Origin: Pseudoxanthomonas sp. CF125
GTDB taxonomy: Bacteria > Pseudomonadota > Gammaproteobacteria > Xanthomonadales > Xanthomonadaceae
NCBI RefSeq assembly: GCF_900104085.1
Contig: NZ_FNLD01000001.1
Location: forward strand, 1,532,331 to 1,596,330
Length of the DNA: 64,000 nucleotides
Reading direction: 5' to 3'
Part shown: one piece after another, positions 1 through 64,000 of the stretch
How the letters are laid out: every line of letters begins with the position of its first letter
How positions within the stretch are numbered: the first letter of the stretch is position 1
Notes under the pieces: generated by a model
What the model was told of the DNA's origin: nothing
Databases searched by the model: none
The model's input: only the letters and a program-made list of their open reading frames with translations
Program-made: the position numbers and the translations under genes

Positions 1-12
1 GTACTTATTTTC

Positions 13-504
13 ATGGCGCGCGGGTCGGCAAGCGAACGCTGGCTGATGATCGGATGCATTGCGATCCTGCTGGCGTTCCTGGCCTATGTGGTCTGGCTGC
101 TGGCCTTCAAGAACAAGTCGACCCACGTCGCCAGCCAGGCGCAGAAACAGGCCGCGCTGCAGTTCGCTCCATCGCCGGGCAAGGGCGTCATCTATGTGTA
201 CCGCAAACAACTGGTGGGACTGCTGGTCGGCCTGAACGTGGTGCTGGACGGAAAGCCGGTGGGCCAGACCCGCGGGCTCCGTTTCTATCGGCTGGAAGTG
301 GAACCGGGCACGCACCTTCTCAGCGGCGACAAGAAATGCCCCGAATCGCTGGAAGTGAATGTCGCAGCGGGCGAGATCGCCTACGTGGAACAGGAAATCA
401 CCATGGGGATGGTCAAAGGCGGCTATCGGTACCACCGCATCGCCGATATTCCCAAGGCGCAGCAAGCGATCTATGGCTGCAAGTTGCTATTGGGCGCAAA
501 CTGA
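13..504 (+). CDS. DUF2846-like membrane-anchored protein
   Basis: Predicted 163-residue protein of unknown function. An N-terminal hydrophobic segment (about residues 11-32) looks like a membrane anchor or uncleaved signal. It is followed by a compact domain with IYVYR, a VVLDGKPVG strand and a VEPGTHLL turn, the pattern seen in DUF2846-type envelope proteins. The frame stays open to the left edge of the window, so the true start may lie upstream. It is followed closely by the Cdd1-like gene and two small lipoprotein genes on the same strand. The family call rests on pattern recognition only. Confidence 0.6.
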   Translation: MARGSASERWLMIGCIAILLAFLAYVVWLLAFKNKSTHVASQAQKQAALQFAPSPGKGVIYVYRKQLVGLLVGLNVVLDGKPVGQTRGLRFYRLEVEPGTHLLSGDKKCPESLEVNVAAGEIAYVEQEITMGMVKGGYRYHRIADIPKAQQAIYGCKLLLGAN

Positions 505-532
505 TCGCCGCAGCACACCGGGGCATCCGCCG

Positions 533-817
533 ATGAAAGCAAAAGTCGCTTCCGAAGCCGTCAAGCTGCTGCACATACCCAACATCGGCCCGGCGATGGT
601 CGAGGACTTCAAGGTCCTGGGCATCGCCCGGCCGGCCCAATTGGCCGGCGCCGATCCTTTCGCCCTGTACCAGCGTTTGTGCAGAATCACCGGGACGCGC
701 CACGATCCTTGCGTGCTGGACACTTTCATCAGCGCGGTGCGCTTCATGCAAGGCGAGCCCGCCCGTCCCTGGTGGCACTACACTGCAGAACGCAAACAAC
801 GCCACCCCGGCATATAG
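533..817 (+). CDS. Cdd1-like helix-hairpin-helix protein
   Basis: Small 94-residue soluble protein. The first half contains a helix-hairpin-helix-like stretch (LLHIPNIGPAMVEDFKVLGI, residues 10-29). The second half has the features of the 'pathogenicity locus' Cdd1 family: LYQRLC, a DPCVLDTF segment with a conserved Cys, AVRFM and a terminal PWWHYT. Members are thought to bind DNA or nucleotides, but no reaction is established. The ATG at 533 is chosen because the longer overlapping frames lack the family pattern. It sits 28 bases after the DUF2846-like gene, so the two may be cotranscribed. Confidence 0.7.
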   Translation: MKAKVASEAVKLLHIPNIGPAMVEDFKVLGIARPAQLAGADPFALYQRLCRITGTRHDPCVLDTFISAVRFMQGEPARPWWHYTAERKQRHPGI

Positions 818-846
818 ACCGACTACACATACAGCAGGCAAAGACA

Positions 847-1386
847 ATGCGCGGATCGCTACTGATGGTGACTGTTTTGCTGCTTGGCGGGTGCTCATGC
901 AGCCGGCAACCCGACGACGCGCCCGCGACCGGCGCCGCTGCATCAGGCCAGGCGGCGCCCGCACAGGATCCGGTAGCCATTGCAAACCAAGCAGCGACGG
1001 CGCAAGCGGCGCAGGCGCAGGCGCAGGCGAGCAATGTGGCAGCGCTTTCGCTGGCGGCCTCCACCGTGCACGCCTACCTGGCTGCCGCAGCCGGCAAGGA
1101 CTGGAACAAGGCCGATGCCTATTGGGTAGGAGGCAAGCCTCCTCCGCAACCGGACGACTACAGCGTGCGCAGCCTGCAGGACCTCGGCTCCATGCGCATC
1201 AACAACGAAGCACCCAAGCCGCTGGACGAAGAAATGCCGACCCGTGCGGTGGAGATACCCGTCGTCCTTCGCGTGCGCAAAAGCGATGGCATCCACGAAA
1301 TCAAAGGCTGGTACCGGTTACGCCGCAAGATTGGCGACGACGGCTGGGAAATCACCTCCGCATCCATGCGCCCGTCGCTGGATTGA
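847..1386 (+). CDS. hypothetical lipoprotein with NTF2-like C-terminal half
   Basis: A 179-residue predicted lipoprotein. The signal peptide ends in the lipobox LLGGC (Cys about residue 16), followed by a low-complexity linker rich in Ala and Gln up to about residue 70. A folded domain begins at STVHAYLAAAAGKDWNKADA and runs to the end. That opening resembles the start of the domain in the lipoprotein two genes downstream (position 2028), so the two look like distant paralogues on either side of a DUF1439 gene. Function unknown; an envelope location is inferred from the signal. Confidence 0.65.
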   Translation: MRGSLLMVTVLLLGGCSCSRQPDDAPATGAAASGQAAPAQDPVAIANQAATAQAAQAQAQASNVAALSLAASTVHAYLAAAAGKDWNKADAYWVGGKPPPQPDDYSVRSLQDLGSMRINNEAPKPLDEEMPTRAVEIPVVLRVRKSDGIHEIKGWYRLRRKIGDDGWEITSASMRPSLD

Positions 1387-1450
1387 AGCTGCGTTCACTC
1401 GGCGAGGCTATGGTGCGTACTGTCCATCGCCCGCTTCAGGAAAACCCGCA

Positions 1451-2041
1451 ATGACCTTCCCCCTTGGCACCTACTTCAAGGCGGCCTGGCTGGCGCTCTT
1501 GCTGGCCAGCGCGCCGGCAATGGCGCAAACGCCAAGCAACGAAATAACCGTCGCCGCGCCCCAGGTGCAGCAATACCTGGACAGCGCTTTCCCACGCGAA
1601 TACGAAGCCTTGGGCGGCTTGTTCACCCTGACCGCCCGCGACCCCAAGCTCACCATTCCCGCATCGGGGGAGCGCCTGCTGATGGCGTTCTCGGCCAGCG
1701 CTTCGTCGGCAGGCGGCGGCGATACGCCGGTAGGACGCATCGAGATGAGCAGCGGCCTGCGCTACGACCCGCAGGGCTATGCGCTGTACCTGGACCAGCC
1801 CACCGTCGACGATGTGCGACCCGCTTCGCCGGGCCAGCGCGTGGACGAGCAAACCCGCGTGCTGCTCAACCTGTGGCTGGCCGATTACGCCAGGAAAGAA
1901 CCTCTCTACAAGCTCGATCCTGCCTTGCTCGCGAATTTCGGCACCGTAAAAGTAGAATCGGCGCGCATCGAGAACGGCCACATCGTGGTGCGTTTCAACC
2001 AACCCGTAGGCATGCCGGACTTGAGCGATGCGCAGGACTGA
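1451..2041 (+). CDS. DUF1439 domain-containing exported protein
   Basis: A 196-residue protein with a Sec-type signal peptide (MTFPLGTYFKAAWLALLLAS, cleavage likely after APAMA). The mature part has the repeating beta-strand pattern of DUF1439 lipid-binding-like proteins: a VQQYLDSAFPREYEALGGLF opening, then TLTARDPKLTIP, and a C-terminal VESARIENGHIVVRF strand. DUF1439 relatives include YceB-type envelope proteins. The next gene starts 14 bases before this stop, so the pair is probably translationally coupled. Family assignment is from the overall pattern. Confidence 0.65.
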   Translation: MTFPLGTYFKAAWLALLLASAPAMAQTPSNEITVAAPQVQQYLDSAFPREYEALGGLFTLTARDPKLTIPASGERLLMAFSASASSAGGGDTPVGRIEMSSGLRYDPQGYALYLDQPTVDDVRPASPGQRVDEQTRVLLNLWLADYARKEPLYKLDPALLANFGTVKVESARIENGHIVVRFNQPVGMPDLSDAQD

Positions 2042-2588
2042 TGCGCTTTCCCTCGCGCTGGCGCTGTGCGCGTGCGTGACGGCGTGCGCGCGAACCGAGC
2101 AGGCTGCTCCCACGCCGATGCCCGCGCCGATGCCTGCGCAACAGGAAACAGCAGCGCCCTCCCCGGCACCTGCGACTGAAACGACTCCTGCGATGGCGGT
2201 AGAATCCGGCGATGCGGCCACGCCCGCCGCGGCCCGGCAAGCAGTCGTGGACTATTACGCCGCCATCGATGCCGGCGACTATGCGAAAGCCTATGCGCTC
2301 TGGAGCGACGGCGGTGCGGCCAGCGGGCAGACTTTCGAACACTTCAGCGGCGGCTACGCCAACACCAAGTCCGTGCGCGCCCTTGTGGGCGAACCCACCG
2401 ACGAGGAAGGCGCTGCCGGTTCGCGCTATATCCAGGTGCCGGTGGAACTGAGCGCGCTTCAGCGCGATGGCAGCGAACGCCGTTACCGCGGCCGCTTCAC
2501 TCTCCGCGCCGTGGTCGCCGATGGTGCCGGTCAGGAGCAGAAGCGCTGGCATCTGGCTTCGGCCGAGATGCAACGCATAACGCAGTGA
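2028..2588 (+). CDS. hypothetical lipoprotein, NTF2-like
   Basis: A 186-residue predicted lipoprotein: basic N-terminus, hydrophobic core and a Cys-containing stretch (CACVTAC) at residues 14-20, then a Pro/Ala-rich linker to about residue 65. The C-terminal domain starts QAVVDYYAAIDAGDYAKAYA, resembling NTF2/SnoaL-like domains and the lipoprotein gene at 847. It overlaps the DUF1439 gene by 14 bases. No enzymatic motif is visible and the function is unknown. Confidence 0.65.
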   Translation: MRRTDALSLALALCACVTACARTEQAAPTPMPAPMPAQQETAAPSPAPATETTPAMAVESGDAATPAAARQAVVDYYAAIDAGDYAKAYALWSDGGAASGQTFEHFSGGYANTKSVRALVGEPTDEEGAAGSRYIQVPVELSALQRDGSERRYRGRFTLRAVVADGAGQEQKRWHLASAEMQRITQ

Positions 2589-2681
2589 CTGGCTAGCGAA
2601 GGTCCGAACGACCCGTTCCTGCCATCCGAATTGTTCAAAGGTTCTTGGCGAAGTCGATCTTCGATGGTTCGCCGCTCCGCT

Positions 2682-4907
2682 TCATATTTCGAAACGGTAC
2701 GACAATTTCACCAACAGCTGTTCGTCGTCGCGCAGATCGAAACTGTCTCCCAGCAACTCGCCCGTATCTTCCGAATACCCGTCCTGGCGATACCCGCCCC
2801 GACCGTAGACGACGTACAGGTAGGACAACGGCGCCAACTCGTAGCGGTAGCGGATCTGGAAACCCAGGTTCTTCACGCTGAAGTCTTCCACCTTCTCGGC
2901 ACTGACGATGGCGTTCCCGACCCCATCCACGAGATAGGTCTGGCGCACGTTCGCATCCAGCGCGATCGCCTGCAGCTTGACCCGCAATTCCTGCTTGTTG
3001 CCGATGGTCCAGTCGAGCCCGGCATTGAGATGGACCTCCCGGCCGTCGTAGCTGCCCAGTAGATTGCTGTCGCGGTTCCACACCAGCCAGTCGGGCGTGT
3101 GGTCGGCGTAGATTCCCGCGGTCAGGCGGAAAGCGTCGCTGATAAAATAGGTAGGCTCGTACTGCAGGCTGTAGCCGATCTTGGAATTTCCGGCCAGTCC
3201 TCCGGAATACAGTTCCATTTCCAGATCGTGCCCCCAGTTGCCCTTGCGCGGCCGCTCGTACTCGAAGAAGGCATTGAAGTTGTTCGGCCGTTTGACCGAA
3301 CCATGGCCGCGGGTGATCAGGTCGTCCACGCCGGCGCCATTGATGTTGATCTGCGCGTATTCGTAGCTGCCGTTGCGCAACCGTCCCTCGCGGCTGACGC
3401 GGAACTGGTCGTTGAGCTTTTCGCCATGATCGTTGTGGCTGCTGCTGGCTCGCCAGCGCCATTCCTTGGACGAATAGCGCGAGCTTTCCGGTTGCTCGGC
3501 GAAACGCTTGCGCACTTCCCAGTGCAGGTAATTGGTGCTGTTGCGCGACAGGTAGCCGGCGTCGTTGATCTGCAGATCGCTGCCGAAATGCATCGCGATC
3601 CACTGCTGGCGCCAGCCATGGTCCATTTGGTAATCGGCCCACAGCGTGCCGCCCAGATCGCGCGTGGCTTGGCCCGACTCTTCGATCTGGCTGCCGAACA
3701 CGCGGGTCTGCACGTTCCAACGCCGGTTGGGTCGCCAGTTGTGGTCCACGCCGAGCACGGTGGCTTCGCGGTCCAGATACGGCCGGTCCACCCGGGTCAG
3801 CATCATGCCCAGGTTCTGGCTCCCGAAATCGCGCACCAGGCGCAGGGCGCCGAACGAGCGCCCGACTTCGTCCGCCTCATCGGCGAAAAACACGCCGTAC
3901 TTGGTGGCGCCCAGGCTGCCGTTGACCTTGACCGCGGCGGTGATGTCGCCGGAGCCGTTGCCATCGTCGGCCGGGCCGCCGACACGACGCGTATAGAGCA
4001 ACTGGCTGAAATCCGAAGGCGTGGTGTATTCGAACAGGCCCTGGTTTTCGGTGAAGAACGGCCGCTTGTCGCTGACGAAGGTCTCGGTGGCGCCGAAATT
4101 GACCACTAGGTCGTCGCTTTCCACCTGGCCGAAATCGGGATTGATCGTAGCCGTCATCTGGAACTGGCCGTTCGGCTTCCAGAAGATATCGGCGCCGCCG
4201 TCGAAGTCGCTGCCCCCGCGCACATTGTCGTACAGGCCGGACACGTAGGGAGTGACCGTCAGCAGCGACTGACTGTATTGCGCCATCTCCACCGCGACGA
4301 AATCCGACATGAAACGCGGAACCTCGAAGCTGGCCGCGGGCCACGCCGAACGCTCGCCGGTGGAGCCGATCACGCGATCCAGGTAGATCTTCACCGTGCG
4401 TTTATCGCCGTTGGCCTTGCGCATCGGTGCGATATACCAGGGGATCAGCATCTCCACGGACCAGCTGTCGGCGTCTTCGCCGACCGCGTGCCGCCAGTTG
4501 CCGTCCCAATCGTCGTTGAAGCTGTTTTCGTTGCTGATCACCGCATCGGCGATGCCGCCGGTCGAGGACACCGTGAAGTTGTAGCCGGTGCGGCCGTCGC
4601 CGTCGAAATCCACCATCAGGTTGACCCGATCCACCTGTTCGTCGAAGTCGCGCTGCACGCGCTGGCGGGTACGCGGCACGCCGGCCGGCTGCGTATTGCG
4701 GAAGCCGATCGCCAGCCCTTCCGGCGTGGCCAGGATCCAGGCTTCGGTCGGTTGCGATCCCGGCGTGCGGGTCAGCGGCTGGGTCATTCGGAAATCATCC
4801 ACATGCTGGGCCCCGCCCCACTCCTGCGGGTCGATCCGGCCATCGATCTCCACTGCCGTGGCTGGCATCGCCCATGCCAACAACCCCAAGGCCACTAATC
4901 TGCGCAT
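2682..4907 (-). CDS. DUF5916 / CBM9-like outer-membrane protein
   Basis: Large exported protein of 741 residues. A signal peptide (MRRLVALGLLAWAMPATA) is followed by IDGRIDPQEWGGA, the start of the carbohydrate-binding family 9-like domain that precedes DUF5916 domains. The C-terminal half alternates amphipathic strands with charged turns and ends in YRFEI, as in outer-membrane beta-barrels. The ATG at 4907 is chosen over the longer frame because it follows a strong GGGAGG ribosome site and opens the signal peptide directly. Relatives are often annotated as surface hydrolases or porin-like proteins, but no catalytic motif was recognised. It is transcribed alone, convergent with the lipoprotein genes. 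Confidence 0.75.
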   Translation of the reverse strand: MRRLVALGLLAWAMPATAVEIDGRIDPQEWGGAQHVDDFRMTQPLTRTPGSQPTEAWILATPEGLAIGFRNTQPAGVPRTRQRVQRDFDEQVDRVNLMVDFDGDGRTGYNFTVSSTGGIADAVISNENSFNDDWDGNWRHAVGEDADSWSVEMLIPWYIAPMRKANGDKRTVKIYLDRVIGSTGERSAWPAASFEVPRFMSDFVAVEMAQYSQSLLTVTPYVSGLYDNVRGGSDFDGGADIFWKPNGQFQMTATINPDFGQVESDDLVVNFGATETFVSDKRPFFTENQGLFEYTTPSDFSQLLYTRRVGGPADDGNGSGDITAAVKVNGSLGATKYGVFFADEADEVGRSFGALRLVRDFGSQNLGMMLTRVDRPYLDREATVLGVDHNWRPNRRWNVQTRVFGSQIEESGQATRDLGGTLWADYQMDHGWRQQWIAMHFGSDLQINDAGYLSRNSTNYLHWEVRKRFAEQPESSRYSSKEWRWRASSSHNDHGEKLNDQFRVSREGRLRNGSYEYAQININGAGVDDLITRGHGSVKRPNNFNAFFEYERPRKGNWGHDLEMELYSGGLAGNSKIGYSLQYEPTYFISDAFRLTAGIYADHTPDWLVWNRDSNLLGSYDGREVHLNAGLDWTIGNKQELRVKLQAIALDANVRQTYLVDGVGNAIVSAEKVEDFSVKNLGFQIRYRYELAPLSYLYVVYGRGGYRQDGYSEDTGELLGDSFDLRDDEQLLVKLSYRFEI

Positions 4908-5016
4908 CGATTCCTCCCGTCGAGGCGCGCAGGTTAGAGGGGCCGCCAATGGCGTGCCTCTCCCGTTAGTCATTGCAACCTTTTCGCCTCTTCCCGCATC
5001 ACGCAGGAGAAGAGGG

Positions 5017-6252
5017 TCAGGCCGTGGCGTCGTGAGTGACGAAGGCGTTCTCGCCCTTGGGCAGCTCCAGCCATTCGGGATGCGCGAGCGCGCGGCCGAT
5101 GTCGGCCAGTCCGGATTGCCAATGCTCGCGCATGGCCACCCGGCCGAACTGGTAGTCCTTGAAATGGCCGAAGCGCGCGCGGTCGCGGTAGATGAGGTGG
5201 ATGAGGCTGTAGCGGCGGTTGCAGGCCAATTGCTCGGCGCGCTGGCACCATGGATTGTTCTTGCGCACTTCGGCGGGGATTTCTTCCAGCAGTTCGCGCA
5301 GCAGCCGCCGGTAATGCTGGCCGACGCGCTGCATGTCGGTGATGGTGCGGGTACGGCTGGAATACTGGATCTCCTTCTCGCGCTCGGCCACGTCCAGCAG
5401 GTTCTGCGGCAACTCGCCGCGCGCGTTCCACAGATCCACCTGGAAAATCAGGGAATCGCGGCGCGGTTCCGAATCGAACACCTGCGACAGCGGCGTGTTG
5501 GAAACCAGCCCGCCGTCCCAGAAATACCGCCCGTCTATCTCGACCGCAGGAAAAGCCGGCGGCAGCGCGCCCGAGGCCAGGATGTGCCGCGCGTCCAGGC
5601 GCATGTGCGCGTTGTCGAAATATTCCAGGTTGCCGCTGGCCACGTCCACCGCGCCTACCGAGACCCGGATGCCGCCATCGTTGAGCCGGTCGAAATCCAC
5701 CATGCGCTCCAACGTCTCCACCATCGGCTGCGTCGTATAGAAGCTGGCGCGGGTGGGACCGGGCGCGGTAAAGGGATCCTCGCCGAACCAGCTGCGCGGC
5801 TGGTAGAAACCACGCTGACCCTCCACCATCGCGCGCCAAGCTTCCCAGGCATCCAGCCAAGCTCGCGAATCCTCATCGATTTCCACGAAGCGCGCTTCCT
5901 GCCCCAGTGTCGTTGCCGGCAGCAGGTATGGCTGGGAAATGGTCTCCCAGAATTCGCGCAACGCATCCATGCGCCGCTCCGGCGGATTGCCGGCGATCAA
6001 TGCGGTGTTGAAGGCGCCAATGGAGATGCCGGCGATCCAGTTCGGCACGATTCCCGCTTCATGCAGGCCCTGGTAAACGCCCACCTGATAGGCGCCCAGC
6101 GCACCGCCGCCCTGCAGGACCAGGGCGACGTTCTGCGGCGGAGCAGCGCCTGTTTTCTTACCGCGCACGCGCGCTGCCGCGGGCTTGATATTCGCTTTCT
6201 GCGGCTCCCCGGCTACCCGTCTGGTCGCAGTCTTCGCACCTCGAGTTGCCAT
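5017..6252 (-). CDS. patatin-like phospholipase with DUF3734 tail
   Basis: A 411-residue patatin-type serine hydrolase expected to cleave acyl esters of phospholipids with a Ser-Asp dyad. Seen: the oxyanion-hole glycines LQGGGALGAYQ (about residues 46-56), the nucleophile elbow GISIG (Ser77) and the catalytic DGG (Asp246). The C-terminal third with VDLWNARGELP and EIQYSSRTRTI matches the DUF3734 extension found in one patatin subgroup often located near 3-hydroxybutyrate dehydrogenase, as here. The first 40 residues are basic and Ala-rich with no signal peptide, so the enzyme is probably cytoplasmic. An inverted-repeat region lies immediately upstream. Confidence 0.85.
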   Translation of the reverse strand: MATRGAKTATRRVAGEPQKANIKPAAARVRGKKTGAAPPQNVALVLQGGGALGAYQVGVYQGLHEAGIVPNWIAGISIGAFNTALIAGNPPERRMDALREFWETISQPYLLPATTLGQEARFVEIDEDSRAWLDAWEAWRAMVEGQRGFYQPRSWFGEDPFTAPGPTRASFYTTQPMVETLERMVDFDRLNDGGIRVSVGAVDVASGNLEYFDNAHMRLDARHILASGALPPAFPAVEIDGRYFWDGGLVSNTPLSQVFDSEPRRDSLIFQVDLWNARGELPQNLLDVAEREKEIQYSSRTRTITDMQRVGQHYRRLLRELLEEIPAEVRKNNPWCQRAEQLACNRRYSLIHLIYRDRARFGHFKDYQFGRVAMREHWQSGLADIGRALAHPEWLELPKGENAFVTHDATA

Positions 6253-6266
6253 ACCCGTACTCCAAT

Positions 6267-6405
6267 ATCCCGTTCGTGGTGAGCTTGTCGAAGATCCCGT
6301 TCGTGGTGAGCTTGTCGAACCACGCTCTTGGCGAGATCCTTCAGTTCACGACAACTGATTTTCCGCTCGAAAAGCGTGGTTCGACAGGCTCACCACGAAC
6401 GGAGA
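6267..6405. repeat. inverted/direct repeat cluster with TTCGTGGTGAGCTTGTCGAA core
   Basis: Two direct copies of a 26-base unit (CCCGTTCGTGGTGAGCTTGT then CGAA) lie at 6267-6292 and 6293-6318. An inverted copy follows at 6371-6405 and pairs with the second unit to give a long stem. It fills most of the space between the patatin and bdhA. The TTCGTGGTGAG/CTCACCACGAA motif is a dispersed intergenic repeat in several proteobacteria. No gene is present here. Confidence 0.75.
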
Positions 6406-6451
6406 TCCATAAAGCTTTATTGTCTGAAAAACAGAGCGGAGACTTCCCGGC

Positions 6452-7240
6452 TCACTGCATGTACCAGCCGTGGCTGACCACCACACTCTGCCCGGTCAGC
6501 GCATTGCTGGGGAATTCGCACAGGAACTTCACCGTCTGCGCCACATCCTCCACCGTGGTGAAGATGCCGTCGACGGTCTGGCCCAGCATCACCTTCTTGA
6601 CCACGTCTTCTTCGCTGATGCCCAGGGTCTTGGCCTGCTCGGGAATTTGTTTCTCCACTAATGGGGTGCGCACGAAACCGGGGCAGACCACGTTGGCGCG
6701 CACGCCGTGCTTGCCGCCTTCCTTCGCCAGCACCCGCGCCAGCCCCAGCAGCCCATGCTTGGCGGTGACGTAAGCCGACTTCAGCGGCGAGGCTTCGTGC
6801 GAGTGCACTGAGCCCATGTAGATCACCACGCCACCGCGGTCATCTTTGTACATGTGCGGTAAAACTGCCTTGGTGGTCAGGAAGGCGCCGTCCAGGTGGA
6901 TGGCCAGCATCTTCTTCCAATCGGAGTAGGCGTAATCCTCGATCGCATTGATGATCTGGATGCCGGCGTTGGAAATCAGGATGTCCACCGGGCCCAGCTG
7001 TTCGACCGCATGGGCGATGCCTGCGTTGACCGCGGCCTCGTCGGTGACGTCCATCGCCACGCCCATCGCCGTACCGCCGGCCAGGATGATCTCGTCGGCG
7101 ACGGCCTGCGCGCCGGCCAGATTGAGGTCGGCGATGGCGATCTTGGCGCCGGCCCTGGCCAGCGTATGCGCGATTTCCTTGCCTATGCCGCTGGCCGCGC
7201 CGGTGACAACAGCGACCTTGCTTTCTATCGGGGAACCCAT
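6452..7240 (-). CDS. bdhA: 3-hydroxybutyrate dehydrogenase (SDR family)
   Basis: A 262-residue short-chain dehydrogenase that oxidises 3-hydroxybutyrate to acetoacetate with NAD+ in the cytoplasm. Seen: the TGAASGIG nucleotide-binding loop (residues 13-20), NNAG-like SNAG (90-93) and the catalytic Ser144, Tyr157 and Lys161 (SAYVTAKHG). The C-terminal VSHGWYMQ is characteristic of bacterial 3-hydroxybutyrate dehydrogenases. The ATG at 7240 is preferred over the longer frame because a CAGGAG ribosome site sits just upstream. It follows the patatin gene in the opposite direction of numbering, and the pair may serve ketone-body or polyhydroxybutyrate turnover. Confidence 0.88.
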
Positions 7241-7322
7241 GTATCGACTCCTGGAGGTGTGGGGGTGACCGCCATAGTGTCGCAATCGGCGCGTTACAAC
7301 ATCGTACTTGTGTCCATTGCGT

Positions 7323-7811
7323 TTATTTGCCGGCAGCCTTGGCCTTGCCCTTCGGTTGCAGCATTGTCCCCGTGCATTTCTTCGACCCGCACTTGCATTC
7401 CCAGATCTTTTTCAGGCGCGCGGTATGCGGCTCGTCCAGGGTGATGCCGTAGTTGTAGGTCAGCTCTTCGCCCGGCTTGATGTTGCGGATCGCCTCGATC
7501 AGCACGCGGTCCTTCTTGCGGTTCTTGCCTTCGTGCTCGTCGATCACCGCCTCGCAGTTGGGGTCGCAGCTGTGGTTGATCCAGCGCGCCTTGTTGCCCT
7601 TGTGGTTGGCGTCGATGACGTAGTCGTCGTTGAGCGTGAAAAGGAAGGTATGGCCGGATTCGACGTCGCCGGTATCGTCCTTGTCCACTTCGGCATGGGT
7701 GCGGCGCTTGCCTTTGTATTCGACGACTTGTTCGCCCTTCTTGATATTGGCGATGGCGAAAACGCCGTTGCCATGGATGTCGGACTGGCGGGCTTCGATC
7801 TTGCGGGGCAT
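7323..7811 (-). CDS. SET-domain lysine methyltransferase-like protein
   Basis: A 162-residue protein that is essentially one SET domain, the S-adenosylmethionine-dependent lysine methyltransferase fold best known from eukaryotic histone modifiers. Seen: the N-terminal [14 protein letters not shown] (14-27), the cofactor-binding NHSCDPNC (79-86), the GEELTYNYG strand (114-122) and a post-SET Cys cluster CKCGSKKC (139-146) that would bind zinc with the earlier Cys. A Lys/Ala-rich tail follows. The start at 7811 is chosen because homology-like sequence begins there; the longer frame upstream overlaps the divergent cytochrome gene. Its target in bacteria is unknown, and an origin by transfer from a eukaryote is an inference. 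Confidence 0.85.
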
Positions 7812-7944
7812 GGGTAGTTCCAACGTGGGTTGCACCCATTGTCGCCTGCGCGGCGCTTGATCGCCATGCATGGGCGCGGGGAGGTTGTCCTGTGCGGGCC
7901 GGTCGCTGCGTTCTGATGGCATTCCCCGAACAGAGTCACGCATC

Positions 7945-8493
7945 ATGCGAGCCGGTATTTCCCTATTGGTTTTCCTTTTTCCCTTGCTGACGGCTTGCCA
8001 GCCCGCCGCCGCCCCCAAGAGCGTCGCCGAGCCCGCAGTCGATCTGCTGGCCAAGGGCGAATACCTGGTGAAGGTGGGTGGATGCAACGACTGCCACACG
8101 CCCGGCTATGCGCCCAGCGGCGGCAAATTGCCGAAGGAGCAATGGCTGACCGGCTCGAACCAGGGGTTCATGGGCCCTTGGGGCACCACCTACGCCAGCA
8201 ATTTGCGCCTGAGCCTGTCGAAGATGAGCGAGGCCCAATGGCTGGTTTACAGCGGCACCTTCCACACCCGTCCGCCCATGCCCGACTTCACGGTCCGTGA
8301 GCTGTCCGAACAAGACCGTCGCGCCCTGTACCGCTTCATCGCTTCTCTAGGTCAGGCCGGGCAGGCCGCGCCGGCCTATCTGCCGCCTGGCCAGCAACCC
8401 CCGCCGCCCTACTTTCAGCTGGTGTTGCCCGCGGCTCCGGCCGAAAGCGCCAAGCCCGACGCACAGGCCGCCAAGACCGCTTCGCTTCCCTGA
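7945..8493 (+). CDS. cytochrome c family lipoprotein
   Basis: A 182-residue exported protein with a lipobox LLTAC (Cys18) and one covalent heme site CNDCH (residues 47-51). A c-type cytochrome tethered to the periplasmic face of a membrane is expected. Downstream, MSEAQWLVYSGTFHTRPPMP gives Met residues that could act as the sixth heme ligand, and LYRFIASLG is the usual closing helix. The last 40 residues are a Pro/Ala-rich extension. It is close to but separately promoted from the sufR gene; the electron donor and acceptor are unknown. Confidence 0.85.
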   Translation: MRAGISLLVFLFPLLTACQPAAAPKSVAEPAVDLLAKGEYLVKVGGCNDCHTPGYAPSGGKLPKEQWLTGSNQGFMGPWGTTYASNLRLSLSKMSEAQWLVYSGTFHTRPPMPDFTVRELSEQDRRALYRFIASLGQAGQAAPAYLPPGQQPPPPYFQLVLPAAPAESAKPDAQAAKTASLP

Positions 8494-8504
8494 ACAACCC
8501 CGGC

Positions 8505-8546
8505 TTGGCCGGGCGGACCATAAAGCGTACAATTTCGGTACGCTTT
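8505..8546 (+). promoter_or_regulatory. sufR promoter with overlapping palindromic operator
   Basis: A -35 element TTGGCC (8505-8510), a 17-base spacer and a -10 element TACAAT (8528-8533) lie 30-60 bases before the Rrf2 regulator gene. A perfect inverted repeat, AAAGCGTAC (8522-8530) and GTACGCTTT (8538-8546) with a 7-base spacer, overlaps the -10 and presumed +1. This is where an autoregulatory Rrf2 repressor would bind. The promoter boxes and palindrome are visible; the binding protein is inferred. Confidence 0.6.
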
Positions 8547-8563
8547 TGGAATCCGTCCTCGCC

Positions 8564-9025
8564 ATGCTCCGCGTCACCAAGCTCACCGATTACGCCACCG
8601 TCGTACTGACCGTGCTCGCCGCACGTCCGGATGACGTGCTGAGCGCGGCCGATCTGGCCGAAACCGCCGGCCTGGAAGCCCCTACCGTCAGCAAGCTGCT
8701 CAAGCCCCTGGCCCAGGCCGGGCTGGTTACCAGCTTGCGTGGCGTACACGGTGGCTACCGCCTCAGCCGCGATGCCGCCGAAATCACCCTGATCGAGATC
8801 GTCGAGGCCATGGAAGGACCGCTGGCGATGACCGAATGCAGCCAGCACGACAGCCATTGCGGCATCGCCCACCAGTGCGGCGTGCGCGCCAACTGGCGGT
8901 TGATCAACGACGTGGTCGCCGACGCCCTGCGCGGCGTGACCCTGGCGCAGATGCTGAAACCGCTCTCTTCCTCTTCCACCGACGCTACGCGACGCTCCAT
9001 CGCCGTGCACGTCGCCACCAGCTAA
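8564..9025 (+). CDS. Rrf2-family SUF system regulator
   Basis: A 153-residue winged-helix regulator of the IscR/Rrf2 family, of the type that heads SUF operons in xanthomonads. Seen: the helix-turn-helix [20 protein letters not shown] (26-45), the wing [10 protein letters not shown] (58-67) and three cysteines at 92, 99 and 105 spaced as in IscR for an Fe-S cluster. It should sense cluster supply and adjust transcription of the suf genes that follow 16 bases later. The ATG at 8564 fits the family N-terminus ([11 protein letters not shown]) better than the upstream in-frame start. A palindrome overlapping its promoter suggests autoregulation. Confidence 0.88.
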
Positions 9026-9041
9026 ATATGTAGGCAGCCCC

Positions 9042-10511
<1,470 letters not shown>

Positions 10512-10514
10512 CCC

Positions 10515-10585
10515 TGTAGGAGCGCCTCCTGGGCGCGAGCTCTTGCTCGAAGATCAAAAGCTCGCGCCCAGGAGACGCTCCTACA
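10515..10585. repeat. REPIN-like inverted repeat (GTAGGAGC family)
   Basis: Left arm TGTAGGAGCGCCTCCTGGGC continuing GCGAGC, right arm GCTCGCGCCCAGGAGACGCT continuing CCTACA. The arms pair nearly perfectly around a short loop, and each arm is also self-complementary. It lies inside the suf operon, between sufB and sufC. The same GTAGGAGC head recurs five more times in the window. Confidence 0.85.
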
Positions 10586-10610
10586 AAGAACAAGAACCCT
10601 GGAAACCGAA

Positions 10611-11375
<765 letters not shown>

Positions 11376-11400
11376 CCGTTGCCACTTTCATCCATACCCA

Positions 11401-11507
11401 AAATCGTCATTCCCGCGAAGGCGGGAACCCAGCGACTTTGGCTCCTTCAAGCGACAAGAGCACAAAGCGAAGGCACTGGGTTCCCGCCTTCGCGGGAATG
11501 ACGATTT
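11401..11507. repeat. 32-bp perfect inverted repeat, CGTCATTCCCGCGAAGGCGG type
   Basis: Left arm 11401-11432 and right arm 11476-11507 are exact reverse complements over 32 bases, separated by a 43-base loop. The ATTCCCGCGAAGGCGGGAA core is a widespread dispersed repeat in proteobacteria and is itself a hairpin. It occupies nearly all of the sufC-sufD gap. A short frame spanning it (from 11336) is read as a by-product. Confidence 0.9.
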
Positions 11508-11526
11508 CTTCTTTTCGTGTGCAATC

Positions 11527-12789
11527 ATGACTGCGCTCCTTGATTCTCTCGCAAGCGGCTTCAACGGCGACGAATCCCGTCGCGCCGTGCTTGACGAAAT
11601 CCTGCGCGACGGCCTGCCCGGCCCCCGCAGCGAGGCGTGGAAGTACACCTCGCTGCGCGCATTGGAGCGGCGCGGTTTCGCCATGGTGGAGTCGGCGCCG
11701 GAAATCGACATCGAATTGCTGGCTGGCATACCGTCGCCACGCATCGCCTTCGTCAACGGCCTGTACTCGCCGGTCCTGTCGGCGACCGACGGCCTGCCCC
11801 ACGGCGTCAGTCTGCAACTGCTGTCCGAAGTACTCGCCGCGGGCACCGATACCGCCCGGTTCCTGGCCCGCCGCTTTGAACGCCACGACGAGATCTTCGC
11901 GCGCCTCAATGCCGCATTGGCCAGCGAAGGCGTGTTGCTCCGCGCCGAGGCCGGCGTCGACACCGCAAAGCCCTTGCATCTGGTCTTCATCGGCGCCGAC
12001 GACGGCACCGACCGCGCCTGGCACCTGCGCAATCTGATCGAGCTGCGCGAAGAGGCGAAGCTATCGCTGGTCGAACACCACCTGGCCAGCGGCGCGCACG
12101 CGCATTTCGCCAATTCGCTGACCCACGTGCATCTGGCGCGCGGCGCCGCACTCGACCACGCACGCATCCAGCACGAGAGCGAGCGCGCCACTTCGTTCCT
12201 GCGTACCGATGCCGTGCTCGGCCGCGACACCCAATACCGGCGCACCGACCTCGAACTGGGCGCCGCGCTTTCCCGTCACGAGCTCAACGTGCGCCTGGAA
12301 GGCGACAATGCGCGGCTGACCGCCAATGGCGTACTGCTGGCGGGCGGCAAACGCCATGTCGACACGCGCCTGGGCATCGAGCACATCGCCCGCGACACGT
12401 CCTGCGAGCTGACCTGGCGCGGTTTGGGCGCCGGCCGAGGCCGCGCCGTTTTCCATGGCGGCATATTGATCCGCGAAGGCGCCGACGGCAGCGACGCCAT
12501 GCTTTCCAACAAGAACCTGCTGTTGTCCGAAGGCGCGGAAATAGATACCCAGCCGGTGCTGGAAATCCACGCCGATGAAGTCAAGGCCGCACACGGCGCC
12601 ACGGTGGGTCGCCTGGATGCCAACGCCCTGTTCTATCTGCGTTCGCGCGGCCTGCCGGAAGATCTGGCGCAACAGCTGCTCACCGCCGCGTTCTGCCGCG
12701 AACCACTGATGCAGATCTCCGATGCTACGGTCGCGGCGCTGCTGACCGCGCAGCTGGACCACGCCTTGACCACCGCTGGAGTGGCCTGA
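11527..12789 (+). CDS. sufD: Fe-S cluster assembly protein SufD
   Basis: A 420-residue SufD, the SufB paralogue that completes the SufBC2D scaffold and is linked to iron entry. Seen: GPRSEAWKYTSLRAL near the N-terminus (SufD proteins have PR.E.WKYT), the beta-helix core and the C-terminal CSHGATVGRLD-like segment, here AAHGATVGRLDANALFYLRS, followed by ARG-type SRGLPEDLAQQLL. Length is normal. It is 3 bases from sufS, so the two are cotranscribed. Confidence 0.92.
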   Translation: MTALLDSLASGFNGDESRRAVLDEILRDGLPGPRSEAWKYTSLRALERRGFAMVESAPEIDIELLAGIPSPRIAFVNGLYSPVLSATDGLPHGVSLQLLSEVLAAGTDTARFLARRFERHDEIFARLNAALASEGVLLRAEAGVDTAKPLHLVFIGADDGTDRAWHLRNLIELREEAKLSLVEHHLASGAHAHFANSLTHVHLARGAALDHARIQHESERATSFLRTDAVLGRDTQYRRTDLELGAALSRHELNVRLEGDNARLTANGVLLAGGKRHVDTRLGIEHIARDTSCELTWRGLGAGRGRAVFHGGILIREGADGSDAMLSNKNLLLSEGAEIDTQPVLEIHADEVKAAHGATVGRLDANALFYLRSRGLPEDLAQQLLTAAFCREPLMQISDATVAALLTAQLDHALTTAGVA

Positions 12790-12792
12790 GCC

Positions 12793-14043
12793 ATGAACGC
12801 CCCGCATACCGCTACGGCAACGGCCTCTCTCCCCGATTGGGAAGGTATCCGCTCCGACTTCCCGCTGCTCGCGCGCGAAGTCCATGGCAAACCGCTGATC
12901 TACCTGGACAGCGCCAACACCGGCCAGAAACCGGCTTCGGTCATAGAGACAGTGGACGATTTCTATCGCCGCCACAACGCCAACGTCAGCCGGGCCGTGC
13001 ATACCCTGGGCACCGAAGCGACCGACGCCTACGAAGGCGCGCGCGGCAAACTGGCGCGCTTCCTCAACGTGCGCCCCGACGAGCTGGTGCTGTGCAGCGG
13101 AACCACCTTCGCGATCAACCTGGTGGCTTATTCATGGGCGTTGCCGCGGCTGAAGGCCGGAGACACCATTCTGGTGTCGCGCATGGAACATCACGCCAAC
13201 ATCGTGCCGTGGCAACTCGTCGCCGAACGGACCGGCGCCAGCATCAAGGTCGCCGAATTGACCGCGGACGGAAGTCTGGATTTGCCGGCACTGTATGCGG
13301 CGATGACCGCCGACGTGAAACTGCTGGCGCTGGCGCACGTCTCCAATGTGCTGGGCACGGTGAACCCGGTTCGCGAAATCTGCCGCGAGGCCCGCAAGCG
13401 CGGCATCGTGACCGTCATCGACGGCTCCCAGGCCGCCCCCCACCGCACCCTGGACGTGGCCGCGATCGGTTGCGATTTCTACGCCATCACCGGCCACAAG
13501 ATGTGCGGCCCCACCGGCACCGGCGCTCTGTGGGCCAGGCGCGAGCATCTGCAAACGATGCCTCCGTTCATCGGCGGCGGCGAAATGATCCGCGAAGTCA
13601 GCTTCGAAGGCACCGTGTTCAACGATGCCCCGCACAAGTTCGAGGCCGGCACGCCCAACATCGCCGGCTTCATCGGCCTGGGCGCCGCAGTGGACTACCT
13701 GCAATCGGTCGGCATGGCGCATATCGAGGCGCGGGAAGGCGAATTGCTCGCCCACGCGACCGAGGAGCTGCTGAAGGTCGACGGCCTGCGCATCTTCGGG
13801 CGTGCGCCAGGCAAGGCTGCGGTGATCTCGTTCCTGATCGAAGGCGCGCACGCGCACGACCTGGCCACCCTGCTGGACCTGGAAGGCGTCGCCATCCGTT
13901 CCGGCCAGCATTGCGCGCATCCCCTGCTGCAATCCCTGGGCGTGGCCGCCACTTGCCGCGCCTCGCTGGCGTTCTACAACACGCACGATGAGATCGAGCG
14001 GTTTGTGGCCGCGCTGAAGAAAGCACGCAGCCTGCTGGCCTGA
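12793..14043 (+). CDS. sufS: cysteine desulfurase SufS
   Basis: A 416-residue PLP-dependent cysteine desulfurase that releases sulfur from L-cysteine for the SUF scaffold. Seen: the PLP lysine Lys236 in ITGHKMCGPTG and the persulfide-forming Cys374 in RSGQHCAHP, the group II (SufS/Csd) pattern. Asp210 in VIDGSQAAPH contacts the cofactor. It begins 3 bases after sufD. No sufE or sufU sulfur-acceptor gene is adjacent; it may be elsewhere on the chromosome. Confidence 0.93.
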   Translation: MNAPHTATATASLPDWEGIRSDFPLLAREVHGKPLIYLDSANTGQKPASVIETVDDFYRRHNANVSRAVHTLGTEATDAYEGARGKLARFLNVRPDELVLCSGTTFAINLVAYSWALPRLKAGDTILVSRMEHHANIVPWQLVAERTGASIKVAELTADGSLDLPALYAAMTADVKLLALAHVSNVLGTVNPVREICREARKRGIVTVIDGSQAAPHRTLDVAAIGCDFYAITGHKMCGPTGTGALWARREHLQTMPPFIGGGEMIREVSFEGTVFNDAPHKFEAGTPNIAGFIGLGAAVDYLQSVGMAHIEAREGELLAHATEELLKVDGLRIFGRAPGKAAVISFLIEGAHAHDLATLLDLEGVAIRSGQHCAHPLLQSLGVAATCRASLAFYNTHDEIERFVAALKKARSLLA

Positions 14044-14083
14044 CCGCTCCTACGCCGTATCGGAAAGCGGATAAAATTCCGCC

Positions 14084-14623
14084 ATGACCGAATTTACCTT
14101 CCGCCCCGCGACGCTCGCGGACATAGACGCCCTGGTCGTACTGGTGACTTCCGCCTACCGGGGCGACGCCAGCAAGCAGGGCTGGACCACCGAAGCCGAC
14201 ATGCTGGATGGGCAGCGCATCGACCCCACCGTGCTGCGCAAGGACATCGAACGCGAGCGCAGCCTGATCATCATCGCCGAGCGCGAAGCGCAATTGCTGG
14301 CCTGCGCGCATGTGGCCGAGGAAAACGGCGCCGGCTACTTCGGCATGTTCTCGGTCCAGCCCGGCCTGCAGGGCGGTGGCGTGGGCAAGTTGCTGCTGGC
14401 CGAGACCGAACGCATCGCGCGCGACGAGTGGCGGCTGCCGGCGATGCGCATGACCGTGATCGATATCCGCGATGAGCTGATAGCCTTCTACGAGCGCCGC
14501 GGCTACCGCCGCACCGGCATCACCAAGCCCTTCCCTTACGGCGACGAGCGTTTTGGCATTCCCAAACGCGACGACCTGCGCTTCGAAATACTAGAGAAGG
14601 TTTTCGGCGGAGAAGGAGCGTGA
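14084..14623 (+). CDS. GNAT-family N-acetyltransferase
   Basis: A 179-residue GCN5-related acyltransferase expected to use acetyl-CoA. Seen: the FRPATLADIDALVVL opening, the acetyl-CoA loop QPGLQGGGVGKLLL (about residues 92-105) and the C-terminal IAFYERRGYRRTGITKPFPY typical of GNATs. It lies 40 bases after sufS, and its stop overlaps the start of the Rieske gene. The operon position suggests a role with Fe-S assembly, but the substrate is unknown. Confidence 0.85.
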   Translation: MTEFTFRPATLADIDALVVLVTSAYRGDASKQGWTTEADMLDGQRIDPTVLRKDIERERSLIIIAEREAQLLACAHVAEENGAGYFGMFSVQPGLQGGGVGKLLLAETERIARDEWRLPAMRMTVIDIRDELIAFYERRGYRRTGITKPFPYGDERFGIPKRDDLRFEILEKVFGGEGA

Positions 14624-14952
14624 GCGAGACCTGGACCTTCGTCTGCGCCGTCAGCGAGCTGCTTCCGGGTGAAATGAAGACCGCCTGGGACGAAGTGACC
14701 TCGGTGCCGATCGTGGTGTTCAACTACGACGGCGAGTATTACGCGCTCGAGGACAAGTGCAGCCACGAGGATTTCGAACTTTCGGCGGGCAGCTTCGATC
14801 CGGAGGAAGCCACCATCGAGTGCGTGCTTCATGGTGCGCGCTTCGACGTCCGCAACGGCATGCCGCTGTGCGCGCCGGCCTACACGGGCGTGCCCAAGTT
14901 CCCGGTCAAGCAGGAGCATGACGCCCTCTGGACCCGCGACGACCGCGATTGA
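14620..14952 (+). CDS. Rieske [2Fe-2S] ferredoxin-like protein
   Basis: A 110-residue soluble Rieske protein of the type annotated as non-heme iron oxygenase ferredoxin subunit. The four cluster ligands are Cys47 and His49 (CSH) and Cys68 and His71 (CVLH). It begins at GTG 14620, whose last two bases form part of the TGA stop of the GNAT gene, so translation is coupled. At the end of the suf operon it could donate electrons to cluster assembly or be a client; the partner is not shown by the sequence. Confidence 0.88.
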   Translation: MSETWTFVCAVSELLPGEMKTAWDEVTSVPIVVFNYDGEYYALEDKCSHEDFELSAGSFDPEEATIECVLHGARFDVRNGMPLCAPAYTGVPKFPVKQEHDALWTRDDRD

Positions 14953-14986
14953 GGGGCCAGCAAAGCATCCAATTGTGAAGAAATAG

Positions 14987-15015
14987 TTGTAAGCGCGAAT
15001 CATTCTCATTAACAT
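14987..15015 (+). promoter_or_regulatory. Fur-box promoter of the TonB receptor
   Basis: A -35 element TTGTAA (14987-14992) and -10 element TAACAT (15010-15015) are separated by 17 bases. The spacer contains CGCGAATCATTCTCA (14994-15008), which on the other strand reads TGAGAATGATTCGCG, a close match to the 7-1-7 Fur site. Iron-loaded Fur would block polymerase here, so the receptor should be induced by iron starvation. Confidence 0.7.
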
Positions 15016-15057
15016 TGTCGCTTGACCGGGGCAAAGCCCCACTACATTGAGCCGAGA

Positions 15058-17355
15058 ATGAACCCCACGCTGCGCCTCTCCCCCCTTTCTGCCGCCCTGT
15101 TGCTGGTGATTTCCGCCCCGGCCCTCGCCGATCTGGCGCCCGACAAGACCGCCACGCAGCTGGATGCCGTCGAGGTCCAGGGAAGCAAGATCGACAAACC
15201 CTCTTCGCCGAAATACACCGAGGCGCTTCTCGATACTCCCCAGACCATCACCGTGGTCAACAAGGCGACGATGGACCAGCAGGGCCTGATCGGCCTGCGC
15301 GACGTGCTCAGCACCCTGCCCGGCATCACCTTCGGCGCGGGCGAAGGCGGCGGCGGCTACGGCGACAGCATCAACCTGCGCGGCTTCACCGCCAACAGCG
15401 ACATCACCACCGACGGCGTGCGCGACAGTGCGCAATACAGCCGCACCGACAACTTCAACCTGGAATCGATCGAGCTGGTGAACGGCGCCAACTCGGTGTA
15501 CTCCGGCGCCGGTTCGGTTGGAGGCAACATCAACTTGGTCAGCAAGGCTGCCCAGCTGGGCGATTCGAACGTCTTTACGCTGGGTGCCGGCACGGACGGC
15601 TACGGCCGTGTCACCGCCGACAGCAATTTCGATCTGGACAACGGCGTTGCAGTACGCCTGAACGCTATGGGCCACATCCAGGATGTACCTGGCCGTGACG
15701 AAGAGTTCAAGCACCGCTGGGGTTTCGCGCCGTCTATCGCCTTTGGCCTCGGATCGGATACACGCTTCACCCTCAGCTACCTGCACCAAGAAGACGACAA
15801 CATGCCGCAATACGGAGTCCCGTATTCGCTCGGCCCATTCAATGATGGCCCGCTTCCTGGCGTGGACAGGGAAACCTACTTCGGCTACAGGAATACTTCG
15901 CGCCAGGAAATCGAAGTAGACATGCTTACCGGCGTGTTCGAGATGGACCTGAGCGACAAGCTGACCCTTCGCAGTCTGGGCCGTTTGCAGCGCGTCGAAC
16001 AATCTCTGAATGTAACGGCTCTTCAAGGTTCTTGGTGCCTTTTCGACGGCACCGATCCATTCACCGGGCAAGCCTGCGCAAACGGGCAACCCGCGGGAAC
16101 CTGGTCGCCTACTGGTGGCCCGCGCGGCAATGTGCGCGACACCGAAAATTTCATAGCTCACAGCCAAACCGACCTCACTGCGATCTTCAACACCGGTTCC
16201 GTCGAACATCACCTAGTCGCGGGCGTCTCCTTCAGCAAGGAAGATTTCGAGTTGGATGGCGGGAACGCCTTCCGAAATGCCGACGGTAGTGCGCTTCCCA
16301 ACGACAATACGGCCTATCCGCTGCAGAACCTCGACAATCCCTACAACATCTGGACCGGCCCCACCCACTACGTCCGAACCAGCCGCAGCAAGGGCAGTGT
16401 GAACAACCAGGCGGTGTACCTGTTCGACACCCTCAAGTTCAGCGAGCAGTGGATGCTGAACCTGGGTGCGCGCTACGAGCACAATGAAGGCAGCACCACA
16501 AACTACACCGTATCTAGCGCCGGCACAGTCACCGGCGTCGCTGCCGACAACCCTTTCCGCAACGAAGACGACCTGTTTTCCTATCGTGCCGGTCTCGTCT
16601 ACAAGCCCGTGGACAACGCCAGCGTTTACCTCTCCTATTCCAACTCCAAAACCCCTTCGAAATCCTCCGTCAATGCTTCGTGCAGCGCCACGACCTGCAA
16701 CGTCGATCCGGAAACGGCTGTCAACATCGAGCTCGGCAGCAAATGGGACATCATCGAAAACCGTCTGGCGTTGACGGCGGCCCTGTTCCGCAACGAACGC
16801 AAGAACTACAAAGTAGCCAGCGCCGACCCATTGCTGCCGGAGCAGGTTCTTGACGGGAAAGCGCGCGTGGACGGTCTGGCGTTGGGCGCTGCCGGAAACA
16901 TCACCCGTGAGTGGTCAATTTTCGCGAACTACACCTTCCTCGACAGCGAAGTGCTGCAGAATGCGGCCGACGAAGCTACCAGCGATCCCGTCAGGGGCAA
17001 GATGCTGACCCAAACGCCGAAGCACTCGGCGGGCTTGTGGACTGCTTATGAGCTGGGCGACTGGACATTCGGATATGGCGCCACCTATCAAGGTGCGTTC
17101 TACCCCAACAATAACTCCGAGGCCGTATATCGCAAGACCGATGCGTACTGGGTGCATCGCGCTATGGTTGGTTACCGGGTCAACGCAAACGTCGCCCTAC
17201 AGCTCAACCTCAACAATCTTTTCGACGAAGAGTACTACACCAGCATCCGAAACAACTTGACCGTTAACTCCAGCGGCGTCGTCACTGCCGGCAACGGCTG
17301 GGCGATTCCCGGCGAAGGCCGTTCGGCGGTGCTGACGGCCACCTTCAAGTTCTGA
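15058..17355 (+). CDS. TonB-dependent siderophore receptor (Fiu-like)
   Basis: A 765-residue outer-membrane receptor for ferric siderophores, energised by TonB. A signal peptide (cleavage near APALA) precedes the TonB-box and plug region with LDTPQTITVVNKATMDQQGL and INLRGF..DGVRD segments, then a 22-strand barrel ending in the C-terminal Phe of TATFKF. The plug sequence and the PiuC gene that follows resemble catecholate receptors of the Fiu/PiuA type. ATG 15058 is preferred because it opens the signal peptide. A Fur-box promoter lies 45 bases upstream and a terminator follows. Substrate choice within catecholates is inferred. Confidence 0.88.
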   Translation: MNPTLRLSPLSAALLLVISAPALADLAPDKTATQLDAVEVQGSKIDKPSSPKYTEALLDTPQTITVVNKATMDQQGLIGLRDVLSTLPGITFGAGEGGGGYGDSINLRGFTANSDITTDGVRDSAQYSRTDNFNLESIELVNGANSVYSGAGSVGGNINLVSKAAQLGDSNVFTLGAGTDGYGRVTADSNFDLDNGVAVRLNAMGHIQDVPGRDEEFKHRWGFAPSIAFGLGSDTRFTLSYLHQEDDNMPQYGVPYSLGPFNDGPLPGVDRETYFGYRNTSRQEIEVDMLTGVFEMDLSDKLTLRSLGRLQRVEQSLNVTALQGSWCLFDGTDPFTGQACANGQPAGTWSPTGGPRGNVRDTENFIAHSQTDLTAIFNTGSVEHHLVAGVSFSKEDFELDGGNAFRNADGSALPNDNTAYPLQNLDNPYNIWTGPTHYVRTSRSKGSVNNQAVYLFDTLKFSEQWMLNLGARYEHNEGSTTNYTVSSAGTVTGVAADNPFRNEDDLFSYRAGLVYKPVDNASVYLSYSNSKTPSKSSVNASCSATTCNVDPETAVNIELGSKWDIIENRLALTAALFRNERKNYKVASADPLLPEQVLDGKARVDGLALGAAGNITREWSIFANYTFLDSEVLQNAADEATSDPVRGKMLTQTPKHSAGLWTAYELGDWTFGYGATYQGAFYPNNNSEAVYRKTDAYWVHRAMVGYRVNANVALQLNLNNLFDEEYYTSIRNNLTVNSSGVVTAGNGWAIPGEGRSAVLTATFKF

Positions 17356-17380
17356 CCGGCGGTTGATGCAACACACCACG

Positions 17381-17413
17381 GCCCCGCCCATGCACAATGG
17401 GCGGGGCTTTTTT
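17381..17413 (+). terminator. rho-independent terminator after TonB receptor
   Basis: A 10-base stem, GCCCCGCCCA (17381-17390) with TGGGCGGGGC (17398-17407), is followed by six T residues. It lies 25 bases past the receptor stop and only 20 bases before the hydroxylase start, so the latter depends on read-through or on its own promoter. Confidence 0.85.
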
Positions 17414-17433
17414 GATGGTCGAGGCGACTGCCG

Positions 17434-18120
17434 ATGCTGCTGAACATTCCCGACGTGCTCAATGCCGAACAGGTGGCGGCCTTCCGCGCGCGGCTGGATT
17501 CCGCCGACTGGGCCGATGGCCGCATCACCGCCGGCTACCAGTCGGCCAAGGCCAAGGACAACGCCCAGTTGCCGGAAGATTCGGTTGTGGCGCGCGAACT
17601 GGGTTCGGCCGTGCTCGAAGCACTGTCGCGCAACAGCACATTCTTCTCCGCCGCCCTGCCGAAGCGGGTCTACCCGCCGCTGTTCAACCGTTATGCGAGC
17701 GGGCAATCGTTCGGTTTCCACGTGGACAACGCCGTACGCTACGACCGCAGCCGCGGCGCACCTGAAGCGGTACGCACCGATCTGTCGGCTACGCTTTTTC
17801 TTTCCGCGCCCGAGGACTACGACGGCGGCGAACTCATCATCGAAGACACCTACGGCATACAGAGCATCAAATTGCCCGCTGGCCATCTGGTGCTGTATCC
17901 GGGTACCAGCCTGCACAAGGTCACTCCGGTGACGCGCGGCGCACGGGTCGCTTCGTTCTTCTGGATCCAGAGCATGGTCCGCGACGACGGGCAACGCCGG
18001 CTGATGTTCGACCTGGACGTGTCGATACGTCGGCTGACCCAGGAACTGCCCGACCACCCGGCCCTGGTGCAGCTGACCGGGGTCTACCACAACCTCCTGC
18101 GGCAATGGAGCGAGGTCTGA
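17434..18120 (+). CDS. PKHD-type Fe(II)/2-oxoglutarate hydroxylase (PiuC/YbiX)
   Basis: A 228-residue non-heme iron dioxygenase that is regularly encoded next to Fiu/PiuA-type receptors. Seen: the iron-binding His96-x-Asp98 ([10 protein letters not shown]) and distal His161 (SLHKVTPV), plus Arg168 for 2-oxoglutarate. The length matches the family (about 226 residues). Its substrate in iron uptake is not settled. It starts 20 bases after a terminator. No separate Fur box was seen for it, so expression may come from partial read-through. Confidence 0.88.
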
Positions 18121-18148
18121 GGCGCGGGCGGGAGAGCGCTTATATCAA

Positions 18149-18177
18149 TTGAGAGTGATTCTCATCTGTGTTGTAAT
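18149..18177 (+). promoter_or_regulatory. Fur-box promoter of the PepSY-ApbE reductase operon
   Basis: A -35 element TTGAGA (18149-18154) and -10 element TGTAAT (18172-18177) are 17 bases apart. The near-palindrome TGAGAGTGATTCTCA (18150-18164) overlaps the -35 and matches the 7-1-7 Fur consensus at about 12 of 14 positions. It controls the PepSY gene and, by close spacing, probably the four genes behind it. Confidence 0.72.
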
Positions 18178-18182
18178 AGCGG

Positions 18183-18854
18183 TTGCTTCCCACCCGCCGG
18201 AACCATCGCTTGTCGCGCAGCGCTCCTTCTACGGATATCTCCAGCAGCCAGCAGCGACGCGGCTTCTGGCTGCGCACGCTGCACCAGTGGCACTGGATCA
18301 GCTCGGCGGTGTGCCTGATCGGGATGCTGTTGTTCGCCGCAACCGGCATCACCCTCAACCACGCCTCGAAGATCGAATCGAAACCGCAGGTCGTCAACCG
18401 TACCGCACAGCTGCCCGTTGCCCTGATGTCGGGCCTGGGCGATCGCGCTGAAGGAAACGCCCCGCTGCCGGAATCGGCTGCGGATTGGTTGGGCGATCGC
18501 TTCGGAGTTTCCATCGGCGCGCGCGAGGCGGAATGGTCGGAAGAGGAAATCTACCTGTCCCTGCCGACGCCCGGCGCGGACGCCTGGCTCAGCATCGATC
18601 GTACGAGCGGCGCGGTTGAGTTCGAACGCACCGAACGCGGCTGGATCTCCTATTTCAACGATTTGCACAAGGGCCGCAACGCAGGACCGGCTTGGAGCTG
18701 GTTCCTGGATATCTTCGCCGTCGCTTGCCTGGTGTTCTGCATCACCGGTTTGTTCCTGCTGCAGATGCACGCCAAACAGCGGCGCATGACCTGGCCGTAT
18801 GTCGGCCTGGGGCTGATCGTGCCGCTGCTGCTCGCCTTGCTCTTCATCCACTGA
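18183..18854 (+). CDS. PepSY-associated transmembrane protein
   Basis: About 223 residues with three membrane helices (about 38-58, 172-194 and 203-222 from the TTG) and a periplasmic domain between the first two. Candidate heme-ligating histidines typical of PepSY membrane reductases are seen: HQWH (34 and 37), His60 at the end of helix one, DLHKGR (162) and His196. No ATG fits: the start is TTG 18183 or TTG 18210, the second giving a normal leader from the Fur-box promoter. It is shorter than full PiuB-type proteins (usually over 350 residues). It probably passes electrons across the inner membrane with the flavoprotein at 21324. Confidence 0.82.
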   Translation: MLPTRRNHRLSRSAPSTDISSSQQRRGFWLRTLHQWHWISSAVCLIGMLLFAATGITLNHASKIESKPQVVNRTAQLPVALMSGLGDRAEGNAPLPESAADWLGDRFGVSIGAREAEWSEEEIYLSLPTPGADAWLSIDRTSGAVEFERTERGWISYFNDLHKGRNAGPAWSWFLDIFAVACLVFCITGLFLLQMHAKQRRMTWPYVGLGLIVPLLLALLFIH

Positions 18855-18873
18855 TTTCCCATCGAGCGATCCT

Positions 18874-19404
18874 ATGTCCAAGATCAACGTCACCACCAAG
18901 CTGACCATCGCCCTGAGCGGTTTGCTGGCGCTTCCGGCCTATGCCGCGGAACTCAATCTCAGCGTCGAAATACCGCAATTGAACGTGGCCGAATATCACC
19001 GCCCGTACGTCGCGATCTGGCTGGAAGGCGCCGACCAGAAAGTCGCCGCCGACCTGTCCGTCTGGTACCAGATGAAGGACACCAAGGAAGGCCACGGCAC
19101 CAAGTGGCTGCCCGACCTGCGCCAGTGGTGGCGCAAGTCCGGCCGCAGCTTGAAAGTGCCGGTGGACGGCGTGACCGGACCGACCCGGCCCGTAGGCAAA
19201 CACGCATTGAAATTCACCGACAAGCAGCCTGCCCTGGCCAAGCTCGCGCCGGGCAACTACACCCTGGTGGTGGAAGCCGCGCGCGAAGTCGGTGGCCGCG
19301 AACTGGTCAAGATTCCCTTCACCTGGCCAGCCAAAGCGCCGCAATCCGGCAAGGCGCAGGGCAGCAGCGAGATCGGTGCGGTGACTTTGGCCGTCAAGCC
19401 CTGA
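18874..19404 (+). CDS. DUF2271 periplasmic protein, putative flavinylated carrier
   Basis: A 176-residue exported protein with a clear signal peptide (cleavage near PAYAA). The DUF2271 domain is recognised from YVAIWLEGADQK, LSVWYQMKD and WWRKSG. Residues 98-104 read DGVTGPT, close to the DxxSGAT/DxxTGAT motif whose Ser/Thr receives FMN from ApbE in NqrC and RnfG. Thr101 would be the acceptor. It lies 19 bases after the PepSY gene and shares the operon with apbE. A periplasmic flavin carrier role is an inference. Confidence 0.8.
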   Translation: MSKINVTTKLTIALSGLLALPAYAAELNLSVEIPQLNVAEYHRPYVAIWLEGADQKVAADLSVWYQMKDTKEGHGTKWLPDLRQWWRKSGRSLKVPVDGVTGPTRPVGKHALKFTDKQPALAKLAPGNYTLVVEAAREVGGRELVKIPFTWPAKAPQSGKAQGSSEIGAVTLAVKP

Positions 19405-19464
19405 TACGGAAGCATTTCCGCCTGCTTCCACTAATACGTTCCCATTCCCACGTTGGAGTCATCG

Positions 19465-20271
19465 ATGAAACGCACCGCACTCGCACTGGTTGTTTCGCTT
19501 GCCGTCATGCCCTTCACCGCCATGGCGCACAAGGCTTGGCTGCAGCCCTCCGAAACCGTACTGGCCGGTGCCGATCCCTGGGTCACTGTGGACGCCGCGG
19601 TTTCCAACGACCTGTTCTATTTCAACCACGTGCCGCTGCCGCTGGAACGCCTGGCCATCACCGCGCCCGATGGCAGCAAGGTCGATGCGCAGAACGGGGC
19701 GACCGGCCAATACCGCAGCGTGTTCGACGTGCAGCTGAAGCAGCAAGGCACCTATCGCATCGCGATGGTCAACAGCGGCCTGTCCGCAAGCTGGGACGAA
19801 GGCGGCAAACCCAAGCGCTGGCGCGGTACTGCCGAAAAATTCGCCAGTGAAGTGCCGAAAGACGCCAAGGACCTGAAGGTCACACAATCGGTGGGCCGCG
19901 TGGAAACCTTCGTCACCAACGGTTCGCCCAACGACACCGCGCTGAAGCCGACCGGCGAAGGCATCGAGCTGGTACCGGTGACGCATCCCAACGATTTGTT
20001 TGCCGGCGAAGCGGCGAAGTTCAAGCTGCAGATCGACGGCAAGCCTGCAGCGGGTTTGGAATTGGAGATCGTGCGCGGCGGCACCCGTTACCGGAATGCG
20101 CAGGAAGAGATCAAGGTCAAGACCGACGCCAACGGCGAGTTCAGCGTGACCTGGCCGGAAGCGGGTATGTACTGGCTGGAAACCGCATCGGAAGACACCA
20201 AGACCTCCCTGCCCCAGGCCAAGCAACGTCGCCTGAGTTATGTGGCCACCCTGGAAGTGCTGCCGCAGTAA
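19465..20271 (+). CDS. DUF4198 periplasmic protein
   Basis: A 268-residue exported protein: signal peptide ending TAMAHKAW, an N-terminal domain with [20 protein letters not shown] and a C-terminal Ig-like strand set ([20 protein letters not shown]). This is the DUF4198 layout, a family found beside nickel, cobalt and iron uptake genes. His22 right after cleavage is conserved in the family and may bind metal. It follows DUF2271 by 60 bases in the same operon. The role is unknown; metal binding or support of the flavin carrier is possible. Confidence 0.8.
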
Positions 20272-20284
20272 TCCCGGAAAAAGA

Positions 20285-20335
20285 CCGCCGCCCTCGCCTT
20301 GCCGATAAAAAGGCAGGATGCGCGGCGGCGATTTT
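20285..20335 (+). terminator. terminator-like hairpin between DUF4198 and apbE
   Basis: CCGCCGC (20285-20291) pairs with GCGGCGG (20322-20328), with a further imperfect inner stem, followed by TTTT at 20332. The T tract is short and the apbE start follows directly, so it may attenuate rather than stop transcription. Confidence 0.35.
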
Positions 20336-20337
20336 CG

Positions 20338-21327
20338 ATGACCATCGCCCCCGCAAACTACCCGCGAACATCGGCTTCCCTCCACACGTTGCATGGCCAA
20401 ACCATGGGCACGTCGTGGTGCGTGAAGCTGGTGGCATCGCCGCGCGCGGATCTGCATGCGATACACGCAGGAATACAGACGCGGCTGGATTGCGTGGTTG
20501 CGCAGATGAGCACCTGGGAAGAAGGTTCTGACATCAGCCGCTTCAATCGGGCCGCTGCGGGCATCTGGCAACGACTGCCGCCGGAGTTCTTCGCGGTGCT
20601 CGCCTGCGCAATGGAAACGGCGCGTGACAGCGACGGCGCTTACGACCCAACTATCGGAGCGCTGGTGGAAGCATGGGGGTTCGGCCCTGCGGAGGGCGGC
20701 TACGGCGTCCCCGACGAAAGCGAGCTGGCGTCGGCGCAGGCCGGCCTGGGCTGGCAGCGCGTCTCTCTGCGTCCGCAGGACATGAGCGCACTGCAGCCTG
20801 GCGGAGTTCGACTTGATCTCTCCGCCATCGCCAAGGGCTACGGCGTGGATCTGGTCGCCCGGCATTTGCGCGATACCGGTATCGCGGCGGCGTTGATCGA
20901 AGTCGGCGGCGAACTGTACGGCTACGGCCGCAAGCCCGACGGCGGACAGTGGCAAGTACTGGTGGAAGCAGCGCCCGACGCCGAGCCCGATGAAGAAGCG
21001 GCGTGCGTGATCGCGCTCGACGGCATTGCGGTGGCGACCTCGGGCGACCACTGGCACGCATTCGAACAGAATGGAACGCGCTATTCGCACACGCTGGACC
21101 CGCGCACCGGCAGGCCGGTCGAAACCGCCGCGGCGGCAGTCACCGTCGTCGCCGACGATGCCATGCACGCCGACGCGTGGGCGACGGCGCTGACGGTGAT
21201 GGGAGCCGAAGCCGGCTACCGGTTCGCGCAGCAACGAAGCATCGCGGCAAGATTTGTCGTGCGCGGCAGCGACCATGAATTGATCGAAAGCACGACCGAT
21301 GCCTTCCGCACGAGGCTTTCCGCGTGA
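20338..21327 (+). CDS. apbE: FAD:protein FMN transferase (ApbE)
   Basis: A 329-residue ApbE, which transfers FMN from FAD to a Ser or Thr in extracytoplasmic proteins using Mg2+. Seen: QTMGTSWCVKL at the start, MSTWEEGSDISRFN, RLDLSAIAKGYGVDLVA, EVGGELYGYGRKPDG, SHTLDPRTGRPV and the Mg-binding DDAMHADAWATALTVMG near the end. No signal peptide or lipobox is present from ATG 20338 or in the short upstream extension, unlike most ApbE proteins. The next gene starts within its stop codon. The DUF2271 protein two genes upstream is the likely substrate. Confidence 0.9.
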   Translation: MTIAPANYPRTSASLHTLHGQTMGTSWCVKLVASPRADLHAIHAGIQTRLDCVVAQMSTWEEGSDISRFNRAAAGIWQRLPPEFFAVLACAMETARDSDGAYDPTIGALVEAWGFGPAEGGYGVPDESELASAQAGLGWQRVSLRPQDMSALQPGGVRLDLSAIAKGYGVDLVARHLRDTGIAAALIEVGGELYGYGRKPDGGQWQVLVEAAPDAEPDEEAACVIALDGIAVATSGDHWHAFEQNGTRYSHTLDPRTGRPVETAAAAVTVVADDAMHADAWATALTVMGAEAGYRFAQQRSIAARFVVRGSDHELIESTTDAFRTRLSA

Positions 21328-22961
21328 GCGGCGGCATGGCCTCGCCTTCGCGCGCGTTCTGGGGAAATGCGGCATCGCTGGCGCTGCTGGCGCTGATCGC
21401 CGCCGGATTCTTCATGCTGCAGAGCGGCGACTGGTGGCCCGCAATGCCGCGCGCGGATCGCTGGATCGGCGCGGCGATTGCGTTGTGCGCTTATTCGCTG
21501 TTCTGTGCCGGACTGCTCTGGCAGTCTCGGACTCGCAAGATCAGCGACGATACTTCCAGCGCCACCAGCGGAGATTCGCCGGTATTGGTCGTGTATGCCA
21601 GCCAGACCGGCTTCGCGCAGCAGCTGGCCGAACGCAGCGCGGAGAACCTGCGCAGCTCGGGAGTTTCGGTGAAACTCCGGGCCATCGGCGAAGTCGACAG
21701 CGCCATGCTGGCCAACGCCGGACGCGTGCTTTTTGTCGCCAGCACCACCGGCGAAGGCGACCCGCCCGATCAGGCATTGGCTTTCGTGCGTGGCGCGATG
21801 GCGCAGCCCGCGGCATTGGAGAATCTGCGCTACGCAGTGCTGGCCTTGGGCGACCGTGAATACGAACATTTCTGCGGCTTCGGACACCAGTTGGATCGCT
21901 GGCTTCGGCAGCACGGCGCGCAGCCTCTCTTCGATATCGTCGAAGTCGACAATGCCGATGAAAGCGCACTGCGCCATTGGCAGCATCATCTTGGCCAGCT
22001 GGGCGGCGTAACCGATCTTCCCGATTGGACTCAGCCGAGTTACGAGCGATGGAAACTGCTCGAACGCCGCGAACTCAATCCGGGCAGCGTCGGCGGCGGT
22101 GCCTTCCACTTGGCGATCGCTCCGCCTACGGAGTCGAATCCCGCGTGGGTCGCCGGCGACATCGCCGAGATAGGCCCGCAGCACTCCTCCAAAACGGTTG
22201 CGGCTCTGCTGGATCAGGCCGGGCTTGTCGCCGATGCGCCCGTCGTGATCGACGGAAGGTCGCAGACGCTCGCCGAACTGCTGGCCCGCTCGCACCTGCC
22301 CGACATCGACGAAATCCGCGGCAAGGACGCGCAGACCATTGCCGAGGATCTGAAGCCGTTGCCGCACCGCGAATACTCCATTGCCTCGCTGCCCGGCGAT
22401 GGCAGTCTGCAGATCCTTCTGCGCCGGTTGCTGCGTCCCGATGGCACTCCCGGGATCGGCAGCGGCTGGCTGTGCGACTACGCGCCCGTCGGCGGCGAGA
22501 TCGCATTGCGCCTCCGCAGCAACCCCAACTTCCACGCGCCTGCCTCGGCCAAACCGATGATCCTGATCGGCAACGGCACCGGCATCGCCGGGCTGCGTGC
22601 GCATCTGAAGCAGCGCATCGCGGCCGGTTCGCAGCGCAACTGGCTGCTGTTCGGCGAACGCAACTCCGATCGCGATTTCTTCTATGGCGATGAAATACTG
22701 GAATGGCGAAATCGGGGCTATATCGAGCGCCTGGACCTAGCGTTCTCGCGCGACCAGGCCGAACCCGTCTACGTGCAGCAAAAGCTGCTAGCCGCCGCCG
22801 ATCCTTTGCGCGAATGGGTCGAAGCAGGCGCCTCGGTCTACGTCTGTGGCAGCCTCGCCGGCATGGCGCCTGGCGTGGACGGCGTGCTGCGACAGGTCCT
22901 GGGCGATGCGACAGTGGAAAGCATGCTGACGGAAGGCCGCTACCGCCGCGACGTATATTGA
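21324..22961 (+). CDS. membrane-anchored flavodoxin/NAD(P)H reductase
   Basis: A 545-residue diflavin reductase related to CysJ/sulfite reductase flavoprotein. Two N-terminal membrane helices (about 14-32 and 47-66) precede a flavodoxin domain (YASQTGFAQ at 91-99, TTGEGDPPD at 141-149), an FAD-binding domain (RxYS as REYS at 349-352, and GIGSGWLCDY) and an NAD(P) domain (MILIGNGTGIAGL, VYVCGSLAGM). It begins at a GTG overlapping the apbE stop. Such proteins occur with PepSY helices in iron uptake, where they feed electrons from NADPH through FAD and FMN to membrane heme. It probably powers ferric-siderophore reduction here. Confidence 0.85.
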   Translation: MSGGMASPSRAFWGNAASLALLALIAAGFFMLQSGDWWPAMPRADRWIGAAIALCAYSLFCAGLLWQSRTRKISDDTSSATSGDSPVLVVYASQTGFAQQLAERSAENLRSSGVSVKLRAIGEVDSAMLANAGRVLFVASTTGEGDPPDQALAFVRGAMAQPAALENLRYAVLALGDREYEHFCGFGHQLDRWLRQHGAQPLFDIVEVDNADESALRHWQHHLGQLGGVTDLPDWTQPSYERWKLLERRELNPGSVGGGAFHLAIAPPTESNPAWVAGDIAEIGPQHSSKTVAALLDQAGLVADAPVVIDGRSQTLAELLARSHLPDIDEIRGKDAQTIAEDLKPLPHREYSIASLPGDGSLQILLRRLLRPDGTPGIGSGWLCDYAPVGGEIALRLRSNPNFHAPASAKPMILIGNGTGIAGLRAHLKQRIAAGSQRNWLLFGERNSDRDFFYGDEILEWRNRGYIERLDLAFSRDQAEPVYVQQKLLAAADPLREWVEAGASVYVCGSLAGMAPGVDGVLRQVLGDATVESMLTEGRYRRDVY

Positions 22962-22989
22962 CCACCCAGAGGACCTGTCAGCCCACCCA

Positions 22990-23062
22990 TGTAGGAGCGG
23001 GCCATGCCCGCGAGCTTTTTGAGAGGAGAAGCAAGAGCTCGCGCGCATGGCCCGCTCCTACA
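22990..23062. repeat. REPIN-like inverted repeat (GTAGGAGC family)
   Basis: Left arm TGTAGGAGCGGGCCATGCCC plus GCGAGCT and right arm AGCTCGCGCGCATGGCCCGC plus TCCTACA pair around a short loop. The right arm overlaps the 3' end of hutD: the TAG at 23058-23060 (read on the minus strand) is the hutD stop codon. Confidence 0.85.
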
Positions 23063-23642
23063 AAAGCCTGAGCTTGATTGCTAATAACTCCCCGCCGCCT
23101 TCAAGCGCATAGCGCCCGCGTCCCTCTCCATCCGCCAGCAACGCGGTATCTCCTGCCCACAAGGGCGGCAGTTCCGAGGCCTGGTCGAATTGCGCCTGCC
23201 CCGCCAGCAGATGGATCGCCCAGGTCACTCCCGGCTCGGTGAAGAACAACATCGGCCCCACCAACGGGCGATGCAGCAACTCTGCGACCACGGCCTCGCG
23301 CCGCCACATCAGATTGAAATCGTGGGTAGGACCGTCCAGCAGTTCGCTACGCACTTCGCGCTCGCCCGCAAAACGGAGCCGGGCATGCGGCGGCGCCAGC
23401 TCGTGCACTTCTCCATCCGAGAAACGCAGACGCAGGCCATTGCCGCGTATCAGTACGAGCTCGCGGTCGATGCCGGGAAATACCGAAAACGGTCCGTCCT
23501 GTTCGATTTCCGCAATAGAAAGGCGCCAGTCCCACTCCCCTGTTTCCGGCATACGGATAATTTCGCGCGTCCAGCCGGTGCCGTTCTTCCATCTTTCGCG
23601 CCGGTACTCGTTGGCTGCGATGACCCGCGACTGGTGCGACAT
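23058..23642 (-). CDS. hutD: HutD/Ves family cupin protein
   Basis: A 194-residue HutD-type protein with a bicupin fold. Seen: RERWKNGTGWTREI at the N-terminus (the family's WxNGxGxTREI), DWRLSIAEIEQDGPFSVFPGIDRELVLIRG and LWAGDTALL. HutD accompanies histidine-use genes in pseudomonads, where it is thought to limit formylglutamate build-up; no hut genes are visible here, so the role is unclear. Its stop codon comes from the arm of a REPIN-like repeat. Confidence 0.85.
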   Translation of the reverse strand: MSHQSRVIAANEYRRERWKNGTGWTREIIRMPETGEWDWRLSIAEIEQDGPFSVFPGIDRELVLIRGNGLRLRFSDGEVHELAPPHARLRFAGEREVRSELLDGPTHDFNLMWRREAVVAELLHRPLVGPMLFFTEPGVTWAIHLLAGQAQFDQASELPPLWAGDTALLADGEGRGRYALEGGGELLAIKLRLL

Positions 23643-23687
23643 GCGTGTGCTTTCCCGTTCCTGTCCGGGACAAGTCTAAACCGGCCC

Positions 23688-23732
23688 AAAAGACATCGCC
23701 CGGCTGCACATCCTGTGTGCGGCCGGGCGATG
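23688..23732 (-). terminator. possible terminator downstream of comEA
   Basis: CATCGCCCGG (23694-23703) pairs with CCGGGCGATG (23723-23732), extended by GCACA/TGTGC inside. Read on the minus strand, the stem is followed by TCTTTTGG. It is well past the comEA stop and just upstream of hutD. Confidence 0.45.
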
Positions 23733-23738
23733 GTGACT

Positions 23739-23869
23739 TCCCTGTAGGCTTCCTGCCGATACCTGCGGCTTCCTGCCCCATTCCTTTGCGGACAACCAAG
23801 CCGGTTGTCTGCTTATAGGTACATCCCTGTAGGCGTCCTTGCCGAGTCCCCCTGGCTTCCTGCCCCCTT
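23739..23869. repeat. imperfect direct repeat downstream of comEA
   Basis: Two copies of an approximately 43-base unit beginning TCCCTGTAGGC and ending GGCTTCCTGCCCC lie at 23739-23783 and 23824-23869. Between them is a perfect 7-base hairpin GACAACC-AAGCC-GGTTGTC (23791-23809). No open frame makes sense here. Confidence 0.6.
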
Positions 23870-23916
23870 CGTCCCTGCAATGCTTCCTGCACAGGCCCGG
23901 ACGTGGGGATGTTCGA

Positions 23917-24258
23917 TCAGCGGCGCGCGACCGGCTTGGCCTTGGCGGCCGTGGCTGCGGCGGGCTTGCCCTGCGCCGGCGGCGTGCGGCCCAACTCGAT
24001 GCGGTCGCGGTTCTTTTCCACCGTTTTCAGGCCGATGCCTTTGACCATGGCCAACTCTTCAAGGCTTTTGAACGCACCGTTGGCCTTGCGGTAATCGACG
24101 ATGGCCTGTGCCTTGGCAGGACCGACATTGAGCAGCACCGCGTCGATGGCGGCCGCGTCAGCGGTGTTGATATTGACCTTGTCGGCGGCGGCATAGGCGG
24201 TGGTGGCCAGCAGCAGCGACAGGGCGAGGGATTTGAGAATGATGGCGAACGACTTCAT
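23917..24258 (-). CDS. ComEA-type helix-hairpin-helix DNA-binding protein
   Basis: A 113-residue exported protein with a signal peptide (cleavage near AYAAA) and two helix-hairpin-helix motifs: VNINTADAAAIDAVLLNVGPAKAQAIVDYR and LEELAMVKGIGLKTVEKNRDRI. ComEA-like proteins bind double-stranded DNA in the periplasm during natural transformation. The tail after residue 95 is Ala/Pro/Lys-rich. It stands alone between hutD and a divergent M20 peptidase. Xanthomonadaceae with type IV pili (pilT and pilU lie at 58-61 kb) often carry it. Confidence 0.85.
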   Translation of the reverse strand: MKSFAIILKSLALSLLLATTAYAAADKVNINTADAAAIDAVLLNVGPAKAQAIVDYRKANGAFKSLEELAMVKGIGLKTVEKNRDRIELGRTPPAQGKPAAATAAKAKPVARR

Positions 24259-24505
24259 GGCGACTCTCCTTGTGGCGTTGGGTTAGGTTCCGCCGGGGCC
24301 GGATTCCTGTCCGTCCGCCGGTGTGAACAGTCTCCGCTCCACCGCATGGCCAAAATATCGCCTTACTGCTGCCGGCGATGCCGGTGGAAGCCCTGTCGTG
24401 GCGTAGGAAAATTCTTACCCCTGGCTCTGCCCCTGGCTCCGCTTCAACGGCCGTCCACACGCACGGGCGTAGAATCGGCGCCCTTACAAAGGCTCTGGAG
24501 ACTCC

Positions 24506-25996
24506 ATGGATACCGCTAAGATCGACCGTTTCGTTTCCGGGTTGTGGGACGACGAAATCGTTCCGCAGCTGGTCGAATACATCCGCATCCCCAACAAGTC
24601 GCCGATGTTCGACAAGGACTGGGTAGCCCACGGCTACATGGACGATGCGGTCAAGCTGATGGAGGCCTGGGCGCGCAAACAGCCTATCCCCGGCATGATC
24701 CTGGAAGTGGTGCGGCTGGAAGGCCGTACCCCGCTGATTTTCATCGAGATCCCAGCTAGCGGCCCCGAAACCGGCGCCGATACCGTGCTTCTGTATGGAC
24801 ATCTGGACAAACAGCCCGAGATGACCGGCTGGGACAGCGGGCTCGGGCCGTGGATTCCGGTGCTCAAGGACGACAAGCTGTTCGGCCGCGGCGGCGCCGA
24901 CGACGGTTATGCGATCTTCGGGTCGCTGGCCGCGATCCAGGCGCTGCAGGAACAAGGCGTGCCCCATGCGCGCTGCGTGATCCTGATCGAGGCATGCGAG
25001 GAATCCGGCAGCTACGACCTGCCTGCCTACGTGGACCACCTGGCCGAACGCATCGGCAAGCCTTCCCTGGTGGTGTGCCTGGATTCGGGCTGCGGCAACT
25101 ACGACCAGCTGTGGTGCACCACTTCGCTGCGTGGCATGGCCGGCGGCAATTTCTCGGTCAAGGTGCTGTCCGAGGGCGTGCATTCCGGCGATGCCTCGGG
25201 CATCGTGCCGTCCAGCTTCCGCATCCTGCGCGAATTGATTTCGCGCCTTGAGGACGAAGCCACCGGGAAGATAAAGCCCGAAGGCCTGTTCGTGGACATT
25301 CCGCAGGAGCGCCGTGAGCAGGCCGCCAAGGTCGCCGGCGTGCTGGGCGAGGAGGTCTACAACAAATTCCCGTTCCTGCCTGGCATGCGGCCGATGTCCG
25401 AAGACCTGACCGAACTGGTGCTCAACCGCACCTGGCGCCCCGCCCTGTCGATCACCGGCGCCGACGGTTTGCCGCCGCTTGATTCTGCCGGCAATGTGCT
25501 GCGCCCGCAGACTGCGGTCAAGCTGTCGCTGCGCCTGCCGCCGACATTGGAAGGCAAGCGCGGCGGCGAGATCCTGAAGGAACTGCTGCTGCGCGATCCG
25601 CCGTATGGCGCTCAAGTCGAACTGGCGCTCGAAAAAGCATCCAGCGGCTGGAACGCGCCGGCGCTTTCGCCGTGGCTGTCCAACGCCATCGATGCCGCCT
25701 CGCTGGCCGCGTTCGGCAAGCCCGCGATGTACATGGGCGAAGGCGGCACCATTCCGTTCATGGGCATGCTGGGCGAAAAATTCCCCGGCGCCCAGTTCAT
25801 GATCACCGGCGTGCTGGGACCGCACTCCAATGCGCACGGCCCCAATGAGTTCCTGCACATCCCCATGGGCAAGCGGGTCACCGCCTGCGTGGCCAGGGTC
25901 ATCGCCGACCATCACGGCGCCAGCGTGCGCGGCGAAACCGCCGGCGTGGCCGCGGTGGCCGGCGGCGACCAGCATGGCGAGCACGGCTGCTGCTGA
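24506..25996 (+). CDS. M20 family metallopeptidase
   Basis: A 496-residue zinc exopeptidase of the M20 clan (dipeptidase/carboxypeptidase type). Seen: the metal-binding YGHLDKQPE (His99, Asp101), GRGGADDGYA (Asp132/133), the catalytic EACEESGS (Glu166, Glu167) and the C-terminal HGPNEFLHI His ligand. The dimerisation domain lies between. The last residues form a His/Cys-rich tail, GGDQHGEHGCC, beyond the usual fold. A CTGGAG ribosome site supports the ATG. No signal peptide, so cytoplasmic; the peptide substrate is unknown. Confidence 0.88.
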   Translation: MDTAKIDRFVSGLWDDEIVPQLVEYIRIPNKSPMFDKDWVAHGYMDDAVKLMEAWARKQPIPGMILEVVRLEGRTPLIFIEIPASGPETGADTVLLYGHLDKQPEMTGWDSGLGPWIPVLKDDKLFGRGGADDGYAIFGSLAAIQALQEQGVPHARCVILIEACEESGSYDLPAYVDHLAERIGKPSLVVCLDSGCGNYDQLWCTTSLRGMAGGNFSVKVLSEGVHSGDASGIVPSSFRILRELISRLEDEATGKIKPEGLFVDIPQERREQAAKVAGVLGEEVYNKFPFLPGMRPMSEDLTELVLNRTWRPALSITGADGLPPLDSAGNVLRPQTAVKLSLRLPPTLEGKRGGEILKELLLRDPPYGAQVELALEKASSGWNAPALSPWLSNAIDAASLAAFGKPAMYMGEGGTIPFMGMLGEKFPGAQFMITGVLGPHSNAHGPNEFLHIPMGKRVTACVARVIADHHGASVRGETAGVAAVAGGDQHGEHGCC

Positions 25997-26007
25997 ATCT
26001 GACAGCG

Positions 26008-26036
26008 GTGTGGCGGGCTGCTAATCTCCGCCACAC
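26008..26036. other. GC-rich hairpin between M20 peptidase and glsB
   Basis: GTGTGGCGG (26008-26016) pairs exactly with CCGCCACAC (26028-26036). There is no T tract, so it may mark RNA 3' ends or attenuate read-through into glsB rather than terminate. Confidence 0.4.
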
Positions 26037-26058
26037 CTAACCCAAAGGGGAGTGCGTA

Positions 26059-26349
26059 ATGGAAGGTCTGCTCGGTAGCGGTAGCTGGCTCTACATCATC
26101 TTCATCGGCTTGATCGTCGGTCTGCTCGCGCGTTTCCTCAAGCCCGGCAACGACGGCATGGGCATCATCCTGACCATCCTGCTGGGCATCGCCGGCGCGG
26201 TGCTCTCCAGCTTCATCGGCCAACAGATGGGCTGGTATGCGCCCGGACAGGCGGCAGGATTCATCGGCGCGCTGATCGGCGCCATCGTGATCCTGCTTGT
26301 CGTCGGCCTGTTCCGCGGCAAGAAGCGCGGTGGCCTGCCTCCGCGCTGA
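26059..26349 (+). CDS. GlsB/YeaQ/YmgE family stress membrane protein
   Basis: A 96-residue, very hydrophobic protein with three membrane segments and the family pattern of paired glycines (GLIVGLLARFLKPGNDGMG, GIAGAVLSSFIG, GALIGAIVILLVVGLF). It is a transglycosylase-associated/GlsB-type protein linked to general stress. An AAGGGGAG ribosome site lies 8 bases upstream. It ends at a bidirectional terminator shared with xanB. Confidence 0.88.
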   Translation: MEGLLGSGSWLYIIFIGLIVGLLARFLKPGNDGMGIILTILLGIAGAVLSSFIGQQMGWYAPGQAAGFIGALIGAIVILLVVGLFRGKKRGGLPPR

Positions 26350-26364
26350 CCGTTGCCCGTTCGC

Positions 26365-26404
26365 AAAAAAAACAGAACGCCCGCGCAAGCGGGCGTTCTG
26401 TTTT
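26365..26404. terminator. bidirectional terminator between glsB and xanB
   Basis: A 16-base stem (AAAACAGAACGCCCGC at 26369-26384 with its complement at 26389-26404), loop GCAA. An A run precedes and a T run ends it, so it can stop transcription from both convergent genes. Confidence 0.92.
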
Positions 26405-26427
26405 GGCGGCTTTTTAATTCTGGTCTA

Positions 26428-27834
26428 TCAGTTGCTGCGACCGTAGATATCGGAGTAGCGGACGATGTCGTCTTCGCCCAGGTAGGCGCCGGACTGCACC
26501 TCTACCAGCTCCAGCCATTCGGTGCCCGGATTCTCCAGGCGATGCTTCGCGCCGATCGGAATGTATGTGGATTGGTTTTCGAAAAGTTCGAACACATCGT
26601 TATCGCGGGTCACCCTTGCGATGCCCTTGACGATGATCCAATGCTCGGCGCGGTGCTTGTGCGACTGCAACGACAGCTGCGCGCCCGGTTTGACCTTGAT
26701 CCGCTTGACCTGATGGCGCGTACCCATGTCCACCGAATCGTAGCTGCCCCAGGGACGGTGCACTTCGCGATGAAGCACCGCCTGGCTGCGCTGTTCCTCT
26801 TTCAGCCGGGCGACCACTTGTTTCACTTCCTGCACCTTGTCCTTGTGCGCCACCAGCACCGCATCGTCGGTTTCCACCACCACGATATCGTCCACGCCCA
26901 CCAGCGCTACCAGGCGTTGCGCATAGGCATAACTGTTGCGGGTATCCACCGCGATCACATCGCCATGGTGGGAATTCCCGTCGGCGTCGTGCTCGGCCAC
27001 GTCCCACAGGGCCGACCAGCTGCCGACGTCGTTCCAGCCGATATCCACCGGCAGCACCATGGCATCGGCGGTCTTCTCCATCACCGCGTAGTCGATGGAA
27101 TCGGCCGGGCTGGCGGCGAAGGCTTCTTTGTCCAGACGGATGAAATCGCCGTCGCGCTGGGCGGAGTCGAACGCAAGGGTGACCGCCTCCACGATGTCCG
27201 GCCGGTACTTGCGCAGCTCCTCCAGATAACGGCTGGCGCGAAACAGGAACATGCCGCTGTTCCAGTAGTAGTTGCCCGCATCCAGGTACGACTGCGCCGT
27301 GGCCTGGTCCGGCTTCTCCACGAAGCGCAGCACTTTCTGCGGGCCGGTTCCCTGCTCGGACTGGATGTAGCCGAAACCGGTCTCCGGCGCGTCCGGCAGG
27401 ATGCCGAAGGTCACCAGCGCGCCTGCCTCGGCGACTGCGGCGACTTGCGCTACCGCATTGCGGAACGCATCCGGATCGCGCACCACGTGATCGGACGGCA
27501 GCACCAGCAGCAATGGGTCCTGGCCTCCGGCCAGCGCCTGCAAGGCAGCGGCCGCAATCGCCGGCGCAGTGTTGCGGCCCACCGGTTCAAGAATGATGGC
27601 CGGTACGGGCGCACCAATCTGGCGCAATTGTTCGGCCACCAGGAACCGGTGCTCCTCATTCGCCACTACTATCGGGACGGCACTGGCCAAGGGCGCCACC
27701 CGGCGCCAGGTGGCTTGCACCATGGTGTCGTCGCCGACCAGCGGCAAAAACTGTTTCGGGTAAGCCTCGCGCGATAATGGCCATAGGCGCGTGCCTGAAC
27801 CGCCAGACAACAAAACCGGCTGCAGAAGAGTCAT
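26428..27834 (-). CDS. xanB: mannose-1-phosphate guanylyltransferase / mannose-6-phosphate isomerase
   Basis: A 468-residue bifunctional enzyme of the XanB/AlgA type. It makes GDP-mannose (N-terminal nucleotidyltransferase) and interconverts fructose-6-phosphate and mannose-6-phosphate (C-terminal cupin). Seen: [20 protein letters not shown] (residues 10-29), FVEKPD and NYYWNSGMF in the first domain, then [32 protein letters not shown] and [12 protein letters not shown] in the cupin. GDP-mannose feeds exopolysaccharide and LPS sugars. It is divergent from amgK with a shared 75-base promoter space. Confidence 0.92.
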
Positions 27835-27909
27835 GCATTTTTCTCGCTAGTCACGTGCGACGCAGTTTACCCTGTGGACCTTAACAGCCTTTTGACTTGG
27901 AAAAATCGA

Positions 27910-28923
27910 ATGACGTTCGACTTCCGACATGACGATGAGCGCGAATCGGCACGCCTGGATTGGGCACGACGGGCGCTTGGCGATACAGGAGCGGAATTGC
28001 AACGCGCCTCGATAGACGCGGGATATCGAAGTTATTGGCGCAGCACGGGTGCGGGCCCGTGCCGCATCGTGATGGATTCCCCACCCGGGTTGGAGGATGT
28101 GCGGCCGTGGCTGCGCATGCACGATCTTCTGGAGAACGGCGGCGTGCGGGTGCCGCAGGTATTGGCGCGCGACGAGCACGCCGGTTTCCTGTTGCTGGAA
28201 GACCTGGGCGGACCTACGCTGGCCCAGGTATTGGACCCAACCAATGCGGAAGATTATTTCGAGGCCGCGATCAGCCAGCTGCTGCAGCTGCAATCGATTG
28301 CTCCGCCTGCGGGAATGGGCGAATTCGGCGAGGCGTTGTTGCAACGGGACGCGGGGCTGTTCGAGGAATGGTTTTTGAGTCGTCACCTGGGCCTGGCCCT
28401 GGATTGCGAGGACGCGGAAAAACTGCAGCTGGTCCAGCGCCGGCTGATGGACAATGCGCTGGCTCAAGCGCAGGTGTTGACGCACCGCGACTTCATGCCG
28501 CGCAATCTGATGCCTACCAAGCCGGCGCTTGCGGTGCTGGATTTCCAGGACTGCGTGCGCGGCCCTGTCGCCTACGACCCGATCAGTCTGTTCAAGGACG
28601 CTTTCCTCAGCTGGCCGTTGACGCGCGTGGACGGCTGGTTGGCGCAATACCACCGGCGCGCGCAGGCGATAGGATTGCCGGTGCCGCCGCTGGCGCAATT
28701 CCAGCGCGATGCCGACTGGCTGGGAGTGCAGCGGCATCTCAAGATACTGGGCATCTTCGCGCGCCTGCACTATCGCGACGGCAAGGCGAAATACCTGCCG
28801 GACGTGCCGCGGTTCATCGTCTATCTGGAGGAAGTGCTGCCGCGGTATAGGGAACTGCAGCCGCTCGCGGATCTGCTGGAAACAAAAATCAAACCGGCCC
28901 TGCGCTCGAAGGCCACCGCATGA
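27910..28923 (+). CDS. amgK: N-acetylmuramate/N-acetylglucosamine kinase AmgK
   Basis: A 337-residue sugar kinase of the aminoglycoside phosphotransferase fold. Seen: the HRD catalytic loop with Asn (THRDFMPRNL, residues 191-200) and metal-binding Asp211 (LDFQDC). With MurU, encoded next, it phosphorylates MurNAc at the anomeric carbon in peptidoglycan recycling, a route that bypasses MurA and gives fosfomycin tolerance in pseudomonads. ATG 27910 is chosen over GTG 27874. The start of murU overlaps its stop (ATGA), which shows the pair is coupled. Confidence 0.85.
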   Translation: MTFDFRHDDERESARLDWARRALGDTGAELQRASIDAGYRSYWRSTGAGPCRIVMDSPPGLEDVRPWLRMHDLLENGGVRVPQVLARDEHAGFLLLEDLGGPTLAQVLDPTNAEDYFEAAISQLLQLQSIAPPAGMGEFGEALLQRDAGLFEEWFLSRHLGLALDCEDAEKLQLVQRRLMDNALAQAQVLTHRDFMPRNLMPTKPALAVLDFQDCVRGPVAYDPISLFKDAFLSWPLTRVDGWLAQYHRRAQAIGLPVPPLAQFQRDADWLGVQRHLKILGIFARLHYRDGKAKYLPDVPRFIVYLEEVLPRYRELQPLADLLETKIKPALRSKATA

Positions 28924-29624
28924 AAGCCTTGATCTTCGCAGCGGGCCTGGGCGAACGCATGCGCCCGTTGACCGACCGCACGCCCAAGCCGTTGCTGCAG
29001 GCAGGCGGCAAGCCGTTGATCGTCTGGCATCTGGAAAAACTGGCTGCGATCGGCGTGCGCGAAGTGGTGATCAATACCAGCTGGCTGGCGGAGCAGTTTC
29101 CGCAAACGCTGGGCGACGGCGAACGCTGGGGTTTGCGTATCGCCTACTCCTACGAAGGCCAAACGCCGCTGGAAACCGGAGGCGGTCTGTTCCATGCCTT
29201 GCCCCTTCTTGGCGATGCGCCGTTCCTGCTGGTCAACGGCGATATCTGGACCGACTGCGACTTCGCGCAGCTGCCGCGCGAACCGGAAGGACTGGCGCAC
29301 CTGGTAATGGTGGACCGCCCTGTACAAGCCACCCATGGCGACTTCGCCCTCGACCAGAACGGCCATGTCCGCGCCGATGGCCCGCATCTGCTCACCTATG
29401 CAGGGCTTGGCATCTATCGGCCGCAACTCTTGCAGGGTTGGCGCGATATCGTCACCGACGTCGGCGCGCATGAAGAACCACCGCGCTTCCGGCTGGCGCC
29501 GGTGCTGCGCGCGCATATGCCGTCCGGCACGATCAGCGGCCAATACCACCCCGGTCGCTGGACCGACGTGGGCACGCCGCAGCGGCTCGCCGAACTGGAG
29601 CGGGAACTGGCCCGGACCGATTGA
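28920..29624 (+). CDS. murU: N-acetylmuramate alpha-1-phosphate uridylyltransferase MurU
   Basis: A 234-residue nucleotidyltransferase that turns MurNAc-1-phosphate and UTP into UDP-MurNAc. Seen: the GLGERMRPLTDRTPKPLL nucleotide loop (residues 9-26), ETGGGL (about 84-89), VNGDIW (Asp for metal) and the C-terminal WTDVGTPQRL. Its ATG overlaps the amgK stop. Together with amgK it completes the anabolic recycling route for cell-wall sugars. Confidence 0.88.
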   Translation: MKALIFAAGLGERMRPLTDRTPKPLLQAGGKPLIVWHLEKLAAIGVREVVINTSWLAEQFPQTLGDGERWGLRIAYSYEGQTPLETGGGLFHALPLLGDAPFLLVNGDIWTDCDFAQLPREPEGLAHLVMVDRPVQATHGDFALDQNGHVRADGPHLLTYAGLGIYRPQLLQGWRDIVTDVGAHEEPPRFRLAPVLRAHMPSGTISGQYHPGRWTDVGTPQRLAELERELARTD

Positions 29625-29682
29625 TCGCCCCCTATCGATCCGGTCTGCGACGCAAACCGCTTCCCGACCGTATCCTCGTGCA

Positions 29683-30225
29683 ATGCATTCCGCCCCAGAA
29701 GCCAACCCTGAAGAAGCCGCGCTGGTACGCAAGGCGCGCTGGGGCGACCACGAAGCGTTCGCGCAGCTCTACCGGAACCATGCGAAGGCCATTCACGCAT
29801 TGGCCTATCGCCTGACCGGCAATGCCGCGGCGGCCGAGGACATCACCCAGGACACTTTCCTGAAAATGCTGGGTTTCCTTTCGGGATTGCGCGACGACGC
29901 TCCGCTGCGTCCCTGGTTGAAAAGAGTGGCGGCCAACGCCGCTATCGACAGATTGCGCCGCGAGCAACGCTTGGTGGCCGAGGCCGATCACGACGCCTGG
30001 CCCGACGACAGCGCCGACCCTACCGAGAACATGGAAATCATGGGCATGTTGCAACGCCTGCCGCCACTGGCGCGTACCGTAGTTTGGCTGCATGAAATGG
30101 AAGGCTGGTCCCACCCGGAACTGGGGAAGCGTTTTGGCCGCAGCCAAAGCTGGTCGAAATCGATTGTCTCGCGCGCATTGGCAAAACTGCGCGACGATTT
30201 GGAAACAGGAGTTGGCGATGATTGA
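29683..30225 (+). CDS. ECF-type RNA polymerase sigma factor
   Basis: A 180-residue extracytoplasmic-function sigma factor. Seen: region 2 (FAQLYRNHAKAIHALAYRLTG, AAAEDITQDTFLKML) and region 4 (LPPLARTVVWLHEMEGWSHPELGKRFGRSQSWSKS), an ordinary helix-turn-helix. The next gene overlaps its stop and encodes a single-pass membrane protein placed where an anti-sigma factor would be. The signal and regulon are unknown. Confidence 0.88.
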   Translation: MHSAPEANPEEAALVRKARWGDHEAFAQLYRNHAKAIHALAYRLTGNAAAAEDITQDTFLKMLGFLSGLRDDAPLRPWLKRVAANAAIDRLRREQRLVAEADHDAWPDDSADPTENMEIMGMLQRLPPLARTVVWLHEMEGWSHPELGKRFGRSQSWSKSIVSRALAKLRDDLETGVGDD

Positions 30226-30625
30226 ACCTACTCAAGTGCGCGAACAACTGCACGCTCTTCCCGAAATTCCGCTGCCCGACGCCCTATGGCGGCGTGTGGA
30301 CGCCAAACGCAGGCAGAAACTCCAGCGCCGCAAGCTTGGCGCCGGAATCGCCACGCTGGCGCTGGCGGCAGTGATGGCGGCCCCGTTGCTGTTGCCTATG
30401 TTCGCCGGCGCCGACAGAGCGCCAGGCGAACAAATCGCCGCACACCCGCCCATGCGCGGAGAACACGATGTACAGGCGGAATTGCGCGCGCTCGACCATG
30501 CGCTGCAGGCTGCCTACGACCGCGGCGCCAGCGATGCCGAGATCGCTCCAATGTGGGTGGCGCGGGATGCGCTGCTTACCGGCATCCCGTCCGGCAACTC
30601 TGCTATCCGGCGCAGCCGAATCTGA
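30218..30625 (+). CDS. putative anti-sigma factor, single-pass membrane protein
   Basis: A 135-residue protein with a cytoplasmic N-terminus (MIEPTQVREQLHALPEIPLP), a basic stretch (RRVDAKRRQKLQRRK) and one membrane helix (about 42-66), leaving a periplasmic tail. No ZAS zinc motif is present. Its ATG lies 5 bases before the sigma factor stop, so the genes are coupled. Anti-sigma function is inferred from context only. Confidence 0.65.
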   Translation: MIEPTQVREQLHALPEIPLPDALWRRVDAKRRQKLQRRKLGAGIATLALAAVMAAPLLLPMFAGADRAPGEQIAAHPPMRGEHDVQAELRALDHALQAAYDRGASDAEIAPMWVARDALLTGIPSGNSAIRRSRI

Positions 30626-30641
30626 TTCAGGATCGATAACC

Positions 30642-31451
30642 ATGCCATTCCGCACCCTCCTTGCCGGCACGCTTCTCGGCGCATGGCTGTTCGCAGCTCA
30701 TGCCAGCGCCAGGCAAACCGTTGAATCGGTTGCCGCCGGCGCGTTGCAGGCCGGCATTGCCCCTGCTCAAGTGCGTTATGAGCTGGGCGCAGTAGTCGAT
30801 GTGCGGCGGGCCAGCGCCAACGGCGTGAGCATTCTTGCGATCACTCCCGGCGGAGCGGCCGACCGGCTGGGTTTGCAGGCAGGGGACCAATTGCGCGCGA
30901 TCAACGGACGCCGCCTGGACAACACGCCGAGACCTTCGTCCACGCTCGAAAACGCATTGCAAGAAGGTGACGGCGCGCTACGGGTGGAAGCCGTGCGCAA
31001 CGGCAAAACGCTAGCGTTCTCTGGCCGCGCGGATGCCGTCGATCCTGCGCCGCGGAAAGGCGCGCAAGCCTGCGGCTATGTCAGCACACTGGCAGGCGTC
31101 GTTCCCCGTAGCAAGGGCGTATTCGAGGCCGAGATCACCCAAATCGACGGACGCAGCACACCGCTGCAACCCACCAACCGCCATCGGGTCGACACAGGCA
31201 AGCATGTTCTGGTGGTGCGCGAGTTCATCGACCCCGCACGCCTAAGCTCGGCGCAACTCCAGCAGATCGCCAAGATGAAGAAGTTCGCGCTGGCGCGCGC
31301 CTATAAACCGCTGGTGATCGACGTGGAACCCGGCATCGGCTACCGCATCGGTGCGCGCTTGCTGAAGGACAAGCTGGATACGCAAAGCATCCGCGACAAC
31401 GCTTATTGGGAACCGGTGGTCTGGGAGAAAGTCCCGCAAGCGTGCCCCTGA
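30642..31451 (+). CDS. exported PDZ-domain protein
   Basis: A 269-residue protein with a signal peptide (cleavage near SASA) and a PDZ domain (SILAITPGGAADRLGLQAGDQLRAINGRRLD, about residues 63-93). The remainder has no recognised family and no protease triad. It is 16 bases after the anti-sigma-like gene, so it may be the periplasmic sensor or an output of that sigma factor. Confidence 0.7.
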   Translation: MPFRTLLAGTLLGAWLFAAHASARQTVESVAAGALQAGIAPAQVRYELGAVVDVRRASANGVSILAITPGGAADRLGLQAGDQLRAINGRRLDNTPRPSSTLENALQEGDGALRVEAVRNGKTLAFSGRADAVDPAPRKGAQACGYVSTLAGVVPRSKGVFEAEITQIDGRSTPLQPTNRHRVDTGKHVLVVREFIDPARLSSAQLQQIAKMKKFALARAYKPLVIDVEPGIGYRIGARLLKDKLDTQSIRDNAYWEPVVWEKVPQACP

Positions 31452-31459
31452 GCAAGGCC

Positions 31460-32158
31460 TTAAGTTTGCGCGTCCATTACCTGGCGCAGGAAAGGCACCG
31501 TGATTCTTCGTTGCGCGGCCAGCGATTCCCGATCCAGACGGTCCAGCAAAGCGACCAGGCTGACCAGGTTGCGATCGGTGCGGGAAAGCATCCAGTCGAT
31601 GGCCGTTTCCTCCAGAACCAGACCGCGCCGCTGGGCGCGGTCGCGCAATACCTCGGCCCGGGACGCGTCGTCGAGCGGATGCAGCAGGATGCGTGCGTTC
31701 TGGGACAGCCGCGAACGCAGGTCGGGCAGGACCAGATCCAGCGCATCGGGCACTTCCCGCGCCGCATAAAGCAGATTCAATCCGACGCTGCGCGCGCGGT
31801 TATGGAAGTCGAACAGCGCTATCTCGTCGTCGCGATGGCCCGCGATGGCCTCCAGCCCATCCAGTGCGACCACGTCGTTGCCTTCCAGCGCGTCCAGCGC
31901 ATCGCGCAGCCGTCCGCTCGCCGCCATCAGCGGCAGATAGGCCGAACGGCGACCGGCCTGCTGGGCGGCTGCGCACAGCGCCAGCGCCAGATGGGTCTTG
32001 CCGGTGCCGCTGGCGCCCGCCAGATATAGCCAGTCCGCGCCCTGCGCTTGCGCAAGATCGCGCAGCTGCGCGATCGCGCCCTGCGGCGCGGCGATGAAAT
32101 TTTCGAGGCGCTGGTCGGGCGGATAGCGCAACGCCAGCGGCAGTTGCGGGACGCTCAC
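31460..32158 (-). CDS. hda: DnaA regulatory inactivator Hda
   Basis: A 232-residue AAA+ protein related to DnaA domain III. It stimulates hydrolysis of DnaA-ATP with the loaded sliding clamp, preventing re-initiation. Seen: the N-terminal clamp-binding QLPLAL (residues 5-10), Walker A GASGTGKTH and the Walker B region VVALDGLEAIAG. Start is GTG 32158, overlapping the TGA of the permease gene upstream on this strand. The C-terminal DNA-binding domain of DnaA is absent, as expected. Confidence 0.9.
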   Translation of the reverse strand: MSVPQLPLALRYPPDQRLENFIAAPQGAIAQLRDLAQAQGADWLYLAGASGTGKTHLALALCAAAQQAGRRSAYLPLMAASGRLRDALDALEGNDVVALDGLEAIAGHRDDEIALFDFHNRARSVGLNLLYAAREVPDALDLVLPDLRSRLSQNARILLHPLDDASRAEVLRDRAQRRGLVLEETAIDWMLSRTDRNLVSLVALLDRLDRESLAAQRRITVPFLRQVMDAQT

Positions 32159-33363
32159 TTCTCGTCGGCGACCTTGGTCGGGGCTTCGGCGATACTGCCC
32201 TTGTCCATAATGTCCTTGTCCGCAAGGTCCTTACCCACAACATCCTTGTCCACATAGGTGTCCAGAATGATCGTGGGATGTCCGCCGGCATAGAGAGTGC
32301 TCTGCGTGTAGCGCTCATGCGCGTAGCGGAGCAGCACATTGACTACCGCGGCCATCGGCAACGCCAGCAGCATGCCGAGGAACCCGAACAGCTGTCCGCC
32401 CGCCAGCACCGCGAACACGACCGCAACCGGATGCAGGCCGATGCGGTCGCCCACCAGCTTGGGGGTCAGCCAGTAGCTTTCGATCAGTTGGCCCACGCCG
32501 AATACCGCCAGCACGCCGGCGATATGTTTCCAGTCCCCGTACTGCATCAGCGCGGCCAGCACGCCGAGCACCACGCCGCTGGTCGGCCCCAGATAAGGCA
32601 CGAAGGTCAGCAGGCCGGCGATGATGCCGATCAGGATGCCCAGGTCCAGACCCACCGCCCACAGACCGATGCCGTACATGATTCCCAGGATGATCATCAC
32701 CAGGAACTGACCGCGCAGGAAGCCGCCCAGCACATCGCTGGATTCGCGCGCCAGCCGGGTCACGGTTTCGATGTGATCGCGCGGCACCATCGAGGCCACC
32801 CGGCCCACGATCAGGTCCCAATCGCGCAGGAAGAAGAAAGTGATGACCGGGATCAGCACTAGGTTGGCCATCCAGCCGATCAGCGCGAAGCCCGAGCGCG
32901 AGACGTAGCCCAGCACCGTGGCGGCCATGCCGCCGGCGCGTTCCCAGTTGCTGCGCACCAGTTCGATCAGGTGATCCAGGTCCAGCCACGTGGCGATCTG
33001 AACGCCGAAACGCCCTTCGATCCAGGGAATGGCCACCCCGGTGAACCACAGCCGGTAACGCGGCAGCGATTCGATCAGGGTGGAGATCTGGCTTTCGATC
33101 AACGGCACCAGGATGATCAGCACCAGCGCCAATAGCAGCGCCATCACCGTGAACACCAGGATCACCGCGGTATTGCGCGAGCGGCCGGCCAGTTCCAGGC
33201 GGTCCACCAGCGGATCGCCCAGCCAGCCCAGCAAAGCGGCCACCGCGAACGGCGTCAGGATGGGCGCCAGCAGCCACAGCAGCCAGCAGGCACCAACGCC
33301 CAGTGCCGCCCATTGCAGGCGACGCAGGAAGCGCGCGATCTCGAATTCGGGAGTTTCGGTCAT
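32155..33363 (-). CDS. AI-2E family transporter (PerM-like permease)
   Basis: A 402-residue inner-membrane protein with about seven or eight helices and the family motifs PSDLxGNV-like VIFIG region, here TFVPYLGPTSGVVLG and IESYWLTPKLVGDRIGLHPV. Members include PerM and YdiK; autoinducer-2 export is shown only for TqsA. The C-terminal tail contains a pentapeptide repeat (VDKDV-VGKDL-ADKDI-MDKGS) encoded by a 15-base tandem repeat. It is coupled to hda and follows the DUF2066 gene. Confidence 0.88.
   Translation of the reverse strand: MTETPEFEIARFLRRLQWAALGVGACWLLWLLAPILTPFAVAALLGWLGDPLVDRLELAGRSRNTAVILVFTVMALLLALVLIILVPLIESQISTLIESLPRYRLWFTGVAIPWIEGRFGVQIATWLDLDHLIELVRSNWERAGGMAATVLGYVSRSGFALIGWMANLVLIPVITFFFLRDWDLIVGRVASMVPRDHIETVTRLARESSDVLGGFLRGQFLVMIILGIMYGIGLWAVGLDLGILIGIIAGLLTFVPYLGPTSGVVLGVLAALMQYGDWKHIAGVLAVFGVGQLIESYWLTPKLVGDRIGLHPVAVVFAVLAGGQLFGFLGMLLALPMAAVVNVLLRYAHERYTQSTLYAGGHPTIILDTYVDKDVVGKDLADKDIMDKGSIAEAPTKVADEK
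32198..32257. repeat. 15-bp tandem repeat encoding a DKD pentapeptide
   Basis: Four units of 15 bases related to TCCTTGTCCACAANG lie at 32198-32212, 32213-32227, 32228-32242 and 32243-32257, in frame with the permease gene on the minus strand. Each unit adds five residues (xDKDx) to the C-terminal cytoplasmic tail. Confidence 0.8.
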
Positions 33364-33370
33364 GCCGGGG

Positions 33371-34444
33371 TCACCTCAAGTGGTAGACAGGAGGATCGCC
33401 TTCGCCGCCTTCCAACGGACCGTCGCCCAGCATGCGTTTGAAGCCCGACAACCCCGACAGCAACTCCAGATCGGCTTCCAGCGTGCTGCCGCTGGCGCGC
33501 ACCGGAGTGATCTTGCGTACCACGCTGATGCCCTGCAGTGCGGCCGACAGGCGCAGGTAGTCGTCGGCGCTATCGATGCCGGTGAAGATCACCCGATAGG
33601 TGCCGGCCGCGCCCGCGCTGCCGCGCTTGCCGTAGCGCTTCATCAACGCTTCGGCCGCGCCGTCCGCGCCTGCGGCCATGGCCGCGCGCGCATCGGCGTT
33701 CTTGCTGGTCCATTTCGACAAGATCTTGCCGTTGTCCACGAATACCCAGTCGGCCACCCAGCCGCCGGCCTTGGCGCGGTAAAGCTTGCCCAGCAGTTGC
33801 ATCGGTGGACTGTATTTGGCCGAAGCACGCGCCACGGCAGCGCTGTCCTGGCGCCAGATGGCGCCGACCAGAGCCTGTTCGGCGGCATTGCCGGCAGGCA
33901 GGCCGAGCTTGTAGCCGCGTTCGACCGCGCGATTCAACAAAGGCCGGGCCGCATTGGTCTGCGACAGGCCCACCAGCCGCGGACCGCTGCCATCGTCGAT
34001 GGCCAGCCAGACCACCGGCTTGGGCCGCGGCTGCGGCCAGACCGGCAGACCCAATGCGCCCATCAGCGAATCGACTTCTGCAGGTGTGAAACGCACCACC
34101 AGCGTGCTGCGGAAAGTGGGGGCGCCGGTGGGCGAAGTGCCCTGGTCCTGGCGATAGTCGTAACTGGCGACGTAGTTCTTGGCATTGCGCAGCTCCGCGC
34201 CCACGCCGGGGCGGCCGGCCGCGCTGCGATCGCCGCTGAGCTTGCCCAGCACCACGCTCAACGCGCGGGCGAAAGCGCTGTTGCGCTCGGCTTCTCCCTG
34301 GCCGTTGACGGGCACCTCGGCGTCGTACACGCCCTGCGCGCCCGCGCGGTCGCCTTCGGTACGCAGCCCGCTCTGCGCCCAGGCCGTGGAGGCCAGTAGC
34401 AAGGAAAGAACCGCGACCCACGCAAATCCAGAAATCCGGCGCAT
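33371..34444 (-). CDS. DUF2066 domain-containing exported protein
   Basis: A 357-residue protein with a signal peptide (cleavage near STAWA) and the DUF2066 pattern: YDAEVPVNGQGEAERNSAFARAL, VVRFTPAEVDSLMGALGLPVW and a C-terminal half of alternating strands ending in the glycine-rich DGPLEGGEGDPP. It sits 7 bases upstream of the permease gene in a likely operon with it and hda. The purM gene starts divergently 190 bases away, an arrangement usual in this family. No function is known. Confidence 0.8.
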   Translation of the reverse strand: MRRISGFAWVAVLSLLLASTAWAQSGLRTEGDRAGAQGVYDAEVPVNGQGEAERNSAFARALSVVLGKLSGDRSAAGRPGVGAELRNAKNYVASYDYRQDQGTSPTGAPTFRSTLVVRFTPAEVDSLMGALGLPVWPQPRPKPVVWLAIDDGSGPRLVGLSQTNAARPLLNRAVERGYKLGLPAGNAAEQALVGAIWRQDSAAVARASAKYSPPMQLLGKLYRAKAGGWVADWVFVDNGKILSKWTSKNADARAAMAAGADGAAEALMKRYGKRGSAGAAGTYRVIFTGIDSADDYLRLSAALQGISVVRKITPVRASGSTLEADLELLSGLSGFKRMLGDGPLEGGEGDPPVYHLR

Positions 34445-34634
34445 CTAGAAAGCATCCTTGTAGCCAGCGATTGCCTGGCGAACAGGGTGAATTGTTGCCC
34501 GAATGCGCCCCGGGCGCCAATCTGGGTCGTTCAGGACGGACGATTGGCCTGCGTATTCCCTTAAAATCAACGGCTCTTCCGCCCTCGCCAGTGGCTCTTA
34601 CGTGACTCAATCCGTCCCGCCCACCCCCACCCCG

Positions 34635-35669
34635 ATGACTTACCGCGATGCCGGGGTCGATATCGATGCGGGCAATGAAGTCGTAGAACGCATCAAGCCG
34701 GCCATCCGGCGCACCCTGCGCCCGGAGGTCCTGGGCGGCGGAATCGGCGGTTTCGGCGGTCTGTTCGACCTGTCCGGCAAATACAAGGAACCGGTGCTGG
34801 TCTCCGGCACCGACGGCGTGGGCACCAAGCTGATCCTGGCCAAGCAGTTGAACCGCCACGACACCATCGGTATCGACCTGGTCGCCATGTGCGTCAACGA
34901 CGTGCTGGTGCAAGGCGCAGAACCGCTGTTCTTTCTTGATTATTTCGCCACCGGCAAGCTGGACGTGGCGACCACGGTCGACGTGGTGGGCGGCATCGCC
35001 AAGGGCTGCGAAATCGCCGGTTGCGCCCTGATCGGCGGCGAAACGGCGGAAATGCCCGACATGTACCCGCCCGGCGAATACGACCTGGCCGGCTTCACCG
35101 TCGGCGCGGTGGAAAAAGCCAGACTGATCGACGGCAGCCGCGTGCGCGAAGGCGATGTGCTGGTCGGTATCGCCTCCAGCGGCCCGCATTCCAACGGCTA
35201 TTCGCTGATCCGCAGGATCCTGGCGCGCACCGGCGCCACTTCCGACAACGGGGGGCTGGATCTAGACATCGGCGGCGTGAAGTTGGCCGACGCCCTGATG
35301 GAACCCACGCGCATTTATGTGAAGCCGGTGTTGGAACTGCTGGCCAGGCACGACATCCACGCCATGGCCCACGTCACCGGCGGCGCGCTGGTGGAAAAAA
35401 TCATTCGCGTGGTGCCCAAGGCGCTGGGCCTGGAGATCGACCCCAGCGCGTGGCCGTTGCCGCCGGTGTTCGACTGGCTGCAGCGCGAAGGCGCGGTGGC
35501 CGATGTCGAGATGTGGCGCACCTTCAACTGCGGCATCGGTTTCGTGCTGATCGTCGCGCAGGATCAAGCCGCCTCGCTGGAGGGTGATATCCAACGCCTG
35601 GGCCTGGCCCACTGGCGGATCGGCGAAGTGGTGAAAGCCAACGGCGACGAACGCTTGAAGATCGGCTGA
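34635..35669 (+). CDS. purM: phosphoribosylformylglycinamidine cyclo-ligase PurM
   Basis: A 344-residue AIR synthetase, the ATP-dependent ring-closing enzyme of purine synthesis. Seen: [14 protein letters not shown] at the start, [57 protein letters not shown] and [15 protein letters not shown], all PurM signatures. ATG 34635 matches the usual N-terminus; GTG 34602 is an alternative. It is 8 bases before the DUF2238 gene and one gene from purN, giving a purM-x-purN operon. Confidence 0.92.
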
Positions 35670-35677
35670 GGCCTTCC

Positions 35678-36307
35678 ATGCTGGCCGGAAAGAAAGTCGC
35701 GTTGGCGCTGACGCTTGCCGTATTCGCTGCGAGCTGGATCGCGCCGCTGTGGCCCATGGAACAGGCCTTGCACAGCAGCCTCACTGTGGTCGGATTGGTC
35801 TGGCTTTGGCGGCACGACCGCCGCTGGCCCCTGCTCACCTGGCAATTCGTGTTGATCTGCGCCTTCATCTGCGTGCACAGCGTCGCCGCGCGCTGGCTGT
35901 ACTCCAACGTGCCGTACGACCAGTGGATACAGACGCTGACCGGATGGTCGCCGCAAAACGCATTCGGCTGGAAGCGCAACAACATGGATCGGCTGATCCA
36001 TCTTCTCTACGGCGTCTGCTTCGCTCCCGCAGTCGTGCACTACCTGCGCCAGCGCTGGCCGCTCGCCGCGCGGCAGGCGTTCGTGCTCGCGGTCATGGCG
36101 ATCATGTGCAGCAGCCTGCTGTACGAATGGCTGGAATGGGCCATCGCCCTGACGCTCTCGCCCGAGGCCGCGGAGTCGTACAACGGCCAGCAGGGCGATA
36201 TGTGGGATGCGCATGCCGATATGTTGCTGGCGACGCTGGGCGCATTCAGCGCATGGCCGCGCAGCAATGCGCCCGCGATTCAAACCGCGCAAGCCGCAAC
36301 GCCATGA
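35678..36307 (+). CDS. DUF2238 (YjdF-like) membrane protein
   Basis: A 209-residue membrane protein with five or six helices. Seen: WKRNNMDRLIHLLYGVCFAP, EWLEWAIALT and QQGDMWDAHADMLLATLGA, the DUF2238 family signatures with conserved Arg, His and Asp in the membrane. It is inserted between purM and purN, overlapping the purN start (ATGA). The link to purine synthesis, if any, is unknown. Confidence 0.82.
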   Translation: MLAGKKVALALTLAVFAASWIAPLWPMEQALHSSLTVVGLVWLWRHDRRWPLLTWQFVLICAFICVHSVAARWLYSNVPYDQWIQTLTGWSPQNAFGWKRNNMDRLIHLLYGVCFAPAVVHYLRQRWPLAARQAFVLAVMAIMCSSLLYEWLEWAIALTLSPEAAESYNGQQGDMWDAHADMLLATLGAFSAWPRSNAPAIQTAQAATP

Positions 36308-36978
36308 GCGGGCGCATCGCCGTTCTGGTCTCCGGCCGCGGCAGCAATCTGCAGGCGCTGCTGGAGGCGATCGCGGCCGGGCGATTGAATGCGGAAATCG
36401 TCGGCGTGTTCTCCGACAAACCACAGGCGCCGGCGTTGGAGCGCGTTCCGGCAGCCCTGCGCTGGGCAGCCGATGCGCGTTCGTTTCCCGATCGCGCTGC
36501 TTTCGACCGGGCAATGGGCGAAGCGGTCGCCGCTTGCCGGCCCGACTGGGTGGTGTGCGCAGGTTACATGCGCATCCTGGGCGACGATTTCATCGCGCGC
36601 TTCCGCGGGCGTCTGCTCAACATCCACCCTTCCCTGCTGCCGAAATACCGTGGCCTGCATACCCACGCGCGCGCGCTGGAGGCCGGCGACGACCGCCATG
36701 GCGGCAGCGTGCACTTCGTCATACCTGAACTGGATGCCGGCAGCGTGATCGCCCAGGCTGGTATTCCCATACTGCCCGGGGATACGGCGCAAACCCTGGC
36801 CCAGCGGCTGCTTCCGCAGGAACATGCGCTGCTGGCGGCGGTCCTGCGGCTGGCCACCGACGGCAGGCTCGCTGAACGCGACGGCATGGCGTTCTGCGAT
36901 GGTCAGCCCATATTTAGACCCCTGCGTCTAGATTCTGCCGGTAATCTGACGCCTCCGGACGCCGCACCCTCCCCATGA
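36304..36978 (+). CDS. purN: phosphoribosylglycinamide formyltransferase PurN
   Basis: A 224-residue GAR transformylase that uses 10-formyltetrahydrofolate. Seen: SGRGSNLQALL near the start, the catalytic NIHPSLLPKYRG (Asn and His) and the later Asp in HFVIPELDAGS. Its ATG overlaps the DUF2238 stop, and the next gene's ATG overlaps its own stop, so four genes are coupled end to end. Confidence 0.92.
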   Translation: MSGRIAVLVSGRGSNLQALLEAIAAGRLNAEIVGVFSDKPQAPALERVPAALRWAADARSFPDRAAFDRAMGEAVAACRPDWVVCAGYMRILGDDFIARFRGRLLNIHPSLLPKYRGLHTHARALEAGDDRHGGSVHFVIPELDAGSVIAQAGIPILPGDTAQTLAQRLLPQEHALLAAVLRLATDGRLAERDGMAFCDGQPIFRPLRLDSAGNLTPPDAAPSP

Positions 36979-37706
36979 CCTCCCTGCTCTCACGCGGAAT
37001 GTTCTCCCGCGCATTCCTGACCGGTGCGCTGGCCCTGGCCAGCTTGCCGGCGTTCGCGCTCGAACCTTTCGTAGCCACTTACCAGGCCTATAACGGAGGC
37101 AAGCTCGCCGGCAGCGCCAAGATGCAGGTGGTGCAGAACGACGGCAACCGTTGGCGCGTGGACCTGGGCATTCGCGGCACCCGCGGTTTTGCGCACCTGG
37201 TGGGCTTGAACATCGAACAAAGCACCCTGTTCGACACGGTAGGCGATACCTACCGCCCGCTCAGCCAGGCTACGGTCAAACATGCCCTGTTCACCGGCAA
37301 GAAGATTTCCGGCACCTACGACTGGAACGCGTTGAGCGCGCGCTGGCAGGGCGACGTCAAGAAGTCCCGTGCCGCGCCGGTGCCGCTGCACGACGGCGAC
37401 ATGAGCTCGCTGCTGATGAACCTTGCGGTGATCCGCGACGCGCAGCCCGGCAAGGCGCTCAACTATCGCGTGGTCGACGACGGACGCGTCCGCGACTACC
37501 AGTATGCTGTCGCCGAACAGACCGAGATCGTCGCCGTGGACGATCTGAGCTACGACGCCATGCGCGTGGCCCGCACCAATGGCGGCAACGACGAAACCAT
37601 CTTCTGGGTCGCCAATGGCGTCCCTACCCCGGTCCGGATCCTGCGCCGCGAGAACGGACAGGACACCATCGACCTGCGCCTGGTCGAATACCAAGGAGTG
37701 CAATAA
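36975..37706 (+). CDS. DUF3108 domain-containing exported protein (first copy)
   Basis: A 243-residue exported protein. A signal peptide ends near PAFALEPF and the mature part is one DUF3108 domain: FVATYQAYNGGKLAGSAKMQ, QSTLFDTVGDTYRPLSQ and PVRILRRENGQDTIDLRL. Such proteins are single beta-barrel-like periplasmic proteins of unknown function found after purN in xanthomonads. A second copy follows 3 bases later with about one third identity by eye. Confidence 0.8.
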   Translation: MTSLLSRGMFSRAFLTGALALASLPAFALEPFVATYQAYNGGKLAGSAKMQVVQNDGNRWRVDLGIRGTRGFAHLVGLNIEQSTLFDTVGDTYRPLSQATVKHALFTGKKISGTYDWNALSARWQGDVKKSRAAPVPLHDGDMSSLLMNLAVIRDAQPGKALNYRVVDDGRVRDYQYAVAEQTEIVAVDDLSYDAMRVARTNGGNDETIFWVANGVPTPVRILRRENGQDTIDLRLVEYQGVQ

Positions 37707-37709
37707 GCC

Positions 37710-38399
37710 ATGAAAATCAGGATCACTGTCGCTGCCACTGCCGTAATCGCCGCCGGTCTGCTGGCAGCGGCGAGTCTGCCGGCCGCTGCCGTCGAAGCGT
37801 TCTCGGCCCAATACCAGGCCAGCGCGATGGGCATGCAGGGCGACGGACAGATGTCGATCACCTCGCAGGGCGGCAACCGCTGGCAGTACAGCCTCACCAT
37901 CAAAAACCAGTTGGTGGACTTGAGCCAGAAGACGGTATTCGACGAACAGAAAGGCTGGCTGCGTCCGCTCTCCAGCGCCGACCTGTCGCGGGTGCTGGTG
38001 AAGAAGAAAGCGGTCAATGCGAACTTCGACTGGAGCAAGAGCCAGGCGACGTGGACCGGCGACGTCAAACCGGAACGCGCCGGACCGGTCGCCCTGAAGC
38101 CCGGCGACATGGACGCGCTGCTGGTCAATCTGGCCCTGGTGCGCGACGTCGCCGCCGGCAAGCCGCTGAGCTACCGCATGGTCGAGAACGGCAACGCCAA
38201 GACCATGAGCTACCAGGTGGCCGGCAAGGAAAAGATCACCATCGGCGGACAATCGCGCGACGCCACCAAGGTCGTGCGCACCGCGGGCAACAAGCAGACC
38301 ATCGTCTGGGTAGTGCCCAACATGCCGGTGCCCGCGCGCATCCTGCAACGCGAAGACGGACAGGACTCCATCGACCTGCAGCTCAAGGCCTGGCAGTAA
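37710..38399 (+). CDS. DUF3108 domain-containing exported protein (second copy)
   Basis: A 229-residue paralogue of the preceding gene. It has a signal peptide (cleavage near PAAAVEAF), then FSAQYQASAMGMQGDGQMSI, a VDLSQKTVFDEQKGWLRPLS segment and the same closing pattern PARILQREDGQDSIDLQL. The shared ends show a tandem duplication. It is followed by a bidirectional terminator about 85 bases downstream. Confidence 0.8.
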   Translation: MKIRITVAATAVIAAGLLAAASLPAAAVEAFSAQYQASAMGMQGDGQMSITSQGGNRWQYSLTIKNQLVDLSQKTVFDEQKGWLRPLSSADLSRVLVKKKAVNANFDWSKSQATWTGDVKPERAGPVALKPGDMDALLVNLALVRDVAAGKPLSYRMVENGNAKTMSYQVAGKEKITIGGQSRDATKVVRTAGNKQTIVWVVPNMPVPARILQREDGQDSIDLQLKAWQ

Positions 38400-38478
38400 C
38401 GGGTAATGGCCCAGGCAATCTTGTAGAGCCAGCCCCGTACTAGGGCTGGCGGGCAGTACCCGCCCTACCGCTCTGCAG

Positions 38479-38510
38479 AAAAAAGCCCGGCATCGCCGGG
38501 CTTCTTTATT
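38479..38510. terminator. bidirectional terminator
   Basis: AGCCCGGC (38484-38491) pairs with GCCGGGCT (38495-38502). Six A residues precede (38479-38484) and TTCTTTATT follows, so it can end both the DUF3108 transcript and the convergent EF-hand gene. Confidence 0.85.
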
Positions 38511-38832
38511 TCTTCTCCGGCTCCGCCGCCATGGTGGTGCGGCAATCGACGCGGATGCCGCGCTTGTCTTGACGCCAGTAGTACTCGCTGCATTCGCGCT
38601 GCCCTTCGCTGGTCTTGGTTACGCCGACCGCATAGAACGCCTGCATGATTTCCGTCTGGGTAACCTCGCCATCGGCATTCCAGTCCATGTCCTTGGTGGG
38701 TATGCCGCTGATGCCCGCGGCGCCGACGTACTGCAGCCAGCCGACCACGCCCAGGGCGATCACCACCAAGCCCAGCAAGGCCTTGCGGCGGGTCGAGAAA
38801 CGGCTGCGCGGTTTGGAGAGTTTTGCGTTCAT
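38506..38832 (-). CDS. small membrane protein with one EF-hand
   Basis: A 108-residue protein with a basic N-terminus, a membrane helix (about 19-36) and a calcium-loop-like DMDWNADGEVTQTE (residues 48-61) whose Asp/Asn/Asp/Glu positions fit an EF-hand. Two cysteines (in ECSEYYW and VDCRTT) could form a disulfide in the periplasm. It lies 25 bases downstream of murA on the same strand. No named family beyond the EF-hand pattern. Confidence 0.65.
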   Translation of the reverse strand: MNAKLSKPRSRFSTRRKALLGLVVIALGVVGWLQYVGAAGISGIPTKDMDWNADGEVTQTEIMQAFYAVGVTKTSEGQRECSEYYWRQDKRGIRVDCRTTMAAEPEKK

Positions 38833-38857
38833 ATCGGCCTGCTCAGGGTCATCATGC

Positions 38858-40482
<1,625 letters not shown>

Positions 40483-40505
40483 TCTAACCTCCGCCCGGCG
40501 CCCGC

Positions 40506-41510
40506 ATGCCCGAGTTGCTTCCCCAGACCGCCCAACCGACCGACGCCAGCCTGGCCGCCAGCGGTCGCCGCGTGGTCGAGATCGAAGCCCAGGCGCTGGA
40601 GCATCTGGCCACCCGGATCGACGGCGAGTTCTCCGCGGCCTGCAAGCTGATCCTGGCTTCCAAGGGACGCGTAGTCGCCACCGGCATGGGCAAGTCCGGA
40701 CATATCGCGCGCAAGATCGCCGCCACCCTGGCCTCCACCGGCACTCCCGCTTTCTATGTGCATCCGGGCGAAGCCGGCCACGGCGACCTGGGCATGATCA
40801 CCGACGCGGACGTGGTGCTGGCCCTGTCCTATTCGGGCGAATCCGACGAAGTCCTGACCCTGTTGCCGGTGCTCAAGCGCCAGGGCAATGCGCTCATCGC
40901 GATGACCGGCAGGCCGCAATCGACGCTGGCGCGCGAATCCGATGTGCATCTGGATGTAAGCGTGCCCGCCGAAGCCTGCCCGCTGGATCTGGCGCCCACT
41001 TCCAGCACCACCGCCACCCTGGCCATGGGCGACGCGCTGGCCGTGGCGCTGCTGGAAGCGCGCGGGTTCACTGCCGACGACTTCGCCCGCTCGCATCCGG
41101 CCGGCAGCCTGGGCCGCCGCCTGCTGCTGCACATCACCGACGTGATGCATGCCGGCGACGATGTGCCGCGCGTAGGCCTGGGCGCCACCCTCAGCGAAGC
41201 GCTGATGGAAATGAGCCGCAAACGCCTGGGCATGACCGCCGTGGTCGACGACTCGGGCAAGCTGGTCGGATTGTTCACCGACGGCGATCTGCGCCGCACG
41301 CTGGACGATGCGACGCTCGACGTGCGCACTGCGATGATCGCCGAGGTGATGACGCGCGACCCCAAGACCATCGCCGCCGACCAACTTGCGGTGGAAGCGG
41401 CGCGCCTGATGGAAACCCACAAGATCAGCGGCCTGATCGTGGTGGACGAAGCCGGGCGCGCCGTGGGCGCGCTCAATATTCACGACCTGTTGCGCGCCCG
41501 CGTGGTCTAA
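40506..41510 (+). CDS. kdsD: arabinose-5-phosphate isomerase KdsD
   Basis: A 334-residue KpsF/GutQ-type isomerase that converts ribulose-5-phosphate to arabinose-5-phosphate, the start of Kdo synthesis. Seen: the SIS domain (GMGKSGHIARKIAATLASTG, SYSGESDEVLTLLP, TSSTTATLAMGDALA) and two CBS domains in the last 130 residues (VMHAGDDVPRVG; VMTRDPKTIAAD). A TATAAA box lies inside the divergent bolA start. It leads a Kdo/LPS-transport cluster. Confidence 0.93.
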   Translation: MPELLPQTAQPTDASLAASGRRVVEIEAQALEHLATRIDGEFSAACKLILASKGRVVATGMGKSGHIARKIAATLASTGTPAFYVHPGEAGHGDLGMITDADVVLALSYSGESDEVLTLLPVLKRQGNALIAMTGRPQSTLARESDVHLDVSVPAEACPLDLAPTSSTTATLAMGDALAVALLEARGFTADDFARSHPAGSLGRRLLLHITDVMHAGDDVPRVGLGATLSEALMEMSRKRLGMTAVVDDSGKLVGLFTDGDLRRTLDDATLDVRTAMIAEVMTRDPKTIAADQLAVEAARLMETHKISGLIVVDEAGRAVGALNIHDLLRARVV

Positions 41511-41515
41511 AGGCC

Positions 41516-41613
41516 GGGAATGGAGAATAGGGAATGGGGAATCGCAGCAGCGAAGAAACCTTTCCCGCTCGGCTTCCGAACTTCCCATTCCCTATCTTCC
41601 ATTCCCCATTCCC
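41516..41613. repeat. inverted repeat of GGGAATGGAGAATAGGGAAT type
   Basis: Left arm 41516-41545 (GGGAATGGAGAATAGGGAAT onward) and right arm 41583-41613 (complementary CCCATTCCCTATCTTCCATT) pair imperfectly. The right arm runs directly up to the kdsC ATG, so no Shine-Dalgarno is present there. Confidence 0.75.
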
Positions 41614-42162
41614 ATGACCGCCTCTCCTCTCACCGACATCAACGCCGAACTGCTTGCCCGCGCCGCCAGAATCAAGCTGGCCTGCTTCGACGTGGATGGC
41701 ACCCTGACCGATGGGCGTCTTTACTACGATGATCAAGGCGGCGAGTCGAAGGCGTTCCACATCCTCGACGGGCAAGGGCTGGTGCTGCTGAAGAAAGCGG
41801 GCATTGCGGTGGCCTTGATCACCGCACGCAACAGCAAGGCCGCCGAGAGGCGCGCCGCCGAACTCGGCGTCGAGGTGTTCACCGGGGCCAAGGACAAACT
41901 GGGCCAGGTGCGGGCGTTGTGCGAGCGCCACGGGATCGGCCTGGACGAAGTGGCTTTCATGGGCGACGACCTTCCCGATCTGGCGCCGCTGTGCGCCGCA
42001 GGATTGGCCGTGGCGCCCGGCAACGCGCATCGCTGGATCGCCGAACGCGTGCACTGGGTCACTGCCGCGCACGGCGGCCAGGGCGCCGCACGCGAGCTGT
42101 GCGATCTGCTGCTGGACGCGCAAGGCCGCACCGAAGCGCTGCTGGCGGAGTGGACGCGATGA
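41614..42162 (+). CDS. kdsC: 3-deoxy-D-manno-octulosonate 8-phosphate phosphatase KdsC
   Basis: A 182-residue HAD phosphatase that removes phosphate from Kdo-8-phosphate. Seen: the nucleophile DVDGTLTDGRLYY (Asp26, Asp28), LITARNSKAAE and GDDLPDLAPL, with no cap domain, as in the tetrameric KdsC. It is close to kdsD and overlaps the lptC start (ATGA). The upstream arm of a repeat replaces its ribosome site. Confidence 0.92.
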   Translation: MTASPLTDINAELLARAARIKLACFDVDGTLTDGRLYYDDQGGESKAFHILDGQGLVLLKKAGIAVALITARNSKAAERRAAELGVEVFTGAKDKLGQVRALCERHGIGLDEVAFMGDDLPDLAPLCAAGLAVAPGNAHRWIAERVHWVTAAHGGQGAARELCDLLLDAQGRTEALLAEWTR

Positions 42163-42722
42163 ACTGGCGCATGGTGCTGGGCCTGGTGTTGCTGGCGGCC
42201 GCCATACTTAGCGGCTGGTCGGCGTGGAAGCAGCGCGATGTCGCCGAGCCCGATGCCCCCTCTTCCGAACGCCCGGACTACCTCATGCGGGATTTCGAGG
42301 TGATCGGCCTGGACGATCAGGGCAAGGAATCGATCACCCTGCGTGCGCCGGAAATGCAGCGCAATCCCAGGGACCAGACTTTCACTATCGCCACGCCACT
42401 GTTCCTGCTTCCCGACAGCGAAGGACATCACTGGGAAATGCGTTCAAAAACGGCCTGGATCAGCGCCAAGGGCGACGAAATGCGGTTATCGGGCGACGTG
42501 AAGGGAACCAGCCCGAAGGAAAGCGCCATACCCACGACCTTCGATACCCAGCGACTGAACGTATTCCCCCGCAAAAACCTCGCTTCCACCGACGATGCGG
42601 TCACCATCACCCGTCCGGGTTCTATACTCAGCGGTGTAGGTTTTGAAACCAACACCAAAACCAAGCAATACACCTTCAAGTCCCAGGTCAAGACCCGATA
42701 TGAACCCAAGTCTGCGCGCTAG
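42159..42722 (+). CDS. lptC: LPS export protein LptC
   Basis: A 187-residue single-pass inner-membrane protein that hands LPS from LptB2FG to LptA. It has an N-terminal helix (residues 4-23) and the LptC beta-jellyroll pattern: MRDFEVIGLDDQGKESITLRAPEMQRNP, LFLLPDSEGHHWEMRSKTAW and GDVKGTSP. Its ATG overlaps the kdsC stop and lptA begins within its 3' end. Confidence 0.88.
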   Translation: MNWRMVLGLVLLAAAILSGWSAWKQRDVAEPDAPSSERPDYLMRDFEVIGLDDQGKESITLRAPEMQRNPRDQTFTIATPLFLLPDSEGHHWEMRSKTAWISAKGDEMRLSGDVKGTSPKESAIPTTFDTQRLNVFPRKNLASTDDAVTITRPGSILSGVGFETNTKTKQYTFKSQVKTRYEPKSAR

Positions 42723-43221
42723 TCTCATTGCCATGATCGCCCTGTCGATACCGGCGCTGGCGTGGGCGAAGTCGTCCGATCGCAACCAGCCCATCTACCT
42801 GGATTCCAATAACCAGGAAGGCGTAATGGATGGCAACAGCACCAACGTCTGGACCGGCAACGTAACGCTCAAGCAGGGGACATTGGACATAGCCGCCCAG
42901 CGCGCGGAACTCACCCAGCGCGACGGTGACCCGTCCAAGGCGGTTTTTACCGGTAGCCCGGTGAAGCTGAGGCAGCAACAGGACGACGGCACGTGGATGG
43001 ACGCCACGGCCAATCGTATCGAGTACGACTTGTCCACCGAAACCATCACCCTGATCGGGAACTACACGGTGAAGTCCCCGCGCGGTTCGAATAGCGGCCA
43101 GCGCATGGTCTACAACACCAAGACCGGCAACATGCAGAGCGGCGGGGACGGCACGCGCGTGAAGACCGTGATCCAGCCGAAATCGGCCGGCGCCGCGAAA
43201 AAACCCGAGGACACCAAGTAA
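42700..43221 (+). CDS. lptA: periplasmic LPS-binding protein LptA
   Basis: A 173-residue exported protein of the OstA/LptA family that forms the periplasmic bridge for LPS. Signal peptide (cleavage near ALAWA) then repeated beta strands: [59 protein letters not shown]. It overlaps lptC by 23 bases, and its TAA shares a base with the lptB ATG. Confidence 0.9.
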
Positions 43222-43940
43222 TGCTTTCCGCCCAGGGCCTGCGCAAGCACTACAAACAGCGCGAGGTCGTGGCCGATTTCGGCCTGACCCTGGACGCGGG
43301 CGAAGTGGTCGGCCTGCTGGGCCCCAACGGGGCCGGCAAGACGACCTGTTTCTACATGATCGTCGGCCTGGTGGCCGCCGACGCCGGCAAGATCGAACTG
43401 GACGGCCGCGATATCACCGCCGAACCCATGTACAAGCGCGCCAAACTGGGCGTGGGTTATCTGCCGCAGGAACCCTCGGTATTCCGCAAGCTCACCGTGT
43501 CGGACAACATCCGCCTGGTGCTGGAGCTGCGCGAAGACCTGGATTCGGCCGGCGTGGACAAGGAACTGGCCTCGCTGCTGGACGAACTGCAGATCAGCCA
43601 TGTGGCCGACCAACTGGGCGCCAGCCTCTCCGGCGGCGAACGCCGGCGCTGCGAGATCGCCCGCGCCCTGGCCGCCAAACCCAGACTGATGCTGCTGGAC
43701 GAACCTTTCGCCGGCGTCGACCCCATCTCGGTCGGCGAGATCCAGCGGATCGTGAAGCACCTCAAGAATCGCGGCATCGGCGTGCTGATTACCGACCACA
43801 ACGTGCGCGAGACCTTGGGAATCTGCGACCGGGCGTATATCCTCAACGAAGGCAGCGTACTGGCGCAGGGGGCACCGGACACGCTGCTGGCAAATCCGGA
43901 CGTGCGTCGCGTGTACCTCGGGGAAACTTTCCGCCTCTGA
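43221..43940 (+). CDS. lptB: LPS export ATP-binding protein LptB
   Basis: A 239-residue ABC ATPase that powers LPS extraction with LptF and LptG (not encoded here). Seen: Walker [32 protein letters not shown], the signature [17 protein letters not shown] and Walker [17 protein letters not shown], plus the LptB-typical [10 protein letters not shown] switch. It directly precedes rpoN. Confidence 0.94.
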
Positions 43941-43990
43941 TGCGCGTCGTGCGGCCTGATGCCGCGCACACTGTCTTTCGGATTGCGGAA

Positions 43991-45430
43991 ATGAAGCCAC
44001 GCCTCCAGACATCGCTGGGTCAGCAACTGGTCATGACGCCGCAACTGCGTCAGGCCATCCGCTTGCTGCAGATGTCCGCGGCCGAACTCGAGATCGAGAT
44101 CACCGAAGCGGTGGAAACCAACCCCCTGCTGGATTGGGACGACAGCGCTCCCAGCGGCGACGATTCCGCGCCCGCCGACACCCCGCCCGAGGATCCGCGC
44201 GAAACCCCCGGCGACAACGACAGCGACGACTGGTCGCCCGACGAAGCGCCCTGGTCCATGGATGGCGTCAGTCACGGCAGCGGCGGCTCCTTCGACGACG
44301 ACGACGATCAGGGCACGGCGGCCGAACGCGTCGCCGAAACCGAGACCCTGCAAGACCATCTGCTCTGGCAGCTCCATCTCTCGCACTTGTCGCCGCGCGA
44401 CCGCAGGATCGGCGCTGCGCTGATCGACGCGCTGGAGGACGACGGCTACCTGCGCGAACCGCTGTCGGGCATCGCCGAGACGCTGCTTCCCGAAACGACC
44501 GCCGGCGAAGACGAAATCCTCACCGTATTGCACCAGCTGCAGCGCTTCGATCCGGTCGGCGTGGCCGCCCGCACCCTGGGCGAATGCCTGCACCTGCAAC
44601 TGGCGGTGTTGAGCGAGGACACGCCCGGCAGAACGCTGGCCCTGCAGATTGTCGATGGCGCGTCGCTGGAACGCCTGCCGAAAAGCGGCATCGCAGGGCT
44701 GGCGGCCGAACTCAAGCGGCCGGTAGAGGAAGTGGAGGAAGTAGTACAGCTGCTACGCTCGCTCGACCCCAAGCCGGGGGCGCAGATCGGCGAGCTCACC
44801 CACGATACCTACGTGGTCCCCGATTGCGTGGTCTGGCGCCAGCGCGGCATCTGGCGCGCGGCGCTGGCCGGCAACAACCTGCCCCGGATCACCATCCATA
44901 GCGGTTACGAGCAGATGATCCGCAAATGCGGGGAGAACGACGCCGGCTACCTGCGCGGCCACCTGCAGGAAGCCCGCTGGCTGCTGAAGAGTCTGGAGGC
45001 CCGCGGCGACACCCTGCTCAAGGTCACCCGCTGCCTGTTGCGGCAGCAGGCCGGCTTCCTGGAATTCGGCGAGCAGGCCTTGCGGCCGCTGACTCTGCGG
45101 GAAGTGGCGACCGAGGTCGGCCTTCACGAATCCACGGTTTCACGCGCCATCGCCCGCAAGTACGTGCGTACCCCGCGTGGAACCTTGCCGTTGCGCGCGT
45201 TCTTCGCCTCCGGCGTCAGTACCGAGGGCGGCGGCGAAGCGTCCAGCATCGCCATCCAGTCGATGATCCGTCGCCTGATCGAAAGCGAGAATCCGCGCAA
45301 ACCGCTGTCCGACGCCAAGCTGGCCGACCTGCTCAAGACCTCCGGCGTACCGGTGGCGCGCCGTACCGTGGCGAAGTATCGTGAAGCCATGGAGATACTT
45401 TCGTCGCACGAGCGCGTACGCATCGGTTGA
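43991..45430 (+). CDS. rpoN: RNA polymerase sigma-54 factor RpoN
   Basis: A 479-residue sigma-54. Seen: the N-terminal activator region MKPRLQTSLGQQLVMTPQLRQAIRLLQMS, the acidic region II (about 45-110), the core-binding part, the helix-turn-helix LREVATEVGLHESTVSRA and the RpoN box VARRTVAKYRE near the end. ATG 43991 matches the family N-terminus; ATG 43940, overlapping the lptB stop, would add 17 atypical residues. It probably controls pili, flagella or nitrogen genes. ptsN and rapZ nearby are frequent neighbours. Confidence 0.93.
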   Translation: MKPRLQTSLGQQLVMTPQLRQAIRLLQMSAAELEIEITEAVETNPLLDWDDSAPSGDDSAPADTPPEDPRETPGDNDSDDWSPDEAPWSMDGVSHGSGGSFDDDDDQGTAAERVAETETLQDHLLWQLHLSHLSPRDRRIGAALIDALEDDGYLREPLSGIAETLLPETTAGEDEILTVLHQLQRFDPVGVAARTLGECLHLQLAVLSEDTPGRTLALQIVDGASLERLPKSGIAGLAAELKRPVEEVEEVVQLLRSLDPKPGAQIGELTHDTYVVPDCVVWRQRGIWRAALAGNNLPRITIHSGYEQMIRKCGENDAGYLRGHLQEARWLLKSLEARGDTLLKVTRCLLRQQAGFLEFGEQALRPLTLREVATEVGLHESTVSRAIARKYVRTPRGTLPLRAFFASGVSTEGGGEASSIAIQSMIRRLIESENPRKPLSDAKLADLLKTSGVPVARRTVAKYREAMEILSSHERVRIG

Positions 45431-45460
45431 TAACGTTCCCATAAGGAGCCATGGTTCATC

Positions 45461-45595
45461 ATGAACCGGAACGCTGAATTCCTTTCAGCGCCACTACGAA
45501 CCCTCAAGGAGGCCGAACTTCATCCATCACCCGAGGTCACAGGCAAGGCAGTGTCACCCGCGAACAACGCGGCCCATCGAACCGTAAGGAGGTAA
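45461..45595 (+). CDS. candidate small ORF upstream of hpf
   Basis: An uninterrupted 44-codon frame from ATG 45461 to TAA 45593-45595. AAGGAG lies 12 bases before the ATG, and the stop codon overlaps the hpf ribosome site (AAGGAGG), which would couple their translation. The peptide is basic with no known family. Part of it is covered by short hairpins (GGTTCAT/ATGAACC and CGCTGAA/TTCAGCG), so it may instead be leader RNA. Comparative data would be needed to prove translation. Confidence 0.25.
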   Translation: MNRNAEFLSAPLRTLKEAELHPSPEVTGKAVSPANNAAHRTVRR

Positions 45596-45598
45596 GCG

Positions 45599-45916
45599 AT
45601 GCGTATCGAGACCCATGGCCAGCAGATCGAAGTCACCCCCGCGATGCGGGAGTACGTTGAAAGCAAGTTCAAGCGGCTTGAACGGCATTTCGACCAGCCA
45701 CTGGAAGTCCGAGCCCAACTGGGCATACGCAAACCCGACTACCTCGCCGAAGCCACGCTCACTCTGGCCGGCCGCACTCTGCATGCCGACGCCGGCGCGG
45801 AAACCATGTACGCCGCCATCGATATCCTGGCCGACAAGCTGGACCGGCTGCTGTTGAAGCACAAGCAGAAGAAGATCGACAAGGAACGCGGGCCGCGCGG
45901 CGAAAATGCCGATTGA
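45599..45916 (+). CDS. hpf: ribosome hibernation promoting factor HPF (short form)
   Basis: A 105-residue S30AE protein that dimerises or inactivates ribosomes in stationary phase. Seen: MRIETHGQQIEVTPAMREYVESKFKRL, the LTLAGRTLHADAGAETMYAAIDILADKLDRLL basic face and the lack of the long C-terminal domain. A strong AAGGAGG lies 6 bases upstream. Its stop falls in the first unit of a 15-base tandem repeat. Confidence 0.92.
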   Translation: MRIETHGQQIEVTPAMREYVESKFKRLERHFDQPLEVRAQLGIRKPDYLAEATLTLAGRTLHADAGAETMYAAIDILADKLDRLLLKHKQKKIDKERGPRGENAD

Positions 45917-46076
45917 CAGCGCTCCGATCGACGGCAGGCCGACTGACAGCACGATGATTGACAGCGCGTCGATTGACGGCATGTCGATTAACAGCACGCG
46001 GATGAAAAGCGCAGAGGAGGCAGCGGCCATCGCCGCCGCCTCTTTTCCGCCTTCGGTTATTTCCCGTATTTCCTGA
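45906..46076 (+). CDS. candidate 56-residue pentapeptide-repeat ORF
   Basis: An open frame from ATG 45906 (overlapping the hpf end in another frame) to TGA 46074-46076, 9 bases before ptsN. Seven 15-base units give the pentamers IDSAP, IDGRP, TDSTM, IDSAS, IDGMS, INSTR and MKSAE, then an Ala-rich tail. The start is preceded only by a weak GGCGAAA. It would couple hpf to ptsN. It could be non-coding repeat DNA that happens to be open, because 15-base units keep the frame open by themselves. Confidence 0.3.
   Translation: MPIDSAPIDGRPTDSTMIDSASIDGMSINSTRMKSAEEAAAIAAASFPPSVISRIS
45911..46015. repeat. 15-bp tandem repeat, seven units
   Basis: Units related to GATTGACAGCGCGTC start at 45911, 45926, 45941, 45956, 45971, 45986 and 46001. 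The hpf stop codon lies in the first unit. Units vary mostly at positions 3-4, 6-8 and 11-15. Confidence 0.85.
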
Positions 46077-46085
46077 CCTTACCGC

Positions 46086-46550
46086 ATGTCCCTTGCCGAC
46101 CAGTTGGCGGACGTTCGCGCCTCCCTATTGAACGTGGCCGACCGCGAGGCGGTGCTGGAAGTGGCCGCCGATCTGCTGGCCTGCCGCCAGGCCGGCGCCG
46201 ACGATCTTCGCGCCAGCCTGCAGGCGCGCGAAAAACTGGGCAGTACCGGCATCGGCCATGGCATCGCCATCCCGCACGGCCGCTCGGCTACGCTGGAAGC
46301 GCCACGAGGGGTTCTGCTGCGGCTGCAACCGGCGGTCGATTTCCACGCGGCCGACGGCCAGGACGTCGATCTGGTATTCGCGATGGCCGTGCCCGATCAT
46401 TACACCCAGCAGCACCTCATACTGTTGTCGGAACTGGCCGAACGCTTTTCCGACGCGCACTTCCGCGCCGCGCTGCGCGACGCACCCGATGCGCAATCGA
46501 TGCGTAAGCTGTTGCTGGACCCATCCCAACCACCCAAAGCCGCCGCATGA
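46086..46550 (+). CDS. ptsN: nitrogen-regulatory PTS EIIA (PtsN)
   Basis: A 154-residue EIIA-Ntr. Seen: the phosphoacceptor His64 in [15 protein letters not shown] and the family core [25 protein letters not shown]. It belongs to the rpoN-hpf-ptsN-hprK-rapZ block and lies before hprK with an overlap (ATGA). It would relay phosphate state to K+ uptake and nitrogen pathways. It has no strong Shine-Dalgarno. Confidence 0.9.
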
Positions 46551-47497
46551 CTACCAGCATCACCGCCCGAGAATTGTTCGACCAGCAGAAAGACAAGCTC
46601 GCCTTGCGCTGGCTGGCCGGGGCCGCTGGCGAGTGGCGCATGCTGGAAGCGGTGGACACCATCGCCCGCCGACCCTCGCTGGCCGGCTATCTCAATGCCA
46701 TCTATCCCAACAAGGTGCAGATCCTGGGCAGCGAGGAACTGGCCTGGCTGGATTCGCTGGATTCGCGGCAACGCTGGGAAACCATCGAGAAGATCGTGCA
46801 GTACCGCCCGCTGGCGTTGGTGATCAGCAAAAACCAGTCCTGCCCCGAAGATCTGCGCGCGGCGGCAGAGGAATCGGAAACGCCCTTGTGGATCTCGCCC
46901 AAGCGCGGCCACGAACTGCTCAATCACCTTTCGTACCACATGGCCCGCACGCTGGCGCCGCGGGTGACGCTGCACGGCGTGTTCATGGAAATCTATTCGA
47001 TCGGCGTGCTGATCACCGGCGAAGCCGGATCGGGCAAAAGCGAACTGGCGCTGGAACTGCTCAGCCGCGGCCATCGCCTGGTGGCCGACGATGCGCCCGA
47101 ATTCACCCAGATCGCCCCGGACGTGCTCGACGGCACCTGCCCAGAGCTGTTGCAGGACCTGCTGGAAGTCCGCGGCCTGGGCGTACTGAACGTACGCGAC
47201 ATGTTCGGCGACACCGCCGTGAAGAAGAACAAATACCTGCGCCTGATAGTCCACCTCACCCGGCCCATGACCGAACCCAATCCGCACGGCTACGAACGCC
47301 TGACCGGCGACAGCGGCAGCCGCCACGTGCTGGACCTGGACGTGCCGCTGATCACCTTGCCGGTGATGCCCGGCCGCAACCTGGCCGTACTCACCGAGGC
47401 GGCCACGCGCCTGCATATCCTGCGCACCAAGGGCATCGACCCGGCGGCGATGTTCATCGCCCGCCACAGCAATCTGCTGGAACGCAGCACGCCATGA
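46547..47497 (+). CDS. hprK: HPr kinase/phosphorylase HprK
   Basis: A 316-residue bifunctional enzyme that phosphorylates and dephosphorylates Ser46 of HPr. Seen: Walker [16 protein letters not shown] (about residues 161-175), the family signature [17 protein letters not shown] and the C-terminal [16 protein letters not shown]. Best known in Firmicutes but also in xanthomonads. HPr (49401) has the Ser46 target, so the pair can work. Confidence 0.93.
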
Positions 47498-48432
47498 GCA
47501 GCGAACCTGGCGAGGACCCATCGCGCCAACCGCGCGAAGAAGATCAGGTGGACGCCCGGGCCGACGGTCCTGCGCCGACCGTGGTGATCGTCAGCGGGTT
47601 GTCCGGCTCGGGCAAGTCGGTCGCCCTGAAGACCTTCGAGGATCTGGACTACTACTGCGTCGACAATCTGCCGGTGGAACTGCTGCCCTCGTTCGTGCGC
47701 AGCCTGATGCGCGACAACGCGCTGCCGCAGAAGATCGCCGTGGGCATCGACGTGCGCAACCGCCACAGCGACCTGTCGAAACTGGCCCAATGGCGGGCCG
47801 GTGTGGCCGAACTGGGGCTGCACGGCACACTGCTGTTCTTCGACGCCAGCGACGAAGTGCTGCTGCGCCGTTATTCCGACACCCGCCGCAAGCACCCGCT
47901 GGCGCACTTCGGCCTGTCGTTGCCGGAATCCATTTCCCGCGAACGCGAGATCACCGCGCCTCTGCGCAGCGAAGCCGACGTGATCATCGACACCACCGCG
48001 CTCAACGTGCACCAGCTGCGGCGCAGGATCATCGCCGAGTTCGCGCTGAACAACGGCTCCTCGCTGTCGCTGTTGTTCGAGTCCTTCGCCTACAAGCGCG
48101 GGGTGCCGGCGGACGCCGATTTCGTGTTCGATGCGCGCGTACTGCCCAACCCGCACTGGAATCCGCTGCTGCGTCCGCTGTCCGGGCGCGACGCCGGCGT
48201 ACGCGACTACCTGGATGCGCAACCGGAAGTCAGCGAATACGTCGGCCAGGTCAACGCCTTCCTCGACACCTGGCTGCCGCGCCTGCGCGGGGAAACGCGC
48301 AGCTACGTGACCATCGCCTTCGGCTGCACCGGCGGCAAGCACCGCTCCGTGTACTTGGCTGAGCGCCTGGCCGCGCACGCGCGCGAACAAGGCTGGGAAG
48401 AGGTGGCCACTTTCCATCGGGAACTGGACTGA
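47494..48432 (+). CDS. rapZ: RNase adapter RapZ
   Basis: A 312-residue P-loop protein. In enterobacteria RapZ directs RNase E to the GlmZ small RNA to control GlmS. Seen: [28 protein letters not shown] (residues 32-59) and C-terminal [18 protein letters not shown]-terminal 28 residues are extra and acidic. It overlaps the hprK stop and follows ptsN, the usual order. Confidence 0.92.
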
Positions 48433-48467
48433 CTACGCTGTTCGTCCAATCCGCCGATGGACGCGTC

Positions 48468-48944
48468 ATGGAAGACCGCAACCCTTACCAAGCCCCGTAT
48501 TCGCCGCTCTACGGCGGCGTGTCCCGCCCGCGGCTCAGTCTGGACCCGGCAGGGAAATGGCGGCGCTTCTTCAACTGGCTGCTGGATTCGGCCGCGTACT
48601 ACTTCCTCGCCGCGGCCGTAGGCTTCGCGGCAGTGCTCATCGGCGGCGACCCTGCTGCCGCCTGGATCGAGAGCCTGGGCTTCTGGGGCGAACAGGCGCT
48701 AGGCATGGCCATCATGCTGGCGTACTACATCCCGCAGGAAGCGGCCTTCGGCTTCACCCTGGGGAAACTCATCACCGGTACCCGGGTAGTGAATGAAAAC
48801 GGCGAGAAGCCGACCTTCGTGCAGGCCGTCTTGCGCACCATCTGCAGGTTCATCCCTTTCGAAGCGTTCTCGGTATTGCTCACCGATCCTGCCCGCGGCT
48901 GGCACGACTCGCTGGCCAGGACCTACGTGGTCCGCAAGGCGTGA
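48468..48944 (+). CDS. RDD family membrane protein
   Basis: A 158-residue RDD-domain protein. Three membrane helices are visible (about 42-62, 74-96 and one weaker near 118-136), with the family pattern FFNWLLDSAAYYFLAA at the start and DPARGWHDSLARTYVV at the end. It begins 35 bases after rapZ. No specific role is known; some RDD proteins act in ion or osmotic stress. Confidence 0.82.
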   Translation: MEDRNPYQAPYSPLYGGVSRPRLSLDPAGKWRRFFNWLLDSAAYYFLAAAVGFAAVLIGGDPAAAWIESLGFWGEQALGMAIMLAYYIPQEAAFGFTLGKLITGTRVVNENGEKPTFVQAVLRTICRFIPFEAFSVLLTDPARGWHDSLARTYVVRKA

Positions 48945-49015
48945 CTACGCGGTGGGACGGGTTGTCCCATCGCTCCTGCTTCCAGCCCGTCATGTCCCTC
49001 TGCTAACGTTCCCGC

Positions 49016-49408
49016 ATGGCCTGTGGCATTCTCCTGGTAACCCATCCCGGTATTGGCGCGTCGCTGCTGGCGGTCGCCACCGGTCTGTTACGGCAATTAC
49101 CGCTGAAGACGGAGGCCTTCGAAGTTCCCTTCGATGCCGATTTCGAAGCCTTGCTGCCTCAGGCATCTTCCGCGTTGAGGCGTGTGGACAGCGGCGAAGG
49201 CGTGCTGGTGCTGACCGATCTCTACGGCGCCAGCCCCAGCAACCTGGCCGGCGAACTGGCCCGGTTGGGCACGCCGGTCAGGCGCGTTTCCGCGCTGAGC
49301 TTGCCGATGCTGCTGCGGGTGATGAATTATGCGGAACAGGGATTGGATCAACTGCCGGCGACAGCCGCCGCCGGCACACGCAATGGAGCCATAGTCGACG
49401 ATGCTTGA
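49016..49408 (+). CDS. PTS EIIA component, mannose family
   Basis: A 130-residue mannose-type EIIA (ManX-like) without a linked IIB, IIC or IID. Seen: the phospho-His10 in LLVTHPGIGAS and EGVLVLTDLYGASPSNLA. It overlaps ptsH by 8 bases. With HPr and EI but no sugar permease, it is probably a regulatory end point of the phosphate chain. Confidence 0.9.
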   Translation: MACGILLVTHPGIGASLLAVATGLLRQLPLKTEAFEVPFDADFEALLPQASSALRRVDSGEGVLVLTDLYGASPSNLAGELARLGTPVRRVSALSLPMLLRVMNYAEQGLDQLPATAAAGTRNGAIVDDA

Positions 49409-49670
49409 ACGCGAACTCACCGTTTCCAACCGCCTGGGGCTGCATGCCCGCGCCACCGCCAAGCTGGTGCAGGTGCTGTCGGCCTATCGCTGCAGCGCCA
49501 CGCTGTCGGCCAAGGGGCGCGAGGTCAACGCCAAGAGCATCATGGGCGTGATGCTGCTGGCCGCCGGCCAGGGCACGCCGGTGACCGTGCGCGTGGATGG
49601 CGAGGGCGAGGCCGAGGCGCTGGAAGCCGTGGCAGCGCTGTTCGAGCGACGATTCGACGAGGAAACCTGA
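49401..49670 (+). CDS. ptsH: phosphocarrier protein HPr
   Basis: An 89-residue HPr. Seen: active-site His15 in NRLGLHARATAKL, and Ser46 in NAKSIMGVMLLA where HprK acts. It is 3 bases before ptsI, and its start overlaps the EIIA gene. Phosphate from EI moves to His15 and on to EIIA-Man and EIIA-Ntr. Confidence 0.93.
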   Translation: MLERELTVSNRLGLHARATAKLVQVLSAYRCSATLSAKGREVNAKSIMGVMLLAAGQGTPVTVRVDGEGEAEALEAVAALFERRFDEET

Positions 49671-49673
49671 CCG

Positions 49674-51392
49674 GTGCGCCTGCAACTCCCCGGTCATGGC
49701 GCATCGCGCGGCAGCGCGCTGGGACGTGCCCGAGTGAGGTTGCCGCATGCGCTGGAAGTGGTCGAGCAGCGCATCGCCGCCAACGCAGTGGAGAAAGAAC
49801 TGCAGCGCCTGCATGATGCGGTGGATTCCACCCGTGGCGAGATGCACACCCTGCGCGAACGCCTCCACGGCGCGCTGGTCAAGGAAGTCGGCGAGTTCCT
49901 CGATTTGCACGCCTTGCTGCTGGACGATCCGGAACTGCTGCACGGCCTGGACGAGTTGATCCGCGCCGGCCGCTATACCGCCGACTACGCCTTGCGCCTG
50001 CAACGCGACCGCCTGGCCGCTGTTTTCGACGGCATGGACGACCTCTACCTGAAGAGCCGCATGGACGATCTGGACCATGTGATCGGCCGCATCCACGCGC
50101 ATTTGCACAAGCGTTCCAGCGGACCGAAGGGCGTAGCCGGCGACATCCTGATCAGCGACAACGTGGCGCCGTCGGAACTGGCCCAGCTGCAGGCCCAGGG
50201 CGTGGTCGCCATCGTCACCGCGGCCGGCAGCACGCTTTCGCACAGCGCCATCCTGGCGCGCAGCCTGCACATGCCGCTGGTGGTGGGCGCCACCAAAGCC
50301 CTGCAGAAGATCAACGACGGCGATGTACTGATCGTCGATGGCGCCAGCGGCACGGTGGTTATCGAACCCGGCCCCGACGATCTTCGCGCCTACCGTCAGC
50401 GCCTGCGCGAACTGGCCAAGGAACAGCGGGAACTAGGACGCCTGCGTTCCAAACCCACGCGCACCCAGGACGGCGTGGACATCGTCCTGCTGGCCAACGC
50501 CGAATCGGGCGAGGACGTGGCGCAGGCGCATTCCCTGGGCGCTTCCGGGCTGGGGCTGTACCGCACCGAGTTCCTGTTCCTGCAACGCAACGAATTGCCC
50601 GACGAAGAAGAACAGTTCCGCGTCTACCGCGACGTGGTGCTGGGAATGAGCGGCCGGCCGGTGACCATCCGCACGCTGGATCTGGGCGCCGACAAAGCCG
50701 ACCGCACCGGGCTGACGTTGGACAACGAGGACAATCCGGCCCTGGGCCTGCGCGGCGTGCGCCTGTCGCTGACTCATGGCGAACTGTTCGACACCCAGTT
50801 GCGCGCCATCGTGCGCGCCTCCGGTTACGGGCCCGTACGCGTGCTGGTGCCGATGGTCAGCAACCGCGAAGAGATGCTGGCCGTGCGCAAGCGCTTGAAG
50901 CGCGTCGCCGACAAGCTGCGCAAGCAGGGCGCGGAAGTGGCCGACGACATCCCGCTGGGCGCGATGATCGAAGTGCCCGCCGCGGCGATCGCGCTGTATG
51001 CCTTCGTGGACATCGTGGATTTTATTTCCATCGGCACCAACGACCTGGTGCAGTACCTGCTGGCGGCCGACCGCAACAACGATGCGCTGGGCGAACTGTA
51101 TTCGCCGCTGAATCCCGGCGTCGTCCGCCTGCTCAAACACATCATCAACGTAGCCAACGAACACGATACGCCGGTGGCGGTCTGCGGCGAGATCGCAGGC
51201 GACGCGGCGCTGGCGCCGTTGCTGCTTGCGCTGGGCCTGACCGAGTTCAGCCTGCATCCGGCGACCTTGCTGGAAGTGCGCCGCGCCATCCGGGATTCCG
51301 ACCTTGGCGAACTCAAGTCCCGGACCGACAAGCTGCTGCAGGCGCGCGATCGCGCCGGCATCGAAGCCTGGCTCAAAGCCGCCTCTTCGTAG
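49674..51392 (+). CDS. ptsI: PTS enzyme I (phosphoenolpyruvate-protein phosphotransferase)
   Basis: A 572-residue EI with GTG start. Seen: the phospho-His190 in AAGSTLSHSAILARS, the PEP-binding GLYRTEFLFLQRNELPDEEEQF, TIRTLDLGADK and FISIGTNDLVQYLLAADR. It lacks the GAF domain of PtsP. The final TAG (51390-51392) lies in the arm of a REPIN-like repeat, so the repeat defines its end. Confidence 0.94.
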   Translation: MRLQLPGHGASRGSALGRARVRLPHALEVVEQRIAANAVEKELQRLHDAVDSTRGEMHTLRERLHGALVKEVGEFLDLHALLLDDPELLHGLDELIRAGRYTADYALRLQRDRLAAVFDGMDDLYLKSRMDDLDHVIGRIHAHLHKRSSGPKGVAGDILISDNVAPSELAQLQAQGVVAIVTAAGSTLSHSAILARSLHMPLVVGATKALQKINDGDVLIVDGASGTVVIEPGPDDLRAYRQRLRELAKEQRELGRLRSKPTRTQDGVDIVLLANAESGEDVAQAHSLGASGLGLYRTEFLFLQRNELPDEEEQFRVYRDVVLGMSGRPVTIRTLDLGADKADRTGLTLDNEDNPALGLRGVRLSLTHGELFDTQLRAIVRASGYGPVRVLVPMVSNREEMLAVRKRLKRVADKLRKQGAEVADDIPLGAMIEVPAAAIALYAFVDIVDFISIGTNDLVQYLLAADRNNDALGELYSPLNPGVVRLLKHIINVANEHDTPVAVCGEIAGDAALAPLLLALGLTEFSLHPATLLEVRRAIRDSDLGELKSRTDKLLQARDRAGIEAWLKAASS

Positions 51393-51473
51393 GAGCTGCG
51401 TAAGCTGCGACTGAATACCCGCAGTCAGTGATCGGCTTGGCTGCATACGGTCGCAGCTTACGCAGCTCCTACG
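51388..51473. repeat. REPIN-like inverted repeat (GTAGGAGC family)
   Basis: Perfect 23-base arms: CGTAGGAGCTGCGTAAGCTG plus CGA (51388-51410) and its complement (51451-51473). The left arm contributes the ptsI stop codon. Confidence 0.92.
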
Positions 51474-51529
51474 TGCCTGCCGATGCGCAGGCAATCCGCA
51501 AAAGGGTGTCCATTGTCCTGCTAGCGGGG

Positions 51530-51602
51530 GATAATGCGCGCATGAACACCTGACCTGCCGCCTCCCTCACGGAAGTGGCTTCACCGCTACCGGGAGTCGC
51601 GC
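51530..51602 (+). promoter_or_regulatory. mgtE 5' leader with ribosome-site-sequestering hairpin
   Basis: A GATAAT -10 box (51530-51535) predicts a start near 51541. The leader opens with a 3-codon frame (ATG AAC ACC TGA at 51542). CTCCC at 51562-51566 can pair with GGGAG at 51592-51596, the Shine-Dalgarno of mgtE, with an inner GAAG-TGG-CTTC hairpin. Such a fold would hide the ribosome site. Control by Mg2+ is speculative; no known riboswitch class was recognised. Confidence 0.4.
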
Positions 51603-52964
51603 ATGGCTGAAGCCGTCCGCCACGACAAGACCGCGCGCCAACTGCGCCTGCTGTCCGACGCACTGGACAGCGGCCGGCTGGGCCCTGTGCGGCGCCTGAT
51701 CAACACCCTGGCCCCTGCGGAGATCGGCAACCTGCTGGAATCGCTGCCGCCCGGCAAGCGCGAAGTGGTGTGGGGACTGGTGGACGCCGAGGACGACGGC
51801 GAAGTGCTGGTGCACGTCGGCGACGAAGTGCGCGAAAGCCTGCTGGCCGACATGGACCCGGACGAGATCATCGCCGCGGTCGAAGACCTGGACATCGACG
51901 ATCTGGCCGATCTGGTGGAAGACCTGCCGGACACGGTCATCGACGAAGTCCTCAAGTCGATGGACCGCGAGAACCGCGAGCGGCTCGAGCAGGTCCTGTC
52001 CTACCCGGAAGACACCGCCGGCCGCTTGATGAATCCCGACGTGGTCACCGTGCGCGCCGACGTCAACGTGGACGTAGTGCTGCGCTACCTGCGCCTGCGC
52101 GGCGAACTGCCCGACCACACCGACCATCTGTTCGTGGTCAGCCGCCGCCACCAGTACCTGGGGCGTCTGTCGCTGGCCTCGCTGGTCACCCACGACGACA
52201 GCACCCCGATCAATCGCCTGATCGACGACGAGCAGCCGGCCATCGCGGTGGAGGATTCCGCCGATGCGGTGGCGCGCCAGTTCACCGACCACGACTGGAT
52301 CTCCGCCCCGGTGGTGGACGACAACAACATCCTGCTGGGCCGCATCACCATCGACGACGTGGTCGACATCATCCGCGAACAGGCCGAACACCAGGCCCTG
52401 GGCGCCGCGGGTCTGGACGAGGATGAAGATCTCTTCAGCCCGGTCGCACGCGCGTTCCGCCGCCGCCTGACCTGGTTGGGCATCAACCTGGGCACCGCGT
52501 TCCTGGCCTCTTCGGTGGTCGGCCGTTTCGAAGGCACCATCGAGAAGATCGTCGCGCTGGCCGTGCTGATGCCGATAGTGGCCGGCATGGGCGGCAACGC
52601 CGGCACCCAGGTGCTGGCGCTGATGGTGCGAGGCCTGGCACTTGGACAGGTAGGCGCGTCCAACGTGCGCGTCTTGCTGTGGAAGGAGTTGCGGGTGGCG
52701 CTGATGAACGGCCTGAGCCTGGGCCTGGTGCTGGGCGTCATCGTGTTCCTGTGGTTCCAGGACCTTCCGCTTTCGCTGGTGATCGGCAGCGCGCTGACCA
52801 TCAATCTGCTGTCGGCCGCGACCGCCGGCGTGCTGGTGCCGCTGACGCTCAAGCGCCTGGGTTTCGATCCTGCCTTGGCCGGTGGAGTCATTCTGACCAC
52901 GGTCACGGACGTGATGGGTTTCCTGAGTTTCCTGGGCCTGGCGACGGCGGTGCTGCTGCACTGA
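51603..52964 (+). CDS. mgtE: magnesium transporter MgtE
   Basis: A 453-residue Mg2+ channel. Seen: the N-terminal domain (LPPGKREVVWGLVDAEDDGEVL, acidic DMDPDEIIAAVEDLDIDDLADL), two CBS domains (about 135-255), a connecting helix and five C-terminal membrane helices with PIVAGMGGNAGTQVLALMVRG. It is cytoplasmic-gated by Mg2+ binding to the acidic and CBS parts. It follows ptsI with a repeat and a structured leader between. Confidence 0.92.
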   Translation: MAEAVRHDKTARQLRLLSDALDSGRLGPVRRLINTLAPAEIGNLLESLPPGKREVVWGLVDAEDDGEVLVHVGDEVRESLLADMDPDEIIAAVEDLDIDDLADLVEDLPDTVIDEVLKSMDRENRERLEQVLSYPEDTAGRLMNPDVVTVRADVNVDVVLRYLRLRGELPDHTDHLFVVSRRHQYLGRLSLASLVTHDDSTPINRLIDDEQPAIAVEDSADAVARQFTDHDWISAPVVDDNNILLGRITIDDVVDIIREQAEHQALGAAGLDEDEDLFSPVARAFRRRLTWLGINLGTAFLASSVVGRFEGTIEKIVALAVLMPIVAGMGGNAGTQVLALMVRGLALGQVGASNVRVLLWKELRVALMNGLSLGLVLGVIVFLWFQDLPLSLVIGSALTINLLSAATAGVLVPLTLKRLGFDPALAGGVILTTVTDVMGFLSFLGLATAVLLH

Positions 52965-53073
52965 GCTCCCCCACGCCTCGAGCACCGCGATGCTGCGCCA
53001 GCACAATCGGCCGCTCCCGCACTGGGTAGAATGTTCCAGCCTTCATCCGAAGGCTACTCTGGGGAGTTCGAAT

Positions 53074-53310
53074 ATGTTCTGGATTGGCGCGCTGCTCTGC
53101 ATCGTCGGTGGCTTGTGGATCGTGGTGAATGCGTTCAAGGAAAGCATCTGGTGGGGCCTCGGTAGCCTGATCATTCCTCTGGTCGGATTGATCTTCGCCA
53201 TCATGAATTTCGCCGAGAACAAGATTCCGCTGTTGCTGTATGTGATCGGCATCGTCGTGCTATTCGTGGGCGGCGCATTCTCCGGCCAGGCGCCGGTGGT
53301 CGCGCCCTGA
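53074..53310 (+). CDS. small membrane protein, hypothetical
   Basis: A 78-residue protein made of three predicted membrane helices (about 1-19, 27-47, 54-72), with no recognised family. GGGGAG lies 6 bases upstream of ATG 53074, which fits better than the longer frame. It stands alone between mgtE and the esterase gene. Confidence 0.65.
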   Translation: MFWIGALLCIVGGLWIVVNAFKESIWWGLGSLIIPLVGLIFAIMNFAENKIPLLLYVIGIVVLFVGGAFSGQAPVVAP

Positions 53311-53452
53311 TCTCCGGCGCATCGCCCGCGATCCGGCTCGCGATCGCAGGCGATACCACCAGATAGCGGACCGAAGACCCCACCCCGGGATTACCGCAGG
53401 TTCATGCGCTGGCCTCCGGCTGGCGCAAACTATCGCTTCCGCATGAACCGCC

Positions 53453-54277
53453 ATGAAGGACTTCCGCATGCCCGCCTTGCGCAACCGTTCACTGACAGGA
53501 TCGATACTGATGCTGGCCCTCGCCTTCCTTGCTGGTTGCACAACCATCCCCAAGCCCGCGGTCGGCGCACGATTTATCGAGCGGGAGATCGTCAGTGACG
53601 GCGTGCGGCATCGCTATCAGGTGTTCGTGCCTGCCGCGCATGCGCGCGAATCCGGAAAGCTCCCGGTAATCCTGTTCCTGCATGGCTCCGGCGAGCGCGG
53701 CTCGGACAACAATATCCAGCTCGATGCCGGCCTGGGGCCGTATGTGCGTCAGCATATGGAGGATTTCCCTGCCCTGGTCGTTTTCCCGCAGGTCGAAGAG
53801 AACGGGGAATGGATGGGCGCCAACGTCGACATGGCATTGGCCGCCCTGGAAGCGGCGACCAGGGAATTCAACGGCGATCCCCAGCGCGCCTATCTCACCG
53901 GCTTGTCGATGGGCGGCTACGGCACCTGGGAAACGGCGCTCAAGGCGCCGAACCGATTCGCCGCGCTGGTCCCGATCTGCGGCGCGATCCTGGCGCCCGG
54001 CGGCGGACGGGCGCTTTACGTCACCGAAGTGGCCAACGCGCCCGACCCCTATGCCGCTCTGGCTTCCAGGCTGAAACATGTGCCGATCTGGATTTTCCAC
54101 GGCGCCAAGGACGACGTGGTGCTGCCGGACGACGACCGCAAGACCTTCGCCGCGCTCAAGGCGGTTGGCGCCGACGTGCAATACACCGAATTCCCGGACG
54201 AAAACCACAACTCCTGGGACGCTACCTACCGCCACGACGCCATGTGGAAGTGGCTGTTCGCGCAGCGCAAGGATTGA
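53453..54277 (+). CDS. lipoprotein alpha/beta hydrolase (esterase/PHB depolymerase-like)
   Basis: A 274-residue hydrolase with a lipobox LAGC (Cys about 29). Seen: the oxyanion FLHGSGERG, nucleophile elbow GLSMGGYG, catalytic Asp in FHGAKDDVV and His in DENHNSWD. This set resembles phospholipase/carboxylesterase and secreted poly-hydroxybutyrate depolymerase-like families. The substrate is unknown; it should face the periplasm or surface. Alternative start ATG 53468. Confidence 0.82.
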   Translation: MKDFRMPALRNRSLTGSILMLALAFLAGCTTIPKPAVGARFIEREIVSDGVRHRYQVFVPAAHARESGKLPVILFLHGSGERGSDNNIQLDAGLGPYVRQHMEDFPALVVFPQVEENGEWMGANVDMALAALEAATREFNGDPQRAYLTGLSMGGYGTWETALKAPNRFAALVPICGAILAPGGGRALYVTEVANAPDPYAALASRLKHVPIWIFHGAKDDVVLPDDDRKTFAALKAVGADVQYTEFPDENHNSWDATYRHDAMWKWLFAQRKD

Positions 54278-54291
54278 GGCAGCACCCGGCC

Positions 54292-54570
54292 ATGGCGGAA
54301 ATCATCCGCAACTATTTCACCCCGGGTTGGCGGACCGACCGCATCAGCTGCGTATGCGGATGGGAAGGCGACTCCGCCAAGATGCGGATGGAGCTGCACG
54401 AAGAAGTGACGGACTACGCCTGCCCGGCCTGCGAGAGCACTTTGCTGATCGTGTCGCACCCGGACATCGATCAAGTCCGGCAAGCGGCTGCCGACGGCAA
54501 TGCGGAAGCGCAACAGCAGCTGGCGCTGGTGGAAGAAGCGCTGGCCCTGCACGGCAAGGGCGATCGCTGA
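54292..54570 (+). CDS. zinc-ribbon-like small protein
   Basis: A 92-residue protein with paired cysteines (SCVCGWEG and ACPACEST) spaced as in a zinc ribbon, then a helical C-terminus. No function is assigned. It begins 14 bases after the esterase stop and could be cotranscribed. It ends just before a REPIN-like repeat. Confidence 0.65.
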   Translation: MAEIIRNYFTPGWRTDRISCVCGWEGDSAKMRMELHEEVTDYACPACESTLLIVSHPDIDQVRQAAADGNAEAQQQLALVEEALALHGKGDR

Positions 54571-54582
54571 CGTTTCCCAGGG

Positions 54583-54663
54583 GCCGGCGTAGGAGCGACG
54601 TGAGTCGCGAATATCGGACCGAAATATCCGCGGTTTCGCGACTCACGTCGCTCCTACGCCGGC
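54583..54663. repeat. REPIN-like inverted repeat (GTAGGAGCGACGTGAGTCGC)
   Basis: Perfect 28-base arms at 54583-54610 and 54636-54663 flank an imperfect inner stem. The core GCGACGTGAGTCGC is self-complementary. It ends 3 bases before the pyrB stop codon. Confidence 0.95.
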
Positions 54664-54665
54664 AC

Positions 54666-55610
54666 TTAGGCGAGCAACGATTCCAGCACGGCCATGCGGA
54701 TAGCGACGCCGTTGCTCACTTGGCGCAGTACCAACGATTGCGGTCCATCGGCGACCTCGTCCGTGATTTCCACGCCCCGGTTGATCGGCCCCGGATGCAG
54801 AACGACCGCATCCGCAGCGGCACGGCGCAGACGCGCGGCGGTCAGGCCGTAATGGGCGTGGTAATCGTCCAGCGACGCCACCAGCCCTTCTTCCATGCGT
54901 TCGCGCTGCAGGCGCAGCATCATCACCGCATCCACGCCTTCGAGCATGGCGTCGAAATCCTCGCCCTGGGTGCAGCCGGCGAGCGTGCCGTCGTCCGGCA
55001 GCAGCGAGGACGGTCCGCACACGCGGATCTCGCCGGCCCCCAGCGTGCGCAATGCATGCAGGTCAGACCGCGCCACCCGCGAATGCTTCACGTCGCCGAC
55101 GATAAGCACCTTGAGTTTCGAAAAATCGGCGCCCTTGGCCTGGCGCAGGGTCAGCGCATCCAGCAGGCCCTGGGTGGGATGCGCACTACGTCCGTCGCCG
55201 GCATTGATGATGGTGGTGCCCTCGCCCGCCTGCGCTGCCAGCGCTTCGGCCGCGCCGTCCTCGGGGTGGCGCACGACGAAGCCGCGCACGCCCATCGCCT
55301 CCAGGTTCTTGAGCGTATCCAGCGCGGTCTCGCCCTTGCGCGCGGAAGAAGTCGATGCGTCGAAGTTGATCACGTCCGCGCCCAGCCGCTGCGCCGCGAT
55401 CTGGAAGGAGCTGCGCGTGCGCGTGGACGGCTCGAAGAACAGCGTACAGATGGTGGTGCCGAACAGCGAATTGCGCTTCTGCGTGCGCCCCAGCGCGGCA
55501 TCGCGGATCTGGCCGGCGCGATCGAGCAGCCGGCACAAGGTTTCTTTCGGCAATCCTTCCAGTGTCAGCAGGTGGAGCAGGCGTCCGTCCGAATCGAGTT
55601 GTTGGGTCAT
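54666..55610 (-). CDS. pyrB: aspartate carbamoyltransferase PyrB
   Basis: A 314-residue catalytic chain making carbamoyl-aspartate in pyrimidine synthesis. Seen: the carbamoyl-phosphate motif STRTRSSF (residues 62-69), HPTQGLLDALTL, GDVKHSRVARSD and VLHPGPINRGVE. No pyrI is adjacent. It is the last of three genes, yqgE-ruvX-pyrB. Confidence 0.94.
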   Translation of the reverse strand: MTQQLDSDGRLLHLLTLEGLPKETLCRLLDRAGQIRDAALGRTQKRNSLFGTTICTLFFEPSTRTRSSFQIAAQRLGADVINFDASTSSARKGETALDTLKNLEAMGVRGFVVRHPEDGAAEALAAQAGEGTTIINAGDGRSAHPTQGLLDALTLRQAKGADFSKLKVLIVGDVKHSRVARSDLHALRTLGAGEIRVCGPSSLLPDDGTLAGCTQGEDFDAMLEGVDAVMMLRLQRERMEEGLVASLDDYHAHYGLTAARLRRAAADAVVLHPGPINRGVEITDEVADGPQSLVLRQVSNGVAIRMAVLESLLA

Positions 55611-55670
55611 GCATCAGTTCCAGGTCGTGAAGCCAATTGTTCCTTCTCCCTCTGGGAGAAGGATAAGAAG

Positions 55671-56117
55671 CTAAATCCGTGTCGCATCGTGCGGAGCCGC
55701 CAGCCAGCGTTCGATGATCACCGCAGCGGCCACCGCATCCAGCGCCACCGCATCGCGACGGCGCTTGCGGCCTTCGGCACGGTCCAGCGCGAAACGTTGC
55801 GCGGCTTCCACCGAACTGGAGCGTTCGTCCACCAGCACCACCGGCAATTGGTAGCGCGCCTGCAGTTCGCGTGCGAAAGCGTGGGCGCGCTGGCGGATGG
55901 GCTGGTCGCCGCCTTCCAGGGTCATCGGATCGCCCACCACCAGGCCGTCCGGACGCCATTCCGCGCGAAGTTTGTCGATCGCCTGCCAGTCCGGACCGTT
56001 GCCGTGCACGTCGATCACGGCCAGCGCACGCGCGCCGTTGCCGAAAGCGCTGCCCACCGCCACGCCGATGCGCTTGGCGCCGACGTCGAACCCCAGCACC
56101 GTGCCGTCCAGCTTCAT
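55671..56117 (-). CDS. ruvX: Holliday junction resolvase RuvX (YqgF)
   Basis: A 148-residue RNase H-fold protein involved in 16S rRNA 5' end maturation (YqgF). Seen: LGFDVGAKRIGVAVGSAFG with the first catalytic Asp, DERSSSVEAA and the later LDAVAAAVIIERWL Asp. It follows yqgE by 10 bases, a standard pair. Confidence 0.9.
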   Translation of the reverse strand: MKLDGTVLGFDVGAKRIGVAVGSAFGNGARALAVIDVHGNGPDWQAIDKLRAEWRPDGLVVGDPMTLEGGDQPIRQRAHAFARELQARYQLPVVLVDERSSSVEAAQRFALDRAEGRKRRRDAVALDAVAAAVIIERWLAAPHDATRI

Positions 56118-56127
56118 GGCCGCCCGC

Positions 56128-56694
56128 TCATGCGTGCCCGCTGTAGTCGGTCACGCGGGTGATGTCCACGCCGATGCGTCCGCCCGCGGCGTGCCAGCGT
56201 TGCTCCAAAGGCAGCGCGAACAGCAATTCGTAGTCGGCCGGCGCGGTGAGCCAGCTGTTCTCGCCCAACTCGTATTCCAGCTGTCCGGCGCCCCAGCCGG
56301 CGCAGCCCAGCGCGACCACGACATGCTCGGGGCCGGCGCCTTCGGCCATCGCTTCCAGGATGTCGCGCGAAGTAGTCAGCGCCAGTCCGTCGCCGATCGC
56401 CAGGGTGGAATCCCACTGGCGGCCGCCGTCGTGCAAAACGAATCCCCGTTCCGGATGCACCGGACCGCCGTTCAACACGATCTGGTTGCCCAACGCAGGA
56501 TCGCGCGCTTCCAGGTTCATCTGCGCCAGTACGTCGCCCAGGGTGTACTCCGAAGCGCGGTTGACCACCACGCCCATCGCGCCCTCTTCGTCGTGCTGGC
56601 AGATCAGCGCCACGCTGCGCGCGAAATGCGGGTCGTTCAGCGCCGGCAGCGCGATCAGCAGCTGGTTGGAGAACTTGGCGGAAATCGCGGACAT
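56128..56694 (-). CDS. YqgE/AlgH family protein
   Basis: A 188-residue UPF0301 protein. Seen: [55 protein letters not shown] and [22 protein letters not shown]. AlgH is a positive factor for alginate synthesis in pseudomonads; the molecular action is unknown. It is at the head of the ruvX-pyrB operon. Confidence 0.9.
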
Positions 56695-56740
56695 GCGCCC
56701 ATTCTAGAGCCTCGTATCGCTTCCGGGTTAACCTGTGGCC

Positions 56741-57283
56741 ATGACGACTTACTGCGATTTCGCGCCCAGCCACCCGGTCCACGGCCCCTACCACGACCGG
56801 GAATACGGCTTCCCGCAAACCGGGGAATCGGACCTGTTCGAACGCCTGATCCTGGAAATCAACCAGGCCGGCCTCAGCTGGGAAACCATCCTGAAGAAAC
56901 GCCAGGGTTTCCAAACCGCCTACAGCGGCTTCGACGTGGACAAAGTGGCCCGCTACGGCGAAAAGGACCGCGCCCGCCTGCTCGCCGACGCCGGCATCAT
57001 CCGCAACCGGCTGAAGGTCGATGCCGCCATCCACAATGCGCAGGTCATCCGCGGCCTGCGCAAGTCCCACGGCGGATTCTCGCAATGGCTGGAGGCGCAC
57101 CATCCGCTGTCCAAGGCCGAATGGGTGAAGCTGTTCAAGAAGACCTTCCGCTTCACCGGCGGGGAGATCACCGGGGAGTTCCTGATGAGTCTGGGCTACT
57201 TGCCCGGCGCGCATCGGGAAGACTGCCCCGCGTTCAAGCGCGCGGCCAAGCACAAACCTGCCTGGATGCGGAAAATCAAATAA
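56741..57283 (+). CDS. tag: DNA-3-methyladenine glycosylase I (Tag)
   Basis: A 180-residue glycosylase that removes N3-methyladenine. Seen: the zinc site Cys5 and His18 near the N-terminus (YHDREYG), LFERLILEINQAGLSWETILKKRQGF with the catalytic Glu, and the C-terminal His and Cys in GAHREDCPAFKRAAKH. ATG 56741 is preferred over GTG 56735. Confidence 0.9.
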   Translation: MTTYCDFAPSHPVHGPYHDREYGFPQTGESDLFERLILEINQAGLSWETILKKRQGFQTAYSGFDVDKVARYGEKDRARLLADAGIIRNRLKVDAAIHNAQVIRGLRKSHGGFSQWLEAHHPLSKAEWVKLFKKTFRFTGGEITGEFLMSLGYLPGAHREDCPAFKRAAKHKPAWMRKIK

Positions 57284-57312
57284 CTCTGATCCGATACGAC
57301 AAGTGGTCAACC

Positions 57313-57474
57313 CCCCTCCCGCTTGCGGCGCCCAAAGGGTGTGCAAGGCTGAGAGGGTGCCGAAGGCGGGTGAGGGTGCCGCCGAAGCCAGCCAGCTCAA
57401 AGCTGCCCTCATCCGGCGCTACGCGCCACCCTCAACCGCTTGAGGCGGCTTCGATCCCGCAAGCGGGAGAAGGG
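57313..57474. repeat. inverted repeat, CTCCCGCTTGCGG type
   Basis: CTCCCGCTTGCGG (57316-57328) has its complement CCGCAAGCGGGAG at 57457-57469. Between the arms are GAGGGTGCC-rich blocks with partial symmetry. This is a dispersed intergenic repeat, with no gene in it. Confidence 0.7.
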
Positions 57475-57494
57475 CTCCTTGTTTTGCGTTGCGC

Positions 57495-58349
57495 TTAGGT
57501 ACTCAGAGCACCGTGCAACGTCGCCGCACAATCCGCTTCGATCTTCAGCGACGCCAAATCGTCCGCGCGCGTGCGGCCCTGATTGAGGAGTGCGATGGGC
57601 TGCCCCGCCTCATGCGCCATCCGCGCAAAGCGAAATCCCGAATAGACCATCAGCGACGACCCCACCACCAGCAGCGCATCGGACTGCCCCAGCGCGGCGC
57701 GCGCCTGCTCGTAGCGCGCTCTCGGCACGTTCTCGCCGAAGAACACCACATCAGGCTTCAGCATGCCGCCGCAGGCTTCGCAGGCGGGTACGCGGAAGTG
57801 GCCGAAATCGCGGCCTTCGAGGTCGGCATCGCCGTCGGGCGCGGCCTCGGCGCTCAGTCCGGCCCATTGCGGATTTTCCCGCGCCAACCGCTCCTGCACC
57901 TGCGCGCGTGCGTAGCGAATGGCGCAATGCAGGCATACGACCTCGTCGATGCGTCCGTGCAAGTCGATGACTTCAGTGCTGCCGGCGCGCTCATGCAAGC
58001 CGTCCACATTCTGGGTGACCAGGCGCGAGATCCAGCCGGCGGACTGCGCGCCCGCCAACGCGCGATGCGCCGCATTGGGCTCGGCGCGCGAGACGATCGG
58101 CCAACCGATGAAACTGCGCGCCCAATAGCGCGCGTTGACCGCGGGGTCTTCGACGAAATCCCTATAGTTCACCGGCGGCGTGCGCTTCCATCCGCCCAGA
58201 GCGTCGCGGTAGTCGGGAATGCCCGAGCCGGTGCTGCAGCCGGCGCCGGTCAGCACGAACACGTGCCGGTAACCGTCCAGCCAGCGCCGCAGTTTCGCGG
58301 CCGCCTCGCCGCTGTCGGGGTGCAGATCGATCATGCGCCGATTGTCCAT
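57495..58349 (-). CDS. Sir2-family NAD-dependent protein deacylase
   Basis: A 284-residue sirtuin that removes acyl groups from lysines using NAD+. Seen: GAGCSTGSGIPDYRD (about residues 35-49), TQNVDGLHERAG, DLHGRIDEV with the catalytic His, and the zinc pairs CLHC and CEACGG. The GCST variant and length are like class II (SIRT4-type) enzymes. A terminator for pilU abuts the start, so translation may begin at ATG 58334 instead. Confidence 0.9.
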   Translation of the reverse strand: MDNRRMIDLHPDSGEAAAKLRRWLDGYRHVFVLTGAGCSTGSGIPDYRDALGGWKRTPPVNYRDFVEDPAVNARYWARSFIGWPIVSRAEPNAAHRALAGAQSAGWISRLVTQNVDGLHERAGSTEVIDLHGRIDEVVCLHCAIRYARAQVQERLARENPQWAGLSAEAAPDGDADLEGRDFGHFRVPACEACGGMLKPDVVFFGENVPRARYEQARAALGQSDALLVVGSSLMVYSGFRFARMAHEAGQPIALLNQGRTRADDLASLKIEADCAATLHGALST

Positions 58350-58350
58350 G

Positions 58351-58374
58351 AAAAAAGGGCGGTCGCCCGCCCTT
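58351..58374 (-). terminator. terminator of the pilTU transcript
   Basis: AAGGGCGG (58355-58362) pairs with CCGCCCTT (58367-58374). On the minus strand the stem is followed by a T run that touches the first ATG of the sirtuin gene. Confidence 0.8.
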
Positions 58375-58398
58375 CGTTCGCAATTCCGAAGCGGCGGA

Positions 58399-59529
58399 TC
58401 AGCGCGCCTCGGCGATCTCCACCCCGTCCAGCCCCTGCGCCAGCGTGCGCGCGTCGCCGCCCTGGGCCAGCTTGATGCGCAGGCGCACCTCGTTCTGGGA
58501 GTCGGCGAAGCGCAGGGCGTCTTCGTAGCTGATTTCGCCGGCCTGATAGAGCTCGAACAGGCTCTGGTCGAAGGTCTTCATGCCCAGGTTGGTCGATTCC
58601 TTCATCACTTCCTTGAGCTTGTGGATTTCGCCCTCGCGGATGTAATCCTGGATCAACGGCGTACCCAGCATGATCTCCATCGCCACCCGGCGCGCCTTGC
58701 CGTCGGGTGTGGGGATGAGCTGCTGGGCGACCACGCCCTTCAGGTTCAGCGAAAGATCCATCAGCAGCTGGCCGCGGCGGTCTTCAGGGAAGAAGTTGAT
58801 CACGCGGTCCATGGCCTGGTTGGCGTTGTTGGCGTGCAGCGTGCACAGCACCAGGTGGCCGGTTTCGGCGAAAGCAATGGCGTGGTCCATGCCCTCGCGG
58901 GTGCGCACCTCGCCGATCATGATCACGTCCGGCGCCTGGCGCAGGGTGTTCTTCAGCGCGTTGTCCCAGCTGTCGGTGTCTATGCCCACTTCGCGCTGGG
59001 TGATGATGCAACCCTCGTGCTTGTGCACGAATTCGATCGGGTCTTCGATGGTGATGATGTGGCCGGTGGAATTCTGGTTGCGGTAGCCGATCATCGCCGC
59101 CAGCGAAGTGGATTTACCGGTACCGGTGGCGCCGACGAAGATGATGATGCCGCGCTTGGTCATGGCCAGCGTCTTGATGATCGGCGGCAGGTTCAGTTCT
59201 TCCACGGTGGGAATGCGCGCCTCGATGCGGCGCAGGACCATGCCCACCTGGTTGCGCTGGTAGAAGCAGCTGACGCGGAAGCGGCCCACGCCGGCCACGC
59301 CGATGGCGAAATTGCACTCGTGGGTCTTTTCGAATTCCTCGCGCTGGGCCGGCGTCATCACGTTCAGCACCAGGTCGCGGCTCTGCTGCGAGGTCAGCGG
59401 CGTCTGCGTGATCGGCGAGATCTTGCCGTTCACCTTGATCGACGGCGGCATGCCGGAGGTGATGAACAGGTCCGAGGCCTTCTGGTGGGCCATCAGCTTG
59501 AGGAACGAAGTGAAATCGATGGTGCTCAT
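58399..59529 (-). CDS. pilU: type IV pilus retraction ATPase PilU
   Basis: A 376-residue PilT-like ATPase that assists pilus retraction. Seen: the N-terminal FLKLMAHQKASDLFITSGMPPS, Walker A GATGTGKSTS, Asp box EDPIEFVHKHEG and Walker B IMIGEVRTREGM with His box LVLCTLHANNA. It is downstream of pilT with a repeat between. The C-terminal 20 residues are longer than in PilT. Confidence 0.93.
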   Translation of the reverse strand: MSTIDFTSFLKLMAHQKASDLFITSGMPPSIKVNGKISPITQTPLTSQQSRDLVLNVMTPAQREEFEKTHECNFAIGVAGVGRFRVSCFYQRNQVGMVLRRIEARIPTVEELNLPPIIKTLAMTKRGIIIFVGATGTGKSTSLAAMIGYRNQNSTGHIITIEDPIEFVHKHEGCIITQREVGIDTDSWDNALKNTLRQAPDVIMIGEVRTREGMDHAIAFAETGHLVLCTLHANNANQAMDRVINFFPEDRRGQLLMDLSLNLKGVVAQQLIPTPDGKARRVAMEIMLGTPLIQDYIREGEIHKLKEVMKESTNLGMKTFDQSLFELYQAGEISYEDALRFADSQNEVRLRIKLAQGGDARTLAQGLDGVEIAEAR

Positions 59530-59546
59530 GGGTGGCTCCTATGGAG

Positions 59547-59647
59547 CCGGGATTGGGGATTGGGGATTGGGGATTCGCAACAACTACAGCGAACCCCACC
59601 CATGTCCCTTTGCCGGCTTTTTTGCGAATCCCGAATCTCGAATCCCG
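59547..59647. repeat. G-run repeat with inverted partner between pilT and pilU
   Basis: Four runs of three or four Gs spaced by ATT (59549-59572) give a G-quadruplex pattern on the plus strand. A complementary GAATCCCGAATC arm lies at 59624-59647. The pair fills the pilT-pilU gap. Confidence 0.75.
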
Positions 59648-59658
59648 CGTCTTTTCGA

Positions 59659-60696
59659 TTATTCGAACAGGCGCTTGTCCTTGGCGTATTCCTTGGCCTG
59701 GTGGCGCGTGATCAGCGAACGCTTCACCAGATCCTGCAAATGCTGGTCCAGGGTCATCATGCCGCTCTGCTGGCCGGTCTGGATGGCCGAGTACATCTGC
59801 GCCACCTTGTCCTCGCGGATCAGGTTGCGGATGGCCGGGGTGCCGACCATGATTTCCCATGCCGCCGTACGGCCGCCGCCGACCTTCTTCAACAGCGCCT
59901 GCGAAATCACCGCCCGCAGCGATTCGGACAGCATCGAGCGCACCATCGGCTTTTCGCCGGCCGGGAACACGTCGATGATGCGGTCGATGGTCTTGGCCGC
60001 CGAGCTGGTGTGCAGGGTGGCGAACACCAGGTGTCCGGTTTCCGCGGCAGTCAGCGCCAGGCGGATGGTTTCCAGGTCGCGCAACTCGCCGACCAGGATG
60101 ATGTCGGGATCTTCGCGCAACGCCGAGCGCAGCGCCTCGTTGAAGCCGTGCGTGTCGCGGTGCACTTCGCGCTGGTTGATCAGGCACTTCTGCGAGGTAT
60201 GCACGAACTCGATCGGATCCTCGACGCTGAGGATATGGCCGTACTCGTTCTTGTTGATGTGGTCGATCATCGCGGCCAGCGTGGTCGACTTGCCCGAGCC
60301 GGTAGGACCGGTGACCAGGATCAGGCCCTGCGGCTGTTCGATCAGCTGCTTGAACAACGGCGGGCAGCCCAGGTCTTCCAGGGTCAGCACTTCCGAAGGA
60401 ATAGTGCGGAACACGGCGCCGGCGCCGCGGTTCTGGTTGAACGCGTTGACGCGGAAGCGCGCCAGGCTGGGAATCTCGAAGGAGAAGTCGACCTCGAGGA
60501 ATTCCTCGTAGTCGCGGCGCTGCTTGTCCGACATGATGTCGTAGACCAGCGAATGCACCTGCTTGTGGTCCAGCGCCGGAATGTTGATGCGGCGCACATC
60601 GCCGTCCACCCGGATCATCGGCGGCAAGCCGGCCGACAGATGCAGGTCGGAGGCTTTGTTCTTGACCGAGAACGCCAGAAGTTCGGCGATATCCAT
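59659..60696 (-). CDS. pilT: type IV pilus retraction ATPase PilT
   Basis: A 345-residue hexameric motor that depolymerises the pilus. Seen: MDIAELLAFSVKNKASDLHLSAG, Walker A GPTGSGKSTTLAAMI, the AIRNLIRE motif near the C-terminus, EDPIEFVHTSQ and ILVGELRDLETI. ATG 60696 gives the standard length. It is transcribed away from yggS; the pilT-yggS-proC arrangement is conserved in gammaproteobacteria. Confidence 0.95.
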   Translation of the reverse strand: MDIAELLAFSVKNKASDLHLSAGLPPMIRVDGDVRRINIPALDHKQVHSLVYDIMSDKQRRDYEEFLEVDFSFEIPSLARFRVNAFNQNRGAGAVFRTIPSEVLTLEDLGCPPLFKQLIEQPQGLILVTGPTGSGKSTTLAAMIDHINKNEYGHILSVEDPIEFVHTSQKCLINQREVHRDTHGFNEALRSALREDPDIILVGELRDLETIRLALTAAETGHLVFATLHTSSAAKTIDRIIDVFPAGEKPMVRSMLSESLRAVISQALLKKVGGGRTAAWEIMVGTPAIRNLIREDKVAQMYSAIQTGQQSGMMTLDQHLQDLVKRSLITRHQAKEYAKDKRLFE

Positions 60697-60792
60697 ACGC
60701 TGCTTTCCCCAAAATTGCTGCGACAGCTGGAACGATACATCCCCGAGAGGCAGTATACCCACCTTGCCGCGATATCCAACGGTTGAAGGATT

Positions 60793-61470
60793 ATGCTCGC
60801 ACAACGCCTCAGCGCGATACTCCAAAGCCTTGAAAACGCGGCGATTGCGAGCGATCGGCCATTGCCGCGCTTACTGGCCGTTTCCAAGACCCAAACTGCG
60901 ACGGCGGTCGCGGCTCTGGCCGCCGCCGGACAGCGTGCTTTCGGGGAAAACTACGTTCAGGAAGCTCAAGCCAAGATCGGCGCATTGGCGCAGGCGGGAT
61001 TGGAGTGGCATCTGATCGGCCACCTGCAATCCAACAAAGCCGAAACGGCCGCGGAACTCTTCGACTGGGTGCAGACCGTGGACCGGTTGAAACTGGTCGC
61101 CGCGCTCGCCCGCTCCCGTCCGCCGCATCGCCCGCCGCTGAACGTGCTGGTGCAGGTCAATATCGACGACGAGGCCAGCAAACACGGTTGCGCCCCGGAG
61201 CAGGTTGCCGAGCTGGCGGCGGCCATCGAGCGGGAACCGCGCCTGACCCTGCGCGGACTGATGGCGATCCCTACACCGCATGCCGACCTGGAAGCACGCC
61301 GTCCTGCCTACCGCAGCATGGCGGCCCTGTTCAACGCATTGGCCGCTCAATATGGATCGATCGACACGCTTTCCATGGGAATGAGCGACGATTTCCCGCT
61401 GGCCATCGCCGAAGGTGCGACGATGGTACGTATCGGCACCGCCCTGTTCGGCCCGAGAAGCCGGGAATAG
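60793..61470 (+). CDS. YggS family PLP-binding protein
   Basis: A 225-residue PLPBP-type protein that manages pyridoxal phosphate pools. Seen: PLP Lys32 in LLAVSKTQ, GENYVQEAQAKI, WHLIGHLQSNK and LSMGMSDDFPLAIAEGATMVRIG. No racemase activity is expected. Its stop codon TAG (61468-61470) lies in a repeat arm, and proC follows in the same direction. Confidence 0.92.
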   Translation: MLAQRLSAILQSLENAAIASDRPLPRLLAVSKTQTATAVAALAAAGQRAFGENYVQEAQAKIGALAQAGLEWHLIGHLQSNKAETAAELFDWVQTVDRLKLVAALARSRPPHRPPLNVLVQVNIDDEASKHGCAPEQVAELAAAIEREPRLTLRGLMAIPTPHADLEARRPAYRSMAALFNALAAQYGSIDTLSMGMSDDFPLAIAEGATMVRIGTALFGPRSRE

Positions 61471-61614
61471 GGAATGGAGAATGGGGGATCGGCAAAAAGG
61501 CCCTAATCCCCACATCACGACTCATTAGCGAACACCGTGGATCACCTTGCAAAGGCATCAAGACCGAATGACGACCCCTTCCCCCATTTCCCATTCTCCA
61601 TTCCCTATTTCCGG
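61461..61614. repeat. inverted repeat of AATAGGGAATGGAGAATGGG type
   Basis: Left arm 61461-61485 and right arm 61590-61614 are complementary with one mismatch. The left arm carries the yggS stop and the right arm encodes residues 8-16 of proC. Confidence 0.85.
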
Positions 61615-62425
61615 CTCCATCGCCTTCATCGGCGGCGGCAACATGGCGCGCAGCCTGATCGGCGGCTTGATCGCACGCGGTGCCAGCGCCGCAAGCATCC
61701 GGGTTGCCGAACCCGTCGAGGTCCTCAGGGAGTCCCTGGCGAGGGATTTCGGCGTGCCCGTATTCGCCACCGCGCTGGAAGCCGCTACCGGCGCCAGCCT
61801 GTGGCTGCTGGCGGTGAAGCCGCAGGTCATGCGCACGGTATGCCAAGGCCTGTCCGCCCTGGCGCAGGAGCACGGCGCGCTGGTGGTGTCCATCGCCGCC
61901 GGCATCACTGCCGGGCAGATGCAGCGATGGCTGGGCGACGGCGTCGCCGTGGTTCGCGCCATGCCCAACACCCCTGCTTTGCTGGGCGCCGGCGTGACCG
62001 GATTGTTCGCCACCCCGCAGGTCGACGCGGACGGGCGCGAACGCACCGAAGCCCTGCTCTCGAGCGCGGGCAAGACGGTCTGGATCGACGATGAAGCCAA
62101 GATGGACGCGGTGACCGCGGTTTCGGGCAGTGGGCCGGCATATGTGTTCCTGCTTGCCGAAGCGATGGAGGCGGCGGCGAAACAGGAAGGCCTGAACGAC
62201 GAGGCCGCGCGCGCGCTGGTGCTGCAGACCATTCTGGGCGCTGCGCGCATGCTGACCGAATCGGACGAAGATCCGGCCGAACTGCGCAAGCGGGTGACCT
62301 CGCCCAACGGCACCACCCAGGCGGCGATCGAAACGTTCCAGGAAGGAGGCTTCGCCAAGCTGGTCGGCAAGGCGATCCATGCGGCCAGCGAACGCGGAAA
62401 GGAATTGTCGGCGGCGAACGACTGA
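61568..62425 (+). CDS. proC: pyrroline-5-carboxylate reductase ProC
   Basis: A 285-residue NAD(P)H enzyme for the last step of proline synthesis. Seen: IAFIGGGNMARSLIGGL (Rossmann loop), VKPQVM, AMPNTPALLGAGVTGL and the C-terminal AVSGSGPAYVFLLAEAM and VTSPNGTTQAAIETF. The first 16 residues (MTTPSPISHSPFPISG) are not conserved and are encoded by the repeat arm. An upstream TTG (61547) is possible but less likely. Confidence 0.93.
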   Translation: MTTPSPISHSPFPISGSIAFIGGGNMARSLIGGLIARGASAASIRVAEPVEVLRESLARDFGVPVFATALEAATGASLWLLAVKPQVMRTVCQGLSALAQEHGALVVSIAAGITAGQMQRWLGDGVAVVRAMPNTPALLGAGVTGLFATPQVDADGRERTEALLSSAGKTVWIDDEAKMDAVTAVSGSGPAYVFLLAEAMEAAAKQEGLNDEAARALVLQTILGAARMLTESDEDPAELRKRVTSPNGTTQAAIETFQEGGFAKLVGKAIHAASERGKELSAAND

Positions 62426-62455
62426 ACCGGCATGAAGACCCACGGGAACCTTCCA

Positions 62456-62908
62456 ATGAAATATTTTGCGCTCTGTCTGTCGATCCTGTTCTTCACTGCA
62501 TGTTCGGCGGCGGAAAAGCCGCGCGCTGCCGACTTCGTTCCGCCTGCGGTCTCTTCCGCCGATTTCGGTGACTTGCGCGTGCACTACAACGCGCTGCCTA
62601 CCCTGAGCCTAAACGATGCCGTGGCGCGGGAATACGGCGTGGCCAGGGATGCAGGCTCGGCGATGCTGGTGGTCGCGGTAAGGCGCCTGGAGAACGGCGA
62701 GGAAACCAGTGCCGAGAGCGAGGTTTCGGCGGAGGCTTTCGACCTGCAGGGCGCGCGGCAGCACATCGAATTCTCGGCGGTGAAGACCGGCCAATACACC
62801 GATCACATCGGCGTCTTCACGATCCATGCGCGCGACAGTTACCGCTTCGAGGTCACCGTCAAGGCAGATGGCCGCTCAGAGAAAGTGAAGTTCCAGCGCA
62901 ATTTCTGA
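62456..62908 (+). CDS. DUF4426 lipoprotein
   Basis: A 150-residue predicted lipoprotein with lipobox FFTAC (Cys about 16). The DUF4426 pattern is seen: FGDLRVHYNALPTLSLNDAVAREYGV and the C-terminal YRFEVTVKADGRSEKVKFQRNF. It follows proC by 30 bases, the usual neighbour. Function unknown. ATG 62456 opens the signal peptide directly. Confidence 0.82.
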   Translation: MKYFALCLSILFFTACSAAEKPRAADFVPPAVSSADFGDLRVHYNALPTLSLNDAVAREYGVARDAGSAMLVVAVRRLENGEETSAESEVSAEAFDLQGARQHIEFSAVKTGQYTDHIGVFTIHARDSYRFEVTVKADGRSEKVKFQRNF

Positions 62909-62909
62909 A

Positions 62910-62993
62910 CCTGTAGGAGCGGGCCCTGCCCGCGACGCTCTTGCCATTTCGCTTTGCGAAAAAAGCGTCGCGGGCAGGGCCCGCTCCTACAGG
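62910..62993. repeat. REPIN-like inverted repeat (GTAGGAGC family)
   Basis: Perfect 30-base arms (62910-62939 and 62964-62993), beginning CCTGTAGGAGCGGGCCCTGC. The right arm supplies the stop codon of the BtuF-like gene on the minus strand. Confidence 0.95.
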
Positions 62994-63790
62994 GGGGGAT
63001 GGCGTGCCGACCAAGCCTGGATGATTCCTGCGATCTCGCGCACGCCGTCGGTCAAAGCGGCTGGACCGGGCTGCAGAATGAGCGGCGATTTGATTTCGTG
63101 CAGCTCGCCATCGCGCACCGCGGGTATCGCCTGCCAACCCGGACGCGCGGCGACTTTCTCGGGCCGGAATTTCTTTCCGCACCATGAGCCCAGGATGATG
63201 TCGGGCGCACGGCGCACCACTTCGCCGGCATCGGCCAGGATGCGGTGTTTGGCCAGCGATTCCACCGAACGTTCGGGGAACACATCGTCGCCGCCCGCGA
63301 TGCGGATCAGTTCGGCTACCCAGCGGATGCCGGTGATGGGCGGCTCGTCCCATTCTTCGAAGTACACCCGCGGTCGCTGCGCCAACGTCGCGGAGTCGCG
63401 TTCGATCTGCTCCAAACCATGCTGTAGCTCATCGGCATAGGCGTTGGCCTTGTCGCCTGCGCCGACCAGTGCGCCCAGGCGACGGATGTAATCGAGGATT
63501 CCTTCGACGCTGCGATGGTTCGATATCCAGACCTCGACGCCCTGCTTGATCAACTCTGCGGCGATCTCCGACTGGATATCGGAAAAACCGATCACGAAAT
63601 CGGGCTTGAGCCCGAGTATTTCGCCGATCTTGGCGCTGGTGAACGCGCTGACTTTCGGTTTTTCCTTGCGCGCGATGGCCGGCCGCACGGTGAAGCCGCT
63701 GATGCCGACGATGCGGTGCTGTTCGCCGAGCGCGTACAGCGTTTCGGTGGGCTCTTCGGTAAGGCAGACGATGCGTTTAGGCCCAGTCAC
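62987..63790 (-). CDS. BtuF-like cobalamin/siderophore-binding protein without signal peptide
   Basis: A 267-residue protein of the periplasmic-binding (BtuF/FecB) fold. Seen: RIVCLTEEPTETLYALGEQHRIVGISGF and VSAFTSAKIGEILGLKPDFVIGFSDIQ, the cobalamin-binding BtuF start. There is no signal peptide from GTG 63790, so it is probably cytoplasmic or the start is further upstream beyond a repeat. No ABC transporter genes are adjacent. The role is unclear. Confidence 0.8.
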   Translation of the reverse strand: MTGPKRIVCLTEEPTETLYALGEQHRIVGISGFTVRPAIARKEKPKVSAFTSAKIGEILGLKPDFVIGFSDIQSEIAAELIKQGVEVWISNHRSVEGILDYIRRLGALVGAGDKANAYADELQHGLEQIERDSATLAQRPRVYFEEWDEPPITGIRWVAELIRIAGGDDVFPERSVESLAKHRILADAGEVVRRAPDIILGSWCGKKFRPEKVAARPGWQAIPAVRDGELHEIKSPLILQPGPAALTDGVREIAGIIQAWSARHPPL

Positions 63791-63803
63791 CGCTTGCCCC
63801 GTG

Positions 63804-63872
63804 GTAGGAGCGACGTGAGTCGCGAAACCAATTTTTCCGAGTGTCCGCTTTCGCGACTTACGTCGCTCCTAC
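63804..63872. repeat. REPIN-like inverted repeat (GTAGGAGCGACGTGAGTCGC)
   Basis: Left arm GTAGGAGCGACGTGAGTCGC and right arm GCGACTTACGTCGCTCCTAC pair with one mismatch. It separates the BtuF-like gene and pdxH. A partial extra copy (GGTCGCTCCTGCGG) follows. Confidence 0.9.
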
Positions 63873-63914
63873 GGCCAGTCCTACGGTCGCTCCTGCGGAT
63901 GCGGGCCATCCGGG

Positions 63915-64000
63915 TCACGGATACAGCATCCGCTTCGACCATTCGCCATCGGCGTCGCATTCATAGCGCCAGCGCTCATGCAGGCGGAACTCGGCGCCGT
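63915..64000 (-). CDS. pdxH: pyridoxamine 5'-phosphate oxidase PdxH (C-terminal part)
   Basis: Only the last 27 codons lie in the window. They encode FRLHERWRYECDADGEWSKR followed by MLYP, matching the PdxH C-terminus (RLHDRWxY...RLxP). PdxH makes PLP from pyridoxine- or pyridoxamine-phosphate with FMN. The rest lies beyond the right edge. Confidence 0.8.
   Translation of the reverse strand, partial: GAEFRLHERWRYECDADGEWSKRMLYP

Follow-up and report, generated by a model that had tools for sequence, protein, structure and literature searches.

Clusters that encode a PepSY-family membrane protein together with a DUF2271 protein, the FAD:protein FMN transferase ApbE and often a DUF4198 protein have been described as PepSY-like flavinylation systems, for which iron reduction is proposed (Meheust et al., 2021, PMC8238504; this article and PMC3751524, PMC12004947, PMC12424826, PMC12052999 and PMC11334425 are cited from excerpts). 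A DUF2271 protein is flavinylated with its ApbE, and the sole one tested, from A. ursilacus, was produced with an ApbE described as 'signal peptide-truncated', a wording that implies a signal on the native A. ursilacus ApbE (PMC8238504). In Caulobacter crescentus, an operon whose families and gene order match those considered here (CC_3059-3063/CCNA_03155-03159) is Fur-regulated and induced under iron limitation, and its Tn mutants lose fitness on EDTA (PMC3751524, PMC12004947). The PepSY reductases FoxB and HiuB have histidine-ligated haem sites and are linked to siderophore use (PMC12424826). The ApbE of Klebsiella fumarate reductase lacks a signal peptide and its target stays cytosolic; for Salmonella, a review states that a cytosolic ApbE failed to replace the periplasmic one and that periplasmic location is essential (PMC12052999). 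Modification of proteins in the cytosol followed by Sec export has been published.

The 64,000-nucleotide stretch of the Pseudoxanthomonas sp. CF125 genome analyzed here (the window) contains a further member of this known operon type: five genes in line on the + strand within 18183-22961, encoding PepSY, DUF2271, DUF4198, ApbE and a diflavin reductase, behind a Fur-box promoter. Pfam matches above curated cut-offs, gene order and strand agree with the five-gene set of the original prediction. Compared with the PepSY-like systems as excerpted from PMC8238504, ApbE lacks an export signal and the DUF2271 site has Pro for Ala. The absence of a signal is shared with the Klebsiella ApbE, whereas DUF2271, unlike the Klebsiella target, bears a signal peptide (PMC12052999). 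The signal-less operon ApbE beside a signal-bearing DUF2271 is apparently unreported: no statement on it was found in the excerpts of PMC8238504, PMC12052999 and PMC11334425 or in literature searches.

A predicted iron-regulated operon and its neighbors

Upstream lie a TonB-dependent siderophore-type outer membrane receptor (15052..17355, + strand; TIGR01783, 241 bits, cut-off 223.5) and a PiuC/CciO-type Fe(II) dioxygenase (17434..18120, + strand; NF003975, 371 bits, cut-off 180), the two neighbors that had been expected. The receptor is Fiu-like by best match, at 432 bits against a cut-off of 686 for the Fiu model NF007349. The two genes adjoin, as a CciT-CciO type pair with TIGR01783 and NF003975 both above their cut-offs, whereas C. 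crescentus cciT-cciO have locus tags (CCNA_00028/27) distant from those of its operon.

A promoter, TTGAGA-17-TGTAAT (18149..18177, + strand), overlaps the Fur box TGAGAGTGATTCTCA (18150-18164). Position 18149 is the first base of the -35-like hexamer and not a gene start; of two candidate PepSY starts, TTG 18183 and TTG 18210, the second is more likely and by eye has GGAA just upstream. With one mismatch allowed, the Fur box pattern has three matches in the window where 0.14 would be expected (both strands of the 18150-18164 site and a further one at 37711), and is therefore above chance. Without mismatch it occurs at four places in the 4.2 Mb genome, including the TGAGAGTGATTCTCA site. Box-like palindromes scoring at least 11 of 14 precede PepSY in 72/124 loci, as compared with 6/130 DUF4198 starts. 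The position of the box on the predicted operon promoter, as in a Fur regulon, suggests that the operon is switched on by iron starvation.

The PepSY membrane protein (18210..18854, alternative start 18183, + strand) matches PF16357 (PepSY_TM_like_2) with 286 bits and PF03929 with 43 bits. Its gene adjoins the DUF2271 and ApbE cluster, so that a PepSY family is clustered with a flavinylation gene as in PepSY-like systems. His28, His51, His153, His187 and His214 are conserved in 94, 94, 97, 90 and 94 of 97 rows; the earlier view that PepSY has histidines placed for haem is thereby upheld, haem binding itself being predicted. Like FoxB-type proteins, PepSY has conserved candidate haem histidines in membrane helices. 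Its structure model has a pLDDT of 91.9, for which Foldseek returned nothing at E 0.001; PDB sequences gave no matches to the protein, and the best profile search result had an E of 1.2.

The DUF2271 protein (18874..19404, + strand; PF10029, 176 bits) has a signal peptide and a predicted FMN site, DGVTGPT, in which Pro replaces the Ala of [S/T]GA[S/T], as is common to many relatives; a flavinylation-type site, [ST]x[AP][ST], is present in 128/133 DUF2271 loci. The last Thr of DGVTGPT, Thr104, is the residue that we take to be the site of FMN attachment. Neither this site nor the missing export signal of ApbE had been mentioned before for this DNA.

The DUF4198 protein (19465..20271, + strand; PF10670, 213 bits) also has a signal peptide, in line with the two exported proteins of the original prediction. 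His22 of the precursor, the predicted mature N-terminal residue, is conserved in 97/97 rows, and a histidine in first place together with a metal-protein fold puts the protein among N-terminal-histidine metal proteins. Its relative from Ideonella sakaiensis has a nickel-bound structure (9gcb; PMC12537917), with a site formed by His1 and His18, whereas the next conserved histidines here are predicted mature residues 34 and 153. Another solved relative, Zcp (9mhi-9mho), binds Cu, Zn or Co; literature searches for Zcp together with Acinetobacter found none.

A gap with a strong hairpin, a possible attenuator, precedes ApbE (20272..20337, + strand; over 20272-20345, -31.5 kcal/mol, z -3.6). The last gene encodes a membrane-anchored, CysJ-like flavodoxin-NAD(P)H reductase (21324..22961, + strand), whose Flavodoxin_1 (107 bits) and NAD_binding_1 (41 bits) matches and two N-terminal hydrophobic stretches (around positions 11-35 and 47-66) substantiate the proposed anchored diflavin enzyme. 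The co-occurrence survey called for earlier found that the five families are not scattered: all five genes are present in 74/80 named loci (by our own reading) and in 23/67 evenly drawn loci. Eleven evenly drawn loci show ApbE and the reductase only, because a one-sequence search misses their divergent DUF2271.

ApbE and the missing export signal

ApbE (20338..21327, + strand) is identified as the anticipated FMN transferase by PF02424 (276 bits, cut-off 25.6), and its closest PDB chain is 5mgy (E 5.6e-64). Its open frame, scanned in full up to the TMGT motif, shows no signal peptide, lipobox or N-terminal anchor. A wrong start codon was rejected as the cause of the missing signal, every possible start within up to 75 codons ahead of the TMGT-like motif having been scanned, and so was a single-strain quirk, as the absence is kept in 41/42 evenly drawn loci.

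Under our own signal rule, which differs from SignalP, a recognizable signal is present on separate operon ApbEs in 1/42 evenly drawn and 2/77 named loci; looser settings raise these counts to at most 6/42 and 7/77. Three operon ApbEs with signals (L119, L121, L211) belong to Rhodanobacteraceae or their order. In fusions of ApbE with DUF2271 the entire protein is exported (4/4 cases). No shared alternative export signal of the operon ApbEs was seen across lineages. Outside such operons, 53/57 ApbEs have an export signal, in a set that is not an even draw because it consists mostly of best-scoring matches made into loci; the exceptions are L146 (Tat-like lipobox by eye), L161, L197 and L200. 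Loci fetched twice were counted once, and the outside set is 58 with L189, the operon copy of L129, and 57 without it; L186 has no ApbE match, and for L081, in which ApbE is broken into two frames, only the best frame was counted. On the tree the signal-less trait is essentially one ApbE lineage (one change, with a support of only 38), and the signal-less counts are therefore not independent events.

The genome encodes one ApbE and one DUF2271, and a search for FMN_bind and NqrB/RnfD targets gave no match. Of 23 DUF2271 genomes, each of the 11 FMN_bind-positive ones encodes an ApbE elsewhere than in the operon, and the 12 negative ones have the operon ApbE only. By our own count, the operon ApbE is the sole ApbE in 30/42 genomes with a signal-less one.

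Proposed electron transfer and place of FMN attachment

We consider it somewhat probable that this operon of known type moves electrons over the inner membrane to ferric chelates, and that DUF2271 receives its FMN in the cytosol and is exported afterwards; the latter is predicted because, of the two proteins, DUF2271 bears a signal peptide and ApbE shows no recognizable export signal. At low iron, Fur would leave its box and the genes would be expressed. Cytosolic ApbE, with FAD at hand, would flavinylate the DUF2271 preprotein at Thr104 before Sec exports it, with no need for a flavin exporter. NAD(P)H electrons would pass through FAD and FMN of the diflavin reductase to haems on the PepSY histidines and from these to the covalent FMN of DUF2271 in the periplasm. 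This flavoprotein may in turn reduce ferric iron on chelates, catecholate siderophores or others, imported by the neighboring receptor. The N-terminal histidine of DUF4198 may bind the released divalent metal and pass it on. The electron chain of the original prediction, from NAD(P)H through FAD, FMN and haem to a periplasmic flavoprotein and iron, fits the families and is near the proposal excerpted from PMC8238504; its description of the DUF2271 and DUF4198 roles as not established is outdated, given published DUF2271 flavinylation (PMC8238504) and the nickel-bound DUF4198 structure (9gcb).

Could ApbE instead get to the periplasm with no classical signal, for instance by hitchhiking or through an unrecognized route, and attach FMN there, as other systems do? 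The exported ApbEs outside such operons, the three operon ApbEs with signals and the periplasmic location stated to be essential in Salmonella (PMC12052999) favor this, but the persistent absence of a signal in the evenly drawn loci and the lack of a shared alternative signal make it unlikely. ApbE might also modify some cytosolic protein, as the Klebsiella enzyme does (PMC12052999), and leave the operon DUF2271 unflavinylated; the retention of the DUF2271 site and the absence from the genome of the two target types searched for, FMN_bind and NqrB/RnfD, render this very improbable. Points that count against cytosolic loading are the implied A. ursilacus ApbE signal, the Salmonella ApbE, the three signal-bearing operon ApbEs and the exported fusions. 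The Pro in the DUF2271 site, where the published motif has Ala, is also counted against the favored explanation. FeoB is present in 27/32 genomes, including this one (where it is encoded elsewhere), which favors the explanation, and missing in 5/32, which counts against it.

Concerning the substrate, the electron chain could work mainly on another metal or on chelates generally, and DUF4198 could carry nickel, zinc or copper. The metals bound by 9gcb and Zcp and the use of EDTA in the Caulobacter mutant tests are in line with this possibility, which the Fur-box promoter, the nearby receptor and PiuC, and the iron-limitation response in Caulobacter (PMC3751524, PMC12004947) render distinctly unlikely. 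That PepSY is a ferric siderophore permease and no electron carrier, as Alteromonas PepSY proteins have been read (PMC7190382, in excerpt), is highly improbable in view of its conserved haem-type histidines and the co-encoded flavoprotein genes.

Cytosolic loading can be extended, tentatively and with somewhat less than an even expectation, to the whole ApbE lineage: it would be cytosolic, load FMN on the Sec preprotein DUF2271 and dispense with an FAD exporter, and the DUF2271 signal would be tuned for slow export. A weak line of data, on which we do not rely, is that DUF2271 signal peptides look less hydrophobic with signal-less ApbE; this idea was formed after the data were seen and is confounded with ancestry. 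In a first set of 94 loci (71 of them Lysobacterales), median hydrophobicities are 2.14 (n = 84) and 2.58 (n = 10) with a 10-residue window (P 4.4e-6), and the four Lysobacterales loci whose operon ApbE is signal-bearing or absent take ranks 1-4 of 71 at window sizes 10 and 12, and ranks 1, 2, 5 and 8 at size 8; DUF4198 of these loci goes in the opposite direction. In a second set of 32 loci, P values for windows of 8, 10 and 12 are 0.0007, 0.155 and 0.85 for DUF2271 and, when DUF2271 is compared with DUF4198 from its own locus, 1.7e-5, 0.0013 and 0.024.

Meaning for flavinylated proteins

The locus places three iron systems side by side: the receptor, PiuC and the PepSY reductase. If ApbE is cytosolic, the rule that enzyme and FAD are both outside no longer holds for a widespread flavinylated domain. 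Covalent flavin would then be shippable by the Sec pathway, a periplasmic flavoprotein would be supplied without flavin export, and a simple test of the place of flavin attachment would follow. Surveys that first discard signal-less ApbEs may, if this is true, undercount this class.

Operon, promoter and genomic surroundings

As originally predicted, the five families lie in line on the + strand, all over their Pfam cut-offs: PepSY_TM_like_2 (start at 18183 or 18210, end at 18854), DUF2271 (18874–19404), DUF4198 (19465–20271), ApbE (20338–21327), and a flavodoxin-NAD(P)H reductase (21324–22961) whose gene start overlaps the ApbE stop. The source genome (4.2 Mb; the window belongs to contig C6) is rated 100% complete, and the closest named DUF2271 is that of Pseudoxanthomonas sacheonensis (95% identity). 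A TonB-dependent siderophore-type receptor and a PiuC-type dioxygenase, identified by profile matches, lie 5′ of the operon; by eye, suf-like genes (SufB, SufC, SufD, SufS) and a Rieske-type protein occupy 9042–14952, directly 5′ of the receptor.

The palindrome TGAGAGTGATTCTCA (18150–18164) covers the −35 element and spacer of the operon promoter (TTGAGA-17-TGTAAT, first base 18149). The proposal of a Fur-box promoter is borne out as a predicted box: with one mismatch allowed, the pattern has three strand matches in the window (two of them the operon site) vs 0.14 expected. Exact matches occur at four places genome-wide, including the operon site; by eye, one of the other three adjoins a bacterioferritin-like frame and one a TonB-receptor-like frame. 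A palindrome score of at least 11 of 14 was found 5′ of PepSY in 72/124 loci, in contrast to 6/130 for the region 5′ of DUF4198. A strong RNA hairpin in the DUF4198–ApbE gap (20272–20345; −31.5 kcal/mol, z −3.6), followed by AUUUUC, could dampen expression of the two genes 3′ of it, those of ApbE and the reductase.

Co-occurrence and published relatives

DUF2271 was found in 26/200 (E 0.001) and 65/398 (E 1e-20) genomes drawn evenly from the phylum, and 67 loci were taken from these two sets, together with 80 named loci, the best 80 of at least 516 relatives. Co-occurrence of the five families, on which the original prediction depended, was observed: all five genes were recognized in 23/67 evenly drawn loci (PepSY, DUF2271 and DUF4198 together in 47/67) and, by our own reading, in 74/80 named loci; of the six incomplete ones, three run into a contig end, two lack apbE, and one has broken frames. 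PiuC lies within the fetched stretch in 18/67 evenly drawn loci (13 also with the receptor) and 60/80 named loci (58 with the receptor), and may be upstream, downstream or on the opposite strand; that its placement varies speaks for a functional link. In a second layout (L047, L048, L049, L051, L238–L241, L243–L245), the reductase frame is long (738 codons in L047) and may represent a PepSY–reductase fusion; ApbE is again signal-less. One record titled Bacillus subtilis (L099), probably mislabelled or contaminated, contains an operon resembling those of Lysobacteraceae, its DUF2271 being 77% identical.

Caulobacter CC_3059–3063 shares families and order with the CF125 operon; PMC3751524 reports its induction under iron limitation and the validation of its Fur sites. 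Tn mutants of CCNA_03155–03159 are described as having reduced fitness on EDTA, as are mutants of the receptor–dioxygenase pair cciT–cciO (PMC12004947). For the 3220 PepSY-like flavinylation clusters that they described, Meheust et al. proposed iron reduction; they also showed flavinylation of A. ursilacus DUF2271 with its own ApbE (PMC8238504). A solved DUF4198 structure is reported to bind nickel at the N-terminal histidine (PMC12537917). For PDB 9mhi–9mho, the sequence file names the chains phosphoribosylglycinamide formyltransferase, and the entry titles give Zcp with bound metals. Given these publications, the CF125 locus adds one more member to a system already described. The earlier interpretation, a flavin electron chain reducing iron, has partial support and has for the most part been published.

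ApbE export signals and the site of flavinylation

Signal peptides begin DUF2271 and DUF4198 of CF125, whereas its ApbE has no export signal by a simple sequence rule (start codon, positive residue, 9-residue hydrophobic core, or lipobox; not SignalP). By this rule, signals occur in 1/42 evenly drawn and 2/77 named separate operon ApbEs, and in 53/57 ApbEs outside such operons; over ten rule settings the ranges are 1–6/42, 2–7/77 and 51–55/57. ApbE–DUF2271 fusions, mentioned in PMC8238504, have a signal in 4/4 at the standard setting (2 to 4 over settings); in L212, L234, L235 and L237, a single open frame encodes both domains and begins with a signal. Outside Lysobacterales, signal-less ApbEs frequently start with R-[VI]-[LIA]-[IV]-P (L202, L203, L213, L215, L221, L223, L227, L229 and others).

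On a tree of 132 ApbE sequences, the operon ApbEs require only a single state change, which falls on a branch of weak support (38), and the three with signals (L119, L211, L121) group with the signal-less L118. The signal-less trait is one old lineage, not many independent events, and its range runs from Lysobacterales and Solimonas to Burkholderiales and to members of further classes within the phylum; Fisher P values (4.9e-22) are therefore not independent evidence.

Genome searches of CF125 found one ApbE and one DUF2271, with 0 matches each for FMN_bind and NqrB/RnfD, and of the 42 genomes carrying a signal-less ApbE (CF125 and 41 others), 30 have no ApbE besides that of the operon (own count). 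FMN_bind proteins are present in 11 of 23 DUF2271 genomes, and each of these 11 also encodes an ApbE away from the operon; in the remaining 12, the operon copy is the only ApbE. In the genomes of the two Lysobacterales loci without apbE (L122, L127), the only ApbE match lies elsewhere and starts with a lipobox-like signal. This distribution indicates that non-operon ApbEs accompany exported FMN_bind proteins, and that DUF2271 is accompanied by the signal-less ApbE or, in its absence, by an exported ApbE.

The operon ApbE is proposed to be cytosolic and to act on DUF2271 before export. Precedent for such an order comes from E. coli, in which Sec is reported to export fusion proteins earlier phosphopantetheinylated or biotinylated in the cytosol (PMC3418276). 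One feature we have not seen in print: the ApbE lacks a signal, yet its presumed substrate is exported. This discrepancy allows a cheap, clear experiment.
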